From: Irpex lacteus
Lineage: Eukaryota > Basidiomycota > Agaricomycetes > Polyporales > Irpicaceae
Length of the DNA stretch: 64,000 nt
Assembly: GCA_001986395.2 (NCBI GenBank)
Contig: MQVO02000008.1
Coordinates: 1,054,001-1,118,000, forward strand
Direction of reading: 5' to 3'
Positions 1-64,000 of the stretch are shown in pieces. The notes under the pieces were generated by a model, which saw only the letters and a program-made list of their open reading frames with translations, made no database searches and had not been told where the DNA came from. Both the position numbers and the translations under genes were made by a program. Position 1 is the stretch's first letter. Each line of letters opens with the position of its first letter.

Positions 1-363
1 GACTATACTTTAGATCTCGTTCATGTGTACCTGTGGGAATCATCGTTGGAAAAGATATCCGTGGGGACAGATGAGTACACTATCTTCTATGTTCTGATTC
101 AGACTACAACTTCTCAATTAACTTACCGACGGAGATAACAATTTTCAGGAATGTACCCCTCCTAGCTTGGACGCACGCCGATTGCCTTGACCTCGGATGT
201 AATGTACACATGTACATCCATAATCAGGATCGGCGGTATAAGTACTCGGAGAGGTGGAAGTCGTTTCTAGATGGTCTCTCTCACTTCGAGTTAGCCTGCA
301 CCACCCTCGAAATATCTGACAAACATCTGACAAACATTCCATTTACAAGCAAGCCTGAAGTCA
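1..363. other. Left edge, no gene recognised
   Basis: No family-like exon is visible on either strand. The stretch serves as the upstream region of the + strand DUF6533 copy 1. Short open frames here look random. Confidence 0.4.
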
Positions 364-2031
364 ATGGCCAGTGCGGAACTTCAACAAGAGTATGTTGTAT
401 TGTTCCCACGTGTCGTGCGTTCTGCTTAACAGAGCGTAGGCTCATTGGCAATTACATTAACACTTCCGCAAACGGTAAATCTCATGTTGACTCGCGGGCA
501 GTCAGGCTATTGTCTCACATGTCCGCTCTAGTTCTATTTCTTTATGATAGCATAGTCACGCTATGCGAAGAGATTGACATCATATGGCGCAGGAAGTGGA
601 CAGCAATGACCTGGCTGTTCGCATTCACACGCTATGTTGCAATCGTAGACATTATCCTTACTTTTACCTCGCCTGGAAGTGCTCAGGTGCGCTCATCTCA
701 GCAAACTTACTTCCACGAACTGACACCTTCTACTGGCACAGAGGTACTTTTCAATATCATAACGCCGTCAATATGAACCTGACAATCACTGTACCAGTTG
801 CGCAGCCCTGCTGTTCACAGGCGATGCACTCCTTCTGTTGCAGTACTTGTGCCTCGCATGTGAGTCACCTGCGGTTCTATACGCATCAGAGGACACCCTG
901 ACTAGCCTATCCTTGTGATAGCGTTCTCCGCATTGCGAGTTCATGCCTTATTGGATGGCAGATATATCACCGCAGGAGTAGTCCTTCTGTTGAACATGAT
1001 ACCCTTTGCCGTAAATATGGTGTGTACCTTTACAATCATGGGGAGCGATTTTATACTTAGCAACCAAACAGTTCGCATTTATCACAGACAGAACGATCTT
1101 GGATCCCGAGGTCTGCACAGAGGTGTATTCGGGTTCAGCTAGTCGTGGTCTACTGTAGGTCTGTCAGCTCATCTGCGTGACGACAATGGTTGATGCTCAT
1201 ATTTGCGCAGTTGTGAGTACTCTGGCATATTCTTGAATCTACTAGAGTAGATGGGCATTTCCACGCAGTATCCTTGTTATCAAGGATTTCGGTGATCGTC
1301 GGCGATGTAATCGTTCTAGCGGTTACCTGGGCGAAGACGGCGCAGTTGTACCGGGAAGCGCGGCGACTCAATATAGAGGCTCCTCTTGCAAGGATGCTTA
1401 TTTGTGATGGTGCGGTAATCCATGGTCACCTTTGTACTTATCACTGACAATGGGCTCACAGGAACATTATACTTCATGTGCGCACTGTTCATTCACCCAT
1501 TAGACCACAGATGATATGACACGCAAGCAGTATACTTCTGATGATCAATGTGCTTGATGCATTGGGAGAAAACGTCGTAAGTATTTCGCTTGCCACTCCG
1601 TTTGCCACCGGCCTGAGGAGCTGAAACATCTCTATCCAGCCGATTCTGTTCAATTTGGGCGCTGTAGTGTCCTTCTTCAACATGTATGTGCCTCCATTGG
1701 CATGCATGATTTCAATTTCATATGATACATCCACAGTTTGCCATCCCTCATTGTATGCCGCTTCATTCTCAACCTGCGCCAGGTGGAGCCCGCTGGTAGT
1801 TCCATCTCGGTGTCTGGCAACCAGTCTCAGAGCATTCGATTTGTTGGAAACATGGGACAGTCGCTACAGTTCGGCGCAGCCGAAGAAGAAGAAGAGGATG
1901 AACTCGAAGGAGACAATAATCTTACTCAAGCCAACACAAATACTCTTTCTGGAGGCTCAAGCACGGCCGAAAAATGTGGCGCGACTAACGAGATTGAAGT
2001 TGTGGATGTCCGGCTTCACTCGAGCGTGTAG
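364..2031 (+). CDS. DUF6533 seven-helix protein, copy 1
   Basis: This is the only + strand member of the array. Exon 1 starts at 364 (MASAELQQ) and ends at a GTATGT donor inside the codon for the final E. Exon 2 reads LIGNYINTSAN. The core exon (502-686) reads LFLYDSIVTLCEEIDIIWRRKW and then TWLFAFTRY, the family signature. A loop exon near 790-860 (LLQYLCLACE) is followed by ALRVHALLDGRYITAG (about 920-1,019), SVIVGDVIVLAVTWAKTAQ (about 1,283-1,411) and the C-terminal exon (about 1,737-2,031) with RFILNLRQ, RFVGNMGQSLQ and a run of Glu and Asp. The stop TAG falls one codon before a sequence (CAG then GTGAGA) that aligns with the last donor of copy 9 (GAG CAA then GTGAGT), so the coding region may have been shortened slightly. 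It faces copy 2 tail to tail. No ligand or partner is known to me. Confidence 0.8.
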
Positions 2032-2686
2032 CAGGTGAGAGGTTACTCCCAATCTTTGTCCTTGAGTATCGTGGCTCTCGCAACAGTCCATAGAGATGTA
2101 TTAACTCAGTAGTCTCTCAGATCCATAACCCATAACGGTGAAGTATGACCTTTCAGGAGTCGAGAACCTATTCAGAATGTTTCTGTGTATTGGTTTAGAC
2201 CGAGAAAGAGACTCAAAGAGTTCATAAGTCGTAATTTATTTCATCCTTCAGCACTCATAGCCGACGCATGCAATGAGCTCTTTTTATCATGGGAAGGAAG
2301 ACTGGACTGCAAAAGTAGAAGCGCGATTAACTAGAAGTGAAGATGAATGTCGACACCTCCCTACCTTTCACCCGTTCCTACCTATTGGTCTGCATGCGTA
2401 TCGCGTTATGGCATCGGAAGACGATCTCAATAGGTCGTAGGTTTAACATGTATGACTTCCATAAGTTGCGCTGCCACAAACGACTTCAGAAAACTTGGGC
2501 GCTCTGCCACTGGCGGGCATCTTCCGCCATGTCCGGAACTCCAACTTCCAGATCGTTCTCCAAAAATAGGCGGTTTTACTGACCATACTATTTCCAGGTC
2601 CTACTTTGTGGACGGCGGAGCTTATCTGTATCTCCAACCTTGTTGGTGATACCAGTCGCAACATGCTGTGAGTCCAGCTCATCCAT
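2032..2686. other. Intergenic stretch between convergent copies 1 and 2
   Basis: The open frames on both strands here (for example 2,443-2,751 on the minus strand) lack family motifs and overlap each other. I see no gene. It presumably holds the 3' untranslated ends and terminators of both neighbours. Confidence 0.4.
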
Positions 2687-4298
2687 TTAAGCGAGCGACC
2701 CGTCCGAGTCGTTGTAACGTTCGTCCCTTCCAATCTCATCTCGGTTGCCAAACTGTAACGACTCTCCCATATTCCCTACAAAGCGAAGGCTGATTGATTT
2801 GTTCCCAGACGCCCACGAGCTTCCCGCTGGTTCGATTTGCCGCAGATTGAGGATGAAGCGGCAGATGACCATCGGCGGAATTCTGTTAGTGTATGTTTTT
2901 GAGAGATAACATCAGTTTTAAATCAATAGGAGGACGCACATTATGAGGAAAGGACTGGATATTTGCATGGCCGCTAGGGTTGGCTGAGGGCGGATGATGT
3001 AGCGTTGAGTTAGAACTCCACGTTTTGAAGTGGTCTGGACCGCTCACGATGGTATGTTCGACAACCTGAAGAATGTACACGGCGAGTAAAATGCTGTATC
3101 AATAACACGGGGTGACCGCTAAGTGATCGGAATATGATTTCGGCTATGGCGACGTACACGAAGTGGCACGTTCCTACGATCGTGAAAAGTCAGTTACACG
3201 GCTAGGATAGTGAACACATTCACGGTCGCACCATCGCGGAGGAGTATCGTGGCAAGTGGCGCTTTGATCTTTAGCTGCCTTGCCTCCTTGTACAATTCAG
3301 CCGTCTTGGACCAAGTAACCGCCAGCACAAGCACGTTTGAGACAACGACTGCGATACGCGTACCCAGGGACACTGAGAAGCAGTTAATCATATGAAAATC
3401 TCGGTCGATGCAAGGCGAGCGACACTTGTACTTACGCCTGAAAGCAGAGTTTAGTTTTGTCATTTCGTGTGAAGAGATAACCTTACATACGTCAAAGAAA
3501 GACTTTTCGATGCGTTCCGAAGGGACATGCATACTTCAGAGTTATAGAACACCGTACTGGTTGCAGAATTATACTACCGTCGTAGGAGAAGAGTCAGCAC
3601 TGAATGTCGTGTCGCTCTGGGAGTGCTACTCACTATGTTCACGGAGAACGGTACTAGACTCAGCGAGAAGACTGCTCCAGACACAAGGATGCTAGCTCGG
3701 CCATCCAGTAGAGCGTACACCCGTAATGTAGAGAACACTGACCAGCATGATAAGGCCAGCAGATCAAGTATAGAGTTCTCGCTGGAGGTGGTACTTACAT
3801 GCAGCTCCTATATCATCTGCCGACCCAGTAGCCGAGTCGAGATGCTGAACCGTCTTGCAGCTGCCAAAGACATAAGTTCTGCGGACTAATCAGTCATCGA
3901 TGTGTGCTTACTCCTGCCACAGATTCAATGAGATCAGATCGGATATCTCCTGATCAAGACGTCTTGACACACCTTTAGGCTCGAAACAGGAACAAACGTC
4001 AATATACAGGTCAATGTTGTGCTGTAACGCGCGAGAGCAAAGACCCAGGTCATCATAGTCCACTTTCTGTTCCAGATGACGTGTACTTCCTGGCCGAAGG
4101 TTATGCAGCTTTCGAAAAAGAGTAGAACTACAGTATCTCAAAATGATCAATGTGACAAGTGAGCAGAAATACGATACATAACGTACCATAGGCCGAAAGA
4201 GCGACGTAAGTAGAAATGAGCCTGCGGAAAGGTAAGTAGAATGCGTAAGGTACTGGTTATTAGACGCACTCTTGGTACAAGCTTGCTGCCGAAGACAT
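2687..4298 (-). CDS. DUF6533 seven-helix protein, copy 2 (divergent)
   Basis: Exon 1 starts at 4,298 (MSSAASLYQE) and lacks the usual ELQ. Exon 2 reads LISTYVALSAYG. The core (about 4,034-4,146) reads FFESCITFGQEVHVIWNRKW, with Asn in place of the usual Arg after IW. The next membrane exon (about 3,630-3,745) reads TLRVYALLDGRASILVSG and the following one (about 3,230-3,385) VVVSNVLVLAVTWSKTAEL, where SN replaces the usual GD. The C-terminal exon (2,687 to about 2,880) reads CRFILNLRQ and RFVGNMGESLQ, with a short tail ending in DSDGSLA. It is one of the most divergent copies, yet the exons I read are open. Boundaries of the middle exons are approximate. Confidence 0.72.
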
Positions 4299-4408
4299 GA
4301 CAGCTGACGGAAGGTAGCCAGCTTTGAGCACGCACAACAACGTCCCGCGAAGAAAAAAGAGGAAGAATTGAGTCTATTGTGGAGCAGTCAGTTACTTCGA
4401 GCGTTATA

Positions 4409-4414
4409 CTTATA
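4409..4414 (-). promoter_or_regulatory. TATA box of copy 2
   Basis: TATAAG on the minus strand lies 111 bp upstream of the ATG at 4,298. The spacing matches copies 3, 5 and 9 (106-117 bp). Confidence 0.45.
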
Positions 4415-5071
4415 CTCCCCGCTTCGTCCACGACCACGTTGTTGTGAAACTTTGCATCTGCCAGAAAAAATGACAGAACATCTCGCAGTACCGTTATCAA
4501 GACCTTATCTCATGGTTTTGGCATGCAAACACTGAGAAGGGTAGTACATGCGGGAAGGAACTCCCGCATCCCCGGGGCATCTTTGGGCGTGTATAAACCT
4601 GCGGAATGGTTCAAAAGGCACGGCCAGCATGGAGGGACTTGAAACTGGCTGCACATACAGTGATCGAGAGCGTCAGCCTTAAGAAGGACAACAAATATCC
4701 TTTTTGAGCCATCAAATCTGTGGCAAAGCAGGCTAGACGTACCGTCCTTGATTGTTTAGTCAAGATGACGAGCCTGTTCATGATGTTCATACAAAGGTAC
4801 CTGCGTACAGCGGTATTTACGGCCGCCACTTCCCAATAAACGCCGAGAAACGTTGGTTCCAGGGAGCTCGCGTCCGACAGGTACACTATTCCTGTCGTGA
4901 CTTATCAGAGTCAGAAACCCAATAGTAAGGACTCACTGATAATCATAGGACCACTCGTTGTTCACGAAACACAAGACCTTCCGTTGCATTCCAGGGAATG
5001 TGTTTCAAGTTGCACCCTTGGTCAGTCTGACTCCAAGTCGACGCTATGATCGAACGAGCGATCCCAAATTG

Positions 5072-5290
5072 GGTGTGAGGGTGAGGTTATTTGGTTGTAT
5101 TTGGCCATTGTCGGCTGATGCCGTCGCATCCTCGTGGATAAAGGCGCTGGATTATTCTCACCAATAACAACGACGTTCTTTTTCAAATTCGTTCTCTACC
5201 ACTCATCATCGCAGAAAGCTCACTGTTGGCCGCGGCCCGTTCAAACGGTAGCACATATTCATCTTTTCAGAGGTAGGCTTCTGTCTTCAG
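5072..5290 (+). repeat. Dispersed array repeat R1 (truncated)
   Basis: It begins with the shared block GGTTATTTGGTTGTAT followed by a G/C-rich GGCTGATGCCG segment, as in R2-R4. It also keeps the intron-like block GTAGGCTTCTGTCTTCAG. Only about 220 bp is recognisable. The other copies are at 8,431, 15,897 and 20,328. Confidence 0.55.
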
Positions 5291-5787
5291 ACATTCGATA
5301 CAACTCATTCCTACCAACTTCCTTCGGGCCCAGACGACGGGCCCCCGAATGCGCAAAGCATTGGACGGCCTGGGTGGACGGACGTAGTTCGTAGGGGTGT
5401 ATCCCCACGAATGAACAGTGGCATACGTTAGCCACTGACCGCTCGAATATGTAAAAGCTCTGTAGATCAATAATGTCTCATACGTGAATTTGAATGAAGT
5501 ACTGTGACATGAAATGCAGCCTGAGTCCGACTGCCATAAGTCATGAACCACTGTTACGATAGATCCAGTCATATAAATTGGAAAAATAGACCATGTTCCG
5601 CGGATGAAGGTGAGAGAGTGAACGAGAACGAGGTATGGGAAATGCATCTACGGACTTCTTCGCTGCCTCATCGTCGCACACTGCACATGTACAGGTATCG
5701 AGGCTGACATCGAGGGCCCACACTGCATCTCGGGGACTATACGTTGAAGGACGCAGAACACTGAGCAATACAACCAGTTTCACGCAT

Positions 5788-7585
5788 TCAGCTACGATGG
5801 GTTTGCAACTTATGACGATGAGACGATGAACTCACTTCAAGTTGCAGTGCCTCTGAATTGGTACCGTGGTTGTGGCTAAGGTGTCTTTTGTCCGCCTCCG
5901 CACCTCCAGCTGGACCAGTGACGCCGTCGAGCAAGACATCTGCCCAAGCAGAAACAGACTCTGACCAAGGCCCGTTCTCTTCGTCATCTTCATCGTCCTC
6001 TCCGTCTCCACCAATCTGGAGTGATTTCCCCATGTTCCCGACGAAGCGCATACTACGAGACTGCGTCCCAGACATCCAGGAGCTTCCTGCAGGCTCGATA
6101 TGCCGCAAGTTCAACATGAAGCGGCAAATAATCATGGATGGTAAGCTGCGAGAATATTGAGCGAGCGAGGTGATGTAGATGGCAGTAGAAATACCCACAT
6201 TGAATAGAAGGGCGTCACGATGCCAAGGGACCCAAGAGCGGGCCGCGTGGGCCCAATTATAGTGTGAATCATTTTGCCAATACACGGTACAGAAGGGATG
6301 AAAACCTACGATGCTGTTATTCACCACTACAAGGATGTTGATTATCAAAAGAAGGCTGACGGACGACGAATGTTACATATGAAGGATTGTTGGCTTTACA
6401 TTCGATTAAAATGGGGCGCACATGAAGTAGACCGTTCCTGTGTTTCATCGTTTAGTGCTAGTCCTTTCTATTGTAACATACTGGAATTTAGAGAAGTCAT
6501 CTCACCGTCACGAAGTAGGATTGTTGCGAAATGAGCTTTAATGGGCAATTTTTGGGCGGCAAAATACGTCTGGCCTGTCTTAGTCCAGGTTACCACCAGT
6601 ACTAGCACATCGCCGACGGTTACGGCGATACCTGTGGCTAATGACACTATCGAGGGTTGGATATCAGCGCAGGAGCAGAGCGACTCGGACTGATGCTACG
6701 AAGAATGGCCACGCACATCTGTAAACGTATCAAAGCGCTCTGTAAGTACAAGTTGTCGCTCAATTACATGGTGAAATGAAGCTCACGCTAGCGCAAGATC
6801 ATGTGTCCATGTCATCAAGGCCACGCATCCCCCAGAGTTTACAAAAGTTATATAGTGTGTAATAACGGTCACCTAAAAGTGTATGAGTCATGACTGTTGT
6901 TTTACCATTGTGGTGCTTACCATATTTGTGATTAAGGGAACAATGTTCAATATGAAGACTATACCAGCTATGAGATACTTCCGGTCCAGTAGCGCATAGA
7001 CTCGCAGTGCGGAGAAACCTAGATGAATCATTTTTCGAATCAGCAATACATCTTGAGCGGAATTGATGATCTTACACGCAATGCATAAATATTGCATTAA
7101 AAAGAGGGTTCGGTTGATGTATACGTTGGCCTTGCAACTATTATAGTACTAAGATATCAGGTGCTCTATATCGACAAGTCAAAGGATACAAAATCATACC
7201 TCTACGATAACTCTGGCATCACCTCATACTCAGATATAGCTACTGTTGATATATGCTCACCGTGATATTTGCGGCCGGTAGGAGATTAACAACTTGTCCT
7301 GCAGCTGTACCGTAGCGCGTGGCAGCATAGAGCCAGGTGGATATAGTCCGCTTTCGACGCCATATAACGTCTACTTCGTGGGACAGAGCGCTCAGGCTTT
7401 CGTAAAGAAACAAAACTGAAGGAGCTACGTAAGCTAACCGATAAGTAGACATGAACGCGGGACTTACCACATGCAGACACAGTGACATAACCGATTACGA
7501 GCCTGAGCCAAGCAATGAGATAACAACGCAAATATACGACACCGAAAGAAACGTACTCGTCTTGCAGATCAATCACAGAAGACAT
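5788..7585 (-). CDS. DUF6533 seven-helix protein, copy 3
   Basis: Exon 1 starts at 7,585 (MSSVIDLQDE, GTACGT donor). Exon 2 reads LVIGYVTVSACG and ends in a normal GTAAGT donor. The core (about 7,320-7,440) reads FLYESLSALSHEVDVIWRRKR. Membrane exons follow at about 6,900-7,020 (ALRVYALLDRKYLIAG) and 6,530-6,660 (IAVTVGDVLVLVVTWTKTGQ). The C-terminal exon (about 5,838-6,150) reads CRFMLNLRHIEPAG and RFVGNMGKSLQ, then a strongly acidic run. A good donor (GAA then GTGAGT) near 5,838 suggests a further small last exon, so the stop at 5,788 on simple read-through is uncertain. Confidence 0.8.
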
Positions 7586-7690
7586 CGCAGTGTGATATCT
7601 GAATCGAAGGAATTACCCCTGGGTTGAGGTCAGCGGGCAAAAGAGCAGAAACAAGACTATATTGATAACTTACAAGAGAGCCTGCCAGCA

Positions 7691-7696
7691 TTTATA
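7691..7696 (-). promoter_or_regulatory. TATA box of copy 3
   Basis: TATAAA on the minus strand lies 106 bp upstream of the start at 7,585, within ATATAAATGC. Confidence 0.5.
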
Positions 7697-8430
7697 TCTT
7701 GCCTGCTCAACAATTTGCAACAAACGCCTCGATGACGCTCAGGAGCGACGACTGTTACTCTGACAGCGTCACGAAAGAGTAAGCGTTTCCAGTTCTCAAG
7801 AGCGACCCGGGATCATCGCGGGCCAGACGAGAGCACTGGGAGCTATGGCTATTTCCTGATGGATATAGGATGGGCAGTCAGTGATGCGGAGACAGCCTAT
7901 TCTCATTGGCATATGAGACCGACGTAGTACTAATAGGTGCGTTCCTACCGTGCGTTTTGAGTCAAACCACTGTTCATTGTTAAATCCTAAAACCGATCGC
8001 AACATACTTACTTAGCAAGATGTTCCGTCCTTTACAGTCAGGAATAGAAACCGTGGGAGAACTCACGTATGCGTTGCAAGTATCTCCATCTAGCTGCGTT
8101 GATGGTGTGGCGTGAAAGAATGCCAGTCTCCGGTCATCGAGAGGAAACAGGCAGAATGCTCGACGATCGGTTGGGACAGTAACAGCGCTATGGCCACAAT
8201 TAGATAAGTACAACGTCTGACGGGTACCGCTCAGTGCCATATAACCTTCCCGTAGGCTTTCTAGGAAGTGCGGCGTAAGACAGTCAGCACCTCAGTTGCG
8301 TCCACGTAAGGCTTTATCGAACGGCGACTCACTATTCCTTAACCATTAGGAATTTCTGTGTTATAAAGCTTACCTCTCATGCCATGATATGGACGTAGCA
8401 TGCTAAGAGGTTTAAGTCAAGTTAGGCTTT

Positions 8431-9760
8431 GGTGTGTCGTTATTTGGTTGTGATTTGGTTCTTTTCGGTAACTGCCGGCACACTCCGCGAAGAAAGACGC
8501 TGGCACCGAGTCACTCGTTGGCGGTAACGACGACAACATCCTGTTTAAGTTCTGCTTCCCGTGTTACTCACTGTCGCAGATGGATTGATGTTGGTTGTAC
8601 GTATATCTGTTATTGTAAGGTATGCTTCTGTTCTACAGATGACGCCACAGATCTTTAGCAATCTTCTAGACGACGTGCTCGGAATGCACGGACAATCGGC
8701 GGTGAACGACCTGCAATTCGTGGGGGCGTATTAATTCATCGTATGTACGTCAAGTACACGGTGGAACCTATGAGTACCAGATTTCTGAACGAGACGTGCG
8801 AGGAATCGGCAGAGGTAAGCAGTTTCCTCATCAACTGTTAACTCGCAAAGTCCATGGTATAGACTGCTTATCGCGCACAGAAGCGATCCCCAGAATATCT
8901 CAAGGGGCGGCCCCGATTATCTGGACGGCAACTCAATCGAAGATATATCCCGAGCTCGTCAGAGGCAACCCGACTCATTGAGCGTGCAAGAAATCAATAA
9001 AATGGCATCCGAGACCCCAACTCGGGAAGCGCACAAGACATAAGCACCAATGATGCTCAATTCGTGTCTACTTACCGTCCTATTATTTCCTAGTCTCCTT
9101 TGATCGAGACTCGGGAATGTCAGGGCGGGATGTCAGACGGTGACGAGACGACAGATGGCACGTCTTTGAGGAAGATGGAGCGGGAGGTAAGTAGTTGGCA
9201 CATACCTGACGGATAGTTGGTATGGGTGGGCTCAATCTCTCAAGGTACGTCTTTAATTCGTAATGGCAGTTTCACGATCGCTGTATGCAGTCACTTTAGT
9301 CCTGGTTCCTTCGTCTCCCCTACTATATGTGTGGTTGGCGGCCAAAGAATGGTAATTACCGCGTCTGAGCCCTCTCAGCTGGTGTTTAGACGTCGATAAA
9401 CGGCACCGGAACGATCTGAAAGATCATTTCCTATTGTGGCCACTGTAACTTCGATCTTATCTCCCTATCCGTAGCGTCGTAGCGGCAAAGGAGCAAAGAC
9501 CTGTTGTTGAGCTAGGCTCTCGCGCTCACTCAGGCTTACCACACAGTTGCAGCCACAGTGCCACCGGATCCATCGGTTGCAGTCCCGTCGGGAATGCATT
9601 GCTTCGGTACCGTAAGTGCTCTTCACCCGGCCGAAACCTCACTGGGATATTCATGAGCGGGCTTCAGGGCGCTTTCTTCTCCCAACGAACCCTGCCAATC
9701 ACGCTACGATGCGCTAAATATGGATCGAAGACTATCCTCGCTTCTTCAACATTCCGCGTA
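8431..9760 (+). repeat. Dispersed array repeat R2
   Basis: This is the longest copy. Blocks shared in the same order with R3 and R4 are the GTTATTTGGTTGTG start, the CTGCCGGC block, GAAGAAAGACGCTGGCA, GGTATGCTTCTGTTCTACAG, the block near 9,050-9,135 ending GGGAATGTCAGGGCGG, the GCGGCCAAAGAATGG block near 9,340, and CCGAAACCTCAC with GATATTCATGA near 9,640. No long open frame survives. It may be a decayed gene or a non-autonomous element. Confidence 0.6.
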
Positions 9761-9977
9761 CACGCAGGACGATGTACGAAGCTCTAACCTTGATGGTGAT
9801 GAACGAGCGGGAGCAGCTAACTCCCCTGACTGTCAACCGGAAGTTAAGGAGTGGACCTGGAAATACTGCCATGCTGACTGGCTCAAGAGCCACACGAGCT
9901 CACTATTCTGACCACAGTTCGACGTTCCACGCGTACGTATAACGGCACTAAGGAAGTAAACCTCACTTTCACAATCT

Positions 9978-10080
9978 ATAAATACGATTCATGTATAAAT
10001 ATCAACCCTATCGTCCATCATCCACGGTAAAACACGAGGGAGTCGAAGACAAGGGTATGTACCGCATATTCTCGCGGTTA
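9978..10080. repeat. TATA-rich motif shared with about 22,290-22,390
   Basis: Both places read CACAAT, ATAAATAC, a second ATAAATAT or GAATATC, then CC(T/C)ATCGTCCAT, in the same order. It lies a few hundred bases after R2 here and after R4 at 22.3 kb, so it may be part of the same duplicated unit. Confidence 0.45.
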
Positions 10081-10689
10081 TCCTCCGCATTGTCAGTAAT
10101 GACAAGCACAGCACGTAATAAGGCCAGTGCTTCTTCAGTGAATATGTATAAGTGCGTGTGTAGCAAGTCACACTCGATTTGGCTTGTACGCCGTGGGCTG
10201 CCTGCTATGCACACCGTCTGCAGTCACAACATTAGTGTCACAACACTAGTGTATTTGTCACATACACGGTCACCCGCTGTAGCAGCGAAATGCATATATG
10301 TGATGTCCAGACTACGGTCTAGAGTATGGCAATGAAGGGTTCGAAAGATTCGGAGCACAACAGTCGAAGATGTCATCAATGTAGTGTGTCTTTCTCGAAG
10401 GAAGTGCTTCTGCTAGCAGTCATATACAGTCTAGGAATAACCTTCACAATGACATAGGCAAGAATGAATAATGGATCTGTGGCTCTTGGTCAAACGCAAG
10501 ACAAAAAAGTGAACGGCCGGGAAGAAGGGCATATATACTGGTATACAGCGTGTCTCCCAGACTTCTCCATTGTAACTTGGTGCTTAGACGTCGATAATGT
10601 GTATAGCAGCCTGATCAACTTCCAGGCAATTAGTAGTCAGCGTCCAAATAATGTGGGATGACGCAGTATGACCCACCATCCGTGTGCCC

Positions 10690-12363
10690 CTAGTCAGCCT
10701 CTTCAGCTGCAGTAGTCGCGGTTCCAGGTGATTCATGACTATCAGGTCGACCGACGTGAGTTTCCGCTTCGCTCAGGTCTTTGTCTTCTTGTTCATCCTC
10801 GTCCTCGCCGTTAATCTGCAGGGAATGACCTATATTTCCCAAAACTCGAAAGCGAAGGCTGTGCAACTGATCGCTAGATACACAGGGGCTTTCTGCTGGT
10901 CCAATCTGCCGCCGTAAATTCAAGATGAAGTGGCACACAATGGTGGGCTGTAAGCTATAAGCGTATGTTATGAAATAAGACTATACGGGGGTCCGATGTG
11001 CGCAAGAACCTACATTTCGAAGAACGGTTGTATGACACCCAAAGCAAACAACACGGGCTTCGTAGAGGCGGTTCAGTCGTCACTGGGTTCAAAAGAAGAA
11101 CCAAGAACTTACAATATTGTCATCAACGATTTGAAGCACATTGAAGAGAAGGAGGATACTGATTTGTCACCGCATGATGAGGTTAGGAGATAGACAGAAT
11201 GTAGCCCTAATGACGCACATGAAGTAAATTGTCCCTGCTCATGACACTATCAGTGAATAAAGTGTTACAGCATATTGGTTGAGCTATCGCACCGTCACGA
11301 AAGAGCATTGTTACGAGCGGAGCCTTGATGTTTAGCAGGCGAGCTTCTTTGTACGCCTGAGCCGTCTTTATCCAGGTGACCACTAAAACCAACACATCGC
11401 CAATGATCACGGATATGCGCGTGGCCAAGGACACTGTTAACCCTTAGATGTCAATACACAAACTACTCCTCGGAGGTTATACACCTACAGCTGCAAGAAA
11501 AGAACATCTTCCAATACATGTACCGACCTAGAGACACATAGTGGCGACGTACGAGAGATGAAGACTATCTGACCCAGCCAAAAGCCCGGCACAGGTTTCT
11601 TGATCTTGATACACAATAATGGTTATAGCGTTAAACTTGACGTCTGAGATATATCTCATTATCACGCTGACAGTCATGTTTTTACTCACCATATTTGTCG
11701 CAAAAGGTACAAGGTCCAGCAGCATGACTATACCTGCCACAAGACTGCCAATGTTTTCGTTCAATAACGCGTAAACGCGTAGTGCGGAGAAACCTGGTCA
11801 GAGCAATGTCAAATCATTCCATCATGGTATATTTTCGGAAAACGTAAAAGACTTGCAGGCAAAGGATAGATATCTAATCAAATGGAGGATGCTGTCGATG
11901 TATACGCTGGCCTTACAGCTATTGTGGCGCTTGAAGGTCAGATTCCAGTCAAATATAGAGGGGTTTGTCATATGCAAGAGCATACCTCTGTGGCATTTGA
12001 AGCATCAGCAGCTACTATAGTCGTAGAGTCTATGGAACTTACCGTGAAGTTCCAAACCGGCATAAGAAGATTTATCTCATCCGCAACCGTACTGTATCGT
12101 GTGAGTGCATATAGCCAAGTCATCATGGTCCACTTTCTGCTCCATATGACGTCTACTTCACGAGATAGCGTCGTCAGGCTTTCGTAGAAAAATAGAGCTG
12201 AAAGATCAACATAAGACAGCCGCTGAACAGATATAGGCGTGCGACCTGCCTCCAGCGGCCACAGTTATATAATTGCCTATAACCCTGAGCTTCTTTTTCA
12301 GGAAAGTATAGTCATGGAACTTAGGGAAACGTACTCTTGTTCCAGCTCTGTGACGGAAGACAT
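10690..12363 (-). CDS. DUF6533 seven-helix protein, copy 4
   Basis: Exon 1 starts at 12,363 (MSSVTELEQE). The core (about 12,095-12,205) reads FFYESLTTLSREVDVIWSRKW and then TWLYALTRY. Later exons read ALRVYALLNENIGSLVAG (about 11,690-11,790) and ISVIIGDVLVLVVTWIKTAQ (about 11,280-11,434). The C-terminal exon (10,690 to about 10,940) reads CHFILNLRRQIGPAE and RFRVLGNIGHSLQ, so the otherwise invariant RFVGNMG motif is altered here. The acidic tail is present. The exon 2 donor appears to be GCAGGT. It lies only 860 bp downstream of copy 5. Confidence 0.76.
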
Positions 12364-13222
12364 TGAGACCAAGAATCAGGTGGAAGCAAGCGACCGGAGA
12401 ACAGAATCGAGGGCAGGCAACGACAATGCCACTGTCCCACGGCAACTTAAGTACAGCATCTTATATGTTTGATTCTCACTATGCGAAGCTTCGATAACAT
12501 CAGCACATGATGTATATCTTCAGCCTAAAAAGTCCGCTTACTGAGTACTGATCTTCAGAAGTTCAATGCCGTAAGCCTGAGCAATATACTCGAGTATGCT
12601 CGTTATATCCATCTTGATTGCGAGCGACCAGCGAAAAGTGAGGCTGCCAGTGCCTTATCTATTGAAGAAGTTCAGAATTACCTGATATAAGGGCTCCATG
12701 GAAGAAGGTGAGCAGAGACATCACGTCTCAAGGACGACGATCAATAGCTCCTTCATTGTGGTCGCGTAGTCCATTTGATCCCTCTTCTCACCAACATGAT
12801 GATCCAGGGTTCCTCAATTTGGTCCATCCTTATCTATCGTCCCACTGTCTCCGACGCCGCAGCGGGGACTGTATAATGACCCACTTTTGACTTAGATACA
12901 ACACCCACGAAGCCACGAAATTGTCACCTTGATCGGAGATACACGTCTTGGAGAATGTACCGACTGCTTCGTCCTAAAATGCAGTTCTGCCGCTACAGTT
13001 CATGTAACAATCTGTAATAAGCAAATATATGATCAGAAAAGTAGCTCGTGATCCACGACTGCAAGCGAGAGAGCGGAAGACAGTAGGTACGTACGAATAC
13101 ACAATCTACGGACTCCCTGGCCGGCACCACTGGTATGAAATTCACAACGATGTCGGTGTACACTCTAAGCCGTGTAACGTTGCGCCTCGACATTGCAGAA
13201 TTCAGAACCCTGATGTGTACAG
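12364..13222. other. Short intergenic region between copies 4 and 5
   Basis: It contains the copy 4 promoter but no dispersed repeat, unlike most other gaps in the array. No gene was seen. Confidence 0.4.
12460..12465 (-). promoter_or_regulatory. Possible TATA box of copy 4
   Basis: TATAAG on the minus strand lies 97 bp upstream of the ATG at 12,363, close to the spacing in the better examples. Confidence 0.35.
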
Positions 13223-15005
13223 TCAGCGATGAGTATACAACTGCAATATATTTGGCAGCTTGCGACAATGAAGCAATAGGCTCACATCATGTCGCTCAGT
13301 ATCAAAGCCGCATCTGTGATGCTCTTCGACCGCCTCCACACTTCCAGCTGCATCAGTGGCGATTTTGGGTAACGCGTTTACTTGAGAGGTAGTGTTTTGC
13401 GTAGGCCCACCTTCTTCGTCGTCGTCGAAGTATTCATCTTCATCCACTTCGCCGATTTGCATCGACTGGCCCATATTACCCACGAAGCGCAGGCTGCAAG
13501 ACTGAATCGGAGTTCCAGACCCGGATACCCAAGAGTTCCCTGCAGGCTCGATCTGCCGCAGATTCAAGATGAAGTGACATATGATCATGGGTGGAATGCT
13601 GCGGAGATATTATTGAGTGAGCGAGGTGCCGTGGAGTCAGACCACTCACACTGCGAAGAAGGGCTCTATGATACTCAGAGTGAACAGGGTTGGCTGAAAA
13701 GCAAAGTTGTCACTAAGCAGAAAAGCCATTCGAGGAGAAGAGTGGGGAACTTACAACGTTGTCTTCAATGATCTCCAGGACATTCAAAACTAGAAGAATG
13801 CTAGTTACGTATAACTTGATCAACGATAGTACTACGTGAGGAAATATTAATGCGAGCTTACAGAAAGTACATCGTTCCTATAATTAACGCGTCAGAAAAC
13901 GAAAAAAACGTCCACAGTTCAAATCATCGTACCGTCACGAAAAAGAATGGTCGCCAGAGGTGCCTTGATATTCAGTCTGCGTGCTTCCTTGTACGCTTGA
14001 GCCGTCTTTGACCAGGTGACCGCCAGGACCAATACGTCGCCGATGATAACGGAAATACGTATCGCCAAGGATACTTATGACGAACGGGATTTAGTACGGG
14101 GAGGATCGAGCTAAAAAAAAAATGCACACGCACGCCTGTTGAAGGACAGAAGCCATTAGCCAAGTTCGCAAATTCAGACTTGAAAGCATTGGACTTACGA
14201 TAGACGGAGACTATTTGAACCGCCCAAAAATGCTGCGCAGACTTCAGGGTCCTTGTACACGATGATGGTCGCAGCGTTATACTGCAATTTTGAGAATAAG
14301 ACTGTCGTCATCGGACTCTCCTAATTGTGACACTCACGATATTTGTGGCAAGCGGAACGAGGTTCAACAAGAAGACGGTACCAGCCACGAGATATTTTCC
14401 ATCCAGCAAGGCGTAGACACGCAATGCGGAAAACCCTGGAACGAGCATTATAAGCTACCTGATATGCAAGAATTGGGGTAAGATTTGGAAACTTACATGC
14501 AATGCATAGATATTGAGTTCGATGGAGGGTGGCGTCGAAGTACATCTCAGCCTTGCAGCTGTCACGGCAGTCGAACATCAGACGTCGGCGCAAATCGATG
14601 CGTTGGATGCGGACACATACCTCTGTTATAGTCAAATCTCAGCTGTATTCGCGAACAAGCAGGGTTCATAGACCAATGCTTACCTCTATATTCCAGTCCG
14701 GAATAAGCAGGATGATTCGATTTATAACGGCACCGTAGCGGGTGAATGCGTACAACCAGGTTATCGCAGTCCACTTGGGGCGCCATATGACGTCCACTTC
14801 TTGTGATAAAGTGATCATGCAATCGAACAGAAATAGAGCTTGAGGTGAAGAGTCAGTAGTCCGGTAGAGCGATGTAAACATGGGGCTTGCCTCTACAGGA
14901 AACGTTGATATAGCTACCTATGAGCCTAGGTACGTTGATCAGCGACATGCATCGATATCATTGAAGGGGGACGTACTCATGTTGTAGCTCCGTGATGTAT
15001 GACAT
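13223..15005 (-). CDS. DUF6533 seven-helix protein, copy 5 (best reference copy)
   Basis: DUF6533 marks a fungal family of predicted seven-helix membrane proteins of unknown function. Exon 1 (15,005-14,977) is MSYITELQHE. Exon 2 is LIGSYINVSCRG and ends at a GC donor (AGAG then GCAAGC at 14,890). The core (about 14,700-14,847) reads LFLFDCMITLSQEVDVIW and then TWLYAFTRYGAV. A loop exon holds Cys and QYLCIAC. Then come ALRVYALLDGKYLVAGTVFL (about 14,330-14,440), a small exon TIIVYKDPEVCAAFLGGS (about 14,200-14,285), GDVLVLAVTWSKTAQ with a KAPLATILFRDG end (about 13,930-14,075), and the tail exon (about 13,290-13,600) with CHFILNLRQIEPAG, RFVGNMGQSMQ and an acidic stretch. A GTGAGC donor near 13,285 suggests another small 3' exon, so 13,223 is only the read-through stop. 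Confidence 0.85.
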
Positions 15006-15112
15006 AGGAGCTGGTGTATAGCCAGGAGGTATGTCAGTGCTGCGAGACGAGGCGAGTAATAGAGTAATAGAGGTCCGGAGCTTGCCGCAGGACGACTATC
15101 TCAAGTTGTAGC

Positions 15113-15118
15113 TTTATA
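15113..15118 (-). promoter_or_regulatory. TATA box of copy 5
   Basis: TATAAA on the minus strand (in GATATAAAGC) lies 108 bp upstream of the start at 15,005. Confidence 0.5.
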
Positions 15119-15896
15119 TCCACATGAACCTCGAGGGTCACAATTATAAGGTTAATGGACATGGGTTCATCAGGAGTTGGGAGTACGATGCCTCACATGT
15201 ATCCGGGAAACATGGCCGCGGTGACTACATAACAGCTCTGGAGACTATCGTGATGGTAGTGCTTCCAGTTTCCTGATACGGAGAAAATTTGTAGTTCAAG
15301 TGAAGCAGCTAGTATATCACGGGAGAAGCGATTCGGAAACGTACGGGTGTGTAAGCATGTATATACACGTCTCAATTTGCACCGAAACCTCCTGCCACGT
15401 CTTGATCCATCTAGAGTAGATTTGCGAGGTTAAAGCTAATTGTCAGGGAAAGTATGTGTGAACACAAAAAGGGTGGGGTCTGAATCTGCGATAACGCACC
15501 TGAGTGGGACTAGCAGAGGTGTAGAATGAACATCAGTAACGGGTGTTGATAGCTTCTTAAGGAAACACACGGAATGCTCAGATCGTTTGGAAGGACAACA
15601 GAGTGATGGCTATAGTGCGCTGCGCAAAGAATCAGAACAGAGCCATTCGATTTCATGGAAGCTACAGCGACGATGGATGGGCTGAGAAGTACGTAGGATA
15701 GTCAGTATTCTGACGTGACTTATCAGCAATTCACAGTTAAGACTCACCTATAATCATTGAAGCACCAGCCGTTCATAAAAAGCTAGACATATCTCTGTAA
15801 GCCAGATAATATGCTGGCACGTTTCTCGATGCTGCCATGGCCTTACTCAGGACTTCTAGCCGGCGTTGTGCGCCAAGAATGAACGACTTCGAGTTC

Positions 15897-16960
15897 GGTG
15901 TGAGGTTGTTTGGTTGTATTTTGGTCATTCTCGGCGGCTGCCGGCGCACGTGTGGACCAGGCGCTGGACTGTCCGCAACGTTGCTTTTTCGTTCTCTACC
16001 ACCGTAAACGATACTCAGTCCTTGAAGCTTGAAATCTATCAACACAGTGGATGTGGGTGAAGTAGCCGCACGACAATAGCGGTATCTGGTCGCTGAAGGA
16101 GACAGATGTGGAGAAGTGGCAGAGGTATGTGGCTTCTCTTCCCGGTTCGTAGATCTCCAAGTACGTGGTTTATATTCGCTATAGTGCGCAGGCTCGAGCC
16201 TCATGGAACAGCCGCTACGTCTGAATGACACACTAGCTGAGGCCATGCCCATGAGACTCTTGCAGGCAACACAACTCGTAGAATTTTCACCAGGTCAGCG
16301 AAGTGGCGTTCAAGAAATCGAGTCAGAAAGAGTACGAGATGCCTCGACCAACGCTGCTCAATATGTGTGACTTACCATCCTATCATTTCCTAGTCTTCTT
16401 TGCTGGAGACTCGGGAACGACAGGGCGGCATGTCAGATGGAACGACATAGGAAACGTATGCGAGCATGGAGCGAGAGTACTGGTGATTGGAACATACGTG
16501 AAAGATCGTCGAATTTAGTGTGCTGAAGTACTTGAGGTGCGTTTGTGACGTGTTGTATGGTCGCTGTATGCTGTCATGTCTGATTTATACCCTCGATCTT
16601 GCCCACTATATGCGTGGTTAACGGCCAAAGAACGGTCACTCGCCACGTCCGAGCTCTCTTAGCTGGGGCGTGGGCGTCGACGAACGGCACTGGAACGACG
16701 CGGACTATTATGCTTTCCTTGAAACGTGGTCATCCCCAATATCCTTTCTATCATGGTTACCCCGGTCTCGAATCATTCCTCTCGTTGGCAAGTTGGTTTT
16801 CGGCCCAGAGGCTCTCATTTACACGAAGGACGGCGTACTACTGGCGATCCTCATGTGACTATGGCGTAACGTGGCGTGACCGGGCAATGAGTGTGACTGA
16901 GAGACGCTCAGGCTCCGCCTTGCTCGCGCTCACATGTGCACAGCTCAGTCCTGAAATCGC
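15897..16960 (+). repeat. Dispersed array repeat R3
   Basis: It starts with GGTTGTTTGGTTGTATTTTG and CTGCCGGCGCA and keeps the block around 16,345-16,430 (ACCATCCTATCATTTCCTAG, GGGCGGCATGTCAGA) and the GTGGTTAACGGCCAAAGAA block near 16,615. R2 and R4 have the same order. The 3' end is less clear than in R2 or R4. Confidence 0.6.
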
Positions 16961-17800
16961 ATGAAGTCGCTATAAGTCAGGGTACCCCTAGGTGGTGGTA
17001 TTGGGCGGTCAGACAAGGTCTCTGGAATATTGGACGGTATCCACGATGGTAGTACTCACTCTGAGCTCTCAACTGTGGAGGAAAGATTCGCTGATTCGAA
17101 ACCTGTGTACATTTAGGTGTATTGTGCACTGACGTACTCGGTGCTCGCAGTCAACCGAAATTTTCGGTATGCCAATGCTCTAAAGGTACGGATTTACTTT
17201 TACAAGGGTGCTTGTACTTATATGACTCCTTCGTGCCAGACTTTCTAGTGACGGCGCAGGCCATTCTGCACAGACTGGATCTCTCTTTCGTGATAATCGA
17301 AGGTCCACATGTCAACCATTAGCTCTATTCCGACGACGATGGTGACGTATCAATATATCAGTGCTTATGGATGAATGATTGTGGTGCGTTCATGAATTGC
17401 CTCTCCGCGTATACAATATCCCTGACTACCCAAGTTTCAGTTCTGTTACTCGCAGTGAATCTTCACCGGTCACCGCAACAGATAACAACCCTCTATCGTG
17501 TGGCTGACACGCTCCTCTAGGTTCGGTTGTCGGCATAGGTGATCAAGCTCACACCGAGAAAGCCCAGAAAGCCTCTGCATGATCAACAACCTAATGATTC
17601 AATTCGTGCTGCGATACCGTAGTGTATAGATCAATGAATTGGCCAGGGAGACAAAGAAGAGGCAATAATTGTCTGAATTTTTCCTCGGACGACATCGCCA
17701 TTGGGAGCTGGCGACTCAATATTAATGCTAACACCGTGCTGCCAGTGCTATCATCATCCATGTAGTCAGACCTCTACCTTTGTAGGGTTGTTATAACTTG

Positions 17801-19554
17801 TTAATATATGATTAAGTCGTCAGTATGCATACAAGCTGAAAGAGTCAAGAAAGATGTACTTATACTGACTTTTTTCTCCTTGTGGTTGGTGTCAGAGTTG
17901 TATTGCTGTTGCCCTTGATAGGTCTCTTCCGTTGCTACGGTTGTGCCCCCCGGTGAGAGATCAGACGAAAATTTGATTTCAGGATCGTCATCTTCTTCGT
18001 CTTGGTGCTCCCCACCAGTTTGCAATGACTCGCCCATATTACCGACAAAGCGAAGACTGCGCGTTTGGTTGGCAGAAACCAAAGAGCTTTCGGTAGATGT
18101 AATCTGACGCAAGTTGAGTATAAAGCGACAAATGATCAGCGGTGGTATGCTGCGGATTCAGTGTCAAGTAGATGGACTGATGTGGAAGTGGGACAAGGGA
18201 CGAACACGTCGAAAAACGGCTCTATAATCCTCAGGGTGCGCATGACCGGCTAGTAACAAACGGCGATTGGTTTTCAGATATTTCAATGTATGAGAAGAAA
18301 CTCACGACATTGCTTTCTACCAATTCAAGTAGATTGACAGCAAGAAGAGCACTGATGTAACATTTCATGACATTTAGTTGACCTGCGCCAGCTAGCAAAT
18401 AAATACGCACATGAAGTAAATTGTTCCTGTCAGTCTCGGTGTAAGTAAATCAGGTGTCATTAGAAAATTTTATTCAGTTCTCACGTACCGTCCCGGAAGA
18501 GCATTGTCGCTAGGGGAGCCTCCAACTTCAACCGACGTGCCTCTCGGTATGTTTGTGCAGTCTTTGCCCAGGTGACTGCTAGAACAAGAATATCTCCGAC
18601 GATGACCGAGATGCGTGTGCTTAATGATACTGGAAAACACCAGAAATCAGAACGGTAAGAACTCCTCTAGTGTATGCCTATATTCACATCTGTAGTGATG
18701 ACCCATTAGTCAAATCGTTCGTCGACGACGAGCACGATGTCTGTAACACGTACATTAAAAAAAGACGATCTGATCCAGCCAGGAAAGATGTACAGATCAC
18801 AGAGTTCGCAAAGACGGTGCCAGCTACAGCACCAAACTAGTCACCTATTATATTTGATCAATATCTTACATTGACCTTAGAGACACTCACCATATTTGTA
18901 GCGAAGGGTACAAGGTTCAATAAAAAGACTATACAAGCCACGAGCGATTTACCGCCCGACAACGCATATACTCGCAGCGCGGAGAACCCTGGAGAAAATT
19001 TGGTATCTTCTGAAGGTATGTATATGGAGATTATGTACTCACATGCAGAGCAAAGATATTGTATCAAAATCGTGGTAGCATTGACATGCATGATAACCTT
19101 ACAGCTGCAATAGTAAGCCTCAAGGATCAGGTTGGTGTGAATGAGTTCATCAGACGGTCCGAGCACATACCCCTGCGGTAATCCATCTATTATTATATAC
19201 CAGAGACACAACATATTAATCCTTTCTTACCTTGAGGCTCGAGTTTGGGAAATCGAGGTCAATTTGTGCAATAACTCCATTATAGCGTGTCAATGCGTAC
19301 AGCCAGGTCATCGCATTCCATTTTCGACGCCATATGACATCTATTTCTTGAGGCAAGGTCAACGCACTTTCGAATAGAAAAACAACTGAGAAGCCTGTGT
19401 AAGCTTTCTTAAACACGGACGAGACTGTGGCATACCGCTGGCAGAGAGGGAGGCGGAAACAGATATGCGTCTAAGTCATGGTGCTCAGTAGTACACAAGT
19501 ATATGCGATACTCGGGAGCACGTACCCTTCTTGCAGCTCTGCAACTGAAATCAT
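17801..19554 (-). CDS. DUF6533 seven-helix protein, copy 6
   Basis: Exon 1 starts at 19,554 (MISVAELQE, donor GTACGT). The exon 2 donor is a normal GT (GTATGC). The core (about 19,240-19,395) reads FLFESALTLPQEIDVIWRRKW and TWLYALTRYNGVIAQ. It is followed by ALRVYALSGGKSLVACIVFL (about 18,890-18,990) and ISVIVGDILVLAVTWAKTAQ with a KLEAPLATMLFRDG end (about 18,490-18,650). The tail exon (about 17,870-18,160) reads CRFILNLRQITSTE and RFVGNMGESLQ, then acidic residues. A GTCAGT donor near 17,870 suggests one more small exon; 17,801 is the read-through stop. Confidence 0.8.
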
Positions 19555-20327
19555 CAGGTCGAAGAGTGTGTCCCGACTGCAAAGAGGACGCTGTATATCT
19601 TGGCGGAGAGGTTTAGACTATGAGAAGACGTACAAGCATACCTATTATATCCGAGTCGCATATACTGTGAGAGATGCTATGGTCATTGTAATAGTATGCG
19701 GAGATGATAGCAATGATATATTAGCGTGAGCTTTGGGAGGTCGCATCTCCTTTCAATTCAACTGAGACCAAACAGGCGATACGCTACCTTCGCCTCACCG
19801 TAGTATCGCGTTAATCAGAGTAGGTGTCTGTAATGACGAGAATTTGAACGATAGTTTCTCGATTGAGAGACGCTATAGACTACCGTAACGAATGACAACT
19901 GCACGAGCGTGTCTCAGTCAAAACATCCAGCAACATCGTAGAGGCACTCACCGACCATGATGATACAAGGTCAGGATGTTCTAGGGCGAACTATCTTCCA
20001 ATGACTCCTATCATCCATCCAAACACGGACTCGAACTCTGCCCATTGGATACGTGGCACTCAATTCGTGAGTGATGATACGAACTGAGTGCTGAGTACTG
20101 AGTACTGAGCGCTGTTCGTAGCAAATGCACTGCTGCCAACAGAAGGCCATACCGCCGTTACTGGTCTCTGGAGATAAAGCCCAGCTTGCGCATGCCAGTC
20201 GGTGAGCACATCTCGTGATAGATATCACAGTTAGATGACATGATGGTCGTCAGTAGCTGCGCACTGTCGTAAGATCTGTCGACTCTCATACCAGGTTGTG
20301 GAAGAAGAATCACAAGTCGATTTGACC

Positions 20328-21450
20328 TCGTGCGTTGTTATTTGGTTGTGCTTTGGTCCTTTCCGGCAGCTGCCGGCGCATTAGCGAAGAAAGCGAAGAA
20401 AGACGCTGGCATCGGGTAACTTGGCAGGAAGTAACGACGACCTTTTCTCGATATCGAGTACGTATACTCGGTATCGAGAAGGCTCGGAGTACCTGTCAGC
20501 CATAAATATGTTCGCAGTTTTACAGGTATACTTCTTTCTTCCAGACACTCATTACCATTTAATGTATTTAGGCGACGTGCACGGTGCACCATTGCTCGGT
20601 TCACGATGCACAATTCGTACGGACATGTTCATGCACTGGATGTGCATGACGCACGCGAATAGCCTAGGAGTATCTGATCGCGGAATGAAGTGTTGGGCAA
20701 ATAGTAGACGTGAGCGGTTTCTCTCATCACCACTCAACTTCGACTCGCGGTCGAACGTGGAAGGTACCAACGAAATAGTACTCAACCCTATAACTCGAAA
20801 AGAGCATCAACGGTGCTCAATATCTGTCTACGTACTGTCCTACTACTTTACAGCGTCATTCAGAGACACCCGGGAATGACAGGGCGGGATGTCAGACAGC
20901 AACAGGACGGCGTATTGAGGAGAGTAGCCAACGAATAGTCGGATTGGGTCGGCTGGGATAATGAAGGTGCGCCTGTGATCTGTTATGACAGTTCGAGGGT
21001 CGCTATATGCTATCCAGTCTAGCCCTTGTCCTTGATTTACCCCACTATGCGCGTAGTGGACGGCCAGAGAATGGCTGCCTACCACATCTGAGCACTTAAT
21101 CTGGTGGGTGGATGTAAATGGACTCCGACACCGGAACGGCTTTACCATATTCTCTTGCAGTCACTCGCATATCGATCTTATATCTCTCTTCGTAGTGTCG
21201 TATCGGCAGGGAGAAAAGATCTATCGCCGGGCCAAGTATATCACCCGAAACCAATCCAGTTCCGACCCTTGTGGCAACGGATTTTTAAATGCGGTCCATG
21301 TAGGAACGCTTTGGCTGTGATACTGTAAGTGCTATCCACTCGGTAGAAACCTCACGGGAATGTTCATGAACGGATATCAGGGTACTTTCTCCTCTCTCAA
21401 CGAAATGTAGATTGAAGACTGCTCGCTTCTTCGACACTAGAGCCAGCGGC
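20328..21450 (+). repeat. Dispersed array repeat R4
   Basis: It has the same block order as R2: GTTGTTATTTGGTTGTG, CTGCCGGCGCA, GAAGAAAGACGCTGGCA, GTATACTTCTTTCTTCCAG, the 20,815-20,890 block ending GGAATGACAGGGCGGG, the GACGGCCAGAGAATGG block near 21,060, and GAAACCTCACGGGAATGTTC near 21,345. The intron-like GTATAC...CAG block is aligned in R1, R2 and R4. Confidence 0.6.
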
Positions 21451-22289
21451 GACACACTGAAGCCCCATCTTTAGCTTGTACCCGTTATCATTGAGCTCTC
21501 TTGGAGCTTTAGTTATCTCGACTGAATTATGGGAGCCGCCACGGAGGCGCCACCACATAGAATTTCGAGCTTGTCGAGTGGAAGACCTGAGACGACAGGC
21601 GAATAGACTGTCTGAAGACCCACAACAGGTTTACGTTATACATCTGGAAGCCTTCTGCCGACGAACCTATTTTACAGACGGTAGAGCCAATACGTCGACA
21701 TACCTGCCTTTATCGACCGTGCAACCGTTTCAGCCTCTGAACACTGGAAACTCCGCCTACCCTACCTACGCGATCGCTGGCTGCTAGCCGCGCCGAGATG
21801 CGATGTTATCACTCCTTGTTTCTCCGAATCTCTGTACTAATCTCTCCGTACTCTCGTTCACTTGAGCAACTACCACCAAAGTGTACTAGTAATATCTCGC
21901 ACTCGTGTCTAAGTTAGGGAACATTAATCCAAATGTGCATAATACGCGTCTCTGCACTGTGGGAAGGTGTGCCGAATGGGGCCCTTTTCTGCCACAGACA
22001 ATTATTATATCTCGATCATAGTGCCAGCAGCTGCTCAACAGAAGCCCTCTAGTTTGTATGTCCGGGTTCCCCTCATACCCCGGCTGATAATGGCATTATC
22101 ACCAGTCTTGTTTTCTGTCTGCGTTAGTGTCCGATAACAAAAGGAGACAGTTCTGTCTGCTCGGTGTAATGATGGATCGTTGCCGCTCAGGAGGCTCTGA
22201 CAGGGTATGTCGACCAATCCCGCAGATGGATGAATCGATGAACTTCCGTGCATTAAATTAGGACATATCGACGACTATAAATATGAAAC

Positions 22290-22390
22290 CACTTCACAAT
22301 GCATAAATACACACGCATGAATATCGAACCCATCGTCCATGATGCATGATCCGAGACCAAACGCGGAAGTTAAAGAGAGTAAGTAGGTAC
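22290..22390. repeat. TATA-rich motif, second copy
   Basis: It is the counterpart of 9,978-10,080, with CACAATGCATAAATAC followed by CGAACCCATCGTCCATGAT. It lies about 0.85 kb after R4. Confidence 0.45.
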
Positions 22391-22542
22391 GGCCGTCTAC
22401 ATTTATTTTCGCTCCGACGTTGATGCGCTGAATCTGGGGTGTTAAACGTTGACATAGGTACTAAGGCCCTAATTGATGCATTGAGAGATCAGCATATAAA
22501 CTGGCGGGAGACCATGGCAGCAGCTTTGAGATTAGGAGGGGT

Positions 22543-24275
22543 TTAATCCACTTGTCGCGCCTCTAGTTCTACACTGTAGTTGATACCCTCGTATTCTTGG
22601 TCCACCTGCACGTCTTCTGCTGCCACAATAGGCGTTTCCGCGGAGATATCAGCTTCAGCGGAGGTAGTGTCGAGTTCACGAACGTCGCCGTCTTCTCCGT
22701 CCTCCTTTTCTTCGTCATACTTCAACAACTGGTCCATGTTTCCGATGAAGCGAAGACTGATCGATTGGTGACCTGGTGTCCACGAGCTTCCCGCACGCTC
22801 TATTTGCCGTAGGTTTAGGATGAAGTGGCATACAATCATGGGTGGTAAGCTGCATGCATATCTCGTGAGTGATCGAATAATAATGCCAGAAGGATTACCT
22901 ACATCTCGAAAAAGGGCTCTGCGATATCCATTGTGAACAAGACCGGCTGTATGAGACATGGTCCATCATATCAACTTGACATACACAGCAGATAGGAAAC
23001 TCACAACATTATTTCCGATCGCTTCAAGAACATTAATCGTGAGCAGTATGCTGATAAATTCAACGTCATTGAATGACAATTTGGCGATACGCGGTGAAGA
23101 CGCACATGAAGTGAATCGTTCCTGTTAAGCACACTATCAGTAAACAGCGACAAGAGAGAACACTTAAGTCATTCATCGCACCATCACGAAAGAGCATCGT
23201 TGCGAGAGGAGCACTCAGGTTTAGCCGGCGCGCTTCTCGGTATGCACCAACTGTCCTTGTCCAGGTGACAGCTAAGACCAGTACATCGCCGACAATGACG
23301 GAAGCTCGGCTGACCAATGACACTTAGCAAAACCGGTCATCAGCCTAAAGATGCTCTGCAGTAACGTTAACGTGCACCCACATCTGACACAGAAAACAAT
23401 TCTTTAAGTACATCCAAACCATTTGAGAATGATGTATTAGACGTACAATAGGTAAAGTCTATCCGAGTCTGTAAGAAGCGTCGTGCATGTCTCAACATCC
23501 TCGAAAACAACACTGGTTATAGTATTGAACTTGGTCCTTCAATTATGTCTTGGTATGGTCAGTCTGTGATCGTTGTACTCACCATATTCGTAGCAAAAGG
23601 TACAAGATTCAACACGAGGACTATACCAGTCGTGACGTATTTGCGATCCGATAACGCGTAGACTCGCAGTGCGGAGAACCCTGCATTTAGAGCACTCAAG
23701 TTAATCGATAGGTTCGTATAATATCTGTCCATCGTAAAGTTCGAAAATACTCACATGCAAGGCATAGTAGCTGTAGCAACTGGAGAACGCCGTCAAGGTA
23801 CAAACCAGCTTTACATCTATTGGGATGCTCAGAGTTCGGCCACTCATGCAGATGAATCAGATGTAAGGATGTACCTCTATAAATATGGTTATAAACCAAT
23901 ATTCACAGATGGGGTCTGTTGGGTTCGACTTACCACAGCATTCCAGACCGGAGCAAGGAGGTTTATTTGATTTATCAACATGCCATAGCGTGTGAGCGCA
24001 TACAACAAGGTGGTCGCATTCCACTTTCGTTTCCATACCACGTCTATCTCTTGAGATAGGGTGATTGCGCAATCGAATAGAAACAAAGCTAGCAGGAAAG
24101 CAGCCGCGGAGGAGTCAGAGCTAGGCACATCAACATTCATGAATATGAGACTTGCCTTCGGCGGATACATTGATATAACCGGATACGAGCCTGGACCTAT
24201 TGATGAATACTAGTAGAAGATTGTCATATAAATTAGGCGGACGTACTCTTGCTGAAGTTCCGCAATAGAGGACAT
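22543..24275 (-). CDS. DUF6533 seven-helix protein, copy 7
   Basis: Exon 1 starts at 24,275 (MSSIAELQQE). Exon 2 ends GAAG at 24,156 with a GC donor (GCAAGT); only this donor gives phase 1 into the core exon ALFLFDCAITLSQEIDVVW (about 23,940-24,100). Later exons read ALRVYALSDRKYVTTGIVLV (about 23,580-23,680) and ASVIVGDVLVLAVTWTRT with LSAPLATMLFRDG (about 23,170-23,330). The tail exon (about 22,543-22,850) reads CHFILNLRQIERAG and RFIGNMDQLLK, so RFVGNMGQSLQ has drifted, and then a long acidic run. Where copy 9 has CAA then GTGAGT, this copy reads CAA then GTGGAT and runs into a stop two codons later, so the last donor looks lost. Confidence 0.8.
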
Positions 24276-25152
24276 GTCGGACGTTTCGAGTTTCCTGCTA
24301 AAACGTGCACTTTAATCAAGCTCAATACACCAGTGATTAAGGATGAATAGTGGAGTGAGAAAAAGTCGGCAGGGTCACCGCAAAAAAACAGACATCTCAC
24401 GCCGCGGTTCCTTATACTTCTGTGTATGATCACAATCATCGAAATCTTCCTTAATTCCAGATGGCCACGACATTCCAAATTCTTGAGCTTGGAGAGATTT
24501 GTCTATGAGCAACAAGAGTATGGCAATGTATCAGTCCGAGTCGGCTGTCTACGGCAGCGCAAATTCAAACGAGACAATTCACACTATAAATAATGGATTG
24601 AAGCGGCTTGACACCAAGAACCACAGATTCACATACCTAAACATATAGCACTCGGTACCATGGTTCTAAGGATCATTTTTGAATCGAACCTTACGCGAAA
24701 ATTTACGACAGTTAAGCCTGATCACCTGGACATCTGTGTCAGTTCATTTGAAGCAGATGAGATCTATTGAACGCATGAGAGCACATACATATGCAAGCTC
24801 GGATTTATGATCCCTTAGGATTCGGATGAGATGTACAGTGTCATTCGTCAGGGACAGTGTTTGCTAAAAAGATGTGACTACTTATCAAGTGCCCTTTCGT
24901 ACAGATATCACGAGTATATACCCATGAGTATCGAAGCTAGAACCTGGATGCAAAGTCTGCGTTGCCGACAGAGCAGTCGAACGAAGACGGTATCCAGTAT
25001 GTCATACTTCTACGTATAAACTCGCCAGTGTCATTAAATATTGCCGAGCTTGAGACACCTCCGACGAATACTTGCGATGCTCAGACATGATTGAGATGCG
25101 TAGGACCCTGGTCCGTAAAACGGAATGTCAGAATTCGTATACTGCGACAGTT
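24276..25152. other. Short intergenic region between copies 7 and 8
   Basis: It has no dispersed repeat. A weak TATAAG (minus, 24,411-24,416) lies 136 bp upstream of copy 7. No gene was seen. Confidence 0.35.
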
Positions 25153-26910
25153 TCAGCAGCTGGAGATGTCAAATTGGAGACTCACATGCTTCTTGTCGGA
25201 CTCTAGTCCGTGTCCATATCCGAGGTGCGCATCCATGACCTCCGATATTCCGGTGAAATTTTCCGATGAGATATCTGTCACTTGGGCGGAAGTAGGCAAG
25301 ATCGCAAGGTCAGGCTCGCTTTCCTCGTCGTTGACGTAATTCCTGCTAAGCTGCAGGGATTGGCCCATATTCCCCACAAAGCGCAGACTGCGTGTCCTGC
25401 TACTGAATATATAGTCGGAGCCTGCCGCAGGTTCAACTTGACGGAGGCTGAGGATGAAGTGGCATACAATCATGGGTGGTAAGCTGCAGGCGTAGTTAAT
25501 GAGTGAGCTGATAATATTCATAGAAGGGTCACATACATGTTAAAAAACGGTTCTACGGCATCCAATGGGAGGAGCGCTGCCTGTGTTGCGACAAATACAG
25601 CGATCAGTTGCTTAGGCATGTCGCACAGCACATAGAAAACTTACAATATTGTTTGCGGTAAGTTCGAGAACATTAACAATCAGTAGGACACTAGCGCAAT
25701 TATCAGTAGAAAATAATGAATTAGCAACAATGCACGAGGTACTAGGATAACGCACAAGAAGTAGATTGTTCCTGTGAAGATAACAATCAGTAAATGGAGC
25801 AGACGTACGCCGAGGTGATCCATCGCACCATCACGAAAGAGAACTGTTGCAATGTGTGCTCCAATGCCGAATTTGCGTGCTTCTCGATAAACATGAGCCG
25901 TTTTCGTCCAGGTGACTGCCAAGACGAGCACGTCGCCGACAATGACCGAAATACGCGTGGCCAGTGTCACTGTCAATTCTAGATATTAGTCTAACAACCA
26001 CCAAATTGGAGCCACACACCCACATCTGTAAGCAGGTAAGTTCAAGTTTTGGGCCTCATAAGCGATACTTACGACAAGAGGAGACCGTTTGACATGGCCG
26101 GAACCACTAAGCATATCTCGGCGTCTTCGTACACAGAGCTGGTTATAATAAGCAACTTTGGGCCATTGATTACGATTCAGTATCTTCTGCCTGCATTCGA
26201 GGTACTCACCATGTTCGTAGCGAAGGGAACGAGGTTCAACGAGAAAACAATGCCAGCGAAGAGATATTTGCCGTCCAATAGTGCGTAGACCCGCAATGCG
26301 GAGAACCCTGCATCGAGAATTCGCATATCAGTCGGCTGGTCGGAAGTTTATTCGCGATGCGGTCCTACACTCACATGCGAGGCAGAGAAATTGGACCAAT
26401 ACGAGGGTCTGATCGATGTATGTGCCAAGTTTGCAGCTGACATTATATTCAAATGTCAGGTTTTCCATCTGCCAGATTGCTAGACGTAGTGAGAGCGCAC
26501 CTCTATCGGAGTCCAATCACCAATAGCCCATCAATTACTATTTGAAACAGAGGTTTAGGACTCGACTCACCGCGCCATTCCATGCCGGACTTAGGAGGAT
26601 GATCTGATCGACAAGTATACTATAGCGCGTGAGCACATACAACCAGGTTGTTGCAGTCCACTTTCGTTGCCATATAACATGTACTTCTTGAGATATTGTG
26701 ATGGCACAGTCGTACAAAAACAAGACTGGCAGTGATGCGAATGATGAAGAGTCAGAAAGTGGTGCATTAAATCCAGAGATATGAGACTTGCCTTCGGCGG
26801 ATTGGCTACTGTAGATGGACACAAGCCTGGTCATGGCATCTCGATTAGCAGCGCATTATCGTGCGGTTTGGGCTAGCGTACTCTTCTTGCAACTGTGCAA
26901 CGGAGGCCAT
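25153..26910 (-). CDS. DUF6533 seven-helix protein, copy 8
   Basis: Exon 1 starts at 26,910 (MASVAQLQEE). Exon 2 ends GAAG with a GC donor (GCAAGT, from 26,791). The core (about 26,570-26,730) reads FLYDCAITISQEVHVIWQRKW and TWLYVLTRYSILVDQ. Then come ALRVYALLDGKYLFAGIVFS (about 26,210-26,310) and ISVIVGDVLVLAVTWTKTA with IATVLFRDG (about 25,820-25,980). The tail exon (about 25,185-25,490) reads CHFILSLRQVEPAAG and RFVGNMGQSLQLS. Its acidic run is weaker than in other copies. A GTGAGT donor after KKH near 25,184 points to another small exon; 25,153 is the read-through stop. Confidence 0.82.
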
Positions 26911-29900
26911 GTGAGCATGTGTGTGGAGACGGCTAAGTTTACAAGGTATTTCAGTAGTGCAGTGTGAGGGCTTGAGTGTTAGCGGTAGTAGAAGAGGAAA
27001 CTAGGAATATTATGAGTAAACTAGAATATCTCACCTTGTTATATTTCATCCTCTTGTCTATTCCCATCCTTATTATTACTTAAGCTCGGCGAGATCCATC
27101 TGAAGGTCATGGGAGAGACGGTGACCCCAACTGAACAGAGAATTCGATGCCAGGGGAGAGTCAATTGAGACGTCTTTGTCATAGGGAGATTGCATCGAAA
27201 CGGAACTGAGTTTAGAACCATGCCCGCACCTACGTAGCTCCGTCGAAAATACACGGTGGTGTAAGGTTAATAAAGGTCGCCGCTATCGCAGTTGTCCAAT
27301 CTTACGACCACTCACCGGCAGACGACCAATGTTAGGACTTCAAGTTCTTGATTATCTTGTTATGAGAAAATTTGATTGGTTGAAAGCACGAAGTGACGCA
27401 CGTTAGTACTCTTCTGGACTCCCCCCTCATTCATAGTTTGCGTCGTACAATTGTGTTCAGCGCGAATAGTTCTGACGGAAAGAAGCGACAATTCCAGGAG
27501 GACGACATCATGGGCTCTTTTTTCTTCCCATTGCAAAGCGCACAGTACGGTATGCTCCGCTCCGTAGTAAACTTATCAAGTGCAGTTTCTTGAGGTTGCC
27601 GTTGATTGTAGTATACATCTCGCAATAAAAATAGAGCCTCAGTTGCAGATATTCGATAAAGAAGCTGTCAGTGAGTGAGTTGAACACGATGGGCGAAGCA
27701 CTCACAATTCCTTCATCAGGCCTCAGGGATCATCAATTCTTGTGTGATCCCATCCATGTAGCGAAAGCAACCTTCGTCTGAGTTAGTGGCGTACTGAGGT
27801 CATTGAAACGACGGTGGAACTCGTAGCAACGCCGGACTTGGTAAATTCGATATTTGAGTCGCGCTCGATTTACAGGACTGGTCCATACAGTTTCCTGCGG
27901 GGCTCGTGTAACCCAGATCAACCACAAGTCAGTGTGCCAGTGATAGTCATATGAATTGAATCTACCTTTCTGCTTTAGATAATCAATCGACATACATCTG
28001 TGCTCGATTGAACCGTCCAGAGTTGCGACGATGCACACCAATTGTGAGAGCACAAAATGCCTAAAGAAGTTGAGGGACGATGATAGGTGTAAGAGTCGGT
28101 CGCTCAAGCAATATATCATCAATGCACGGCGTACCATGGTGCTACATTCTTCATCAGGAAGAACGGAGAAGATGATAGATATCACCGTATCCCCTGATAC
28201 ACTGCAATGTAGAGCTTATTTCGATGCGCGGTGCCTTGAACACATAGCTGAAATAGTGAGGCGGTCAAAGCATGATCAGTGTATCCCGAGTGCATCTCGC
28301 AACTCAATGCACTCGGAATTGGCCATCAGAAAATGGTGCCTGAAGCAACGTACTCGAGGAGATTGTGTGCACTTGGATGAACCCACGGAGACGAATGATA
28401 TACGGCGATACCTTTGGCGAGCACGGACTGTAATATTTGATGTGATAGCTGATGCCAGTCGTCAGATATTCCCAGTCATGGGTTTAATTATACGTGTTCG
28501 TGCACGTTAAGTACAAGCTCAACCTGCAATTCAAAAGCAGGGAAGTTGAAGCCTGCGTCTGCACTGAGCGGCCACTTGCGTTTCATTTGCCAGAAAGGCG
28601 ACACCCTGAAAGGGGTATAGACATGGAAGTTATACATTGCAAAGAGGTTGCAATGAGTGCCAAAAATGCTTACGTGGCAACAGCCTGAGTGTTTCATTGG
28701 AGTAGATTGTCAGCAATGGAACCTCGAGATGCCACTGAACTCGCGTACCTCTCTGAAGTTTGAGTTCAAGATAATCCAGGACTGCATGTGGTGGGATTAT
28801 CACTTACGCTAAATTGTATAGTCCTAGAGTCCCATTAACACTACCTGAAGCATCATAGTCTCTATGAGCATGGGTGTTTGATTCGTAGCTTGCCAGGGGA
28901 TCTTGCAAAGTTCGACCAGCCTTACGTAATACGCTGATAGACGCTGGAGAGACGCTCAGATCTACAGATTGGGAACATGGCCATGACCTGCCGCGGCCGC
29001 CTTCGACCACAACGTTCATGCCTTCAACTCGTTTGAAAGTCAAAAGACCTGGAATCAATTCTCTTCCCAAGATGGAAGAGTACATAAACCGTGACACAAG
29101 CTCTCCCCGCTTCTAGTACACAAAGCCAAGGTTTGTCGTAGCCACATCATTCCGAGCACCAGAGTAGCTAAAGGCGTATCATAGAGCTGAATGCCATGTT
29201 TTCTGTCTGTCAGTTTTTATATATTCACGCACAGGCGATTAAGCTGATTGCGCTATAGCCTATGGATTGAAGAGGGCTCCTTTGAACACGCTCATGGTAT
29301 GTCGCGTGGTGTATTGACCTTGATTGGCACAAGTCGTGGGTTTTGAACAGACTGGATATTCAAATACGAAGCAGCGACGAGGACCACTTGTTTCTCACTC
29401 GTTCTTCCCTGGCACCACATCACTTGCAAGCCGCATCACTCGCGAGTTACACTCTCTAAATCTCACCACTCCTTCGCTTTTTACGTCCTTTCTTGAGGCC
29501 GAAGGGCTACTTGGTACGACTATGAACTCGCGCTACGAATCATTACTTCCGTACAACCACAAAGTGCATGTAGGAAATGCGAGTAGGCAAGGTCTGGTGA
29601 AAGGGAACCCGGTGAGCCTGGACGTAGAGACGATCGATAGTGTGAGTGCTCATTACTGTTTCACTGTCTCATGAGGATACTCATGATTTATACTCGCATA
29701 GTATCAATGAAGTCATGCGTAAGGGCCCTGTCTTGGAGTTTCAAGACGAAAACTACACGAGAGCGCAGCCATTACGTGTCATGGACCGAGCTGTGACGAC
29801 GCGAAGTCTCTCTCGACGGATGCTGTTTGACCCAAAATAAGTGGTCGACGGTAGGGCCAGATGTAACCAATGCAGCCAGAGACGTATCAGCATAGGTCTG

Positions 29901-30404
29901 GACCGCGGCTGGGATACCATACAATACGTACGAAAGGTGAGCATCTGGCTATCTGGTACTTCTCTCGTCATTGGCTAGAGATGGCGTTCAGCATTTTATC
30001 TTCACCACCTTGGCAGTTGAAAGACAGCACGTCGCCCATCGTCTCACATCGTTTGCAGTGATGGTCTCTACGCTCGTGGATAGACAGAGCCCGTTTACTG
30101 TGCTCTTGCCGTGCGTGCAGTATTCCATCACTGTTGGTGAATGCACATTTCCTGGCCACCGTCACGAATTTCAACCCCTTATTCTCGGACCGAAGCCCTC
30201 TTTTGCGCTTAGCGAATGTCGTAGCTCGTCTTCTGACCTCGAGAGTCCACCCTTACAACGGACGTCGAGCTGACCTCAACGCCGTCGCCAATGTATCCGC
30301 AATGCTTAGACATCGATGTATGTACTGGGACCCTGATTAGTGCCATGAGAGGTCAGTGTCCATACTACTGCGACAGCGTTTACGGCTTGAGGCCATAAGA
30401 GAGG
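26911..30404. other. Largest gap in the array, possible gene remnants
   Basis: No intact gene was recognised. On the minus strand around 27,540-27,650 a frame reads ALFLLRDVYYNQRQPQETA and can be laid loosely against the DUF6533 core (ALFLYDSLITLSQEVD), which may be a dead copy. Open frames at 28,031-28,510 (+) and 29,324-29,674 (+) have no motif I know. Confidence 0.35.
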
Positions 30405-32121
30405 CTATGGACTCACTTGCTCTACGTCAAGGTCGACGCTATACCTGTTTCTGGTGCTTTGCTGATTCCCCTCACCCTCAGCCACCTCGGCGACAATTTC
30501 TGGAGTGACATTGAGGTCAGCTGAATTTCCAAGGACATTTTCGTCACTGCCGTCCCCTTCACCCCCTCCTCCAAACTGCAGTGACTGTCCCATATTCCCA
30601 ACAAAGCGAAGACTTTGTGATTGATTACCAGATGCCCAGGACCTTCCCGCAGGTTCGATTTGACGCAGGTTGAGAATAAAGCGATAGACAATCAAGGATG
30701 GTAGACTGCAGATACTGTGTGTAAGTGACACGAGAAAGACGTCAAGGGGACCACGAACACATCAAAAAATGGTTGTATGAGCTCCAATGCAAACAGAACT
30801 GACTAGATAGAGGCGAATGAGGTTATCTTTCGGCACATATAGTAAAGGTAAAACTTACAACTTGAACATCAAGCACTTGAAGGATGTTGATAGTAAGCAG
30901 AATACTACGGGTAAATTGATAAGTGTCATGCGACGACTTGATGATCGTACACCGTCCGTCATGAAATACAACCAATACGCACAGGAAGTAGATTGTTCCT
31001 GTAAATTTCATTATCAGTAAATGAGGATTACACTTCGTCTATCAAGTGGTTCATCGCACCATCACGAAAGAGCATCGTTGCGAGAGGAGATTTAATACCC
31101 AGATGGCGCGCTTCTCGGTATGTTTGAACTGTCTTCGTCCAGGTGACCACTAAGACAAGCACGTCTCCAAGAATGACGCAAATACGTGTGATCAACGACA
31201 CTGTTCAGTTTCAGCTATAGATAGAATGAATGCTGGTCTGAAACTAGACACTCACACCTACGAATAATCATGAGTTTTAATACACAGTTCAACACCCAGG
31301 CTACTTGATACTTACGATAAGAGGATATTGGTGGGCATTCCTGGAATAGCCGTGCATCCCTTAGGGTCTGCGAACGTGGTACTGGTGGAGAAGTTGAACT
31401 GGGCAACTGTATGTATTTCAGCGTTTTCCATTCTTGATACTCACCACGTTTGTAGCCAAGGGCACTATATTCAGCAGGAATACTATACTAGCCACGAGAT
31501 ATTTGCCATCCAACAATGCGTAGACGCGCAGAGTGGAGAACCCTGCATTGATAATTTTTGAGTCAGCCCGATGTGCATGGTTTACTTATCTGCGGTGCAG
31601 TGAGATACCCACCTGCAAGACACAGAAACTGTATCAAGTCAACGGCTTGATTGATGTGCACACCTGCTTTGCAGCTATAGCGATATCGGAGCTTAATCTC
31701 TCAACGACAGACGTTTAGGAACGGAAGAGCATACCCCTGTACCACTTTCAACATCAGCGCATATTCAGAGACGTTAAACGCAACTTACCGCGGAACTCCA
31801 GACCGGAAGGGAGAGTACGACCTGATTCACGACTGTGCTATAGCGCGAGAGTGCATATATCCAAGTGGTCGTAGTCCAGTTCCGGTGCCATATCGCTTCT
31901 ACCTCCTGAGATAGAGTGATTACGCAATCAAACAAAAACCAAACTAGCATAGCATGCATCAGAGCTGGGTGGGAGCTTAAGGTAGTACGCTTGTAACTTG
32001 CCATGAACAGAGATGACGATGTAATTGCTTAGAAGCCTATAGATGTGCTTTAGCACCAGATTATAATGTTGTTTCGCACTCGCAAAACCTACCTTTGTTG
32101 AAGATCGTCAATGGAATACAT
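30405..32121 (-). CDS. DUF6533 seven-helix protein, copy 9
   Basis: Exon 1 starts at 32,121 (MYSIDDLQQ, donor GTAGGT). The exon 2 donor is GC (CATG then GCAAGT at 32,001). The core (about 31,795-31,950) reads WFLFDCVITLSQEVEAIWHR and TWIYALSRYSTVVNQ. It is followed by LRVYALLDGKYLVASIVFLL (about 31,440-31,550) and ICVILGDVLVLVVTWTKTVQ with IKSPLATMLFRDG (about 31,050-31,205). The tail exon (about 30,417-30,710) reads YRFILNLRQIEPAG and RFVGNMGQSLQ, then GGGGEGDGSDE. A GTGAGT donor follows VEQ near 30,417; the next acceptor (TCGCAG) would be followed directly by TAG. Confidence 0.82.
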
Positions 32122-32237
32122 GAATACTTGAGGTAGCCTGGCGATGCGTACGATGTATCTCAGCAGTCGGCGGCTTACAGTAACTGAAGAGAGGGTGGGA
32201 TCTTTACTCGCAAGGTTAATCTTTCGCGCCGCAGCTT

Positions 32238-32243
32238 TTTATA
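32238..32243 (-). promoter_or_regulatory. TATA box of copy 9
   Basis: TATAAA on the minus strand (in GATATAAAAAGC) lies 117 bp upstream of the start at 32,121. Confidence 0.5.
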
Positions 32244-33157
32244 TCACAGTTTGCGCGCGTTGATCTCTTTCCAAGAAGCTTCGTCCAATCCAAGGACTAA
32301 TTAGTTGCTAGCCTTGGGAGTGAACGAATCAGCCGGTACCAGTGATGCATCGACTGAGATATTTTGGAACCGAAAGAGGGAAGCAGAGCAAGACGAAGCC
32401 AGAAGCATGTACGTCTCCCTGATACGAAGTCTAGTCTCCTAGAGACCTTACACTGTCATAGGATATCAATTTCATATCAGACGTGGGTATGAATGGATGT
32501 AGTATGAACTAAGACCGTGAACTTACGATTTGGCGAATGAGGTGACAGTAGCTCGCTAGCCTGTCCAAGTTCCATTCGATATCATCCAAAGAGGCTTAAG
32601 ACCACGTGTGTCAGGCCACAATAGCGCATGGCAAGTTCGCTCGAGCCCAAGACCGTAATACCTCAGTTGCATAGATCTTCACAAATCTGCGAGTGGTGAG
32701 TATAGTGGAAGCACTCACTATAGTACTGACACAGTCACGGTTGCATGGCTGTTAGTTCAGTGGCTCCTTTTGAAGCAGGGAAGGTGCGGGGATACCACCA
32801 AGATGTGATTGTGTGATCATCAACAGAACAGGGCTTTTTCGGCGATGGAGATTGCAGAGGGAGAGGCAAGAAGATAAACACCGAACAGACCCATGTGCTC
32901 AGACCGACATGATAGACCGTCGATAGGGACGGCTACCAGTGCCTGAAACCTATAGCATGAATTCCAGGCATTCAATGCATGAGTTACACAGGAGTCACCG
33001 TGAGCGAGATGATGCATCGATGCCGATGATGTCGAGTTACGCACCTCGTCGAGTCTCACCTCAGATGCGCAGCTCTGGAGTCTCCATAGTTGACTTTGTT
33101 CGAGCACCTATCCAATCATGCGAGAAGTACAGTATATTGGACGGAGCGAACCATATT

Positions 33158-33181
33158 GAAACTTGAAGCTTGAAGCTTGAA
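33158..33181. repeat. Short tandem repeat TTGAAGC
   Basis: Three successive TTGAAGC or TTGAAGG units are visible. It is a simple repeat with no assigned role. Confidence 0.6.
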
Positions 33182-34236
33182 GGTGGAGGCTGTATTCAAC
33201 CAGCATTTCCGGCGTTTCACTTCGATCTCAAAGCGCCGGCAGCCTGGCACGAGTACTACAAGCACGACCAAGTTTCGACACTTATCACACTGCAACCACC
33301 ATCGCTGCCTACGCTTGCGTTCAGCTAGGTTAGAAGGCCCGAAATTGATTTTATTGTCAATCATCTGCCAATTATCGTCGACCGACGGAAGTGCTGGCAT
33401 TCAGTCGAGTCGAAGGTTTGTGGTAAGTACTCATTTCAACCCGAGAAGCTGAAGGCTAAAGGCATGCTTTAGACCTATATGTCGTGGGCAATGATTATTT
33501 GAACGCTTTCATGGGCGAGTGACGAGGTGACCGTCGCTTCTCGCTACTATCCTGGGCTTGTAAGTATCAAGGGGCTGTGGTACCACCGGTTTTTTACGGG
33601 CCGTCCTACAATTGGCTCGCAGGTCACACTTACAGCGTAATTTTCATGGAGCCAGGTTGTCAGCAATGGAGTGCTTGAGGGGCAGGCAGGACGTACCTCG
33701 TAACATGCCAGGATCAGTTACGTCTGTGTGAGCACGGGTTAGAGTGACATATGTCTGGAGCATCAACGCTCACTGCTGTATGCAATCTTCAAGCCTCATG
33801 GCTCATTAGATATTTGATTGGTAACCTGGAGATGTATACTCACGGTAGACGCGCAACAAGTTACGGGACCAACAGCAACGTCCCACGAGGGTTCCACCTC
33901 GTCACTATCATCACCAGCACTGCAGACTTTGCATTTTGTGAAAATACGACTGCTTATAAAACAAACCCTGCGCTTCTCTTTGATGACAGTACTTGAGTTG
34001 CCGACAAAACCTTTCATTCGCGACCGTGGTGCATAGACATTGAGGGATTCCACGTTCACGAAATAAGAAGTCTTGGGTTTCGCAGATTTCATTGAATTTT
34101 CCTCTCTAATTGGAGGCCTAAACATGTACGCGAACCTGTCATTGATGCATAAGAATTGTTGGTAAACTGTCACTATATTCAAGGCCAGGATTGCACCTGA
34201 ACCGAACATACCAGTCTAATGCTTCGATGAAAAAGG

Positions 34237-35898
34237 TCAGGCTGTCACCCCATCTGGCTCTATTCTATTTGTTGTTGGTGCAATTCCAGAAGTGAGCCCT
34301 TCTATGAGAGTACTTGTCTCCGTCCCGTACGTAGAGTGTTCGCCAAACTCTTCGTCTTCGTCTTCACTCGAGTCGATTTGCAGCGACTGACCCATGTTGC
34401 TGACGAAGTGTATGCTGACTGACTGAGTAGCGGAAATCGACGTGCCCTCAGCAGATGTAATGTGTCGCAAGTTCAGGATGAACCGACAGACGATGATCGG
34501 TGGCAACCTGTAAGTAAATGTCAGGAGGCTTAGGAAATCCTATCGTGATCTGAGGAACCACTTACACTGCGAAGAAGGACCCGAAAACGTCCATATTGAA
34601 TAAAATCGGCTACGGAAAGACGATGAGAGGGATTTCCGGCATCGCATGATGAGAGAACTGGGCTTACAACGTTGGCTCCTATGACTTCGAGAACGTTCAG
34701 CAAAAGAAGAATGCTATACAGCAGTCAAGATCAATGTTGACAAGTTGGGGTAATTTCGTTCAGAACGCACACAAAATAGATCGTTCCTACGAGCTTCCGT
34801 GTTAGCAAATGAACAAGAGATCATAGTGACTAAAACTGTCTTACCATCGCGAAAGAGCATTATCACGACAGGGGCTTGGATGTCCAATCGTTTCGCTTCC
34901 TTGTACGCTTGAGCCGTCCTCATCCAAGTGACCAATAACACGAGGATGTCGCCAATGATCACAGCGATACGCGTGACCAATGACACTGTTCACGCCAGGG
35001 CATCAACACTGGCCATGTTCGGGAGATAATTGATGCACTTACATCTACGAGTACGGATTAGTCGATGAATTTACGGTGATGGCATAGTTATACCACGTAC
35101 ATGAGGCTGACATCGTCAGAAACCGACGGATATAACGTGCAGATCTCCGAATCTTCCACCACTGCACTGGTTACGAAGATATACTGTTCCCGTTATGTCT
35201 CCCACTGTCGCTCAGTCGAGATAAGGCCGGCACTCACCATGTTTGTACCGAAAGGTACGAGGTTTAACAGGAGGACAAGACCTGCTACGAGGTATTTGCC
35301 GTTTAGCAGCGCATAGACTCGCATTGCAGAGAACACTAATCGAGAGGCTTTGAGTTAGTGCTGCATGCCATATTCGAGGGACGCTAGGTTACTCACATGC
35401 GAAGCATAAGAACTGGATCGACTGTAAGATATCATCCGTGTATATGATGGCCCTGCAGCTATTGGAACATTCAGGCCGGGATATCAACGGAACAACAACA
35501 CTGAGCATACCTCTGTAGAAACCACGGCATGAGAATATGAATTAAATCGAAAGTAGACACTGATAGCGGCGTACCTCGAGACCTCCCGGTGTAGGAGCCA
35601 GAACGAGTATATTATCTATGACTGCACTGTAGCGCGTGAACAAATACAGCCAGGTCATGAGAGACCGTTTTCGGCGCCATATGACATCCACTTCTTGTGA
35701 TAGGGCGATTAGACTTTCGTATAGATATAGACCTGGGCGAGTAATTCAGTCCACTGTATCACCAATAAGAAAAGAGCAGGCGTACTGTAGGCTGATGTAG
35801 CGAAGTAAGTTCCTATGAGCCTGAGCCATATCGTTCATTAGTGTTTAGATATAAGGCAAAGTGGCTTACTCCTGCTGAAGTTCGGAAATAGACGACAT
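34237..35898 (-). CDS. DUF6533 seven-helix protein, copy 10
   Basis: Exon 1 starts at 35,898 (MSSISELQQE, donor GTAAGC). Exon 2 reads LIGTYFATSAY and has a GT donor (GTACGC). The core (about 35,575-35,735) reads LYLYESLIALSQEVDVIWRR and TWLYLFTRYSAVIDN. Then come AMRVYALLNGKYLVAGLVLL (about 35,235-35,335) and IAVIIGDILVLLVTWMRTAQ with IQAPVVIMLFRDG (about 34,835-34,990). The tail exon (34,237 to about 34,510) reads CRFILNLRHITSAEG and HFVSNMGQSLQ, then SSEDEDEE. It is the last - strand member before unrelated genes begin. Confidence 0.82.
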
Positions 35899-36948
35899 TG
35901 AGATTGCGTATAACTGAGATAAGCTGTAGTGTAGAGTGATGGAGCGGCTTGATTAGGAGGCAAAGATGCGCAAACCGTAAATCATACCTGCATATTTATG
36001 TGTAATCAGTCAGTGTTCCAAGTACCTAGATCACGCACGAAGATCATCCTATTCTCTCAAGGTATTGAACAGCCATCCGAGAAGAACCTGCTGGTAGCAA
36101 TGGTCTACAATTACGGTGTGTCAGTGACTGCCACCGTAGCATCTGTAAGTGGATTCAAAATTGCGCAGGTTGATCATCAGTATAGAGAGCAGAGATGTGC
36201 GAGTTAGTTTGAGGAGAGGAAGATCGACAGTACATGGCCGGTCTATTCTATCATGGAGTCCATGATCCCATCCTGCGGGTAGTAAGACTACACATCACGC
36301 GCTGTAGAACGTCTCCGTGCACCGCCATCGGTCGATTCGCACCACGGCTTCTCGCAGCACATATCTACCTCAATGGCTCGAGAAGACACTGTTATCTGTT
36401 GGATGATCAATGAGAGACATTGGCTTTGATAAACGTACCAGTATCGTTAAGGTCTCGCGACGGTGGAGATGGAATGTTGCCGTGGCACTGTACTTATGAA
36501 GGCAACACAGCACCTCTATGTCTTTAGGCCCATAACGCACCGGCTGCTGGATACAGCCTTAGCTGTGACTTTGGAATCCAGAGTCTGCAGATCTTCGTCC
36601 ATAGGCCATGATCACAATTCCTGCATCGCCCGGACCCTCGCATCCGGAAGAGGAGCCGTCACGGTGGCCATTGGTAATCATCAACGACTTCGACCTATAT
36701 GTATGGACGAAGAAAGTCTAATCGGTCTCAGCGCGGGTTAATATCCACCGCAATCACTCACGATATGCGCGTGTCGATGAGTATTCGTCTCGAGCATCCC
36801 CATTTGTTGTGGCTGGCAGTGGCCACATCCTATTTGTATTTACAGTTAACACAGACCTACATGCGTGTAAGAACCAGTCTGGACTGCCGCAGAGGATTTA
36901 GAACGGTGTTCGTGAGTGTGAGACCGCATCTGAGTACACACCTCCATA

Positions 36949-36983
36949 ATTAAGCTTGGTCGTGCATCACGAACAAGCTTAAT
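36949..36983. repeat. 35-bp near-perfect palindrome
   Basis: The arms are ATTAAGCTTG and CAAGCTTAAT. Inside, after one mismatch (G opposite A), the stem continues TCGTG / CACGA around a CAT loop. It lies 264 bp upstream of the phosphatase start. It could be a hairpin, a binding site for a dimeric factor, or an excision scar. Confidence 0.7.
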
Positions 36984-37105
36984 GCAAGACGGCACTCCTA
37001 TCTTTGATCATGGGTTCAAAAGTGGAGAAGAAGTGCAGGGTCGCATTAGTGGCTGGTGGCTAGCGAACGAGCCAGGGCCAGGCTGTGCGCGGGGAATGAG
37101 CGGAG

Positions 37106-37115
37106 ATCACGTGAT
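37106..37115. promoter_or_regulatory. CACGTG palindrome upstream of the phosphatase gene
   Basis: ATCACGTGAT is a 10-bp perfect palindrome with the E-box core used by fungal bHLH factors of the Pho4/Cbf1 type. It is 132 bp upstream of the predicted start. Function is inferred only from the motif and position. Confidence 0.35.
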
Positions 37116-37246
37116 TACCCCGCACCCCGTGAAAATGCGGGAGATTTCATTCGTTGCCCTCAACCTCCTCCTCCCTCCCTGCTCGTCGTCGTTTCCGTCG
37201 TTGTCGCCGCTGTCGGGTGCACCGTCGACACACCGAGCTCGTTATC

Positions 37247-39592
37247 ATGAAGATTCACAAGCGTCTCCCGCCGACCATCGCTCGGCCTCTGGCAACGACC
37301 TCCTCAGCTGGGCCGTCTGCATCTCGCGTCCGCTCGAACTCCTCATCTCGTTCTCTGTACACCGCAAGCGGGTCGTCACTACCATTTCCTTTCTTCGATG
37401 CTCCTGGGACGTCACCGCCAGCCAGGCCTGGCTCGACGAACCTCATTGTGCCCACGCGACTGGCTGCAGAGGTGAAGGCGGAGGTAGAGTCAGGACAGAC
37501 CTCGCAACACAGTCAACACCAGAATTCTCCTCATAGTCACTCCCATGGAGCGAACTCATCTGGTCCTCCGCCATACTCACTTGTTTTCTCCTCTGGCAAT
37601 GCTCAGTCCGACGCCTCCTCGAGTGGACATCACTTACAGGCGCATTATCAGCTCATGTTTCCTAATCACCTACCATTCGGGATAGGCTCCGGCGTCGACG
37701 GTGTACTCGGAACAGGTAACAAAGAGCTAGAAAACCCCTCGAAACGACCACGGCATCGTTACCATCTTGACGTCGGGGCGTACGGCATACCTAAACACTC
37801 CAGGAAAGGTGGTCGGGTAGCTGGGCGAGACGGGTTCACACCCGGGGCCGGAATACAATGCGACCACGCTAGCAGTCATGCTGTCCAGGTTGGCGAGGAT
37901 GCGTACTTTATCAGAGAAAACGCTATGGGCGTCGCCGATGGTGTAGGCGGGTGGTCGAAGGCACGTAAAGCAGGTGCGAACTTCATTCCATTTCACTAGT
38001 CATTATCGTTTACATTGTCACTACAGCAAATGCTGACACTGGACCATCGCCCTCTGCACTTTTTGCCAACCGACTCATGCACTACTGCTGCGAGGAGGTA
38101 GAGGCCGCTATGGGCGGCTCGTTGGCCGCGGACTCAGGAGAACCGGATTCATCCGATCTCAGGTGCGATCCTAGCATTACAGATATCTGACATCCCTATT
38201 AACGGTCTCGCGTGCATTTAGTAGTGATAACGAATGGCTCTTGCGGGAACAGTTGGATGATTCACTCGAAGACCTTTCAGATGGGCTGGACGTGCTACAT
38301 ATCTTGGAAAAGGCTTTTGCAAAGACTCTAGAGGCCCACGTCGTTATGCCCGCAGATGCAGGCGAATCGGAGCAAGTCCGTGCTCACGCAGGAAACCATG
38401 AGACTTCAGGTCCCCACGCGGAGGCCTCCTCTACCTCGAGTGGATCTCCGCAGAACCACACCACGCCTCGAGAAAGCCCGCTGCCTGCTTCCCGGCCTTC
38501 TCATTCGGCTTCTCTATCCCACACAGAACGACCACAAACTTTTTCTCCCTCATCACCGTCTTCCACCGAGACATCACCCTCCTCCCCCCTATCGTCGTGG
38601 TCCTCACCACCCACGCGTTCAAACGCACAGCCAATCCCCCTCATGCAAGGCTCCTCAACAGCGCTCCTAGCCGTCCTCGAGCACCCGCCCAGTCCGGCAT
38701 CCCCCACGCCCCCCTCTCATCATTACCCGATAGGGAACCCAAGTCAGGCACCGGGCCACCCCAGGCCGGTGACGCAGCTCCTCAACCCGCAAGCACGCCG
38801 GCTGCTCGCGCGTGCTCCCCCTCCACCGACGCGAACACCCCCTGAAGAAGGCAAACCGTCGGGGGGTGCGGTGCTCCGTATTGCACATTTGGGAGATTGT
38901 ATGGCGATGCTTGTGAGAGGGGAGCAGATCGTGTGGAGGACGGAGGAGATGTGGTGGAATGTACGTATCATTTCATTCGAGCTTGAGTCTGAGCTTGATC
39001 TATCTGTGTGTGTTTATCGATCTGACGTACTTTGCTGGTCATTAGTTCAACACCCCTGTGCAGCTCGGGCCTGCATCTCCGAGTCGACCGCATGACGCAA
39101 AGACGTTCTCGATTCCTGTGCAGCAAGATGACATACTCATCCTCGCCTCAGACGGGTTGAGCGATAACCTGTGGGACGAAGATATCCTGGACGAGGTCGT
39201 GCGGTTCAAGCGATCGTTCATGGCGTCATCATCTCCTGCTCCGACTAAGGACGCCGAGGTGGCGCCTGCGAAGGGTATACTCGGACGAGGGACGTTGGCG
39301 GGGATGTTGAGCGAGGCGTTGTGCTCGAGAGCACGGTGCGTGAGCGAGAGGAGACCCGCTTCTTCGAGACGGAGGAGGAGTGGCGATTTGGAGGCTGCGA
39401 AGGCGGCTCTCAAGGAGGAAGATGATATCCCGTTTGGAAGACGGGCGAGGGAGGAGGGGAGATGGTTTGCTGGGGGCAAGTTAGATGGTACGTCCACGTC
39501 GTTGAGCATTCACACGCGAGGAAAGTGCTGATATTCGATGTGCTCACCCAGATATCTCGGTCCTTGTGGCGGTGGTATCGCCCGTAGAGTAA
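37247..39592 (+). CDS. PTC7-like mitochondrial protein phosphatase 2C
   Basis: It predicts a metal-dependent Ser/Thr phosphatase of the PP2C PTC7/PPTC7 group, which in yeast and animals acts in mitochondria. Exons are 37,247-37,973, 38,027-38,162, 38,222-38,960, 39,046-39,487 and 39,552-39,592 (694 residues); all junctions keep phase. The start chosen is MKIHKRLPPTIARPL, a basic, Ser/Thr-rich leader typical of a mitochondrial presequence; an in-frame ATG also exists at 37,154. Catalytic motifs in order are GEDAYF, GVADGVGGW, HLGDC, LASDGLSDN and the final DDISVLVAVVSP, which supply the metal-binding Asp residues. Unusual is a Ser/Pro-rich insertion of roughly 165 residues (about 38,356-38,860), between the helix ending EAHVV and the strand LRIAHLGDC, and a second basic, low-complexity insertion before the last exon. 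Confidence 0.88.
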
Positions 39593-41167
39593 TCTGTCCT
39601 CGAGCGACCAGTCTTTTGTAGACAGCTCAATGCTGGCGCCGGCTTGGTATTTATGCCTCTCTTTTCCTTTTCCTTCCCTTTGGTTCTTCTTTTCCAACTT
39701 CTGAAATGGGGTCGAAGTGCTCGACCTTACGTTTGTACTCATATTCACAATTACTATCATTATCCATGCTCGCCCCGTTCACTTCAAATCATCTAGTTTT
39801 ATATCTTGAAACATCATTTCTGCCTATCGCTCGAAGGAGCATCCATACAACGCGCTACCACCCCTCCTCCTCTATTACCTCAGCTCTTACTTCTACTTTT
39901 ACAATTCTTGGTTTCCTTTTCTTCTCTGCTCATCTTTCTTAGGACTTCTACCACAAATAAACGGGATATGGAATGTATATTTCTGTACAGGAACGTGTAT
40001 CAATGAACAACATGGATCGACTGCAACCCCGCTGCGTATGCGGGTGCAAACTAGCTGTACAGTATCAATCAGCCATTCGTGTGCAGATTTGCCTTTGCGT
40101 CCGAGACTCCGAATAGTCGCGCGTTCGCACGGTGAGTGACTTGGTCATCTGCACATGGAATTCTGGGCTGACGATGATGTTCAAACGCAGGGCTTGTCGT
40201 CATTCTTGGTTACAACTTTACCATCTTCTTCAGTCATGAACACACCGCCGCTGTTGAAGGGGACCTCGTTTCTAGCCCGATAACACGATAATAAAGTGAG
40301 TCCTACTTGCTCGGTCGCGCACAGGGACCAATTTCGTTATGTGGCTGACTAGGTGCCCACGACTCCTTTGCTCGATCGTCTCGATGCGTGACTTGCCCTC
40401 ACGCTCGAACTCTGCACATCCCTCAGGTTGTAAACAATAGGTATACAGTGCTCTCTCAGCCCTCGTCGTCCGTATTTGATCTCGCTAAGAGTGAGGTAGC
40501 GTCATTGTTGCCTTGTGATATTGATGTCCTTGAATACAGAAGGTTCACATGGGCAGGTTGCCGTTATAATCTACTGAGTGTTGTTTGCAAGAAGTCGAAG
40601 TCAACGTAGCTGTGAGTAATGTGACCAGTATGTTAGCAGCGGAAGCCTTGCTGACGACACTACTCGGGGTGGTATTGGTGCCACAGAGCGATCGAGCACG
40701 ACAAGCTATTACTCAACGTCATCAGTGATCACTGCTTCACCCGATCATCTAAAATGTAATCTAACTTCGTCATGTGGCTGAATAGTGCACACTGATTCTT
40801 TGTTCGGCCATATTAGATTGATAGGTGATCGATATTCTTTCTCCTGCTATCCCTGGACCACAATTGGGTATGTCTTTTAATGAAGTACTCGTGACTGACT
40901 CTCGCTCGAACTTTATACGCACTTGAGATCACGAACAATAGGTACAGCGCACTCTGTGGCTTTAGTAGATTCATCACCCTTCGGCGATCTCGCTCAGTGG
41001 ATATCTGAGTTCGTTGAAGCTGTTTTTGTTGACTGATCTCCAATCGGACCTGACAAAGGCTGACTTCCTCGAGACCTAGGTCAGCCAGCCTCGATCGAGG
41101 ACGCGATGGGTTATAAAGGACATGTCTCTGCCTAATGGCCACACCTCCGCACTTCCTAACCATTACC
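39593..41167. other. Intergenic region with a decayed direct duplication
   Basis: Two segments, about 40,330-40,520 and 40,757-41,020, share blocks in the same order (ATTTCGTTATGTGGCTGA / ACTTCGTCATGTGGCTGA, CTCGCTCGAAC-type, AACAATAGGTA, GATCTCGCT). No coding gene was recognised. Confidence 0.45.
41112..41117 (+). promoter_or_regulatory. TATA box of MYND gene 1
   Basis: TATAAA lies 56 bp upstream of the ATG at 41,168 in GGTTATAAAGG, a usual spacing for a fungal promoter with a short leader. Confidence 0.5.
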
Positions 41168-42480
41168 ATGGTCGACCAACGGCTGGTGATCAAATCGCAG
41201 CAGGTACGCTTAACTTGAGAGTCCCCAGTCTACAGCTCTCACCACGTATCTAATAAAACCTCCAGAGCAATAAGAGAGAACACCCGTGCGCTGGCTGCGG
41301 TAAGGCTGGCATCGACAAAGTCAAGATATGCACGTGGTGCATGAAGACTCGATATTGCAGCAAGGAATGTCTTCATAGTGACTGGCCGCGTCACATCTTT
41401 GACTGCAAGCCCCACCGACCGGTCACCACCGCGGACTACCTCGTATACTCCATCCTGCACGACCTCAGTCATCCCCATACCGAGAGTCGCAGAGATTGGG
41501 GGCTTGACAAGGCGGTAATGCTGTACCCGCAGTCTGCCGTCAGACTATTCGAGTTATATCAAGAGCTCATCAAGGAGAAGGGTATCACGGCCAAACAGCT
41601 TCACCAATGGCGCGAAGAGGGAACTGTCATTGAGAACATCAAGGCAATATATGAGGCTATGCCTCTTGAAAGCCGTGGTGAACCTTATGCCTGGTTTCTC
41701 GCTCACCAGTCCGTCCTCGAGCAGCCTACTGTCACTCCTGACGATATCAACGCTGTGACGGATAGAAGAAATCTAACCTTGTGGGCCTTATTAGGGCTTA
41801 AGGAATCAATGCCAGACGTGCCTGAGAACATGGTTACGAGCGTCGTGGTAGAATCCTTCGATAAACCCATGCGTACCTGTTGGGACCTGTACAGTGTGCT
41901 GTACGAACCCTGCCTCCCCAACCCGACCAGTCCGCATTGGATTATATTCGGATTTTGTGCCTGCCCGACAGTAGAGGAGTTGAGGGAACTCGCCGATGCA
42001 TATCGTAGGATGCTTCTCTACTGCTCATTTATCAAGCTCCGTGACGCCGTGGCAAACAACTTGCTTCATGTGCTGTTCAAGAAGTATATCATAACAATTC
42101 CCTCCCAATATCCCTTCTTCGAAGAATGTCTCTTCGACGCTCTCTCCGGATCGCCATGGAAGGGCGTATGGGTACTAAAACAATCATTTGCCGAAAATAT
42201 CGACGCACTCAACTGGAAGACTGGTAACGAACACGTCGACTTTGAATATAGGATTATACGGTGCAAGAATGCGAAGGAGAAGCGTCAGCTGTTCAACCTA
42301 TACAAGAATTTCTTCGCAAATCCTGTGTCCAATCCGCTCAAGTTACACGCGGCCGCCAAAGCCTTTCGTTTATTCCAGTTCTTCGAGGATGACATGGGTA
42401 TTCAGTTCGGAAAGAATCAGAGGATTATGCTGAAGCGAATACTCGAGATTAGCCCACGAATCCGTACGTCTTTTCCTTAA
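41168..42480 (+). CDS. MYND zinc-finger protein 1
   Basis: Exon 1 (41,168-41,203) encodes MVDQRLVIKSQQ. After a 62-bp intron, exon 2 (41,266-42,480) starts with the zinc finger. Cys20, Cys23, Cys34, Cys37, Cys43, Cys47, His55 and Cys59 fit the MYND pattern, a protein-protein interaction finger. The remaining 350 residues (WGLDKAV, IENIKAIYEAMP, FLAHQ, FGFCACPT, SNPLKL) match the paralogue at 52,437-53,802 but no family I can name. The protein ends at RTSFP, about 45 residues before the paralogue's end. A GTACGT donor just before the stop could instead splice to 42,515 and stop four codons later. The 3' side is filled with mobile DNA, so the C-terminus may have been trimmed. Confidence 0.8.
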
Positions 42481-42682
42481 TCACGCCCATGCTACAGTGG
42501 ACAAGTCCTGAATCCGCCACATCACCGATTGAATACTTATTGACCAACGAGTCACGGTTTGTACAGGTTCTATCTTGGCGAGAATGGGGCTTGAGCCACC
42601 CAGGGATTGATTGTGATCTGTACGGATAAGTGCCTTGATATCGTCGGTTTCAGCAAATGATAGCTGTAGTTGTGGCCGAGTT

Positions 42683-42715
42683 GTACTCGTGGCGCCCAAA
42701 AGTTTGGAAACGGCG
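42683..42715 (+). repeat. Left half of a 33-bp inverted repeat pair
   Basis: It begins GTACTCGTGGCGCCC and continues to GGAAACGGCG. The inverse complement at 44,810-44,842 differs at about two positions. The pair brackets the fold-back element, so it may be the ends of an older element that the fold-back element entered. Confidence 0.65.
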
Positions 42716-42850
42716 CTTGTTACTCGCCTCTGCTGGCTCACTGGATATACGTCGCGTCCATCGAAAACTTATCTGGTGGACTACAAATGTTGTGTAGTAT
42801 ACTATTGTGTGTCCTATAATCATATCCCAAAAGCATGAATTTCCCTTCCT

Positions 42851-44099
42851 CACTACATCTAATCTACTATTTTTCATATCCAAAAAGGGTTAGATAAAGA
42901 GTAAACAAACTTTAAGTTCCTAACTTATTTTGTGATGATGAAAATTATGAAAAAATTGAATTGGCAGATGTCAGATTTTTGTAGACCAAAAAGATTGACC
43001 CGTTATTGTATTTTGTACTCTTTAAAATGTGACCAGCTGTGTCACATTTTTATACACTCAAAATATAGAGCAAAATATAGAGAACTCAAGATTTTATTTT
43101 CATTTGGCGACATACAAAATGATATTGCAGCTCTCGCTTTTGTTATCATTTTTTCTATTGTAAAAGTGTATACAAGAAATTACATTTTTCATATCATTTT
43201 ATTAACTGTTGTTCTTTACTTCTAATAAACTTTTAGAAGCAGTGAAATTGAACCCTGCAGCACTGGTAAAATAAAAAGGGCTGAATTATATTTTACCTCA
43301 TGAAAATTTGAAAACAAATCGAAGGAAACCGGAATAAGATTTTATCAATGATTTTGTCAGCTTAAAAATCACTTCATGATTGATTGCATTTTTGTCTTCA
43401 TAAAAGTAAAAATACAATGTTGCCCAATACATTAAACTTTTTCGTGTCGGGATCACGTTCAATACTGCATTTCCTCGAGTACAGACTGAAGTTCGGTACA
43501 CAATCCATCTGGGCTAGTTCTCGTGTATAGATCTGTATTTTTACTTTTACGAAGACAAAAATGTAATCAATCATGAATTGATTTTTAAGCTGACAAAATC
43601 ATTGATAAAAGCTTATTCCGGTTTCCTTCGATTTGTTTTCAAATTTTCATGAGGTAAAATATAATTCAGCCCTTTTTATTTTACCAGCGCTGCAGGGTTC
43701 AATTTCACTGCTTCTAAAAGTTTATTAGAAGTAAAGAACAACAGTTAATAAAATGATATGAAAAATGTAATTTCTTGTATACACTTTTACAGTAGAAAAA
43801 ATGATAACAAAAGCGAGAGCTGCAATATCATTTTGTATGTCGCCAAATGAAAATAAAATCTTGAGTTCTCTATATTTTGCTCTATATTTTGAGTGTATAA
43901 AAATGTGACACAGCTGGTCACATTTTAAAGAGTACAAAGTACAATAACGGGTCAATCTTTTTGGTCTACAAAAATCTGACATCTGCCGATTCAATTTTTT
44001 TATAATTTTCGTCATCACAAAATAAGTTAGGAACTTAAAGTTTGTTTACTCTTTATCTAACCCTTTTTGGATATGAAAAATAGTAGATTAGACGTAGTG
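42851..44099. mobile_element. CACTA-type fold-back element, non-autonomous
   Basis: The two arms are inverted complements: 42,851-43,415 and 43,535-44,099 (565 bp each), around a spacer of about 119 bp. The outer ends are CACTAC and GTAGTG, matching the CACTA terminal signature, and the flanks carry a 3-bp direct repeat CCT (42,848-42,850 and 44,100-44,102), the target duplication length typical of that superfamily. It is far richer in A+T than its surroundings. Each arm contains the same 97-codon frame (42,932-43,225 + and 43,725-44,018 -), which differs at only a few residues; it has no transposase motif. It is therefore a miniature element that needs a transposase from elsewhere. The high arm identity suggests a recent insertion or ongoing conversion between arms. 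Confidence 0.88.
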
Positions 44100-44809
44100 C
44101 CTTCCGCTTCCCCATCTACAGACTGATTCATCTGTCAGCCGGTAGGGCACGTATACCTATGCGATATGGCAGAACTACGCCACCCAGTACAGAGATATAG
44201 CAGTAAATATACGTAATACATGTCCAGTTTACTTATATCAAGTATCGGTATGTTCCACGTGAATGCAAGCTGACAATCGAAGTGACAATTCCGTGCTCTA
44301 CGTACTCTACCGTAACCGTCGGCAGTATTGCGATCGTTGTGCCTCTATACACCAGGGGAACACCTTGAAAGCAACACATATACGTACTATTCGCATTTAT
44401 ATGGCATATAGATAGCCCGGCAGAAGGTAGTCGTATAGCAAATGAGAGATAGTCATTCAGATTCAGTGCTGGTATGAGTAGTCACATGAAATAGTGGTAA
44501 TTACTCAACGACTGTTACAGCCCTTAGCTAGACATTTAATCGCAGCTATCTTTGCATAGCGCAGGATACCCCTGTGGTTTGTTGTGTCCATAATACGCCT
44601 TGATATGGAGGAAAGAAATCCGGCAGCTTTTCTGCTCATCCGGGCATAGTAGGTACCATATCTCCTCGAATTGAAGAGAGGGAGGCTTGAAATTTGTTCT
44701 AAAGGAAGCATAGCATTATGTTATATAGTACATACAATGATGTGTCCGTGCGCCACGGCGTGCACCAATACGACGAGAATGTACGACATTGAAAGGGTAC
44801 GGCGCCTGA

Positions 44810-44842
44810 CGCTGTTTCCAAACTTTTGGGCGCCACTAGTAC
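44810..44842 (-). repeat. Right half of the 33-bp inverted repeat pair
   Basis: Inverse complement of 42,683-42,715. It ends 107 bp before the left terminus of the helicase element. Confidence 0.65.
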
Positions 44843-44940
44843 TGTAACTACTTACGTACTACTTGTTACGAGTTTGCCAGTGATTGCTGGTGTAAACATG
44901 CGCAAATACCTGCCGCTCCGTGTCTGTGTCTCGATCGAAC

Positions 44941-44949
44941 GCCTTCAAC
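44941..44949 (+). repeat. 9-bp target duplication, left copy
   Basis: GCCTTCAAC lies immediately outside the left terminal repeat and is identical to 51,099-51,107. Confidence 0.8.
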
Positions 44950-45199
44950 CAGACTCCTACCCAGTCGTCGTCGGGGGGAGAGCAGAAGATATTCTAGGTC
45001 TCGAGTAGCGTACGGATATTGTAAATCTCAGACATGCCTGTTTTAGCAATCAATCATATTATATAATGCATCAAACCAACACGTGCTTATTCTCAAACTT
45101 TATTTCTGCTTCCCCCCCTCCGACGACTGGCATATAACAACTGTAAACATTGATTGATCTCACGGCCGGCACTGCGGACTTTGAACAAAACTCAAGAAA
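44950..45199 (+). repeat. Left terminal inverted repeat of the helicase element
   Basis: It aligns with the inverse complement of 50,844-51,098. The outer 35 bp match closely, the middle is more diverged, and the inner part (ACACGTGCTTATTC to ACAAAACTC) is nearly identical. It ends 70 bp before the helicase ATG, so it probably contains that gene's promoter. Confidence 0.85.
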
Positions 45200-45269
45200 G
45201 GGTGAAGCGCTCAAAAATGCGTCCGTCACGAGTACAGTGAGTACACGCGCAAAGTCTATTGACAAGGAA

Positions 45270-48081
45270 ATGGAACCTCGGACCGACTCGACTTCTCAGT
45301 CCTCCTTGAATACTACACGCAACGTTCCAACCATCGATGCAATCCGCGCGAAGTGCCAGACAGTCTTTGGTCTCCGTGCTTGCCGGCTCCAGTGTCAATA
45401 CACTCAGGCTGTGCTTGAGAAGAAGGATGTTTTGTTCGAGATTGGCACCGGTGGAGGCAAAACCTTGGCGTTCTGGCTCCCCCTGCTGTTTCGACCTGAC
45501 GGCTTGATCATCGTCGTCACTGCTCTGAACGTATTGGGCGAGCAGAACGTGAGTCAACTCGCGAAGGCTGGAATCAAAGCCATCGCCATCAACGGCAGTA
45601 CAGCGACCGCGGCAAATTTTCAGGTGCGTGTATTGACATCTATCATATATATGCCGGCTTAGGTTCTTGTGTAGGCTATAGACGATGGCATTTACCGTGT
45701 AGTTGTTGTAAGCCCCGAGCAGCTTATGAGACACTCCGGCGGCTTTGAGAAGCTACTACGGAAGCCGGAATTTGTTCAGCGCGTCGTCAGTGTTGTTTTC
45801 GATGAAGCACATTGTATTAGTACGTGGAAAATATTCCGACCTGAGTACCAAGCTCTCGAAAGACTTCGACATGTCATCCTCAAACAAATTCCCGTTGCTG
45901 CTGCTTCTGCAACGCTGCCCCATACCGTCAAAGAAGATGTCATTAAAACATTACATATGAAAGCCGAAAATACCATCCATATCGCACGACCAACTGACCG
46001 CCCAGACGTACACCTGGCGGTTCGTAAAATCGAGTATCCTCTCAGCTCGTATCTCGACCTTGCTTTCGTCCTACCTGCGAACCCAGAAGCCAAGCCGCCA
46101 AAATTCATCGTGTTCTTTGACAACATCACGGAAGCTGTTGATGCGTGTATCACGCTTCGGAACCGTTTACCACCAGAATATGCGCACAAGATCGCGTGGT
46201 TCCATTCGGAGATGACGGGGACATACAAGAGAAGTATAGTGGAGAAATTAATGCGCGGGGAACTGTGGGGTATTTTCGCCACGGACTCATTTGGAATGGT
46301 GAGTCAGTCTTTGCTGATCTGTCCAATATCTCTTGTGATAAACGTTTACTCTACAGGGTATTGATATACCAGATATCGTTTTGATTGTGCAGTGGCGAGC
46401 GCGATGCGGGATGTGCGCCCTATGGCAAAGGTTCGGGCGCGGTGCGCGTGGACCTGGCACGGAAGCGGTGGCGATATTTCTAGTAGAATCAAAGTACTTC
46501 GACGAAGAAAGAGAAAAGGCCGAGGAAAGGCGACAGCAGGCGAAGAAGAGGAAGTTAAACAAGGCGGGCGCTGTTGCTGCACACTCTAGTGCGTTAGCAC
46601 CCTCGGCACCCACTGCACTAGTACAAGCCAACGTCGAACGCTCGAACGGGCACGACGAAGCCATGTCTGAAGACGAAGATCAAGATGTACCTAGGCCAGT
46701 CGCCGCTTACCCAGATAACGACGATGCGCGTCGTGCGCGATACAAGCAGACCGCTGAGCACGAAGTTAAGATAGGCACAAAGAAAAGAAAAGCGGACGTG
46801 CTACTCGAAGAGCCTATCGACGATTTCATTAATGCTGATCGACGAAACGGGCTTGGATGTCGGAGGAAGCCTGTGTCCCTCTACTTCAATACCAGTCAGA
46901 TTGGTACGTGTTTCGTATATCAGTATCATTCATATTTCTGACACACGCTGCAGAGACAGATCACCTTCTATGTGATACAACAAAAAAGGAAGGATGTACG
47001 CGCTGTGCTGTGCAACGTTCCCAGCTCTGTTGTGATCTTCACGACGGCGCTAAAGTACTTATCGACGCTCTTCATCCTCCCACCGCCATCGAACGACCGC
47101 TGTGCGCTCCCCGACGTTCCCCACTCAAAGACTACGTAGCAACCGCGTCTGATATGGAGCTTAAGGACTTGCTACATAACTGGAGAGTAAGCCAAGTCAT
47201 CGGAAAATTCGGTCAAGGCGGGCTTGCAAACTTTGGGCCTGGTATCGTGATGCAAACTGAAACGCTTACCCGCATCGTCGACTGTGCTCACCACGGCAAG
47301 ATCAAGAACACTCTCGATCTCAAGCGCGAGACAAAATGGGACGGGGCCGACACATTCGGAGACGACGTGCTTGCCCTTATTAGGCAAGTACACCCGTCCT
47401 TGTCGCCTTTCACGAGCGAGCCTCTCCCGTCTGCCACATCATCGGTGACCGCGCAAGATGGGCTCAGGAAAGAGCGGACATGTAGTGCATGCGGAGGAAC
47501 AGGACATATACGTACGTCACTTCCAGTTATATTACATGAACGTGCTAAGTTGTATAATAGGAAGCAATAAGAAGTGCCCTCGCTGGCAACCGAGGGCGAA
47601 GGAAAGCGCAGCGGCGAAGGAGAATGTTCCTCCCACTCCTTCAACCTTCCGTTTGGCCAACGTTATGCCCCCGCCAATAGCCATACCCTCGCGCCCACTA
47701 CCTTCCTCCTCTGTACCATTAGGCAGTGTATCTGCACCGGCTTCTGGATCACGGCAACCATACGATATCCTCGCCTCACTCGCTCAGACAACCCCCACAG
47801 ACCGTGTGCGCCGTGTTTGCAGTACGGCGCAGTTAGGAGCAGAAGCTGCCGCACGAGATGCTCAACAGCGTGCACTAAGCTCGTCTTCAGTTCACACAGG
47901 TACGTCATTGTAGCTTTGCGATAGAAACATCTATCTAACATGGGCTCAAGTCTCCACGCCTTCCTCTGTGTCTTCATCGCGCCCTCACACCCCAATCTCA
48001 GCTGTCACATCTTCGAGCTCCGCCTCTGGCTCTTCGTCCGCCGTTACTCCTGCATCGCACGCCTCCAAAGTTTCCGAGTAG
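45270..48081 (+). CDS. RecQ-like DEAH DNA helicase with zinc knuckle
   Basis: The gene has six exons: 45,270-45,623, 45,675-46,298, 46,357-46,903, 46,954-47,511, 47,561-47,899 and 47,951-48,081. They keep phase and give 850 residues. Superfamily 2 motifs are complete: Walker A GTGGGKT (59-65), VFDEAHCIS (159-167) with STWK just after as in RecQ proteins, SATLP (196-200), FGMGIDIPD (about 324-332) and QRFGRGARG (350-358), which replaces the RecQ QEIGRAGRD. After the helicase core come a charged, Lys-rich linker, a Cys-rich region (CTRC, LCC), a knuckle CSACGGTGH followed by KKC, and a Ser-rich tail. The upstream in-frame region lacks another ATG, so MEPRTDS is the likely start. The last exon overlaps the opposite DUF6589 gene by 97 bp. 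Related helicases are multicopy and often subtelomeric in fungi. Here it is cargo or a partner of a mobile element. Confidence 0.87.
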
Positions 48082-50707
48082 CCCGAGAGTACGTGAGTGT
48101 AAAGTGATTGCCACTGACCCTGATCTATCATGTCTTTAATAATATGCACACTTCGTCGTCCCTGTTTGGCTTCATGCGGCTGTGTCTGCTCCAGATACCG
48201 AAGTACAGTCTGAAAGGTAAGTGTCATATTGGGATCCGCATGTCTGGTTGTGAGATGGCCTAGTGCAAGGTTGTGCTCAAATACCAGGTGGAGATCACGG
48301 AAGATCTGAATCAACGTGCTCTCGTCGAGTACACGTTGAACGGTATGGTTTACTCCGGTGCCGCCAAATTTTGTCTGTGCCAGGAATTGAGCAACAGCAT
48401 CTCGTAGGTAGAGTTATTGATAGCTTACCTTCGTGTACAAGTTATTGAGCTCTAAACACCAGTCAGGTGCTCTGAAACAGCCCTTCTTCCCTGATGGATT
48501 AATGAGAATAGTGTAACGGATAGCTCTTCTACTTTTAGTAAGTCACTGTCGCATCCGATGTATGAGTGATCGTACTCACTTTAGACCAGATGGGTATTTA
48601 TAATGCACATCTGCGAGATAGTAAAGCATATGCTTGACGTATTTGTGCTTTCCGGTTGCTTTGAAAATCCATACCCACGGCAAGAAACAGGATTCGACAC
48701 GTGCAATATCTCCATAGTTCATAGCAAAGGCAAGCTCTTCATACAGCAGGAAGTACTCGTTCAGCAGGAGATTGTTCTCGAACTGCTTATCACGAATGTT
48801 CTCTGGCCGTGCTCGCATTTGATGTAATTCCCGCTTACGATCGGTGTAGTTCATAGCCAAATGATTTGCGACTTTCTGCAATTCCTCGAGTGATGGATTA
48901 GTGGCTGCGTATATCTCCAGTGTTCTATGCATCGGGTTTCGTCTCTGCACCTCCACTCTCCAGCAGTCCAGACGGCGACAAATGCCAGAGTGCTGGATTA
49001 TTTGATGCATGCGTCGGAATCCAGGCTTTGATGTCACAGTGCCTGTCTCGGATGGACGCAATATGCTCACATCCTTCATTAGGCAAGTATCGTCCTCGCG
49101 CGCACTACGGGGCTGGATGAATACCTTCCATAAGGCATCGACGCATGCCATCTTCAAGTGAAATAGCCCCAGTACAAAGATAACATGCTGCAAGCGGGCC
49201 CATGGGGTATCCTCGTCGGATCGCCGTAGGATCGCGGAGCTAATTTTTTCGCCGGTGCCCAAGTCGCCATAGACAAGTACGACATGATCGGCAACACTGA
49301 CTGAGGCCTTACTGCCACCCGAGTCTTCAAGAGAGGCCTGTGGATCACCGACACCGACATGGCTAAGCATGTGGTTTATTGCGCGAATATTTCCGACAAC
49401 CTCTGAGTTATTGTCGGTAGTGGCTCGTAATGGGACGGTGGGTGTCTTTGATATAGGGATTTGCTCGATGATCTCCGGTAAGCCAATCTTTCCACGATAT
49501 TTCTGGAATGACTCAGGGCCATAGTGGCACAAGTCATGCAAGAACTTCCACGCATTAAAGCGATCGCGCGGTGTCATTGCGTTCTCGTCGACTGCATATG
49601 TTTGTGGGTGAATAGACATTAGGTCAAGCCAAGTTGGCCCAGGCGGAAGTTGGGCTCGTGGTATACGGGCATTAAGCCTAGCCTGCTTCCATAAGAAATT
49701 GGAGCACTGAAGATGAAAGGCTTTGACCTTGATTTCGGGAGGGAAAGGAAATATCATGGAGGAGGTAAAATGCTGCAATGTTGGCTCTGCGGCCTTTTCG
49801 ACAGTAGGTACGGCGGGCTTAAGGCTGATCTCCAAGTTATCGTACACATACGCTGCTTCAAGCGTCTGCGCGACTTCTTGACCATCATCGAGAATGTGTT
49901 TGCCAAGAGAGCTGAGTGAATTATGGATGGTGGATTGAGCAGTCGACACTCCCATATGAGCAAGGGAGTCAACAAGCTTCTGGGGTGCGTGTACAGCATG
50001 CAAGAATATTCCGAAGATGCTCTGGAGCCAATTGGCCTTCTGATTTCGTGCTTGCATAAATATACTACATACAAGTACTTTTTTCTGTGTAGGGTGCCGT
50101 TAGTGTCTTTGAATAGTCTACTAATACATATTAGACGTACACTGACAACCATTGCCAGCTGTCTCTTGATCAGATTTCTCGTCCGCCGGTTAGATCTCAG
50201 ACTGTGTGCGCCAACTGACACCTCTGCCCCATCCCCGAGATCGTTCGTCGTTGCGTCTTCCATCTCTACGTCATCTCGCTCTGCGCTCAAGTCTTCCGAG
50301 CTATTCCCAACCCCAATGTCTGTGTGGGCCACAACCCTGTCCAATATCGCCCAGAGATGAGGTGCCGTTGTTCGCATTTCATCTGCCATCTCGCTAATAT
50401 CGAACTCTTGCAGTTGATAGGGTTCTGCGTGACCAGCCGTAAAGTGCCAGTACGTACTGGTCACAGCAAGGCTGCGGATTTCTTCGTCAAGTAAGTCCGT
50501 AGTCCTGTCTATTGTCCAGGCACGAACTCCGCCGGTGGTCTGTCGATGTCTACCGAATGCCTCGACGATGTCCTCCCACGCATCGAGGAGATCCCGCGCC
50601 ATGGGATGAAATCCAGCATCGCCACTTAGTAGATTAAGCACGAACTGAGCGATCCCTGTGTTATGAGAGGAGAGCAGCCGATGGATTTGTTCATACAGTG
50701 TGTGCAT
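47985..50707 (-). CDS. DUF6589 protein, candidate transposase
   Basis: Exons (minus) are 50,707-50,143, 50,050-48,580, 48,528-48,429 and 48,374-47,985, giving 841 residues with all phases kept; the first intron (92 bp) is the least certain. DUF6589 is a large basidiomycete family of unknown function. Recognised landmarks are NQKANWLQSIFG, AYVYDNLEIS (Asp259), FNAWKFLHDL, IEQIPISKTP, VLVYGDLGTGE (about 447-456), FVLGLFHLKMACVDALWK, SKPGFRRMHQ, RRLDCWRVE, LLYEELAFAMNYGD, ATGKHKY and DWCLELNNLYTK. The conserved acidic residues in YDN, GDLG and the EELxxAMNxGD segment are spaced like a split RNase H-type catalytic core, but this is my guess from pattern alone. The N-terminal 188 residues are acidic near their end (ERDDVEMED). 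No premature stop was seen. The start lies 137 bp inside the right terminal repeat. Confidence 0.82.
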
Positions 50708-50843
50708 GGCGTTCGCAGTAGTGTAGTCCTGCGAGTGCCACTATCAATACTGATATCGCAGACTTCAAGTTTATTGCACACGCATCATACTTCCAATCCA
50801 AATCTGGCCAGCTATATTGTCAGAATTCATGGGCGTTAAATAG

Positions 50844-51098
50844 TTTCTCGAGTTTTGTTCAGAGTCCGCAGTGCCGGCCGTGAGATCAATCAATGTTTAC
50901 AGTTGTTATATGCCAGTCGTCGGAGGGGGGGAAGCAGAAATAAGGTTGGGAATAAGCACGTGTTGGGTTGATCGATTATATAATATTGATCGATTACTTA
51001 AACGGGTAAAGACATCACTGAGATTTAGAATATCCTACGCAAACTGAGAATTAGAATGTCCCTGCTCTCCCCCCCGACGGCGACTGGGTAGGAGTCTG
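50844..51098 (-). repeat. Right terminal inverted repeat of the helicase element
   Basis: Inverse complement of 44,950-45,199. It runs from TTTCTCGAGTTTTG inward to GGTAGGAGTCTG at the outer border. Confidence 0.85.
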
Positions 51099-51107
51099 GC
51101 CTTCAAC
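51099..51107 (+). repeat. 9-bp target duplication, right copy
   Basis: GCCTTCAAC is identical to 44,941-44,949 and abuts the right terminal repeat. Confidence 0.8.
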
Positions 51108-52436
51108 GCCCAATCCGCTCTCTCCTTTCCTTGGCTATTTTTTCGGGTTAGAAGTTCCGAAAGAGATACTCACGACCTCAGAAGGCAACTGATGCGTGAG
51201 GCTGCCAAAGAGATCGTGAAGACCAATGCTGGTCAGTCACAGCGCACGCGGAACTTCGGAAGTTACAGGTGAGTCAACTACAGATGCGTTGTACAACACA
51301 ATATGTCCTAATAAGTGCGACGCTGTAATTAAGTACTTACTTAGATGTTTCGAATTGCTCCTTACTCTCCACAGTCGGCGTGTACTTGGTGCTTGGCCAA
51401 GTACGGCACCTCACCTAGTACGCCCGGGAGTAGATGATTTCGAGCTACGCTAGCGCTTTCTCTACATCAAATTCAACCATCGGGTGCGAATGCGACGTGC
51501 AGATACTCCACAGACTTGAAAAAGCGGATTTGCGGTCGAGAACTGGCAGCAATACTGAGCCGCAGCTGCAACGCACGTAAGTGGCTCCTATGACTCGGAA
51601 TGTAGCAACGCGTTCTGGGCGACTGACGTGGCCTTTGAATTGAACATCAATACCGTTAGCGGATTGTGAATTCCGACGAGAGCAGCCTGTCGACTACGGG
51701 CGAACAAAGAAAGAGATCAGATCGACCGATTGACGGAAGTATTGCTGGGAAAGTTGCCCGAAAAGGCAACGCATCGTGTGTGGGCGGCAGCTTCTCACTC
51801 TCATGCTCACCCACATAACACGCCAGGATCGGTCTTGCGCCAACAGTGGCTTTAGACAAGCCCTGAAATATATGGATACCATTGACGTGAATGCTAGACA
51901 TGGCGGTTCATGGAGCGACCTGTAACTCGAATCATGATACCCCTAAACACCGAAATAGGCATAGCAAACTTAAATGTAGGCGATCGGTACCAGTGAGTCT
52001 ATAGACCTGGAGTAAGTACTAGTCAGTTACGAGCTGCGGCAAAGTTAATGTACCTTACCGCCTATCTTCCAGGCACCTTATCCACGCTCTCAATCGACGT
52101 TATCGGAACAGCGACCCTCTGTTCAGCCATCCCCCCGCAGCGTCGCATTCTCGCTGGAAGGCAATTGGTGATCTAGCTGGTGTCTACCGATTCCACTTGA
52201 TCTCAAATCTAGACTGGACGCGACACTGTCGTCACACTGCTTTCAGCCATTTAATCCCTTGTCGCAAAGAACTCTTGCTGCGACCTCTCCTCTCCGATTA
52301 TCAAAACTCATCCGAGTATTTAACCCAGGAATCCATACACAACGTCTGTGCAGTCGTCTGATCAGGCGCCAGAGGTAAGTCAGGCTTGTCCACATCATGT
52401 CTCAGCATACTGATCAAGTGAATAGCGCGTCGCCAG
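51108..52436. other. Region upstream of MYND gene 2
   Basis: No gene was recognised up to about 52,320. TATTTAA at 52,317-52,323 may be the TATA element of MYND gene 2. From about 52,332 to 52,373 the sequence aligns with exon 1 of MYND gene 1, but ATC stands where the ATG should be; a GTAAGT donor follows at 52,374. Confidence 0.45.
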
Positions 52437-53802
52437 GGAGCACGAGTGCACCGCCTGCGGAAAGATTAGCAGCTCGAGGAAATGTGCGAGGTGTCAGCAA
52501 GCCAAGTACTGCAGCCGTGAGTGCCAGAAAGTGGATTGGTTTCGGCACGTCATCGACTGCAACACACACATTGGCAAGCCTGTAACCTCTGCGCATCATC
52601 TCGTATATGCGACCGTCGCTGAGGTCGCTCTGGCTGATCCGCAAGCCCGCTTCGACTGGGGGCTAGACAAGGCCGCTGTCGTATCCCCCACATCGCCCAG
52701 GCTGCTTCACCAGCTGTACAGGGGGTTGATTGTAGAGAGCGGTATCACAGCTACGCGCCTTCACAGATGGCGTACGGACGGCACACTTGTCTGGAACATT
52801 AAGGCGATTTACGAGGTTATGCCACCTGAAGCTCGTGGAGAGAGGTACTCTTGGTTTCTAGCACACCAATATGTGTTCATGAACCCTTTCGTCACGCCAT
52901 CCGAGGATGAGAAACAGCAGGACAGCATGGACAAGCGACTATGGTCCCTAATTGGTGGCGACCCGTTGGCTTGCCTGGAAACGATACGCGAGTTCATCGG
53001 AAAGTTCGATGAGAACACTCGCAGCTGCTGGGAATTGTTCAGAGGGCTCATGGACTGTACGTACCCCGGACCCATGTCGCCATCGTGGCTCGAGTTCGGG
53101 TTCTGCGCATGTCTCACGAAACGCGACGAGATGAGGCTCTTTACCGCGTATAAGGATCTCGCAACTATTTGCCCTTTCTACGTGTTTCGAGACGCGTTCG
53201 TTGCTGGCTCCCTCGTCTCCCTTTTCCAACAGCACAAGGTCCCTCTATCCTCATCTACCGCCGCTTCCTCGACACTCGATTGCTGTCTCATTGACACACT
53301 CTCCCTGAAACCCCACCAGAGACGATCGGTCTGGTGGTTGAAGCGTCTCATATCTATTGTACCTCATAACTCAGAGGTCGACTGGCGATGCCCCTACCCC
53401 TTGGACGTCGAGTGGGGATTCGTCCAGTGCAAGAATAAGAAGGATACGAAGGGACTCATGAGCCTCTATAAGGCATTCTTCTCATCCCCGACATCTAACC
53501 CTCTGGAACTAGACATGGCTAGGCGTGCTGGTCGCTTATCCCAGTTCCTCTTTGATGATATAGGGATCAAGGTCTCTCGGGAACGCCAGAGGCGGTACAA
53601 ACGATGGTTCTCGGACCTCGTTATGTCACCTCCTTCGATTTCCAAGAAGGCACAAGATGCGACTTGGGAACGGCTGGTGGACTCCTTTTCTCCACAGAGA
53701 CGTAGAGCCTTCGATGTGGAATTACAGGCTGCCATTGTGCCTGTTAGCGCTCGTACATTGGAGGGAGTGACATGGCACGTTTTGGCACAAGGTACAATTT
53801 AG
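52437..53802 (+). CDS. MYND zinc-finger protein 2, paralogue of 41,168
   Basis: The main exon starts after an acceptor at 52,436 and opens with EHECTACGK. The MYND finger is complete (two CxxC pairs, then YCSREC, His and a final Cys in FRHVIDC). About 420 residues follow that match MYND gene 1 (WGLDKA, LHRWRTDGT, IKAIYEVMP, SWFLAHQ, FGFCACLT, SNPLEL) and end in WHVLAQGTI, beyond the end of gene 1. The exon is open throughout. The start is a problem: the nearest ATG (52,397) is in the wrong frame for the finger, and the exon aligned with gene 1 exon 1 has ATC in place of ATG. Either an upstream exon or a non-ATG start is used, or the gene has lost its start. Confidence 0.75.
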
Positions 53803-54121
53803 CGGCTCCTTGTATGTAATATTTTCCTTTCTACCGTAAACATTCTCGACGCTTGAAACTTTCGATTGCGTAGCCGTAGTTGATACTTATCGAACATTTG
53901 CATCTGTTTAAGGCTCGTGCCATAATTTACTTAGTAGATGATCTTCACCTTCAATGAGTAAGTTAGAATAATAGTTTGTAACGTTGCACACATTCACACC
54001 GGATACTGCTGCTATACGTATTACACCACCATACATACAGAAATAAGGTAAGTCTACACGATCATTACACCTGACAAGAGAAGTCCATTGAACGCAAGGA
54101 AATTCCACTGATGTCGATCCA
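53803..54121. other. Gap between MYND gene 2 and the transporter
   Basis: The two genes are convergent here. It holds only their presumed 3' untranslated regions. Confidence 0.4.
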
Positions 54122-56172
54122 TCACAATGTGTACATGAATCTTGGATGTCTATCGCCCAGCCTCCGCCTTTCTTTCCGTGAGTCCCACTCTCCTCCTGGC
54201 TGCTCCCTCTCAAGTCTCTCGAGCTCCCTCTTCTTCTGCTTGTTAGCATACGCAAGGTACACCATCACTAGCGCTGAGAATACTGCCATACCCAGAGAAA
54301 AGGCCAAGTTTATTGACGTCGCGCTGTGGAACCGGGGAGAGCCTTTGAGGAAGAGCCACGTCGAGACAATGCCTCCTACATTAGTGGCAGTGAAGCCAAC
54401 GGCGATGGCGGTGGCCCGTCGATAATGCGGCTGGGCATTGTTGGAGTTCCATGTGCTAAGGCAGGGAGCGTTGGAGTAGACACCGATGATTTGCAAGAAC
54501 AGAGCGAAGTAGTCTGCGCCTTTATTTTTTGAACCTGGGGATAACATACAAGTCAGACGTGAAAATGCATCGTGTGTCATCTCGATGTACCTAGGAAGAT
54601 CGCATATCCGATCGCAGATAGCAGACTTGTTCCAATGGCCATGGCGCCACGTTGCTTGTACTTGTCGCACAAATACGAGCAGACAATGCTGATCACAAAG
54701 GAGCATGCGTACGGCGGAACCTGAGGCAATGTGTCAGGTGTTTACTAGCTACACAGACAAACGACGCTTACTGTCAAAAGTTGCGTCCTGGTGGCGCTGT
54801 ATCCAAGTGCACCAACAATTGTAGGCGTGAAGTTCGCTAGACCGTACAACTAAAACACACATGGAGTGATTAGCGAAGGCACGGGCTGACGGGATGGAAA
54901 GGGAGACGCACAGTAACACCACTGAAGAACAACGGCAAGCACAGTAGCATCACATGCTTTGCCTCCGTGAACACGCTCCACACCTCCGACCACTTAAAGA
55001 CCTCTGGCTCCTTCCCGTCGGCGTCGGCATCACCGCTCCAATCGTCAGCAAGGGCAGTACAATACGCAGAACGTTCTTCTGCAGTGAGGACCCGCTGGGA
55101 GAAATGCGCGGGGGACTCAGGAACACCGATCAGAAAGGTGACCAAACCGAAGAGTGTCGTAAATACCCCCTCCTACAACGATAAAACTGAGTGAGACAGA
55201 TTGAGAGTGGAATATACGTGTGGATCACTCACGAGAATAAAAATCCAAGCCCACCCTGGCAGACCTCTGAGGCCATCCATGTTCTGAATGGCGGCGGCCA
55301 ACAGACCAGAAAACGCTCCAGCCAGCGAGGTTGTACTGAACATCATGGCAAACCGGAGTTGCATGTCATGACGCTTGTAGAAGGACGACATGTACAAAAC
55401 AATTCCGGGGAATAGGCCACCTTAGGTTGCTCATAGGCATCAATACACCGGATCGCATAAGAGGGCGGCAAACGCAGCTCACCTTCTAAAGCACCAAGGA
55501 AGAAACGGCAAGCGATCAGGCCGCCGTACGACTTAACCGCACCTTGACATGCAGTCACCACCCCCCACAAAGTGACCATGAGAGGAAGCGTATAGTTTGC
55601 CCCGAGACGCTTCATGAGCAGATTCATTGGGTACTCCATCACAATATAGGGTACGCTGAACTCAATTATAAGATAGAGTACTGTATAAGGCCTAAATGAG
55701 ACCTACTAGGTGACCGTGAGCGCAGTAGAAAACTCCTGATTTGTCATCTTGAGTGACTTTTGCAAGCCCGCGATTCGTGCATTTCCAATATTACTATGCA
55801 TCGGTGTCAGCAATTCAGCACCTCCAAGGAAGTAGCTTGAAGCACTTACGAGCGATCCTTTAGGCATACGATTCATAGATCATGTATGTAAGCCAAAGTG
55901 TAGTTAAACGAATGAGGCCACACGTACGATGAATGATAACAGATCTGTGGAACAGGGTGAGCAATAAAGTAACACGCCAAGCTTCGTAAGTGCTCACAGT
56001 ACATCCCCACTAACGGAATGACAACCAAGTCAATCTTCCACAGTGCGATCTTCTCCAGGTGCTTGTCGACGACAATAGAGCCCTCCTTTTCGGACTGAGA
56101 GTACCCATCCTCCGGTTGCTTAATGTTCGAGACATTGTCCGAAGAAGAGGTGGTATCTAGTGGAGGAGACAT
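54122..56172 (-). CDS. MFS transporter, anion:cation symporter family
   Basis: It is a multi-exon gene starting at 56,172 (MSPPLDTTSSSDN) and ending with LGDRHPRFMYTL at 54,122. It predicts a twelve-helix permease of the group containing yeast Dal5 (allantoate) and Tna1 (nicotinate); the substrate here is unknown. Landmarks in order are a cytosolic acidic N-terminus, KIDLVVIPLVGMYY, LLSFIDRSNIGNARIAGLQ (the group's first-loop signature, split over exons at about 55,740-55,930), PYIVMEYPMNLLMKR, GLIACRFFLGALEG, YKRHDMQLRFAMMFSTTSLA, GWAWIFI, FLIGVPESP, LYGLANFTPTIVG, SNAPCLSTWNSNNAQPHYRR and a charged tail. Introns of about 50-60 bp interrupt it at least eight times. All helical blocks expected for the family are present, so it looks functional. 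It is likely in the plasma membrane. Confidence 0.88.
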
Positions 56173-57274
56173 GGCTAAGGCAACGCCGCAGGTACCGGGA
56201 AGTGGAGAAGAAGGGAAGGGAGGCGAAGGGCGTCGATCCTCGCTACAGCCGGAGCGGGGTAGTCAGATGATGGAGTATAAGTACGTGAAGTCTGCTGAGC
56301 AAGGCACGTTTTCGTAAGATTCGGCTTGGCTACGACCACCGACTCTGTGTATTTCAATCACGCGGCGGTCTGCAAGTCAAATCGGCAGTAAGTAAGCCAA
56401 ACGAAATATGAGAGGACATGAACAGTGCCTGACCAGACTCACGATACCTGTCGGTCCTGTCCTCTGTTGTTCAATCAGTGAACTGGAACCTGATGGGAAC
56501 GACCATCTACACGTCAGCGAGCTTGGAAGACTGTAGTTGAGGCATATGGCTGACCAGAACCGCTGGCCGGGAGCATCTCTGAGCTGTGCCTAGCGTTCGG
56601 GCTCGAAAATCTGCGCAAATACTGTTCGTCCATGGAAGACAGATTCCACGGAAGAACTTGAACACAGGGCAATGGTCCGCCGACGGGATGTGTGACATCC
56701 GTCAGATGCTTCCCACACTGCCAATGCAGGTTTAGAAGTTCTCAGCACGTATTTTGATCACAGGGTTTCGTAAATGCTCTGATGCACAGGTGTGCGGATG
56801 TAACGGGGTACAAACGCTCAATTGAGGGTGATGCATTGTCTGGTTGATGCAAATGAGAATTGAATACTTGAACTGCATTAGGGTACAACATACCAAAACT
56901 CATGGCATGCTTTCGTCATAAACACTTGAATCTTACAGCCTGTGGACAATACTTATGCTTATGCTTGGACACGATAAGTAGCAGAAGTGGTGAGAAGGTA
57001 AGAACCGGGATCATACTAATAGGGTCATCGGCGGAGTTTCATTCGGAGATCAATGACATAGGAAAGAGTTTGAATTGTGGTCAACGTACTCTTACGGTAT
57101 TATCAATCAATGGAAAATATTCTAAAGAACGACAGATCAACGATTGACAAGCGTAATGCTTCTACTGTAACAACAAATCCGTGTGAAGTACATACAACAT
57201 CCTCGTGAGTAGGATTCCCCGCCCAGCTGAAGAAAGGAGTAATGAATAACGACGACTACGTTTTGGCCTCGAGG
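56173..57274. other. Region upstream of the transporter
   Basis: No gene was recognised. It includes the transporter promoter and the 3' side of the DUF6533 outlier. Confidence 0.4.
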
Positions 57275-59837
57275 TTATATTGCATGCCCCTCGTCAAATG
57301 CCTTGCGCTGAAACGCGTAGTCTCCATATCCATTCCCGTTAGCGAACGGCTTATTCAGGTCCGAAATATGGTCCTCCGGGTCCTCTTTGGGTATATCGTA
57401 GGGCGTCGATAGTCCAGGGCTTCTAATCGCAAACGAGTCTACACCTCCCGCACCGGCACTGCGTATCTGCCAATATTTTTCCGCCGGAAAAATGTGAAGA
57501 AAATGAGACATAAAAGGTAGCACCGTTCTCACACTTTCCACGAGAAAAATATGTCGCAAAATGATAGTTTTGCGTAAGCCTTTTGTTGCGCACAGAATGC
57601 AGGGTAAAATGCTTCCTTTGTTAGTCCATTTTGCGGAACATTTTCGTTACGGTAATAACAACCCTTTGTACATTACTGTTTGTCCCTTAAAAACCCGATC
57701 TTGTTTACATCTCTGTTTTAATCAATTGAATGTTCTGTTACACGAGCAGGATGAGGGTACAAGAGGAACGGCAAAAACGAACTCAACTAATGAAGGTGCA
57801 ACAGGCCTGATTACCGACATTTTCTAGCAAACGATGTCACATCTTATTGGACAAAAAAGTAATGTACAAAGAGTTGTTGTTACCGTAACAAAAATGTTCC
57901 GCAAAATGGACTAACAAAGGAAGCATTTTACCCTGCATTCTGTGCGCAACAAAAGGCTTACGCAAAACTATCATTTTGCGACACATTTTTCTCGTGGAAA
58001 GTGTGAGAACGGTGCTACCTTTTATGTCTCATTTTCTTCACATTTTTCCGGCGGAAAAATATTGGCAGATACGCAGTGCGGCGCTCATTATCGTGCGCAT
58101 GCCGAATGACTCAACTCGTTCTTCGCGAACAGCTGGCCGGAAACTTGACAGTACATGATCTGACCCACGACCACAAGTCTGTAGCCGGGAAGGGTCCTGC
58201 TTGGGGTCAGCGTAGGCAGTCACGCGAAGATTCATCGTGATGCGGCAAATGATGGTCGTCATCAAGCTAGACGATAAGTATCTGAGAATGAGTGAAAAGT
58301 AGAATGCTATAAGGGAGGAAACGTACCATGCAGACGGTCTGAAACAATCAATTGGAAGCAGATCAGCAAACAGGCCACTCCACAGGATCCGCCACAGCAC
58401 GCTGTATCCATGAGAAAGAACACTCACTGCCCGGCAATAGCCCTCAAGCCTGTTGGTGCATGTAAAATCATGATCACCCAGGTGAGATTAATCGAGAAGA
58501 TCGCTCTGTAAACGTCTATAAGTATTCCATCCGTAAAAACCGGGGGGTTGGAGACACGTACCCGAAGTACAACGCGCCATCCTTCAATAGACTCTCTAGC
58601 AAAGCCCATCCACGGAAAGTCATTGGCGTCACGGTGCTGAATCGTTGATTCTTCTTCTGTTTTCGCCGATGATAGTGCATGTATACGGTCCGTGAGGCGG
58701 TGAGGAGGAATATGAGACTGTCAAAACCGACCTCCATCGATACGTACATGATGGAGAAATGCCCCCTGTATAGCCATTTGATGTGTTAGTGGATATGCGT
58801 CTAGTATGAGAATAATCACAGCGGCACGAAACATCGAACTTACAGGTCCTTCGGCGGTAGATAGATGCAGACTAGTGAGAGAGCGCTCAGCGAAATTGAC
58901 AAAACCCAACAGGTAGCATGTGCCCACAGTGATATTCGTAGTTATCCAGAGGCAGCGGCGCAGGAGTCGCTCCGGGAAAGGTATACTGCCAGAGACCCGC
59001 GGCCGTTTGGGCGGCAAGGTATACCAGCAGGAAGCCAAGAATGAATCGATTGGCGTTGTACATGGCCCATACCCTATTTTTGATTTAGCACCTCTATACT
59101 TCTATAGTTACTAAATCTCCGTGCCTGACACTCATGAGGATACTTGGGAACAGGCTGAGAGGCATCGTAACACCAAGCGGAAGGAAGTACATCCATTTGT
59201 TGCAACTATCCCCAAAGTTCAGAGATTGAAAAGTAGCAGGTGAAGGCAGAGCAGCATACCGTTCTCGTGTCATCGCTGTTGAGAAGTACGCTATTTCCTG
59301 GCGTTAGATAGAAACGGAGTAGGCTGTTGTAACCCCAGCTCACCGAAGCACACCACGACCATGACTGCGATGCAGTAGTAGCGTACCTACGTATATCTAG
59401 TTAGTACAAGTGGTACCTCGCTGAAAGAATTACCGTACAAATAAGAAGATATATGACACTGCATCGATGAAAGTCAGTAATTGTAGGTATATGGAGCTGT
59501 CTTTGCGGCTTACGCTTCGTCTTCTTCCGCTTCCATATCACCTCAACCTTCGTCGGCTCGTCAGTCGACTGTCATATTCGAGTTCAAAGCGAACACGGAC
59601 CTCTTGTGCAAACGTTAGACTATGATCATATAGAAGGACGCACAGGCCAGCCAAGAAGAAGTACTATGAGAAGTGAGAAGTGAGTTTCATGGCAAAGCGC
59701 TCGCATATTGCCTGTATAATACCTTTCCAACCTGGCTGGAGACATGAACGCATTGAGTAAGGCGCGTATTCTTCAAAATAATGATGAGCCACGAACATGT
59801 CCCTCACAGCCTCCTGAATCTCAGGGGACGCATCCAT
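57275..59837 (-). CDS. DUF6533-type seven-helix protein, outlier copy, interrupted
   Basis: It is a distant member of the array family, 21 kb away. Exon 1 starts at 59,837 (MDASPEIQEAVRDMF, then FEEYAPYSMRS), not the array's ELQ exon. A core exon near 59,517-59,560 reads TKVEVIWKRKKT, the DUF6533 signature. Later exons read ITVGTCYLLGFVNFAERS (about 58,880-58,935), DSLIFLLTASRTVYMHYH with ESLLKDGALYFG (about 58,570-58,730), and IICRITMNLRVTAY (about 58,220-58,260), the counterpart of CRFILNLRQ. The tail exon is split at MSA/GAGGVDSF by the 622-bp element at 57,457-58,078. Leaving out the element and one CGG rejoins the frame, and the tail then runs to GHAI at 57,275. As it stands the gene either ends early in the element or makes a chimeric tail. 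Confidence 0.7.
57457..58078. mobile_element. CACTG-ended miniature inverted-repeat element
   Basis: The ends are CACTGCGTATCTGCC and its inverse complement. Arms of roughly 200 bp (about 57,457-57,660 and 57,880-58,078) are nearly perfect inverse complements. CGG is directly repeated outside (57,454-57,456 and 58,079-58,081). The CACTG end and 3-bp duplication place it with CACTA-type elements. It has no transposase. It lies inside a coding exon. Confidence 0.87.
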
Positions 59838-62800
59838 AGGCAAAGGAGTGGAGTAGTGAGATGAAGGTGAGCAGCAGCCGCAGTCTCAGAGATGTTGGGG
59901 AGACGCTTTTAGGTATCTTTACGGGGAGGTCATGGGTGCAGGGTGCGCGAGTTGGGCGGACGAAGGACTGCTGTTGCGAATGATACTCGTTGGAATAGTA
60001 ACATAGACGTGATCTAAGTATTGGCAGTGTGCAACCCTACACCGTCGGCGAATGTATGTGAGAAATAACAGGAAATAACCGGGCCCGGGCGAACACATGT
60101 ACGCCACAAAGATTGCGCTCGCCCGGTATCTTGGAGAAAGAAAGGTTCACTAAGATGCAGGGTGAACCCGATAGATTCGGTAGCAACCAAAAACTCACCC
60201 TGCTTCTGGGATAATCAGCGGACTTTGACGGCGCCTGTAGGCTCACTTGACTGATGGCTTCTGCGTATTTATCGCGACGACTGGCAGGTTCAGTAGAGGG
60301 TCGTTGCACAACTGACGTCCCTGCCCAGCCAAAAAAAAATTAAGTACGCCGACGTTTTCACCACGGTGTAGAATTTATGTACGACCTGCAGATGATTGCA
60401 TTGCTCCTTCACTGTGCGTAGATTAGGACGTGAAGCTGTGCACAAATTGCTAGTGCATAACATCAGGGACTCGGGAGTCAAAAGGACGCACTCATAGGCA
60501 GAGAAGTCGTTGACACGTGGTATCGGAGTCAATACTGCATCGCCCTCCAAGCTAGAAGCAGTATGTTGATTGTTTGAATTCAGTCTAAATGCGCGAGAAG
60601 CCTACATGGCATGCTCAGGGTGAGACGCAATAATGGGATCACATTGAATTCCACGTGCCTGTATGTTTCAATTCCCTATGTCGGTCCGTCTCCACCTCTA
60701 TGCTGCAGGTGAATGAGCTTCACGTCGCCGGACCCGGCGAAAAGTGTCCTGTTCTGCTCGAGGAGCTTTCACCTATTACAATAGCCTTCGATAGGCAAAT
60801 CTACTTGATCCATTAAACACAGCGATTGCCGTGCGATAATTTAATGGGGGAGTTGACCGTCGTTGAGAGACAACTTGCGGTTGACATCAAAACATCGTCA
60901 TTGGCGGCCATCAGCGCATGTCCCCCCTCTCGGCGATTGACGGCACCAAGTCGAACGCCACAACGTTGGCGCTTATATTCCAGTATACTGCCACGAACAC
61001 CGGCAAAATTGTTCCAAAGACCTCAGAGGATGTACACGAAATATGCTCACCACAATTATCGTATGTTCTCAGAGTTCATTCACCCACGAAATCGACCGAC
61101 TTCTTCCGCCGCCCGATGTTCTTCTGAGTGGTTGTAGAGTGTATATAGATCGGGGATTATCTGTTCAATTCAATACAGGCTGGCCGGTAAGATCACCGAA
61201 GTTGTGCCTGATTGAATTACTTTGGAAGGTCACTTACGGCATTACCACAAACGTATCAAGTGCGCCCAGGGGCACCAAGAGAGCTGAGAGACGTTGTTGC
61301 CGACTCGCGGCACGAAACATAGACACCACGTCTTCAACGCACTGACCTTCGCCGCTGCTCTCGGAAAGTTAATGATGAAGACGGAAAAGGCCCGAAGGCT
61401 AGACAAACATGGTGGTCTTGACCGCCTGGGAAGCGTGAGCGGGCACAACATGTGCCACACTTCTTGAATACGCTGGCAGCTGGCTATAAGATGGGGGTCA
61501 TTCAAAGAGCATGTTTGGGGAATCTGTATCAAAGGCAGATCATACCATTCTGAGTGACCCAGAGAACCGTTCATCCTCTGTTCCTCACGAGGAACGCGCT
61601 CAACCTGCCTTCTCTTGCCAGGAATCGGATGACCCATACTTATCGATCTACGGATTACCGCGGTCGCACGATGCCAAGAACGACTCTTGCTATAGTCCAT
61701 TATAGAAACCGTAGCTTCCTTTGTGCGGTACTCTTTCTCACCCCTGTTGATTCAGACGTGGCCATTGATCAGTTCATAACAATGACAGATCAGTATTTTG
61801 AACGAGCGTACAACTCAGCAGGGTCTGCAGGTACGTATGGAAGCTGGTTTTCCATGCCTCTCACGGTTGACAGCACCAGTTCTGTGCGGCTGTTCCAGTG
61901 AAGTCGTCGGAGGGGCATGGGGGAGTTGAGCGCAATGAGCATTGAGTATACATACCATTCGGGTAGGTAGCAGGCTATAACAACATTCATAAGAAAGTAA
62001 GAATCGCTCAAAAAACGTACCTATGCACAGATCATGGTTCTTAGTAGCAACACTACAACGATACACGGTCGCTCGCTCATGGAGGTTGGCCAGGCAAGTT
62101 CCCGACTGCGCCTACGCGGAATCCGGAGTTCAGGCACGCAGTCTACGTACCATCGTGGGAAGTGTGAACATCCTACTACGTACGAGTACGAAGAATGATT
62201 AATTTCGGAAAGATCGCAGTTCAATTCGGAAGATGCACTCACCTGGAGTGCTGCATCCCTTCTGCGACTCGAGTTTTCGTGCCTTTGTCAACAATGGCAT
62301 CGGTGAGAAATCCAGGAACACCGTCACAAGCCCGATTTACTTCCTGTAAAGAGGTTATACTCAGACTATCAGCGGGCTTCAAGTAAGTAATCATAAGTTC
62401 TGTGGTTTGACATGGTGGTGGTGGTGGTGCAACTGGGAAGAGCACTCCAAAGCACTCCCTATCATCACATCCCGATCCGAGATTACAAATTGCACTCACA
62501 TCCATAAACGGCAAACTAGGTTGAACAGGTCTGTCGCATATCTCTGGAGCACAGGTACACTGACGCGGAGGGTAAAGCGGCAGACATAAACGTTTAAAAA
62601 CTGAAATGCTTGGTTACATGCGTTTAACACGCTACAACATAAGGTACAGTACATTCTACTTACAGAAGCAACTAAATGATACAATCGACGGGGAGATGCG
62701 GCTGAGGGTTGCGATGCGATGCGAGAGTTGTGCGACAGCAGGGAGGGGTTGAAAAACAGCTTTATACAGAGCGAGCGAAAGCAGTAGGAGTGCGAGAGAG

Positions 62801-63158
62801 TGAAAGAGTGAGAGCAAAGCGATAGCCGATGAGTAATAGAGATACAGCGATACGACGAAGGAGGCGACGGCGAGAGTCCGAGACGGTGAGTCGAAAGGCG
62901 AGAGCAGAAGTACATGCGAGCGAGTCAGAAAGTCCGTTGCGAGTGCCAGGTTAGTGTACACCGTGAGTCAGAAAGGGATCTTGCGTTTAATCTTGAAGCG
63001 TCGTCGTTTAAAGCTTGTTAGGCGAGTTTGATACAGTTGAGTCAGTTCTTCTTCCGGTAATTATTGCTGCAATGAGTCTTCTCTATCTTGGGTTTGATAA
63101 TGCGATACAGCCCGTTGGAAATCCGAGAGTGCGTGTTGGTTAATACTTGAATAACTTA
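59838..63158. other. Unresolved stretch, possible decayed genes
   Basis: I cannot build a gene here. On the minus strand two exon-like pieces occur: one near 62,225-62,340 (EVNRACDGVPGFLTDA, bounded by a TTTACAG acceptor and a GTGAGT donor) and one near 61,240-61,345 (SMFRAASRQQRLSALLVPLG, with a GTAAGT donor). A frame near 62,560-62,590 reads VCRFTLRVSV, faintly like the DUF6533 tail exon. A short GGT repeat lies at 62,413-62,428 and a GAGAG-rich tract at about 62,770-62,900. Confidence 0.35.
62413..62428. repeat. GGT microsatellite
   Basis: Five successive GGT units are visible. Confidence 0.6.
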
Positions 63159-64000
63159 TTAAGTTTCGTCAGTTTGCTGGTTCTTGTTGTCTTCGGCAGC
63201 AGCCAGTGCTGCCCTATAGTCTGCGTCATCCACAAAGACGTCCTTTTCACCGGGAATGGTCGAGCGTTGATGGCAGGTGGCAGCATGCTTCCACCAGAAA
63301 ATCTCCTTCACCTAGCCGACGAAAACATATCAGCAAAGTAAACAAAGAGACCAGCACAAACGACGTCAATGCCAGAGCTTACCTTTACCTCAACATCCTT
63401 CACACCTTCCACCGGCACCCACTTGTTGCATTTATGGCACTTGCCCTGTTCGATCCGGGATCGCTCTTGTTTAGACTTGAAGGCAGGCTTCGAGTGTGTG
63501 ACATGGACCGAATGCATGAATGCAACGGGCGGGGAGAAGGGGAGTCCGGTGGAAGGAGAGATACCTGTACGAGTAACGTTCAGCGATAAGGAGCCGTGAC
63601 GTATAAGGCAGAGCTTACCGTGGTAGTACTGCATGTGGTAGCTTCGTAGAGAGACGGGTTAGCACTAGGAAACCATAGAGGGAGGGACGAACAATACTCT
63701 GAGGTGAAACGGTCAGTCCTACGAAAACGACGCTAAGGGAAGAGCAACATACTACTTGAACGCACTAAACTTCATCGACAACCACACTTTCTTCCCCTCA
63801 CCACCCCGCGAATGCGGTTCAGCACAGAGAGGACACAACCCGACCTACGACACCGCTGTCAGCCATTTTCCAGCCACCAGACCGGTAACATACCTTCGTC
63901 GTGCCGCGTCCCTTCACCCATCTCGGCGTATACAAGTCCATCGCAGAACGAGGTGAGTTCTTGACAGCGCCAGGAAGAGCAGAGGAGCTGAGTAAAGTAA
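63159..64000 (-). CDS. Rua1-type C-terminal zinc domain protein, 5' part outside window
   Basis: The minus-strand exons read SPRSAMDLYTPRWVKGRGTT, then (after GTCGTAG) VGLCPLCAEPHSRGGEGKKV and WLSMKFSAF, then NYHMQYYHG, then GISPSTGLPFSPPVAF with KCHKCNKWVPVEGVKDVEVK, then VKEIFWWKHAATCH and an acidic tail ending at a TAA at 63,159-63,161. This is the domain named after the C-terminus of Rua1, the Ustilago regulator of glycolipid genes. The paired CxxC and HxxxxH/CH residues suggest two zinc sites. The frame stays open from the first in-window ATG (63,941) to the right edge, so the N-terminal part is probably missing. Four introns of about 45-110 bp are inferred and keep phase. A DNA-binding or regulatory role in the nucleus is inferred from the family. 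Confidence 0.72.

Follow-up and report, generated by a model that had tools for sequence, protein, structure and literature searches.

A candidate transposon family of Irpex lacteus that pairs a DUF6589 gene with a RecQ-like helicase gene

RecQ-like helicases and DUF6589 proteins are both multicopy families of unknown purpose in Agaricomycetes, and a locus carrying one gene of each between inverted repeats raises the question of whether the two travel together as a single transposon. Such a locus lies in a 64,000-nucleotide stretch of the Irpex lacteus genome (contig MQVO02000008.1; hereafter the window), where a first-pass annotation had delimited a two-gene element by its inverted termini and by a 9-bp direct repeat on both flanks. 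The boundaries proved correct to the base. The element spans 6149 bp (44950-51098), and copies of GCCTTCAAC at 44941-44949 and 51099-51107 directly abut its termini, CAGACTCCTACCCAG...CTGGGTAGGAGTCTG; the chance of a matching 9-bp repeat at two fixed points is 4^-9, or 4e-6. The terminal inverted repeats (TIRs) occupy about 250 nt on the left (44950-45199, forward strand) and about 255 nt on the right (50844-51098, reverse strand), and are 86.8% identical over 258 columns (left end nt 1-250 against right end nt 1-255), with complementarity reaching 97% in the outer 30 nt and 90% in an inner stretch of 123 nt. In the rest of the window, no second pair of sites 4-9 kb apart has both a 9-bp direct repeat and tips with at least 11 of 12 positions complementary.

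The predicted gene content of the element, a helicase and a convergent DUF6589 gene lying within the ends, also held. The helicase gene (45270-48081, forward strand) encodes 850 aa in six exons (45270-45623, 45675-46298, 46357-46903, 46954-47511, 47561-47899 and 47951-48081), and its product is a RecQ-like superfamily 2 helicase with DEAD/Helicase_C domains and Walker A, DEAH and GRGARG motifs. Its core is of RecQ type, the top matches among solved structures being RecQ and WRN (E 8e-30 and 4e-24), and a possible CCHC zinc knuckle close to the C-terminus scores under Pfam's cut-off. The RecQ_Zn_bind, RQC and HRDC domains are absent from the helicases of the window and of copy C40 and from five fungal homologues, and the single RecQ_Zn_bind match of the genome sits elsewhere. 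The DUF6589 gene runs from 50707 to 48429 on the reverse strand and was modelled in three exons (50707-50141, 50084-48580 and 48531-48429) encoding 725 aa without a stop codon (PF20231, E 4.3e-70). An open frame at 48413-47985 on the same strand, outside the 725-aa model, probably holds the C-terminal exon of this gene and overlaps the last helicase exon tail to tail.

Whether these features define a family was examined at other copies in the same Irpex lacteus genome, from which all ends, target site duplications (TSDs) and empty sites reported here derive. Ends were sought at 17 elements or loci, with about 20 loci falling outside this count. Duplications of the 8-9 bp anticipated by the first-pass annotation were recovered at most of them: 12 present an exact 9-bp TSD (all 10 explicitly extracted elements, copy C1 and, across an inversion, copy C6) and a thirteenth has one of 8 or 9 bp. 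At the remaining four (C23, C54:8880, C308:1774k and C309) no complete end pair was found, the sequence at C23 and C308 spanning one side only. Terminal inverted repeats are present at both ends of the elements delimited in this way, being short and shifted at C54:306544 and C255:953165, and eight 4-kb pieces around DUF6589 domains show no long inverted end pair because the ends fall outside those pieces.

Empty sites were found for two of the four insertions tested: one copy of the chromosome region carries the insertion and another lacks it. In the empty site of the two-gene element C57 the 9 bp occur once, with one mismatch over 431 aligned bp, and in that of the gene-less copy C204 they likewise occur once, with four mismatches over 431 bp. 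The empty sites proposed as a check in the first-pass annotation therefore exist for C57 and C204, whereas the assembly contains none for C255:72102 or the window copy. Together, the inverted ends, the 9-bp duplications and the empty sites show that members of this family insert as one unit.

The same evidence bears on the idea that the helicase belongs to a Helitron-like rolling-circle element that has captured a DUF6589 gene, since Helitrons are described as bearing helicases and capturing genes in passages of PMC12730594 and PMC4289320. The TIRs with their flanking 9-bp TSDs, the lack of any Rep or PIF1-type match to the helicase in profile searches, and the occurrence of DUF6589 at nearly every helicase-linked locus all speak against this idea, to which we give practically no credence; a Helitron-like identity is refuted by the TSDs and the empty sites, barring a Rep domain missed in the profile searches.

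The association between the two genes extends well beyond the window. A helicase lies within 7 kb at 31 of the 36 DUF6589 loci of this genome, against a mean of 0.6 and a maximum of 5 linked loci under random placement. Five DUF6589 loci have no detected helicase, C54:8880 showing none across the 7.7 kb examined, and 10 of 40 helicase loci are not linked to DUF6589. The linkage proposed in the first-pass annotation therefore stands, but the convergent order observed in the window is not general: among the 31 linked loci, 20 are convergent, nine divergent and two on the same strand, the divergent order being new with respect to that annotation. The two proteins co-evolve. In the 23 of the 31 linked pairs that entered the test, helicase and DUF6589 divergence are strongly correlated (Mantel r 0.961, 0 of 20000 permutations), and both trees show the same five clades. 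The linkage also recurs in other agaricomycetes, as judged from contigs of equal size: 18 of 44 helicase-family proteins map to a contig equal in length to one bearing DUF6589, compared with 0 of 76 other helicase matches.

We then asked which product of the element could catalyze its movement. The window element contains no open frame of at least 100 aa beyond the spans of the helicase and DUF6589 genes, and in the absence of another candidate gene we infer that the DUF6589 protein is the transposase. Its candidate catalytic residues in the window are D271, D463, H498 and E718. Across copies, the first aspartate is conserved in 23 of 24, the second in 34 of 34 and the histidine in 35 of 35, and a later D-x-x-x-E is present in 19 copies representing all five clades. 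This conserved D-D-H-E is of the pattern typical of DDE transposases and, with the co-evolution with the helicase, would support the catalytic role that had been proposed for DUF6589 alongside a dedicated helicase. Against this role, DUF6589 profiles matched no known transposase among PDB sequences, in Pfam or in hhalign comparisons with four local Mutator-like (MULE) sequences; of the searches against PDB sequences, one was empty and another returned four chance-level vitamin D receptor matches (E ~1). At E <= 1, PF20231 is detected in all 35 DUF6589 proteins analyzed with Pfam, and isolated weak matches to helix-turn-helix or winged-helix families (TBPIP, 0.0065; HTH_Tnp_Tc3_2, 0.026; Arg_repressor, 0.033) are no more than a hint that the N-terminus binds DNA. 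Viral contigs yielded no DUF6589 relative.

MULEs typically generate 9-bp duplications, long inverted ends are common among them, and the two genes might conceivably be passengers of elements moved in trans by a MULE transposase encoded elsewhere. The 9-bp TSDs and ends of about 250 bp would fit, and the genome contains 12 MULE-domain matches, but the MULE domain (PF10551) is absent from the 35 DUF6589 proteins at E <= 1, and six 3.3-kb MULE loci show no inverted pair with a TSD, although these pieces may stop short of the MULE ends. The tip pattern of the family, moreover, occurs four times in about 20 kb of MULE loci, below background, and neither co-evolution across five deep clades nor the retention of catalytic-looking residues would be expected of passengers, which makes movement by a MULE in trans very unlikely. 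Beyond the shared duplication length and long inverted ends, the elements described here differ from MULEs in their dedicated helicase and in a DUF6589 protein with neither a MULE domain nor detected profile similarity, the hhalign comparison with four local sequences being a weak one.

Among catalogued transposons, one close likeness is to KolobokH, a fungal TIR DNA transposon with a RecQ-type helicase beside its transposase (PMC9587614, in part). The presence in KolobokH of both a DDD/E transposase and a RecQ helicase, the variation of TSD length within hAT reported in portions of PMC12730594, and a D-D-H-E of the same general type would all be compatible with a divergent lineage of a superfamily already in the catalogues (for instance KolobokH or AcademH) in which the duplication length has changed. 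By description, however, Kolobok elements have TTAA duplications and 5'-RR termini, and the helicase of KolobokH lies downstream of the transposase domain (PMC9587614, same sections), whereas here the genes are separate and convergent or divergent, the 9-bp duplications lack TTAA and the tips, CAG or TAG, follow the pattern YAGNCTC; we regard such a lineage as unlikely. The KDZ elements (Kyakuja, Dileera and Zisupton) are likewise multicopy DNA transposons of Agaricomycetes, some with an accessory enzyme gene, but as presented in parts of PMC12730594 their TSDs measure 7 bp in Kyakuja, which lacks TIRs, and 8 bp in Zisupton, and the accessory gene is TET/JBP. Their transposase domain (PF18758) has no match in the 35 DUF6589 proteins at E <= 1, with 49 KDZ matches elsewhere in the genome. 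RecQ-like helicases are also multicopy in another mushroom, Agaricus bisporus var. burnettii, where they lie at chromosome ends, with no DUF6589 link reported in the relevant passages of PMC7473861. The elements described here probably belong to a new superfamily of TIR transposons.

Linkage, 9-bp TSDs and empty sites uphold the reading of both genes as one transposon, and we consider it likely that we are dealing with an autonomous TIR DNA transposon in which DUF6589 serves as a DDE-type transposase and the RecQ-like helicase as a dedicated accessory enzyme. The term DUF6589 is absent from the open PMC literature, and no title or abstract opening retrieved there describes it together with a helicase; with Repbase, Dfam, preprints and most subscription journals outside the search, absence from print is unproven. 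On the favored reading, a Pfam family so far without a known function, present in many copies in mushrooms, would acquire a likely one, the parallel expansion of RecQ-like helicases would be explained by the same mobile element, and TIR transposons would gain a helicase-bearing design. Genome annotations could then count the two families together as a single mobile element rather than as host gene expansions, and the role of a dedicated helicase in DNA transposition would become testable in yeast.

In the transposition reaction that we envisage, the DUF6589 protein would bind the inverted ends, cut them and join them to the target at strand cuts spaced 9 bp from each other, with subsequent gap filling yielding the 9-bp duplication. 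The helicase would assist the same reaction, most likely by opening or processing ends able to form hairpins, or by aiding repair. Such hairpins, which go beyond the first-pass annotation, are predicted as a foldback of each terminus starting about 11 nt from the tip. In the window, the 11-nt tips (CAGACTCCTAC at 44950-44960 on the left, matching the family pattern, and 51088-51098, reverse strand, on the right) are unpaired in the predicted fold. On the left, an outer arm (44961-44987; nt 12-38) would pair with an inner arm (45104-45130; nt 155-181) at 85% complementarity, and on the right the arms lie at 51062-51087 (outer; nt 12-37 of that end) and 50913-50937 (inner; nt 162-186), both on the reverse strand. 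At the two ends of the window element the foldback is weak (z -2.2 and -1.1), and in copy C1 it is irregular.

RecQ enzymes act in repair, and the helicase might instead lie outside the transposition chemistry of a DUF6589 transposase, contributing to donor-break repair, element replication or protection and being unneeded for cutting and joining. The five of 36 DUF6589 loci without a detected helicase would accord with this, but the predicted foldback ends offer a helicase substrate and the congruence of the two trees over deep divergence suggests a direct pairing, even if compatible with such a peripheral role, which we hold to be doubtful. In a more tentative extension of the accessory-enzyme reading, which is possible but which we would not put first, each end would be an 11-nt tip leading into a foldback able to form a hairpin, and the RecQ-like helicase would open or read this hairpin, so that end recognition would extend beyond the linear repeat to single-stranded or hairpin DNA, and DUF6589 would found a new DDE superfamily spread through Agaricomycetes. 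C204 and other copies lacking genes would be mobilized in trans via the same ends. Three copies of one subfamily have ends that are 99-100% identical over the compared stretch and carry three different TSDs. As strand is arbitrary, no target consensus is claimed from position 8 of the TSD, which is A in 10 of 12 cases and G in two.

The inserted element (window 44950-51098, 6149 bp) is bounded by inverted ends of ~250 nt each that are 86.8% identical, and GCCTTCAAC lies directly outside both ends, in agreement with the inverted repeats and flanking 9-bp repeat reported in the first-pass annotation. The two genes placed inside it were likewise recovered, a helicase gene (45270-48081, + strand; six exons, 850 aa) and a DUF6589 gene (50707-48429, - strand; three exons in a model without the C-terminal exon), with no open frame of at least 100 aa in the element beyond them. 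Pfam comparisons assigned DEAD and Helicase_C domains to the helicase and PF20231 to the DUF6589 protein (E = 4.3e-70). The solved structures closest to the helicase are RecQ, WRN, RECQ1 and RECQ5; we term it RecQ-like because Pfam detected no RecQ_Zn_bind, RQC or HRDC match in it, in the helicase of the C40 element from the same assembly or in five fungal homologs. The C-terminal region of the helicase contains a possible CCHC zinc knuckle, under Pfam's cut-off.

Target site duplications of 8-9 bp had been anticipated, and an exact 9-bp duplication was present in all ten explicitly extracted elements: the window copy, C185:833723 (CTTCTGCAC), C185:1162050 (CATCTAAAA), C255:72102 (TGGCGCAAT), C20:397860 (GAGATAGAC), C57:9603 (GGCTCAGAG), C40:20826 (CCGTCTCGG), C54:306544 (TCCGTTTAC), C255:953165 (CGCACTGAT) and the gene-less C204:11794 (TCTATTGGG). 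The same holds for C1:1561814 (CACCAGAAC); at C296:273080 the duplication (ACTCCCGTT) spans 9 bp or 8, depending on the placement of the right tip. On contig C6, an inversion has moved both ends 28 kb apart and into the same orientation, and the flanks, ATTCCAGAT and ATCTGGAAT, are mutual reverse complements; this relative of the window element (C6:41226 and C6:69653-79014) is disrupted by an insertion as well as the inversion. Tips follow the YAGNCTC pattern in 19 of 19 compiled ends and at the left of C296, ends that together cover five clades; the right end of C296, (T)AGTCTGG, departs from it. A complete pair of ends was not obtained at C23, C54:8880, C308:1774k or C309, which were chosen since no helicase was listed there and where two of the pieces are one-sided; in all, ends were sought at 17 elements or loci. 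In one subfamily, three copies that are 99-100% identical over the compared ends occupy three different targets, so their transposition was recent. Position 8 of the duplication, read on the + strand of the assembly, is A in 10 of 12 cases and G in two (window copy, 44941-44949, included).

To look for empty sites, we fused the two flanks of each of four insertions, retaining the duplication once, and compared the resulting sequences with the same assembly. For the two-gene C57 element, which belongs to the clade of the window copy, we identified an empty site at C20:293592-294022 (431 bp joined, one mismatch) carrying GGCTCAGAG a single time, and for the gene-less C204 element one at C296:1533173-1533603 (four mismatches) carrying TCTATTGGG a single time. 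The empty sites suggested as a check by the first-pass annotation were hence found for these two insertions, but not, within this assembly, for the window copy or C255:72102. Both sites are alleles or recent duplicates, and they are compatible alike with a donor that was excised and one that was copied. Insertion as one precise unit is thus directly observed for these two elements.

A search of the genome (44.3 Mb, 317 contigs) returned 71 exon-wise DUF6589 matches, corresponding to 36 loci, and 40 helicase loci. The latter were pooled from 58 places in one search, 12 of 38 in a second (the remaining 26 falling at already counted loci) and one further stretch, with the two helicases on C214 counted as a single locus under the merging rule. 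A helicase lies within 7 kb at 31 of the 36 DUF6589 loci, the five exceptions being C257 (two), C308:1774k, C309 and C54:8.9k; in 5000 random placements of the same numbers on one single line of 44.3 Mb, linked loci averaged 0.6 and never exceeded 5. The convergent arrangement described for the window copy extends to 20 of the 31 linked pairs, but not to nine that are divergent and two (C187, C143) with both genes on the same strand. These two loci (C187:834719-840934 and C143:2742-8960) are near-equal, and their DUF6589 portion is fragmentary. Of the helicase loci, ten have no such linkage, and one of these is probably the host's RecQ, since it adjoins the sole RecQ_Zn_bind match of the genome. 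A C40-type helicase (48% identity) at C213:174283-175410, with no DUF6589 match within 7 kb, is possibly a solitary or host-adopted copy.

In the 23 of 31 linked pairs used to compare the two proteins (357 DUF6589 and 212 helicase columns), distances are strongly correlated (r = 0.961), a value reached in none of 20000 permutations (maximum 0.467). The nearest neighbor is identical for both proteins in 20 of 23 pairs, and both trees recover the same five clades, one of which consists of the divergent pairs. The element inserts as a unit with 9-bp duplications, and its two genes are linked and co-evolve; the initial observation holds, together with most of its interpretation.

Contig-length matching indicates linkage in other genomes as well. 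Both C40 proteins have Irpex lacteus counterparts at 98% identity, and the host is accordingly probably this species or close kin. Searches with the C40 and window DUF6589 proteins returned 148 and 60 proteins, respectively; PF20231 is present in every DUF6589 relative among the matches listed (the best 120 of 148 for C40), and we take the named species among them to be agaricomycetes. The C40 helicase search returned 333 proteins, of which the best 120 divide into 44 of the same fungal type as the query and a further 76 that are predominantly prokaryotic RecQ. With equal contig size as a proxy for the same contig, 18 of the 44 C40-type helicases matched a listed DUF6589 contig, versus none of the 76 others. 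Species agree in seven of the 18 (Irpex lacteus twice, Trametopsis cervina, Mycena rosella, Mycena alexandri, Cyathus striatus and Pholiota molesta); the other 11 lie on contigs of 4.0-6.9 kb.

The lack of any other frame of at least 100 aa outside the two genes, together with co-evolution, makes DUF6589 the strongest transposase candidate. An alignment of 35 DUF6589 sequences highlights four conserved positions (P0014 numbering): D271 in YDN (23 of 24 covering sequences), D437 in GD (34/34), H474 (35/35) and H738 (28/28). A pattern search located a downstream glutamate in a D-x-x-x-E arrangement in 18 of 23 copies, and visual inspection added C1, so that all five clades are represented; the four copies without a match may have the relevant exon outside the sequence used. 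The corresponding window residues are D271, D463, H498 and E718. Profile searches with DUF6589 returned no named relative, and we consider it likely that the protein is a DDE transposase.

In 15 of 16 ends from eight elements, a stretch starting at nt 11-15 is repeated in inverted orientation deeper inside the element, its sequence varying between subfamilies. Predicted DNA folds of 18 ends from nine elements leave an unpaired tip of 11 nt in 11 ends, 10 nt in two, 13 nt in one and 3-8 nt in four. Eleven of the 18 ends, versus 0 of 60 random window segments, fold more strongly than shuffled sequence does (z <= -3); these counts are not independent, as both ends of an element are related, as are the window, C185:833k and C204 copies. 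The window element's own ends fold weakly (z = -2.2 and -1.1), and the foldback of the C1 ends is irregular. These stretches could be paired binding sites for the transposase, and the helicase could have a repair role; our preferred reading of the predicted folds is that the helicase may open or read the foldback ends. Participation of the helicase in the transposition reaction appears reasonably likely.

MULEs combine a 9-bp duplication with long ends, as this family does, and domain and profile comparisons detected no MULE domain in the DUF6589 proteins. Fungal KolobokH likewise carries a RecQ helicase alongside its transposase, but Kolobok elements have TTAA duplications and 5'-RR termini (PMC9587614), unlike the 9-bp duplications and YAGNCTC tips described here. 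KDZ elements are set apart by their domain, by the length of their duplication and by their accessory gene (PMC12730594). A fungal survey traced helicase domains to AcademH, KolobokH and Helitron, and its main text has no word starting with DUF (PMC10799480); the accessible parts of work on Marasmius oreades report KDZ, Plavaka and active hAT elements and make no mention of DUF6589 (PMC8290104, PMC9674265). The term DUF6589 is absent from 5.39 million open-access papers. We class the element as a TIR DNA transposon, assigned to none of the named superfamilies and probably representing a new one, which Repbase may list under another name.

Several other features surround the element in the window. 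A tandem array (2800-35740) holds nine copies of a 159-nt stretch plus other stretches, at a spacing of 2.6-5.2 kb and 60-75% alike, with frames resembling multi-membrane-span proteins, presumably of the DUF6533 type. A long hairpin at 42851-44099 (566-nt arms 98% complementary, 117 nt between) is perhaps a CACTA-like gene-less element, given its CACTAC tips and CCT on each flank; a second one at 57456-58079 (226-nt arms 98% complementary, 172 nt between) presents no clear flanking duplication. Matches to a part of the left flank (44730-44842) occur at 13 further genomic positions (76-100% identity, some short) and stop at 44842, which marks this segment as the likely edge of another repeat. 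MYND-finger open frames, both on the + strand, lie on either side of the insertion (41257-42480 and 52426-53802).
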